Assembly: GCA_900539645.1 (NCBI GenBank)
Contig: UQCY01000043.1
Span: forward strand, 1-13,237
Source of the DNA: an uncultured Clostridium sp.
GTDB taxonomy: Bacteria; Bacillota; Clostridia; Peptostreptococcales; Peptostreptococcaceae
Length of the DNA: 13,237 nt
Direction: 5' to 3'
Below are positions 1 to 13,237 of the stretch, one piece after another. Positions within the stretch are counted from its first letter, which is position 1. Every line of letters starts with the position of its first letter. The notes under the pieces were generated by a model. The model was not told where the DNA came from, searched no databases, and worked only from the letters and a program-made list of their open reading frames with translations. The position numbers and the translations under genes are program-made.

Positions 1-3
1 AAT

Positions 4-573
4 ATGAGTTTAGTCGGATTAAGAAATTTTAGAGTTGTTAAATTAACGCAGGACGATAATTTAGGAGTTGCGTATGATACAGAAATAAAACAGTTAAAAG
101 GAGCTAAAAATGTAAAGATAACTCCAAAGTCAGACACAGCCGAAAACTATGGAGATGACCAGCTTTTAGAAACAGTAACATCCCTAGGAGCAATAGAAGT
201 TGAGATGGAAATATCTGACTTAACATTAGAAGAACAGGCTTATGTATTAGGATATGAATATGCTGAAGGAGTCTTGAAAGAAACTAAAGACTTTAATCCA
301 CCAGAGTTAGCACTTGGATTTGAAGGAACTAAGTCAGGTGGAGGATTTAGAAATATATGGCTAGTAAAAGGAAAAGCTGAGCCAATGGAAGAAGAATTTA
401 AGACTAAAGAAGATAAGACAGACTTCCAGGGAAAAACTTTAAAACTTAAATTTATGCCTAGAGTAAAAGATGGAGTTATAAAATATAAAGCTGATAGCGA
501 CGGAACAAATGCTATAGAAGCATCTAAATTCTTTACTACAGAATTCTTAAAAACTGGAAAAAAGGGAGCATAA
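4..573 (+). CDS. major tail tube protein (phi13-like family)
   Basis: This is probably the major tail protein, whose stacked rings form the tube through which DNA leaves the virion. The 189-aa length, the N-terminal GLRNFRVVKLTQDD segment, the VKITPKSDTAENYGDD stretch near residues 37-52 and the alternating hydrophobic strands are typical of phi13-type major tail proteins of Gram-positive siphoviruses. It sits directly before the G/GT chaperone pair and the tape measure, which is the usual place. The start ATG is three bases into the window, so its ribosome binding site is not visible and the gene could begin earlier. A 13-bp hairpin starts at its stop codon. There is no signal peptide or membrane segment. 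The family call rests on recognition of sequence pattern and position, not on a search. Confidence 0.88.
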   Translation: MSLVGLRNFRVVKLTQDDNLGVAYDTEIKQLKGAKNVKITPKSDTAENYGDDQLLETVTSLGAIEVEMEISDLTLEEQAYVLGYEYAEGVLKETKDFNPPELALGFEGTKSGGGFRNIWLVKGKAEPMEEEFKTKEDKTDFQGKTLKLKFMPRVKDGVIKYKADSDGTNAIEASKFFTTEFLKTGKKGA

Positions 574-600
574 GTGTTGATTCAGAAGGATTAGCACTTA
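571..600 (+). promoter_or_regulatory. hairpin at the 3' end of the tail tube gene
   Basis: Bases 571-583 can pair with 588-600 over 13 consecutive positions, including three G-T wobbles, around a four-base loop (584-587). The outer six pairs are TAAGTG with CACTTA. The stem begins at the stop codon. An A-rich stretch follows rather than a T run, so it is not an intrinsic terminator. Inference: it may shield the 3' end of the abundant tube-protein message or mark a processing site. Confidence 0.55.
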
Positions 601-629
601 AAAATAATAAAAAATAGAGGAGATAGAAA

Positions 630-908
630 ATGTTTAAAATTAACTTAAGTATAAATGGTGAAGTAAAAACTTTTAAAAAGGACTTTATATCTATAGCAAC
701 AATGGAAAGTGTATTTGATGTTATAGAGAATATGGAGAAAGTAACAAGCTATAGAGATACATTTAATCTATTAGTAGAATTCACTCTTAAATTATTTAAT
801 GGAGAATTTACAGAAGATGAATTAAAAAATGGAATAGATGCTACAGAATTCGTGACATTATGCTTTGAATTTATAGACAAAGTTACAAATGGATTTGGAA
901 AAAAGTAA
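630..908 (+). CDS. tail assembly chaperone (G-like)
   Basis: The product is a 92-aa soluble acidic protein encoded between the tube protein and the tape measure, the place of gpG in lambda and its counterparts in Gram-positive siphoviruses. Such proteins bind the tape measure and bring tube subunits to it, and they are not part of the finished tail. The N-terminal half is a beta-type segment (FKINLSINGEVKTFKKDF) and the rest is helical, as in tail chaperones of this class. An AGAGGAG site at 616-622 lies seven bases before the ATG. The last three codons are GGA AAA AAG, then TAA. These form a -1 slippery heptamer at 899-905, which lets some ribosomes continue into the next frame. Confidence 0.85.
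   Translation: MFKINLSINGEVKTFKKDFISIATMESVFDVIENMEKVTSYRDTFNLLVEFTLKLFNGEFTEDELKNGIDATEFVTLCFEFIDKVTNGFGKK
899..905 (+). promoter_or_regulatory. -1 programmed ribosomal frameshift site
   Basis: The heptamer A AAA AAG is in the X XXY YYZ phase relative to the upstream gene (codons AAA 900-902 and AAG 903-905) and directly precedes its TAA stop at 906-908. A -1 slip re-pairs both tRNAs on AAA and continues at 905 with GTA AAG GGA TTG. A small stem, GGAT (911-914) with ATCC (921-924), lies about five bases downstream and could act as a weak stimulator. A AAA AAG is a well-known efficient bacterial slip sequence, used for example in E. coli dnaX. Confidence 0.87.
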
Positions 909-1147
909 AGGGATTGTCTGATCCTGATTTTGCTGATAATAAAAGAGCCATAGAAGATGATTATACAATGCAAGATTTTCTGAGAGAAATAGCTAGTGAT
1001 TTGATATTTGAATATAAGCATACAGTCCAAGAGGCGTATGACACAGATATATTTAGATATTTAGATTTGCTAGCTATTCAATTGAAGAAAAATAGAGAGC
1101 GATATGGCGAGAAAAAGCAATATGTAGATGAATTAGCATGGTTATAG
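905..1147 (+). CDS. T extension of the tail assembly chaperone (GT by frameshift)
   Basis: This open frame is -1 relative to the upstream chaperone and is most likely read only as an extension of it, giving a GT fusion of 172 aa (92 + 80). Independent initiation is unlikely. The first usable start is a TTG at 914 with no ribosome binding site in front, while the slip site joins the frames exactly. The extension is helical and rich in charged residues, with a C-terminal half of aromatic and basic residues (RYGEKKQYVDELAWL). In lambda, the T part of gpGT recruits tube subunits while the G part coats the tape measure. The stop codon overlaps the base of the terminator stem at 1146-1172. Confidence 0.82.
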   Translation, partial: VKGLSDPDFADNKRAIEDDYTMQDFLREIASDLIFEYKHTVQEAYDTDIFRYLDLLAIQLKKNRERYGEKKQYVDELAWL

Positions 1148-1172
1148 AGGAGCTTAGTCTCCTCTTTTTTTT
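1146..1172 (+). terminator. intrinsic terminator inside the tail operon
   Basis: GAGGAG (1147-1152) pairs perfectly with CTCCTC (1159-1164), with an extra A-T pair below. The loop has six bases and a run of eight T follows (1165-1172). This is a complete rho-independent terminator between the chaperone gene and the tape measure gene. No convincing promoter lies between it and the tape measure, so it probably acts as an attenuator that lowers tape measure transcript relative to tube protein, or it needs antitermination. Confidence 0.78.
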
Positions 1173-1199
1173 GAAAATTTTTAGGAAAGGAGGACTAAA

Positions 1200-4100
1200 A
1201 TGGCGACACAAAGTGAACAGTTGTTTGTCGAATTAGGCTTGAAAGATTCTAATTTCACATCAGGAATACAGAATGTAAATAGACAGATGAAGATTGTGCA
1301 GCAAGAATTCAAAAATGCTGGGGCAGGTATTAAAAGCTTTGGGACTAGCATAGATGGACTTAAAGCTAAGCAAGCAATGTTAACGCAGTCTATAGAATTA
1401 CAAAAACAGAAAGTTGAGTCTTATAAGAAAACATTCGACGAGTCTTCCAGAAAATTAAAAGAGAATACAAAAGCTCAGCAGGAGCTAACACAGAAAGTTA
1501 ATGCTGCTAAGAGTGCATGGGAACAGTCTAAAAAAGAATTAGGCGAAAATGCTGAGGAAACAAAGCAATTAGGAGCTGAATATAAAAGCTTACAGAAAGA
1601 GCTTAATTCTACTAACTCTAAGATAAGAAGTAATGCTACAGCAGTCCAAAATGCTGAGGCTAATATGAATAAAGCTGAGGCAGAATTAAAACAGATGAAA
1701 GCTGAGCTTAAATCTGTTGGAACAGAAATAGATAATCAGTCTAACAAATGGAAAAAACTTTATAACAATTTAGGCGGATTTGACGCTATAAAAAGTAAAT
1801 TTGCTACTTTAGGAAGTACATTAACTAAAAATGTTACGGTCCCAATAGCAGGAGCTGCTGCAATGGCAGTTAAGACGAACATAGATTTCGAAAATGCATT
1901 TACTGGGGTTGAAAAAACAGTAAATATGTCTGGAGCTGAGCTTGAGAAATTTAAAGATAAGATAGTGGACATGACTAACGAGATGCCACAGACAGTTGAG
2001 GAATTATCTGGAGTAGCCGAAGCAGCAGGACAGTTAGGAATTGAAAATGAAAACTTAGTTGACTTTACTGACACTATGGTTAGACTTGGAGATTCTACAA
2101 ATGTAGCATCTGAAGAAGCTGCATCCGCATTAGCTAAATTTGCTAACATAACGGGAATGAGCCAGACAAGGTTTAGAGATTTAGGTAATGTTATCGTTAA
2201 ACTAGGTAACAACTTCGCTACTACAGAAGCAGATATTATTAATATGAGTACTAGAATAGCTGCTGCTGGTAAACAAGCAGGAATGTCAGAGCCAGAAATT
2301 ATGGGATTCTCTGCTGCATTATCTGCTGTAGGACTAGAAGCAGAAGCAGGTGGTACTGCATTCTCTAAACTGTTAAACGATATGACTCTAGCAGTACAGA
2401 CAGGCTCAAGCGAATTAAATCAATTTGCTAGTGTAGCAGGTATGAGCGCAAGCCAATTCAAGCGGGCATTTGAACAAGACGCAGCAGGAGCCGTTCAGAA
2501 ATTTATCCAGGGATTAGCTGATGCTGAAAAAAATGGTAAATCTGCAGTGCAAATATTGGACGAGATGGGAATAAAAGAAGTCCGTCTAAGAGATGCTTTA
2601 TTAAGAGCTGCAGGGGCTTCAGATACATTCACAAAAGCTGTTAAGATGGGAAATGAAGAATGGGAAAATGGAAGCGCACTGCTAGATGAATCTAATAAAA
2701 AATATCAGACTCTAGGTTCTCAGCTAAAAATAACTAGAAATAAATTAAGAGAGCTAGCAAATGAATTCGGTGAGAGATTAGCTCCAATTGTTAAGAAAGC
2801 AAATGACAAACTAGGAGAGCTTATAGATACTGTATCTAAGCTAGATGATAATACTATAGATAACCTTATAGGATTCGGTGCTGCATTAGCCGCTATAGGA
2901 CCTGCACTTAAAGCAATATCTGCTGGAATGGGTGCTGTGAAAATTATAAAAGAGCTAAAGGCAGCATTCGAAGGTGGAAGCTTATTAGCTGGATTATCTG
3001 CGTTAACTGGATTATCTGGTGTAGCTACAGTTGGATTAGGTGCAGCAGGAGCCGCTGCTGGTTTAGGAATAGGAGCTTTACTAGATAAGAATAAAGATAA
3101 GCTTACAGGATTTACAGATAGAGTTACTAATGCGCATGATCCTAACAGCGACGAACATGTTCGGCAAAGAGAAAAGATGAAAGCTTGGCTAGCTGAACAG
3201 CAACAGATGCTATCTCAAGCTTATTCTCAGTTTGAAAAGAACTGTGATGATTTTATCAAGAAAGCATCTGACAAACTCCAGAAATGGATTCAATCTCAAG
3301 GCAAAAATATAACAGAATTCTTTAAAAATCTACCACAAACAATAGAAGGTGGATTAAAAACTGTAAGCGATAATGTACAAGAATTTTGTTTAAACATAGT
3401 GTCTAAAATTAGCGAAGGCTTTGGTAATATAGTAGCTCCAGTGAAGGACGCATTATCTAAGATTAAGACATCTGTAAGCAATGGATTTAGTAGTGCTAAA
3501 GAAGCAATGTCTAATAAGCTGAGTGAAATGAAGTCGGCTGCTAAACAAGGATTTGAAGGAGTAGTTAATGCTGCTAAACAGATTCCTGGTAAGCTTAAGG
3601 CTGAGGCTATTAAGATGGGACAGAATCTTATAGATGGACTTAAATCTAAAGCTAATGGAGCTAAGCAAGCAATGACTAATATCGGTAATGGAATTAAATC
3701 TGCTGCTAGTAATTTTGTTGGGCAATTAAAAACAGTTGGTAGTCAGATTATACAGGGACTTATTAATGGGATTAAGTCTAAAGCACAGGCAGCAGTTAAT
3801 GCAGCTAAGAATGTAGTTACAAGTGCAATTAACGCAGCTAAGAATGCTTTAGGAATAAATTCTCCTTCTAGGGTATTTATGGAAATTGGGGAATATACTA
3901 GCGAAGGGCTTGCAATAGGGATAAGGAATAAAGCCAACGAACCCGTGAAGGAAATTAAAAAAGTAACTAAGAAAATGCAAGAAGAAATGGAAGCCTTCCT
4001 GAAAAAAAATGAACAACTTGTATCTGATACAAATACTGTATTAGATAAGATTACTACAGCTTTAAAAAATAAATATGAGCAAGCATATGATACAGAAAAA

Positions 4101-4919
4101 TCTGCATTAGACAAACAGTTGAGCGCCCTTGAAGCTTGGAAAGATGCTTCTATAAGTGCTATAAATGCTAGATATGATGCTATGTCTTCGGCTATAGATG
4201 CAGAAATAGCTGCATTAGATAGAGCTTACAGAGAGAAGCAGGAAAAAGAAGAAGATGAGGATATAAATAGCCGAATTAATAATCTTAAAACTGCTATCGA
4301 GTTTGAACATAATGAAGAAAATAAACGGCAAATGCAAAAAGAGCTAGAATCTCTTTATAGAGAAAAAGAAAAGCTAGAAGAGAAGCGACAGTATGAAAGA
4401 GAAAAGCAAGCACTACAAGATAGAAAGCAAGCATTACAAGCCGAAAAAGAAGCTGAAATTGCATCTATACAGAAAAGTTATGAAATGCAGAAATTAGCAT
4501 TAGAAGAACAAATGAAGAAACTGAAAGAATTCTATGATGCTAAATTAAAAGAAGAACGGCTTACAGCTGAGGCAGTTAAAATGATACAAGACAAGAATCA
4601 GAAAGCGATTATTAAATTGCTTAAAGACTACCTTCCAGAGTACCGAAAGGCTGGGCATAATATGGGGGAAAGTCTTGTAGCTGGAATGAAGCCACATATA
4701 GATTCTCTTAAGTCTATGATAGCTGGAATTTTGGCTGATATTAATAATGCTAAACGGCAAGCTAACGCATTACAAGCCCAGCAAGCACGGGGTAAAAGAA
4801 GTGTAATAACAAACAATAACAATGCTAGAACTGCAAATTATACTATAAATGTTCAAAGCAGTGGTAATAATGTTAGAGATATAGATAGCTTAATGAGAAG
4901 TGTTAAATTTAGCTATTAG
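1200..4919 (+). CDS. tail tape measure protein (TP901 type)
   Basis: The protein has 1239 aa, is encoded by the longest gene here and sets tail length; at about 1.5 angstrom per residue this predicts a tail near 185 nm if the protein is not cleaved. Residues 1-190 are long coiled coil rich in K, E, Q and A. Residues about 195-540 resemble the TP901 tape measure core, with the NIDFENAFTGVEKTV segment near 227 and repeated alanine/glycine helices after it. Two hydrophobic stretches, about 557-582 and 594-630, could be membrane-active during DNA entry. Near 884-900 the GINSPSRVFMEIGEYTSEG motif common in these proteins appears. Residues about 920-1140 are a second, very long coiled coil of E, K, Q, R and A. 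A strong AGGAAAGGAGG site at 1183-1193 precedes the ATG. No peptidase or lysozyme motif was recognised. Confidence 0.95.
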   Translation: MATQSEQLFVELGLKDSNFTSGIQNVNRQMKIVQQEFKNAGAGIKSFGTSIDGLKAKQAMLTQSIELQKQKVESYKKTFDESSRKLKENTKAQQELTQKVNAAKSAWEQSKKELGENAEETKQLGAEYKSLQKELNSTNSKIRSNATAVQNAEANMNKAEAELKQMKAELKSVGTEIDNQSNKWKKLYNNLGGFDAIKSKFATLGSTLTKNVTVPIAGAAAMAVKTNIDFENAFTGVEKTVNMSGAELEKFKDKIVDMTNEMPQTVEELSGVAEAAGQLGIENENLVDFTDTMVRLGDSTNVASEEAASALAKFANITGMSQTRFRDLGNVIVKLGNNFATTEADIINMSTRIAAAGKQAGMSEPEIMGFSAALSAVGLEAEAGGTAFSKLLNDMTLAVQTGSSELNQFASVAGMSASQFKRAFEQDAAGAVQKFIQGLADAEKNGKSAVQILDEMGIKEVRLRDALLRAAGASDTFTKAVKMGNEEWENGSALLDESNKKYQTLGSQLKITRNKLRELANEFGERLAPIVKKANDKLGELIDTVSKLDDNTIDNLIGFGAALAAIGPALKAISAGMGAVKIIKELKAAFEGGSLLAGLSALTGLSGVATVGLGAAGAAAGLGIGALLDKNKDKLTGFTDRVTNAHDPNSDEHVRQREKMKAWLAEQQQMLSQAYSQFEKNCDDFIKKASDKLQKWIQSQGKNITEFFKNLPQTIEGGLKTVSDNVQEFCLNIVSKISEGFGNIVAPVKDALSKIKTSVSNGFSSAKEAMSNKLSEMKSAAKQGFEGVVNAAKQIPGKLKAEAIKMGQNLIDGLKSKANGAKQAMTNIGNGIKSAASNFVGQLKTVGSQIIQGLINGIKSKAQAAVNAAKNVVTSAINAAKNALGINSPSRVFMEIGEYTSEGLAIGIRNKANEPVKEIKKVTKKMQEEMEAFLKKNEQLVSDTNTVLDKITTALKNKYEQAYDTEKSALDKQLSALEAWKDASISAINARYDAMSSAIDAEIAALDRAYREKQEKEEDEDINSRINNLKTAIEFEHNEENKRQMQKELESLYREKEKLEEKRQYEREKQALQDRKQALQAEKEAEIASIQKSYEMQKLALEEQMKKLKEFYDAKLKEERLTAEAVKMIQDKNQKAIIKLLKDYLPEYRKAGHNMGESLVAGMKPHIDSLKSMIAGILADINNAKRQANALQAQQARGKRSVITNNNNARTANYTINVQSSGNNVRDIDSLMRSVKFSY

Positions 4920-4934
4920 AAAGGAGCGGGGCTA

Positions 4935-5801
4935 TTGGAAGAATTAAAAATTAAAGATGCAAAAGGGCAGGCTATTAATATAAGTAAGTCCCGCCCTTAC
5001 TTATTAGAAAAAGTTGAGTCGATTGGATTTGGATCTAATATATCGACTATGAATGGAGCATTCGACGGTGTGAATGTGACGGGACTAAATATTAAAGAAA
5101 AAGTAGTGACTATTCAAGGAAGTATAGTAGGAATAGATAAAAGAAGAATGCAGCAGGAGAGAGCTAGACTAGCAGGATTCCTAAATCCAAACAAGGGCGA
5201 CTTTGAATTTATCTATTCTCTAGATGGACACACAAAAAAGCTTGTTGGAAAAGTGCAGCGGTTAGATTTTAAAGAAGCTGTGTCTAGAATGCAAAAATTC
5301 CAGATACAAGTATTAGCTCCATTCCCGTACTGGTTTGAAGAAATGGAGAGAAGGAAAGAAGTAGCTTTATGGACTAAAGATGCATATTTCCCACTTGTGG
5401 CCACAAAAGAAAATCCTATAATCTTCGGACATCGTGTATCTAATTTAATATGCGATATATACAATGCAGGAGATGTAGAAGTTGGAATGAGAATACAATT
5501 AAAAGCATTAGCTACAGTAGTTAATCCTAGTGTACTTAATATCTACACTCAGGAATTTATAAAAATCATACAGACGCTAGAACGGGGCGATGTGTTAGAA
5601 ATTACTACTCATATGAATAACAAAAGAATAGAGATACACAAAGCTGACGGAACGACTAAGAATGTATTTAACTGGATGACATTAGATTCAGAATTCCTAC
5701 AGCTAGCCGTTGGCAATAATACATTCCGATACGATGCAGAAAGTGGAATCGATAATATAGAAATGACTATTTATCATAATCCAGCAAGTTTGGGGGTGTA
5801 G
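4935..5801 (+). CDS. distal tail protein (Dit-like)
   Basis: The product has 288 aa and probably forms the hexameric ring that joins the tail tube to the tip and serves as the hub for baseplate proteins. The N-terminal 150 residues fit the belt domain of the siphovirus tail protein family: a short strand region, VESIGFGSNI near 30, a central DGVNVTGLNIKEKVVTIQG segment, then RRMQQERARLAGFLNP and a FEFIYSLDGHTKKLVGKVQRLDF stretch. The remainder is beta-rich and may be the galectin-like C-terminal domain. Its place directly after the tape measure is the usual one. Translation starts at TTG (4935), eight bases after an AAAGGAG site (4920-4926), and no better ATG is available nearby. Confidence 0.85.
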   Translation: MEELKIKDAKGQAINISKSRPYLLEKVESIGFGSNISTMNGAFDGVNVTGLNIKEKVVTIQGSIVGIDKRRMQQERARLAGFLNPNKGDFEFIYSLDGHTKKLVGKVQRLDFKEAVSRMQKFQIQVLAPFPYWFEEMERRKEVALWTKDAYFPLVATKENPIIFGHRVSNLICDIYNAGDVEVGMRIQLKALATVVNPSVLNIYTQEFIKIIQTLERGDVLEITTHMNNKRIEIHKADGTTKNVFNWMTLDSEFLQLAVGNNTFRYDAESGIDNIEMTIYHNPASLGV

Positions 5802-5806
5802 CTTAA

Positions 5807-6871
5807 ATGAAATCTATAAGAGTAATAGATAAGGACTTTAATCTAATAGGTGAAGTTGATTGCTTTGACTCTTTTTCTCATACACGCAGATGGAGAGGAA
5901 GCGGAGGATTTGATTTAAGAGTAGAGTTGAACGATATGACAAGGGAATGCTTTAAAAAGGATAATATTATCATATTTGATAAAAATCCAAACTTGGTCGG
6001 AATAGTTGAACATGCTGAAATTGACGGAAACGGACAAGGTGATTTCTTTGCTGTTAGAGGAAAAACTTTATCAGGGCTTTTAGAAAGAAGAGTAATCGTT
6101 CCGGCAAATGCTGAAACGTGGGCTACAGAGCAAGGCAAACAAGAATCAATAGTTAAGAATTTTATAACTAAAAATTGCATAAATCCGACGAACTCTAAAA
6201 GAAAAATAGAGAGATTTGAAGTAGCTCCAGACAAAGGACGAGGTAAAGATGATAAATGGAGAAGTGCTTATGATGTTCTAGAAGATAAGCTGAACGAGAT
6301 ATGTGAATATAGCGAGTTTGGATATGATGTTAATCTAGATCTTGCAAATAAGAAATTTGTATTCGACATATATGAAGGCAGGGATTTGACTGTTGAACAG
6401 TCTGAATTACCGCCAGTAATCTTCTCTTCACGATTTAATAACATATTAAATCGAAAATACACAGAATCTGTAATGGGTACTTACAATTCCGTTTACGCAG
6501 GCACAAAAGAAGAAGTCGGAAAAATGGTGCTAAATTATGGAGAAACAGAAATAGGTATAGCTAGAAGAGAATCTTTTTTATCTGTATCTGAAGATACGAC
6601 AGAAGCAATTAAGAAAGAAGCGGATAACTTCTTGGAAGAAAATAGAGAAATAAAAACATTCGAGCTTGAAGTCAGTCCTGAGACAAATTTTATCTATGGG
6701 AGAGATTATAAGCTTGGAGATTTAGTAACCATAGAAGATAGAAAATTGAAAGTAACTATGAATTCTAGAATTATAGAAGTAGTAGAAAATTATACAGGGA
6801 ATCAGAGGAGCTTAACAATAACCTTCGATAAATTGATTCCGAATCTTTTAAATAAGCTTAGAAAATTATAA
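5807..6871 (+). CDS. tail hub / tail-associated protein (Gp37-like)
   Basis: This 354-aa protein occupies the slot after the distal tail protein that normally encodes the tail-associated hub capping the tube. The N-terminal region (VIDKDFNLIGEVDCFDSF, then RRWRGSGGFDL near 27-37) matches the pattern of the siphovirus ReqiPepy6 Gp37-like family. Later come a helical segment (YDVLEDKLNEICEY near 160) and a beta-rich C-terminus containing YKLGDLVTIEDRKLKV. The gene is shorter than hub genes that carry a C-terminal peptidase or lysozyme domain, and no such catalytic motif is visible. A G-rich site (GGGGGTG, 5792-5798) overlaps the end of the upstream gene eight bases before the ATG, suggesting translational coupling. 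Confidence 0.78.
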   Translation: MKSIRVIDKDFNLIGEVDCFDSFSHTRRWRGSGGFDLRVELNDMTRECFKKDNIIIFDKNPNLVGIVEHAEIDGNGQGDFFAVRGKTLSGLLERRVIVPANAETWATEQGKQESIVKNFITKNCINPTNSKRKIERFEVAPDKGRGKDDKWRSAYDVLEDKLNEICEYSEFGYDVNLDLANKKFVFDIYEGRDLTVEQSELPPVIFSSRFNNILNRKYTESVMGTYNSVYAGTKEEVGKMVLNYGETEIGIARRESFLSVSEDTTEAIKKEADNFLEENREIKTFELEVSPETNFIYGRDYKLGDLVTIEDRKLKVTMNSRIIEVVENYTGNQRSLTITFDKLIPNLLNKLRKL

Positions 6872-6889
6872 AAAGAAAGGAGAGATTGG

Positions 6890-7981
6890 ATGTTAAAATT
6901 TAGCTTTTTTGATTCGATTATAGGAGCTGATGGACAGCCTGATAGAGCATTCGGAGCTGGAGATTTTAGCAAATATTTCGGAACACTTATAAAAAATGGA
7001 ATATTCCCTAATCCATCTAGTAACTTCCAGATAATGGGCGACCAAAACAACATGACTGTGAAAGCTGAGCCTGGTCTAGCTTGGATTGAGGGACACTTAG
7101 GATATGACGATAGTGTTTATATACTTAATATAGATAAAGCAGATTCTAGCATGGATAGAATAGACAGAATCGTGCTTAGATTAGATACATTAGAACGCTG
7201 TATAAAATGGGTAGTTAAGAAGGGAGAATTCTCCGTCAATCCTACTCCAAAGCCTATTCAGAGGGACGCTGATGGATATGAGATAGCTATAGCCGATGTA
7301 CTAATTGCTAAAGGTGTATCTAAAATAACTCAGTCGGCGATTACAGACTTGAGAATGAATACAGAGCTATGTGGATGGGTGACAGGTACAGTTACACAAA
7401 TAGATACTACAACTCTTTTTAATCAGTTGGAGCAATGGAAGACAGAATACATAGAATCAACAAATACATGGACTACAGAGCAAGAGCAGGCATTCCTAAA
7501 TTGGAAACAACTATTTGAAACAGCAGCTACAGATTGGAGAGCTGGAGAGGAGCAGAAATTCCAAGCGTGGCTTGAGTCTATAAAAGGAAAACTAAGTGGA
7601 GATGTTGCTGGGAATCTACAGAATCAGATTGAAGAATTAAAAGAAAAAGATGTAACTACAGATGGAGAAATAGCAAAAATAAAAAATGATATAACTACTG
7701 TTAGTAATCGTGTAACTAAAATAGAAGAAGCTAAAACACAAGTAGAACTAACTATCGAACGGGCGAAATGGTCAGGGAATAAATATTCTTTAGAAAATAA
7801 GTATCCGTTTTCACAGTACGATATTTATATACTAGACTACGGGGCTAATGCTACAGAAGCTGAAATATTCGCTTGGGGCGATGCTATGGTAAAAGGATCT
7901 ATGACAGAGAATGTATTAACTGCAGTAGGTACAAAGCCAACTATAGACGTGCATGTAGTTGTAGAGGTGGTGAGAAAATGA
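6890..7981 (+). CDS. upper baseplate / minor structural protein
   Basis: This 363-aa structural protein probably connects the hub to the receptor-binding proteins. The N-terminal 150 residues contain the FFDSIIGADGQPDRAFGAGDFSKYF opening and the MDRIDRIVLRLDTLERCI segment near 88-104, often seen in baseplate proteins of Gram-positive siphoviruses. Residues about 165-285 are helical and probably coiled coil. The last 70 residues (AKWSGNKYSLENKYPFSQYDIYI, then the GTKPTIDVHVVVEV ending) form a small beta domain found at the C-terminus of many such proteins. An AAAGGAG site lies seven bases before the ATG. The stop codon overlaps the next start in ATGA (7978-7981), so the next gene is translationally coupled. 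The exact role is inferred from position. Confidence 0.72.
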   Translation: MLKFSFFDSIIGADGQPDRAFGAGDFSKYFGTLIKNGIFPNPSSNFQIMGDQNNMTVKAEPGLAWIEGHLGYDDSVYILNIDKADSSMDRIDRIVLRLDTLERCIKWVVKKGEFSVNPTPKPIQRDADGYEIAIADVLIAKGVSKITQSAITDLRMNTELCGWVTGTVTQIDTTTLFNQLEQWKTEYIESTNTWTTEQEQAFLNWKQLFETAATDWRAGEEQKFQAWLESIKGKLSGDVAGNLQNQIEELKEKDVTTDGEIAKIKNDITTVSNRVTKIEEAKTQVELTIERAKWSGNKYSLENKYPFSQYDIYILDYGANATEAEIFAWGDAMVKGSMTENVLTAVGTKPTIDVHVVVEVVRK

Positions 7982-8928
7982 TATTTAATAAAGTAAGTGG
8001 TGGAGCAGAAAAAGTAACGATAGATGGAAAGCCAGCAAGGGAAAAGCTAGACTTAATAAAAACTTTACAATTTTTATATAATCAACAGAATAAATTTCCA
8101 AAACCTAATTATAATGATAGTATGGACACTAATTATTTAAAATTAAGTACTAATGAAAGTGTATTCTTTGTAAATGGAATATTTGGAAACGCTAATGTAT
8201 ATAGAGGTGGCATAAAGAAAGGATGGACACTATTAGGTAATATAAACCATATGGGAGGAAGTAATAGTGATAATAAAAATAATTATTATTATTTAGATAA
8301 AAATGATTGTATATACTACATAGAAAACAGCACGCTACTAAAAAGAAATTTGATAGATTTTACAGAAACGATTGTTTCACCTACGATAAGTGTAGTTGGA
8401 AGCAAAGCAACAATGTGTATTCCTTTTAACGATTATGTATTTGTAATGTCTGGGAAAGACTATATGTACAAGATAAAAAATAATATAGTAACAGATATAA
8501 CATTGAAAGTTGTTAATTCTGGATTCCCATTCTACAGTCTTCCTGTTGGTGTAATTAAAAAAGATGGTTATTTGTATTTAGTTAAAGATGCTGATATTTT
8601 TAAAACAAAAGATTTGGAAACTTGGAATGCCACAGTTTCTAAAAATGGGTATTATAATATGAATGGTTCAGTTTTATTTACTGTTAAAGATAATACATAC
8701 CTAGCAGCAAAAAATAATGTATCAGACGATGAAACTAATTTTAAAGTTTACAAATTTGAAAATGATGATTATACAGAAGTTGGTTTAATAAAGGCAGATT
8801 TAAATAATTCGTTTAAAAATGGGCTTCTTTTTTTATATCCAGAAGACGACAGAAAATTTTATGCATGGACAAGTGATAGAAAAGCAATACTTCTAAATGA
8901 TGAAATATACAAAGAAAGAGAGGTATAA
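7978..8928 (+). CDS. probable receptor-binding tail tip protein 1
   Basis: The start is placed at ATG 7978, which overlaps the upstream stop and follows AGAGGTGGTGAG. The frame is open further upstream (to 7873), but that part only overlaps the baseplate gene. The protein has 316 aa and opens with NKVSGGAEKVTIDG (residues 4-17), a motif shared with the next gene and likely the part that docks on the baseplate. The rest is rich in aromatic residues, asparagine and lysine in repeated short strands such as YYYLDKNDCIYYIEN, YVFVMSGKDYMYKI and GYLYLVKDADIF. These resemble blades of a beta-propeller (kelch-like) and suggest ligand binding. The DNA is much poorer in GC than the upstream tail genes. 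Function is inferred from position, fold impression and the paralogue; no family was recognised with certainty. Confidence 0.68.
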   Translation: MIFNKVSGGAEKVTIDGKPAREKLDLIKTLQFLYNQQNKFPKPNYNDSMDTNYLKLSTNESVFFVNGIFGNANVYRGGIKKGWTLLGNINHMGGSNSDNKNNYYYLDKNDCIYYIENSTLLKRNLIDFTETIVSPTISVVGSKATMCIPFNDYVFVMSGKDYMYKIKNNIVTDITLKVVNSGFPFYSLPVGVIKKDGYLYLVKDADIFKTKDLETWNATVSKNGYYNMNGSVLFTVKDNTYLAAKNNVSDDETNFKVYKFENDDYTEVGLIKADLNNSFKNGLLFLYPEDDRKFYAWTSDRKAILLNDEIYKEREV

Positions 8929-8930
8929 AA

Positions 8931-9847
8931 ATGGCTGTTTATAATAGAATCGGGGGGGGTCAAGTCGAATTTTAATTGACGGAATCCTTCAACGAGGCGA
9001 ACATAGTTTTGAAAAAAAAGAAATAATAAATAAAAATTTAGCTAATCCATTTCCAATCTCAGCAAACTTGTTAAAGCCTTGGAGGCACACAAGAGATGCG
9101 GATAAAGGAATAGATTATTTCTTTTATTCAAACAAACTTTATTTTGGAAGTTTAGAAAAAGGATTTACAGAAAAAAATATTCCAAATATAGAGGCATTAA
9201 ACGAAACTGAATTTTTAATGACGTATTTAAAAGATGAAGTTTACTTTTTAGAAAAGGACTATTTTTATAAATGTAATATAAAAACTAATCTTATTACACA
9301 ACTTGGTAAAAATGGAAGTAAGCCCTATTCTGGCGGGAAAAAATGTATATTATATCCATTAAATGATAATTTATATTTAATACAGCATGAACCTTGGGGA
9401 AATGGTGGATTTTATTTTTATCAATACAATACAAAAAATGACACTTGGACAGAATTAAATAGACCCGAATATCCTTATCCTACAGATGAAAGATTGTATT
9501 TTTTAATTAATAATTTATGTTATATCTTATACACAAATAAAAGTAATTATCAATTTGATTTTTTTAAAACATCAAATGGCACCACTTATACAGAAGTAGA
9601 AAAAAAAGAAAATAATATTAATATAAATTGTTTATTTAAATACAAAAATAATGTGTATGCAATAGATAATAATGCTCTTTATAAATTTAATACCGATACT
9701 GAAATATTTGAAAAATATAAAGAGTTAGGTGATTTTAAAATACAAAATAGTCCAGATTTCTTTTATATAGAAAATAATAGACTCTATATAAAAAATGCAA
9801 ATAATAACATAATGACAAATGAATTATATTATAAAAAAATAAAATAA
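8931..9847 (+). CDS. probable receptor-binding tail tip protein 2, out of frame at a poly-G tract
   Basis: The ATG at 8931 has a GAGAGG site at 8918-8923 and opens MAVYNRIGGG. As written, the frame ends after 14 codons (TAA 8973-8975). The -1 frame is open from the eight-G tract (8952-8959) to 9847. Nine G, or a -1 slip at G GGG GGT (8954-8960), gives a 305-aa protein starting MAVYNRIGGGSSRILIDG. That lines up without gaps with residues 4-17 of the upstream protein: N, G, G, I, D and G are identical and K/R and V/I are conservative. The body is again a series of short aromatic strands (YFFYSNKLYFGSLEKG, DEVYFLEKDYFYKC, NNVYAIDNNALYKFN), like propeller blades. The only late start is TTG 9068, which has no ribosome binding site. 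It may be phase-variable (off in this copy), read by slippage, or a sequencing error in a homopolymer. Confidence 0.72.
8952..8959 (+). repeat. poly-G tract (G8) in the N-terminal codons of a tail tip gene
   Basis: This is a run of eight G, from an ATC codon to GGGGGGGG and then TCAAG, in a region that is otherwise very AT-rich. It falls at codons 8-10 of the second tip-protein gene and throws the frame off by one. The paralogous gene encodes the same glycines as GGT GGA. Homopolymeric G tracts of this length are classic sites of slipped-strand mispairing and of transcriptional or ribosomal slippage. Confidence 0.85.
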
Positions 9848-9861
9848 AGGAGAAATAAAAA

Positions 9862-10164
9862 ATGACTAAACAATATACAGACGTAAACGGCAATATATTA
9901 GAAGCAGAAGCATATGAAGAAAAGAAAGAATATTATATAAAAGAAAATGGAAAAAGACTTTATTATCAATACGGAGAATTTATTCCATACCCAAGACCAA
10001 CCATGGAAGAAAGTGCTGTTGCACATATAGAAGCAATAATAAAAGAAAGAGCTGAAGCAGAAAAAGAAAGAGTAACAATAGAAAGTTTGCAGAAAGAGTT
10101 AGACATAACTAAGATGGCAATAGATGAGCTCATGATGATGACAATGGAAGGAGGGATGATATAA
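9862..10164 (+). CDS. small phage protein of unknown function
   Basis: I do not recognise a family. The 100-aa product has a beta-type first half (VNGNILEAEAYEEKKEYYIKEN, with several tyrosines) and a strongly helical, charged second half (EAIIKERAEAEKERVTIESLQKELDITKMAIDEL) that looks like a coiled coil and ends in a methionine-rich tail. An AAGGAG site (9847-9852) starts in the upstream stop codon and lies nine bases before the ATG. Genes of this size commonly follow the fibre genes in Gram-positive siphoviruses and may encode fibre or tail assembly factors. The stop overlaps the next start by one base (TAATG), indicating coupling. Confidence 0.65.
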   Translation: MTKQYTDVNGNILEAEAYEEKKEYYIKENGKRLYYQYGEFIPYPRPTMEESAVAHIEAIIKERAEAEKERVTIESLQKELDITKMAIDELMMMTMEGGMI

Positions 10165-10394
10165 TGAGCAAATCTGTTGATATAAAAAATACTATAGAAG
10201 GAAAAGGAGTGATAGGTATGGCAGGATATATAGCTATGCGTGTAGTAGAATTAGAAGAAGGTAAGGAAGGAGCAGGTAAAGAACATTACAGAAAATGTAT
10301 GACACATCCAGTATGGAAAAAATTTAAAGATGATGTTGACCTTATACTTAGTGATTTAGGAAAAGCTGACCTTATAGACGAAACAATACAGTAG
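10164..10394 (+). CDS. small phage protein with two possible starts
   Basis: Two starts have good ribosome binding sites: ATG 10164 (76 aa) after GGAAGGAGGG, and ATG 10218 (58 aa) eight bases after AAGGAG (10204-10209). The shorter form begins MAGYIAMRVVELEEG. Short proteins with a hydrophobic opening like this, encoded between fibre and lysis genes, occur in clostridial phages, but I cannot assign a family. The C-terminal part is helical and charged (WKKFKDDVDLILSDLGKADLI). The gene is followed closely by a strong nested terminator, so it closes the tail transcription unit. Confidence 0.62.
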   Translation: MSKSVDIKNTIEGKGVIGMAGYIAMRVVELEEGKEGAGKEHYRKCMTHPVWKKFKDDVDLILSDLGKADLIDETIQ

Positions 10395-10404
10395 TCTAAA
10401 CAAT

Positions 10405-10452
10405 AAGGGTATAAGACAGAGCCGAATAGGTTCTTTTTTTATACCCTTTTTT
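10405..10452 (+). terminator. nested double terminator between tail and lysis genes
   Basis: An inner hairpin, AGAGCC (10418-10423) with GGTTCT (10429-10434) around a five-base loop, is followed by a T run to 10440. It is enclosed by a perfect ten-base outer stem, AAGGGTATAA (10405-10414) with TTATACCCTT (10439-10448), which also ends in T (10447-10452). Either hairpin could end transcription, and the two share sequence. The gap 10395-10475 otherwise holds only the ribosome binding site of the next gene and no clear promoter. Confidence 0.8.
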
Positions 10453-10475
10453 AAGAAAAAATAGGAGGTGATGTC

Positions 10476-10781
10476 GTGGAGCTAACAGATGTTAATGTAC
10501 TTGTAGCTATAATTTCTGGACTAATAGGAATTTATGCAGGCTATAAAAGAGCCTTATCTTATGCAGAGAAAAATGGACAGAATGAAGCTAAGATAATAAT
10601 AATGCTAGAAAATTTGACGACATCCTACGAAAAAATGGATAAGAAGTTAGATGAGTCTATAGATGATAGACATAAGATAAAAGTGGCAATTGGAGTTCAT
10701 CAGGAACAGATTTTAAACCTTATAGAAAAAGTTAATAAAATAGAAAGCAATTGTAAAGAATGTAGAAAAAAATGTGATTAA
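10476..10781 (+). CDS. membrane-anchored coiled-coil protein of the lysis cassette
   Basis: The 101-aa protein has one N-terminal membrane segment (residues about 6-23, VNVLVAIISGLIGIYAGY) followed by a long charged helix to the C-terminus, probably a coiled coil, with a Cys cluster at the end (CKECRKKC). The layout, a short N-terminal anchor plus a cytoplasmic or wall-facing helix, recalls BhlA/UviB-type holin-like proteins and accessory lysis proteins. Translation starts at GTG 10476, seven bases after AGGAGG. The site AGGAGGTGAT (10463-10472) is the full complement of the 16S rRNA 3' end and predicts high expression. An accessory holin or regulator role is inferred from the neighbours. Confidence 0.65.
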   Translation: MELTDVNVLVAIISGLIGIYAGYKRALSYAEKNGQNEAKIIIMLENLTTSYEKMDKKLDESIDDRHKIKVAIGVHQEQILNLIEKVNKIESNCKECRKKCD

Positions 10782-10793
10782 GGAGAAAATAAG

Positions 10794-11420
10794 ATGTATT
10801 TCAACAAAGATAATATAGCTGAAATAGCTAATGTGACAGCAGATGAATTAGAATATGCTGTTAACTCTCTAAAGGCTGAGAATGGCTTACAGGGGCTAGG
10901 AGTATGCTTCATAGAAGCTGAGGAAAAATATAATATAAATGCTATAGTCTTAACTGCTATAGCTTGCCTTGAAAGTGCTTACGGGACTTCTAAATTAGCT
11001 ACAGAAAAAAATAATCTATTCGGACTAGGAGCTAATGACGAATATAAAGGTGACGCTAACAAATACGGCGGATACTTCTCTACTAAAGAAGACTGTGTAG
11101 ATTATGCTGCTAAGAAATTAAGAAGACAGTACTTAGAAAAAGATCCTGCTGCTAAGTGGTGCTATTGTGGAGGAGCAACTGATATATATGCTATTGGTAA
11201 TATATGGTGTAGCAATCCAGAATGGGCGGACTGCATCGTGGATTTATCTTGTAGGCTATCTAAAGCAATAGATGAAGAAAGAGATAGCCATGTTGATTGG
11301 AAATCTAAATGTCTAAGAGCTGAAGAAAAGCTGAATAAAATAAGAGATATAGTCAATGATATAGATGTAGCATCTTATAGTGTTAATGAGGAAGAAATGG
11401 AGGTACCCAGTTATGAATAA
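10794..11420 (+). CDS. glucosaminidase-type cell wall hydrolase
   Basis: This 208-aa enzyme probably cleaves the beta-1,4 bond after N-acetylglucosamine in peptidoglycan. Residues about 20-150 match the FlgJ/LytD-type glucosaminidase domain: TAIACLESAYGTSKLA contains the likely catalytic Glu60, followed by NNLFGLGA, GGYFSTKEDCVDYAAK and YAIGNIWCSNPEWADCI. The final 50 residues are a charged helix with no recognised wall-binding repeat. There is no signal peptide, so it depends on the holin for export or acts from the virion. AAGGAG (10780-10785) lies eight bases before the ATG. The gene overlaps the holin gene by eight bases. Together with the amidase it gives the phage two activities, cutting both glycan chain and peptide link. 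Confidence 0.87.
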   Translation: MYFNKDNIAEIANVTADELEYAVNSLKAENGLQGLGVCFIEAEEKYNINAIVLTAIACLESAYGTSKLATEKNNLFGLGANDEYKGDANKYGGYFSTKEDCVDYAAKKLRRQYLEKDPAAKWCYCGGATDIYAIGNIWCSNPEWADCIVDLSCRLSKAIDEERDSHVDWKSKCLRAEEKLNKIRDIVNDIDVASYSVNEEEMEVPSYE

Positions 11421-11646
11421 GGAAAGATTTAAAAATGTATGGATGTGGTTAGGGCTAGTAGGTGTAGCAGGAGCTGCTGCAGGGATAGATGCTACTACAC
11501 TTACTAGTTGGGATTTACTTTTTAAAAGTGTAATGGAAGTTATAAAAAATCCATACCTTTTAGGCTGTACAGTATTAGCTGTATTAGGTGTAGTTACAGA
11601 TCCTACAACAAAAGGCCTATTGGATAATAAGAAGGTGAGAAAGTAA
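11413..11646 (+). CDS. holin (phiLC3 family)
   Basis: The small membrane protein opens the cytoplasmic membrane at a set time so that the wall hydrolases reach peptidoglycan. I place the start at ATG 11413, eight bases after GGAGGT (11399-11404), giving 77 aa. The frame is open to an ATG at 11380, but that codon has no ribosome binding site. Features of the phiLC3 family are visible: the MNKERFKNVWMWLGLVG opening, the first membrane segment (about 9-25), the TTLTSWDLLF turn, NPYLLGCTVLAVLGVV as second membrane segment (about 46-61) and the family signature TDPTTKGLLDN (62-72). The basic C-terminus KKVRK is typical. The gene overlaps the glucosaminidase by eight bases and the amidase by one. 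Confidence 0.92.
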   Translation: MNKERFKNVWMWLGLVGVAGAAAGIDATTLTSWDLLFKSVMEVIKNPYLLGCTVLAVLGVVTDPTTKGLLDNKKVRK

Positions 11647-12356
11647 TGCATATACTAGATTATAAAAGACGTATAAAGTGCTATGCAGGGCAGAATAAGC
11701 CGAAATACATTGTAATCCATGAGACAGACAACACTGCTAAAGGAGCAGGGGCTAAGAAGCATGGAGAGGCACATAAGAATGGAAATCTATCTACTTCCGT
11801 TCATTATTATGTGGATGATACATATATAGTCCAAACGCTAGACCATAGGGACGGCTCATATTCTGTCGGAACTAAATACGGGACTCCGCTTGTAGCTGGA
11901 GTAACTAACAGAAATACTATTAATATAGAGATATGTGTTAATCCAGAGTCGAATTACGAAAAAGCTAGACTTAAATGTGTAGAGCTAGTTAAGTACTTAA
12001 TGAAGCAGACAGGCATTCCCGCTGATCGTGTGATTCGTCATTACGACGCTAAGAGAAAGCACTGTCCACGCAAAATGCTAGATAATCCCAAATTGTGGGA
12101 TGATTTTCAAAAAAGAATAAGAAGCAATGCTCCATCGGAAGGAGGTGAAAAAGACGTGAAGGTAATGGTTACATATTTTGGAGATGCAGACCTTCCTGCT
12201 GCTGTTATAGTAGCTCAGAAAAATAAGGCTCCATTAATGCGAGTATCTGACTTTAAAGAGCAGGGAATAAAAGCTGATAAGGTAATCCAGATAGGAGGGA
12301 AAGCCGAAGATAAAAACAGATTTGAAACTTTTAAAAACGCAGCGAAGTTGCTGTAA
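11646..12356 (+). CDS. N-acetylmuramoyl-L-alanine amidase endolysin
   Basis: This 236-aa endolysin cleaves the bond between N-acetylmuramic acid and L-alanine of peptidoglycan. Residues about 15-160 form an Amidase_2 (T7 lysozyme-like) domain. The zinc ligands are His25 (YIVIHETDN), His132 (VIRHYDAKRKHCP) and Cys140, with the same eight-residue gap between second and third ligand as in T7 lysozyme; Glu95 lies in NIEICVN. Residues about 171-236 (VKVMVTYFGDADLPAAVIVAQ, then KADKVIQIGG) resemble the C-terminal domain of the clostridial endolysins CTP1L and CD27L. There is no signal peptide, so it needs the holin. The ATG overlaps the holin stop (TAATG). An internal ribosome binding site and GTG precede the C-terminal domain. 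Confidence 0.93.
   Translation: MHILDYKRRIKCYAGQNKPKYIVIHETDNTAKGAGAKKHGEAHKNGNLSTSVHYYVDDTYIVQTLDHRDGSYSVGTKYGTPLVAGVTNRNTINIEICVNPESNYEKARLKCVELVKYLMKQTGIPADRVIRHYDAKRKHCPRKMLDNPKLWDDFQKRIRSNAPSEGGEKDVKVMVTYFGDADLPAAVIVAQKNKAPLMRVSDFKEQGIKADKVIQIGGKAEDKNRFETFKNAAKLL
12156..12356 (+). CDS. secondary translation product: endolysin C-terminal domain alone
   Basis: Inside the amidase gene a near-perfect Shine-Dalgarno, GGAAGGAGGTGA (12137-12148), is followed seven bases later by an in-frame GTG at 12156 (codon 171). Translation from it would give 66 aa, starting KVMVTYFGDADLP after the initiator, which is exactly the C-terminal domain. CD27L and CTP1L make such a separate C-terminal product from an internal start, and it joins the full-length enzyme and affects its activity. 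The CTP1L domain begins in the same way with a VENLVVYNDGADQ-type strand and contains a similar VYAVGG turn, matching VIQIGG here. The site also encodes EGGEKD in the full-length protein. Confidence 0.7.
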   Translation: MKVMVTYFGDADLPAAVIVAQKNKAPLMRVSDFKEQGIKADKVIQIGGKAEDKNRFETFKNAAKLL

Positions 12357-12448
12357 AAATCTAGAACGGAAATACTAATAAAAAAATAAAATAAGAAAGA
12401 AAATATAATAGTCTAAAATTAAAAAATATTGTAAAATAAAAATAAGAA

Positions 12449-12480
12449 TAAACAACTATGCAGCGGTGCTATAGTGTTTA
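12449..12480 (+). promoter_or_regulatory. bulged hairpin downstream of the endolysin gene
   Basis: TAAAC, a bulged A, ACTATGCA, loop GCGG, TGC, a bulged T, ATAGTGTTTA: 13 base pairs with one single-base bulge on each arm. No T run follows, so it is not a plain terminator. It stands out as the only GC-containing island in a stretch that is otherwise almost all A and T. Possible roles are part of a small RNA ending at the 12526 terminator, an mRNA 3' structure, or a protein-binding site. Confidence 0.45.
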
Positions 12481-12525
12481 ATTTCAAAAAAATTTCTCGT
12501 AACTTATATATTATAACAGACAAAG

Positions 12526-12553
12526 AAGGAGGGTAGCGGTACCCTCCTTTTTT
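12526..12553 (+). terminator. strong intrinsic terminator closing the lysis operon
   Basis: AAGGAGGGTA (12526-12535) pairs perfectly with TACCCTCCTT (12540-12549) around the loop GCGG, followed by T to 12553. Ten perfect pairs with seven G-C make it the strongest terminator in the window. It ends the late transcript and insulates the following gene. Confidence 0.9.
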
Positions 12554-12576
12554 ATTTTCTTTAAAAATGTTATAAT
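12548..12576 (+). promoter_or_regulatory. promoter of the lipoprotein gene (extended -10)
   Basis: TGTTATAAT at 12568-12576 is a perfect extended -10 (TG, one base, TATAAT). With a 17-base spacer the -35 falls in the T run of the terminator (12548-12553), a poor -35, as is usual for extended -10 promoters. A GGAGGG site (12597-12602) follows seven bases before the ATG at 12610. Confidence 0.65.
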
Positions 12577-12609
12577 TAAATAAATATTACTAATTCGGAG
12601 GGTGCAATT

Positions 12610-13134
12610 ATGAAAAAGAAAAGTCTATTATTATTAGCTGCAGTAGCATTAGTAGGAATGTTAGCAGTTGGATGTGGTAAAGAGGAAGCTAAAGAGCCAG
12701 AAAAAGTTATTCCAGAAACAGTAGAAGATATAACAGCAGCATACAAAGAAGCTAATCCAGCTGTTACAGACAGTATTATTTTTACAGAAGAAAATGATCC
12801 TAACGAAGCATTAGGAAGACCTAATCAGTACATAGGTAAAGCCGACCTGTCTATAGAAGGTGTGGAAGAGATTAATGATGACAAGGCTCAGGGGCTTAGT
12901 GGTGGAACAATAGAAACATTTGCGAATGAAAAAGATTGTGATGCTAGAGCTGAATATTTAAAAGCTTTTATGGATCCAGCAATGGGAGCTTTTGGTGTAG
13001 ACCAGTACACTTATAAATACAAAAAGATGATATTTAGAATATCTCATTCTGTCACTCCAGAAAATGCAGCTAAATATAAAGAGCTAATGGATGGAATTCT
13101 GGAACAGACTGGAGAAGAAATAGTATTTGAATAG
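12610..13134 (+). CDS. predicted lipoprotein of unknown function
   Basis: The 174-aa product has a lipoprotein signal: KKK, a hydrophobic core (LLLLAAVALVGMLAVG) and Cys22 in the lipobox-like AVGC. After lipidation it would sit on the outer face of the membrane. A charged linker (KEEAKEPEKVIPETVED) leads to a domain of about 130 residues containing EENDPNEALGRPNQYIGKADLSIEG near 60-84 and a C-terminal YKKMIFRISHSVTPENAAKYKELMDGIL. I have the impression of a small secreted domain seen in other Firmicutes lipoproteins but cannot name its function. It has its own promoter and terminator, so it is independent of the late operon. It may be a cargo gene expressed in the lysogen, for instance altering the host surface, or the first chromosomal gene beside a prophage. 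Confidence 0.85.
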   Translation: MKKKSLLLLAAVALVGMLAVGCGKEEAKEPEKVIPETVEDITAAYKEANPAVTDSIIFTEENDPNEALGRPNQYIGKADLSIEGVEEINDDKAQGLSGGTIETFANEKDCDARAEYLKAFMDPAMGAFGVDQYTYKYKKMIFRISHSVTPENAAKYKELMDGILEQTGEEIVFE

Positions 13135-13142
13135 GAAATAGA

Positions 13143-13174
13143 AAAAGACTGTCTAATTAAAGGCAGTCTTTTTT
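13143..13174 (+). terminator. intrinsic terminator of the lipoprotein gene
   Basis: AAAAGACTGTCT (13143-13154) pairs with AGGCAGTCTTTT (13161-13172), twelve pairs including one T-G wobble, around the loop AATTAA, followed by T to 13174. It begins eight bases after the lipoprotein stop. Confidence 0.88.
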
Positions 13175-13190
13175 CCGACATTTTTCCGAC
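13170..13190 (+). repeat. direct repeat TTTTTCCGAC x2
   Basis: Two exact ten-base copies at 13170-13179 and 13181-13190 are separated by one A, a period of 11 bases or about one helical turn. The first copy uses the T run of the terminator. The second covers the -35 position of the promoter at 13204-13212. This fits a repressor or activator site, but chance similarity cannot be excluded for so short a repeat. Confidence 0.5.
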
Positions 13191-13212
13191 GGAATTATAA
13201 ATATGATATAAT
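13184..13212 (+). promoter_or_regulatory. probable promoter reading out of the window
   Basis: TGATATAAT (13204-13212) is a perfect extended -10. With a 17-base spacer the -35 is TTCCGA (13184-13189), a poor match that lies in the second TTTTTCCGAC copy. The gene it would serve is beyond 13237. The remaining bases are nearly pure A/T, so further TATAAT-like strings at about 13217 occur by composition. Confidence 0.5.
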
Positions 13213-13237
13213 ACAATATAATATTATATTTATATAA

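What the first reader, a model, noticed from the sequence alone, without database searches (positions are those of the whole stretch)
8931..9847. Poly-G switch in a phage receptor-binding protein gene
Seen: a run of eight G at codons 8-10 of an otherwise very AT-rich gene puts the remaining 297 codons out of frame. Nine G restores a 305-aa protein, and its residues 5-18 then align without a gap with residues 4-17 of the neighbouring tip protein. Known: G homopolymers mutate by slipped-strand mispairing and drive phase variation of surface proteins. Inference: the phage switches one of its two host-binding proteins on and off, a way of hedging between host surface types that does not need an invertase or reverse transcriptase.
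Basis: partly seen in the sequence, partly recalled or inferred. Interest (0 to 1): 0.86.

Follow-up and report, generated by a model that had tools for sequence, protein, structure and literature searches.

The report
Likely poly-G switch in phage tip
A phage gene that probably makes one of two host-gripping tail-tip proteins is knocked out of frame by a run of eight Gs, most likely a slippery on/off switch of a kind already known in Campylobacter phages, although no read data were available to prove that it switches.

Summary
Eight G (8952-8959) at codons 8-10 put the rest of the gene out of frame, while the next frame (8960-9847, 295 codons) is open. Two natural relatives are full-length (305 aa, 93%; 306 aa, 79%); a third (259 aa, 76%) starts at the same internal TTG as the window's downstream ORF, perhaps another out-of-frame copy. 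The gene is a diverged paralogue of its intact neighbour at the end of a tail module and models weakly as a propeller. Poly-G runs recur in tip genes with an unrelated domain (DUF6273): in one Clostridia MAG its only two G8 runs lie in two such genes, in frame; two related genomes have a G10 in a tip gene, out of frame. Against: those two genes carry a second break; 26 other cassettes had no G8 run; tract variation in a population could not be tested. Phase variation of a tail-tip protein is the best reading (0.55); a fresh null mutation or an assembly error is not excluded. The mechanism is known from Campylobacter phages; this would be a new member in a Bacillota-type siphophage module.

The parts
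8920..8933 (+). ribosome-binding site (GAGG 8920-8923) and ATG start of the broken tip gene
   Evidence: read directly in the sequence
8952..8959 (+). G8 homopolymer at codons 8-10; point where the frame is lost
8960..9847 (+). open downstream frame (295 codons + stop) of tip gene 2, probable receptor-binding tail-tip protein, Kelch-like propeller by a weak model
7978..8928 (+). tip gene 1: intact full-length paralogue (316 aa); its anchor Gly-Gly is written GGT GGA, without a tract
6890..7981 (+). PHROG 1220-type protein upstream of the tip genes (labelled 'head protein' in PHROGs, 'receptor binding protein' in some phage records); BppU-like by position, from recall
5807..6871 (+). PHROG 538 / Sipho_Gp37-like minor tail protein
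4935..5801 (+). distal tail protein (PHROG 33, 36410)
1200..4919 (+). tail length tape measure protein

Best explanation
The gene at 8931-9847 is the second of two paralogous tail-tip (probable receptor-binding) genes of a siphophage or prophage, probably of a Bacillota host. The eight-G run in the codons of its N-terminal anchor changes length by slipped-strand mispairing during replication, so the protein is made only when the tract keeps the frame. The copy sequenced here is in the OFF state, while the paralogue at 7978-8928, whose anchor is written without a tract, would always be made. Phage progeny would thus be a mixture with one or two kinds of tip. Shown: the tract, the broken frame, the intact frame behind it, full-length natural relatives, the paralogue, and recurrence of poly-G in comparable tip genes. 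Inferred: slippage, reversibility, receptor binding, benefit.
For: Only one lesion: the downstream frame is gapless against three natural relatives and ends at the same residues. Full-length relatives at 93% and 79% (P0001, P0002), and a 76% relative whose predicted start is the same internal TTG (P0003), as expected if that copy is also out of frame. The paralogue encodes the same anchor motif with GGT GGA. In L018 (PHROG 1220 gene upstream) two of three tip genes have an in-frame G8 at codons 11-14 (DUF6273 was scanned and met in the first two genes; the third runs off the contig and is placed by its match to the second). These are the only two G8 runs held for that 1.7-Mb genome; synonymous recoding gave such a run in 1 of 20,000 trials for each. 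Of the three other genomes with relatives of that tip gene (E <= 1e-30, 292 genomes searched), G748 and G772 have two tracts of eight or more G each, one of the two being a G10 in a tip gene and out of frame; G721 has none. L371 (G748) has the window's order TMP, Dit, PHROG 538, PHROG 1220, then the tip gene with the tract. In 37 loci with relatives of the PHROG 1220 gene, the three runs of eight or more G/C lie in the 5 kb from that gene onward (144,218 bp; two in L018, one in L019) and none elsewhere (403,756 bp), binomial p = 0.018, with the 5-kb limit chosen after seeing the runs and two of three in one locus. Precedent: Fletchervirus RBPs.
Against: No read data or second isolate: tract variation is not observed. 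The G10 tip genes of G772 and G748 each have a second frame break further on, as in decaying genes. In 26 cassettes found by the PHROG 1220 gene without regard to G runs there was no G8 run (six have less than 5 kb downstream, and at least three are contigs by their lengths), so the tract is not a regular part of this module. 5' G8 runs in IMG/VR showed no visible majority of tail genes (80 of 120 places measured, 25 loci read by eye). Against P0001 only about two stops would be expected under neutrality, so their absence is weak evidence (P 0.13-0.18). An A8 run in the same gene is in frame, so homopolymers are not special to the break. Eight G is short for fast slippage in a host with mismatch repair (recalled, not tested).
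Confidence: 0.55

Rival explanations
1. Fixed loss of function: the tract slipped once, recently, and tip gene 2 is now a young pseudogene; the tract matters only as a mutation hotspot.
For: Against the 93% relative the lack of stops is not significant. Comparable out-of-frame tip genes in G772 and G748, and a tract-less tip gene in G721, carry other frame breaks, so tip genes of this kind do decay (or are misassembled).
Against: No second lesion in 295 codons here. P0003 also looks out of frame only at its start, with no gap or stop over 259 residues; for its 61 differences the neutral expectation is about 5-6 stops, P 0.003-0.009, though this counts both branches and the relative was found as an open protein.
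Confidence: 0.23
2. Assembly or sequencing error: the real tract keeps the frame and the gene is simply intact.
For: Homopolymers are where sequencers miscount (recalled); the source and read type of the window are unknown, and no genome is held.
Against: Eight G is within the range short reads usually count correctly (recalled). P0003 may be an independent out-of-frame copy. The two G8 tracts of L018 are called in frame.
Confidence: 0.16
3. Productive slippage: ribosomes shift by -1 on the G run (or RNA polymerase slips), so the full-length protein is made from this DNA at some level.
For: The needed shift is in the direction of classical -1 frameshifting, and a G run lets tRNAs re-pair (sequence; mechanism recalled).
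Against: No stimulatory structure: fold z-score 0.13, 108 of 200 shuffles fold at least as well. P0001 and P0002 are predicted as single open frames and the L018 genes are in frame in DNA, so they need no shift.
Confidence: 0.06

Closest known systems
Poly-G phase-variable receptor-binding proteins of Campylobacter Fletchervirus phages (Sorensen et al. 2021, Cell Rep 35:109214; not held; known here from passages in PMC8713573, PMC10877375, PMC11868660)
   Same: Phage receptor-binding proteins whose expression is phase-variable through G homopolymers; several RBPs per phage of which only some are phase-variable (two of up to four).
   Different: Different phage type (siphophage tail module with PHROG 538/1220 genes), probably Bacillota host, a probable propeller, and switching not demonstrated here.
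DUF6273 tail-tip genes with poly-G in Clostridia MAGs (L018/G001, L370/G772, L371/G748)
   Same: Tip genes of phage tail cassettes (behind a PHROG 1220 gene in L018 and L371); the tract falls in N-terminal glycine codons in L018 and L370.
   Different: Unrelated C-terminal domain; tract in frame in L018, out of frame in L370 and L371, further into the gene (about codon 46) in L371.
Diversity-generating retroelements and tail-fibre invertases (recalled)
   Same: Ways for a phage to vary its host-binding protein.
   Different: They mutate or swap the binding domain; here only presence or absence would change. I did not search the window for a DGR or an invertible segment.

Membership tests
Simple-sequence phase-variable (contingency) gene | Homopolymer of about seven or more G in the reading frame near the 5' end | tested here: met
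   G8 at codons 8-10
Simple-sequence phase-variable (contingency) gene | Frame behind the tract intact and conserved | tested here: met
   295 open codons, gapless to three relatives
Simple-sequence phase-variable (contingency) gene | Both in-frame and out-of-frame alleles occur in nature | tested here: inconclusive
   Window is out of frame; P0001 and P0002 are full-length; P0003 appears out of frame by its predicted start; the DNA of none of the three was seen
Simple-sequence phase-variable (contingency) gene | Tract length varies within one population at high rate | not testable with these tools
   No reads; no genome held
Phage receptor-binding protein | Encoded at the end of the tail module behind Dit and the later baseplate genes | tested here: met
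   Order TMP, Dit, PHROG 538, PHROG 1220, tip 1, tip 2
Phage receptor-binding protein | Sequence or fold of a known RBP | tested here: inconclusive
   Piece 9068-9844: no Pfam match and only phrog_8443 (tail fiber protein) at E 0.087; P0002: phrog_12615 at 0.0015 and Kelch_6 at 0.03, below its cut-off; P0001: none; no PDB sequence match; weak model, pLDDT 55, pTM 0.52, Kelch-type PDB matches from 2e-6 with TM about 0.3-0.48
Fletchervirus RBP2 family | Homology to Fletchervirus RBP2 | tested here: inconclusive
   tblastn of the downstream frame against 50,697 phage records gave no match at E 0.01; RBP2 was not compared directly and I did not check that such phages are in that collection

The most novel reading that the evidence does not exclude
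Poly-G switching of tail-tip proteins is a convergent strategy in Bacillota phages: the tract is placed in the glycines of the N-terminal anchor, so that any exchangeable binding domain (propeller here, DUF6273 elsewhere) can be plugged behind the same switch while a tract-free paralogue stays constant.
Probability: 0.3. Interest if true: 0.7.

Novelty: new member of a known kind. Interest (0 to 1): 0.5.

Why it matters
If it switches, poly-G phase variation of phage adhesins is not peculiar to Campylobacter phages, but also used by phages of gut-type Bacillota. Host-range predictions from single assembled genomes would then mislead for such phages, and metagenome reads could test this directly.

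Tried and rejected
Close DNA relatives were sought and not found: viral contigs by protein and by exact start sequence, phage records by DNA and protein, genome contigs by alignment A1. The viral-contig search with the PHROG 1220 protein gave one weak place (35 residues), not used. The host was not identified: 249 genomes of one order gave only the centre itself at E 1e-50.

A pattern for L018-type anchors gave 18 places with no tip gene that I could recognise, and occurs in 1 of 292 genomes of that family, G001 itself. A G8-to-I-D-G pattern (80 of 120 places examined, the 44 with 40 or more open codons printed) gave no tip gene that I could recognise.

A regular tract in PHROG 1220 cassettes was rejected: 0 G8 runs in 26 places. 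Programmed -1 frameshifting found no structural support. L019 (Lysinibacillus), where the PHROG 1220 gene itself ends at a G8 run, was kept as a side observation.

Full report
What is there. The window is the tail and lysis end of a siphophage-type genome or prophage: tape measure (1200-4919), distal tail protein (4935-5801), PHROG 538 / Sipho_Gp37 protein (5807-6871), a PHROG 1220 protein (6890-7981), two tip genes (7978-8928 and 8931-9847), small genes, a Glucosaminidase-domain protein (10794-11420) and an Amidase_2 protein (11646-12356). The second tip gene has a start codon with a ribosome-binding site, then eight G at 8952-8959, after which the start frame stops within five codons, while the frame from 8960 is open for 295 codons. 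The G run is the only one of six or more in the window. A and T runs of eight also occur, one A8 in this gene.

Relatives. A search of 5.8 billion proteins with the downstream frame alone gave three natural relatives: P0001 (305 aa, 93%, N-terminus MAVYNRIGGG), P0002 (306 aa, 79%, full-length) and P0003 (259 aa, 76%), which begins at the position of the window's first possible internal start, a TTG. P0003 is therefore probably a second out-of-frame copy, but its DNA could not be read. The three align without a gap over the compared residues and share the C-terminus. Intact copies thus exist in nature.

What the protein is. Profile comparison shows that tip 2 and tip 1 are homologous over nearly their whole length (hhalign E 4.6e-8, 279 columns). 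An AlphaFold model from a shallow alignment of 10 sequences is weak (pLDDT 55, pTM 0.52) and mostly strands, and Foldseek matches Kelch-type propellers in the PDB and in viral models. No Pfam or solved-structure sequence match was found for the window's piece; P0002 has a Kelch_6 match below its cut-off. Position and paralogy make a receptor-binding or tail-tip adhesin likely; this is inference. The host is not known; 36 of the 37 genome contigs with relatives of the PHROG 1220 gene bear names that I recognise as Bacillota and one is a Bacteroidetes MAG.

Is the tract more than chance? In the window taken alone it is moderately unusual: the N-terminal peptide gives a G8 run in 1.4% of recodings with the window's codon usage. 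The neighbour writes the same anchor as GGT GGA. The stronger argument comes from other tail modules. L018, a contig of a Clostridia MAG (isolate name Lapin), has a PHROG 1220 gene followed by three tip genes related to each other (DUF6273 was scanned and met in the first two). Two have an in-frame G8 at codons 11-14, and these are the only two G8 runs on either strand of the 1.7-Mb genome as held. Recoding gave each in 1 of 20,000 trials. Searching 292 genomes of that family with one of these proteins found relatives at E 1e-30 in 4 genomes including itself. G748 and G772 each have two tracts of eight or more G, of which one is a G10 in a tip gene and out of frame; of the other two, one lies in a glycosyltransferase-like gene in frame (by eye) and one was not assigned; G721 has none. 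In G748 the order is TMP, Dit, PHROG 538, PHROG 1220, tip gene with tract, as in the window. In G772, behind baseplate and tail-fibre-like genes of another type, the tract sits at the N-terminal glycines, as in the window.

Results against. Both G10 genes have a further frame break downstream, so they may be decaying or misassembled; a tip gene of G721, without a tract, is also broken. The tract is rare: among 391 genomes of the class, 23 had a PHROG 1220-type gene (alignment A4, E 1e-20) at 27 places; 26 of the 27 (L018's own left out) were fetched and none has a G8 run in 369,740 bases, cassette or elsewhere. In those 37 loci three runs of eight or more lay in the 5 kb from the PHROG 1220 gene onward (two in L018, one in L019) and none elsewhere, p = 0.018; the 5-kb limit was set after the runs had been seen. 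In IMG/VR, 5' G8 runs showed no visible majority of tail genes. In the class sample 33 of 391 genomes had the 5' pattern; of the 30 loci read by eye, the only tip genes that I recognised were those of L018's genome, and a few look like host phase-variable genes.

Most likely working. The run lengthens or shortens by slippage when the DNA is copied; the second tip protein appears only when the frame is kept; the first is constant. A like design is reported for Fletchervirus, which encodes up to four RBPs, two of them phase-variably expressed; RBP2 serves when the receptor of RBP1 is absent (introduction of PMC8713573, passages read). A review says that simple-sequence switching of a phage receptor-binding protein was demonstrated (PMC11868660, passages read). 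The original paper was not held. Every step after the frame analysis is inference here.

Literature. Six text searches listed, by titles and beginnings of abstracts, no paper on poly-G switching of phage tail genes outside Campylobacter phages; most subscription papers are not in that library, so this is weak evidence of novelty.

Verdict. What would be new is the host group, the tail module and possibly the convergent use of the anchor glycines.

Noticed in passing
L252, L259, L264, L269, L282, L286, L293, L302, L304, L308, L313 (IMG/VR): A phage methyltransferase-like gene (motifs around HPEWHI and WDLIIAHPPCT, name recalled) has a mid-gene run of 8-10 G; in 7 of these 11 loci the longest upstream frame is not the downstream frame. 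Could be another phase-variable phage gene, or chance in GC-rich sequence. The loci were found because they have the run, and L264 and L269 look alike.
   Followed up: partly
L019:10961-10968 and L235: Lysinibacillus: the PHROG 1220 gene runs out of its likely continuing frame at a G8 run near its C-terminus; another genome of the genus has a similar stretch (about 78 columns) open in one frame with a different tract length.
   Followed up: partly
L200, L201, L203 (Clostridia-class genomes): Acyltransferase-like membrane protein genes (by eye, name recalled) with 5' runs of 9-10 G, two in frame and one out of frame: possible host surface phase variation.
   Followed up: no
genome G197, five places (C8, C14, C19, C22, C24): Five gene starts with nearly the same beginning followed by 8-11 G in one genome; the one read (L181) is out of frame with 500 open codons behind it.
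   Followed up: no
L371 about 4750-4772 and L372 about 5573-5604: Tip genes of two genomes lose frame at a similar place in the DUF6273-type part, not at a G tract of eight: shared decay or something programmed.
   Followed up: no
L079 11474-12585 (minus strand): Three small adjacent genes beginning M(A)IFN with glycine runs; one has an in-frame G8, the next an out-of-frame G9; no family match for these two.
   Followed up: partly
window 12610-13134: Predicted lipoprotein (by eye) of 174 aa after the lysis-type genes, DUF4969 match below its cut-off: possible lysogenic-conversion gene.
   Followed up: no
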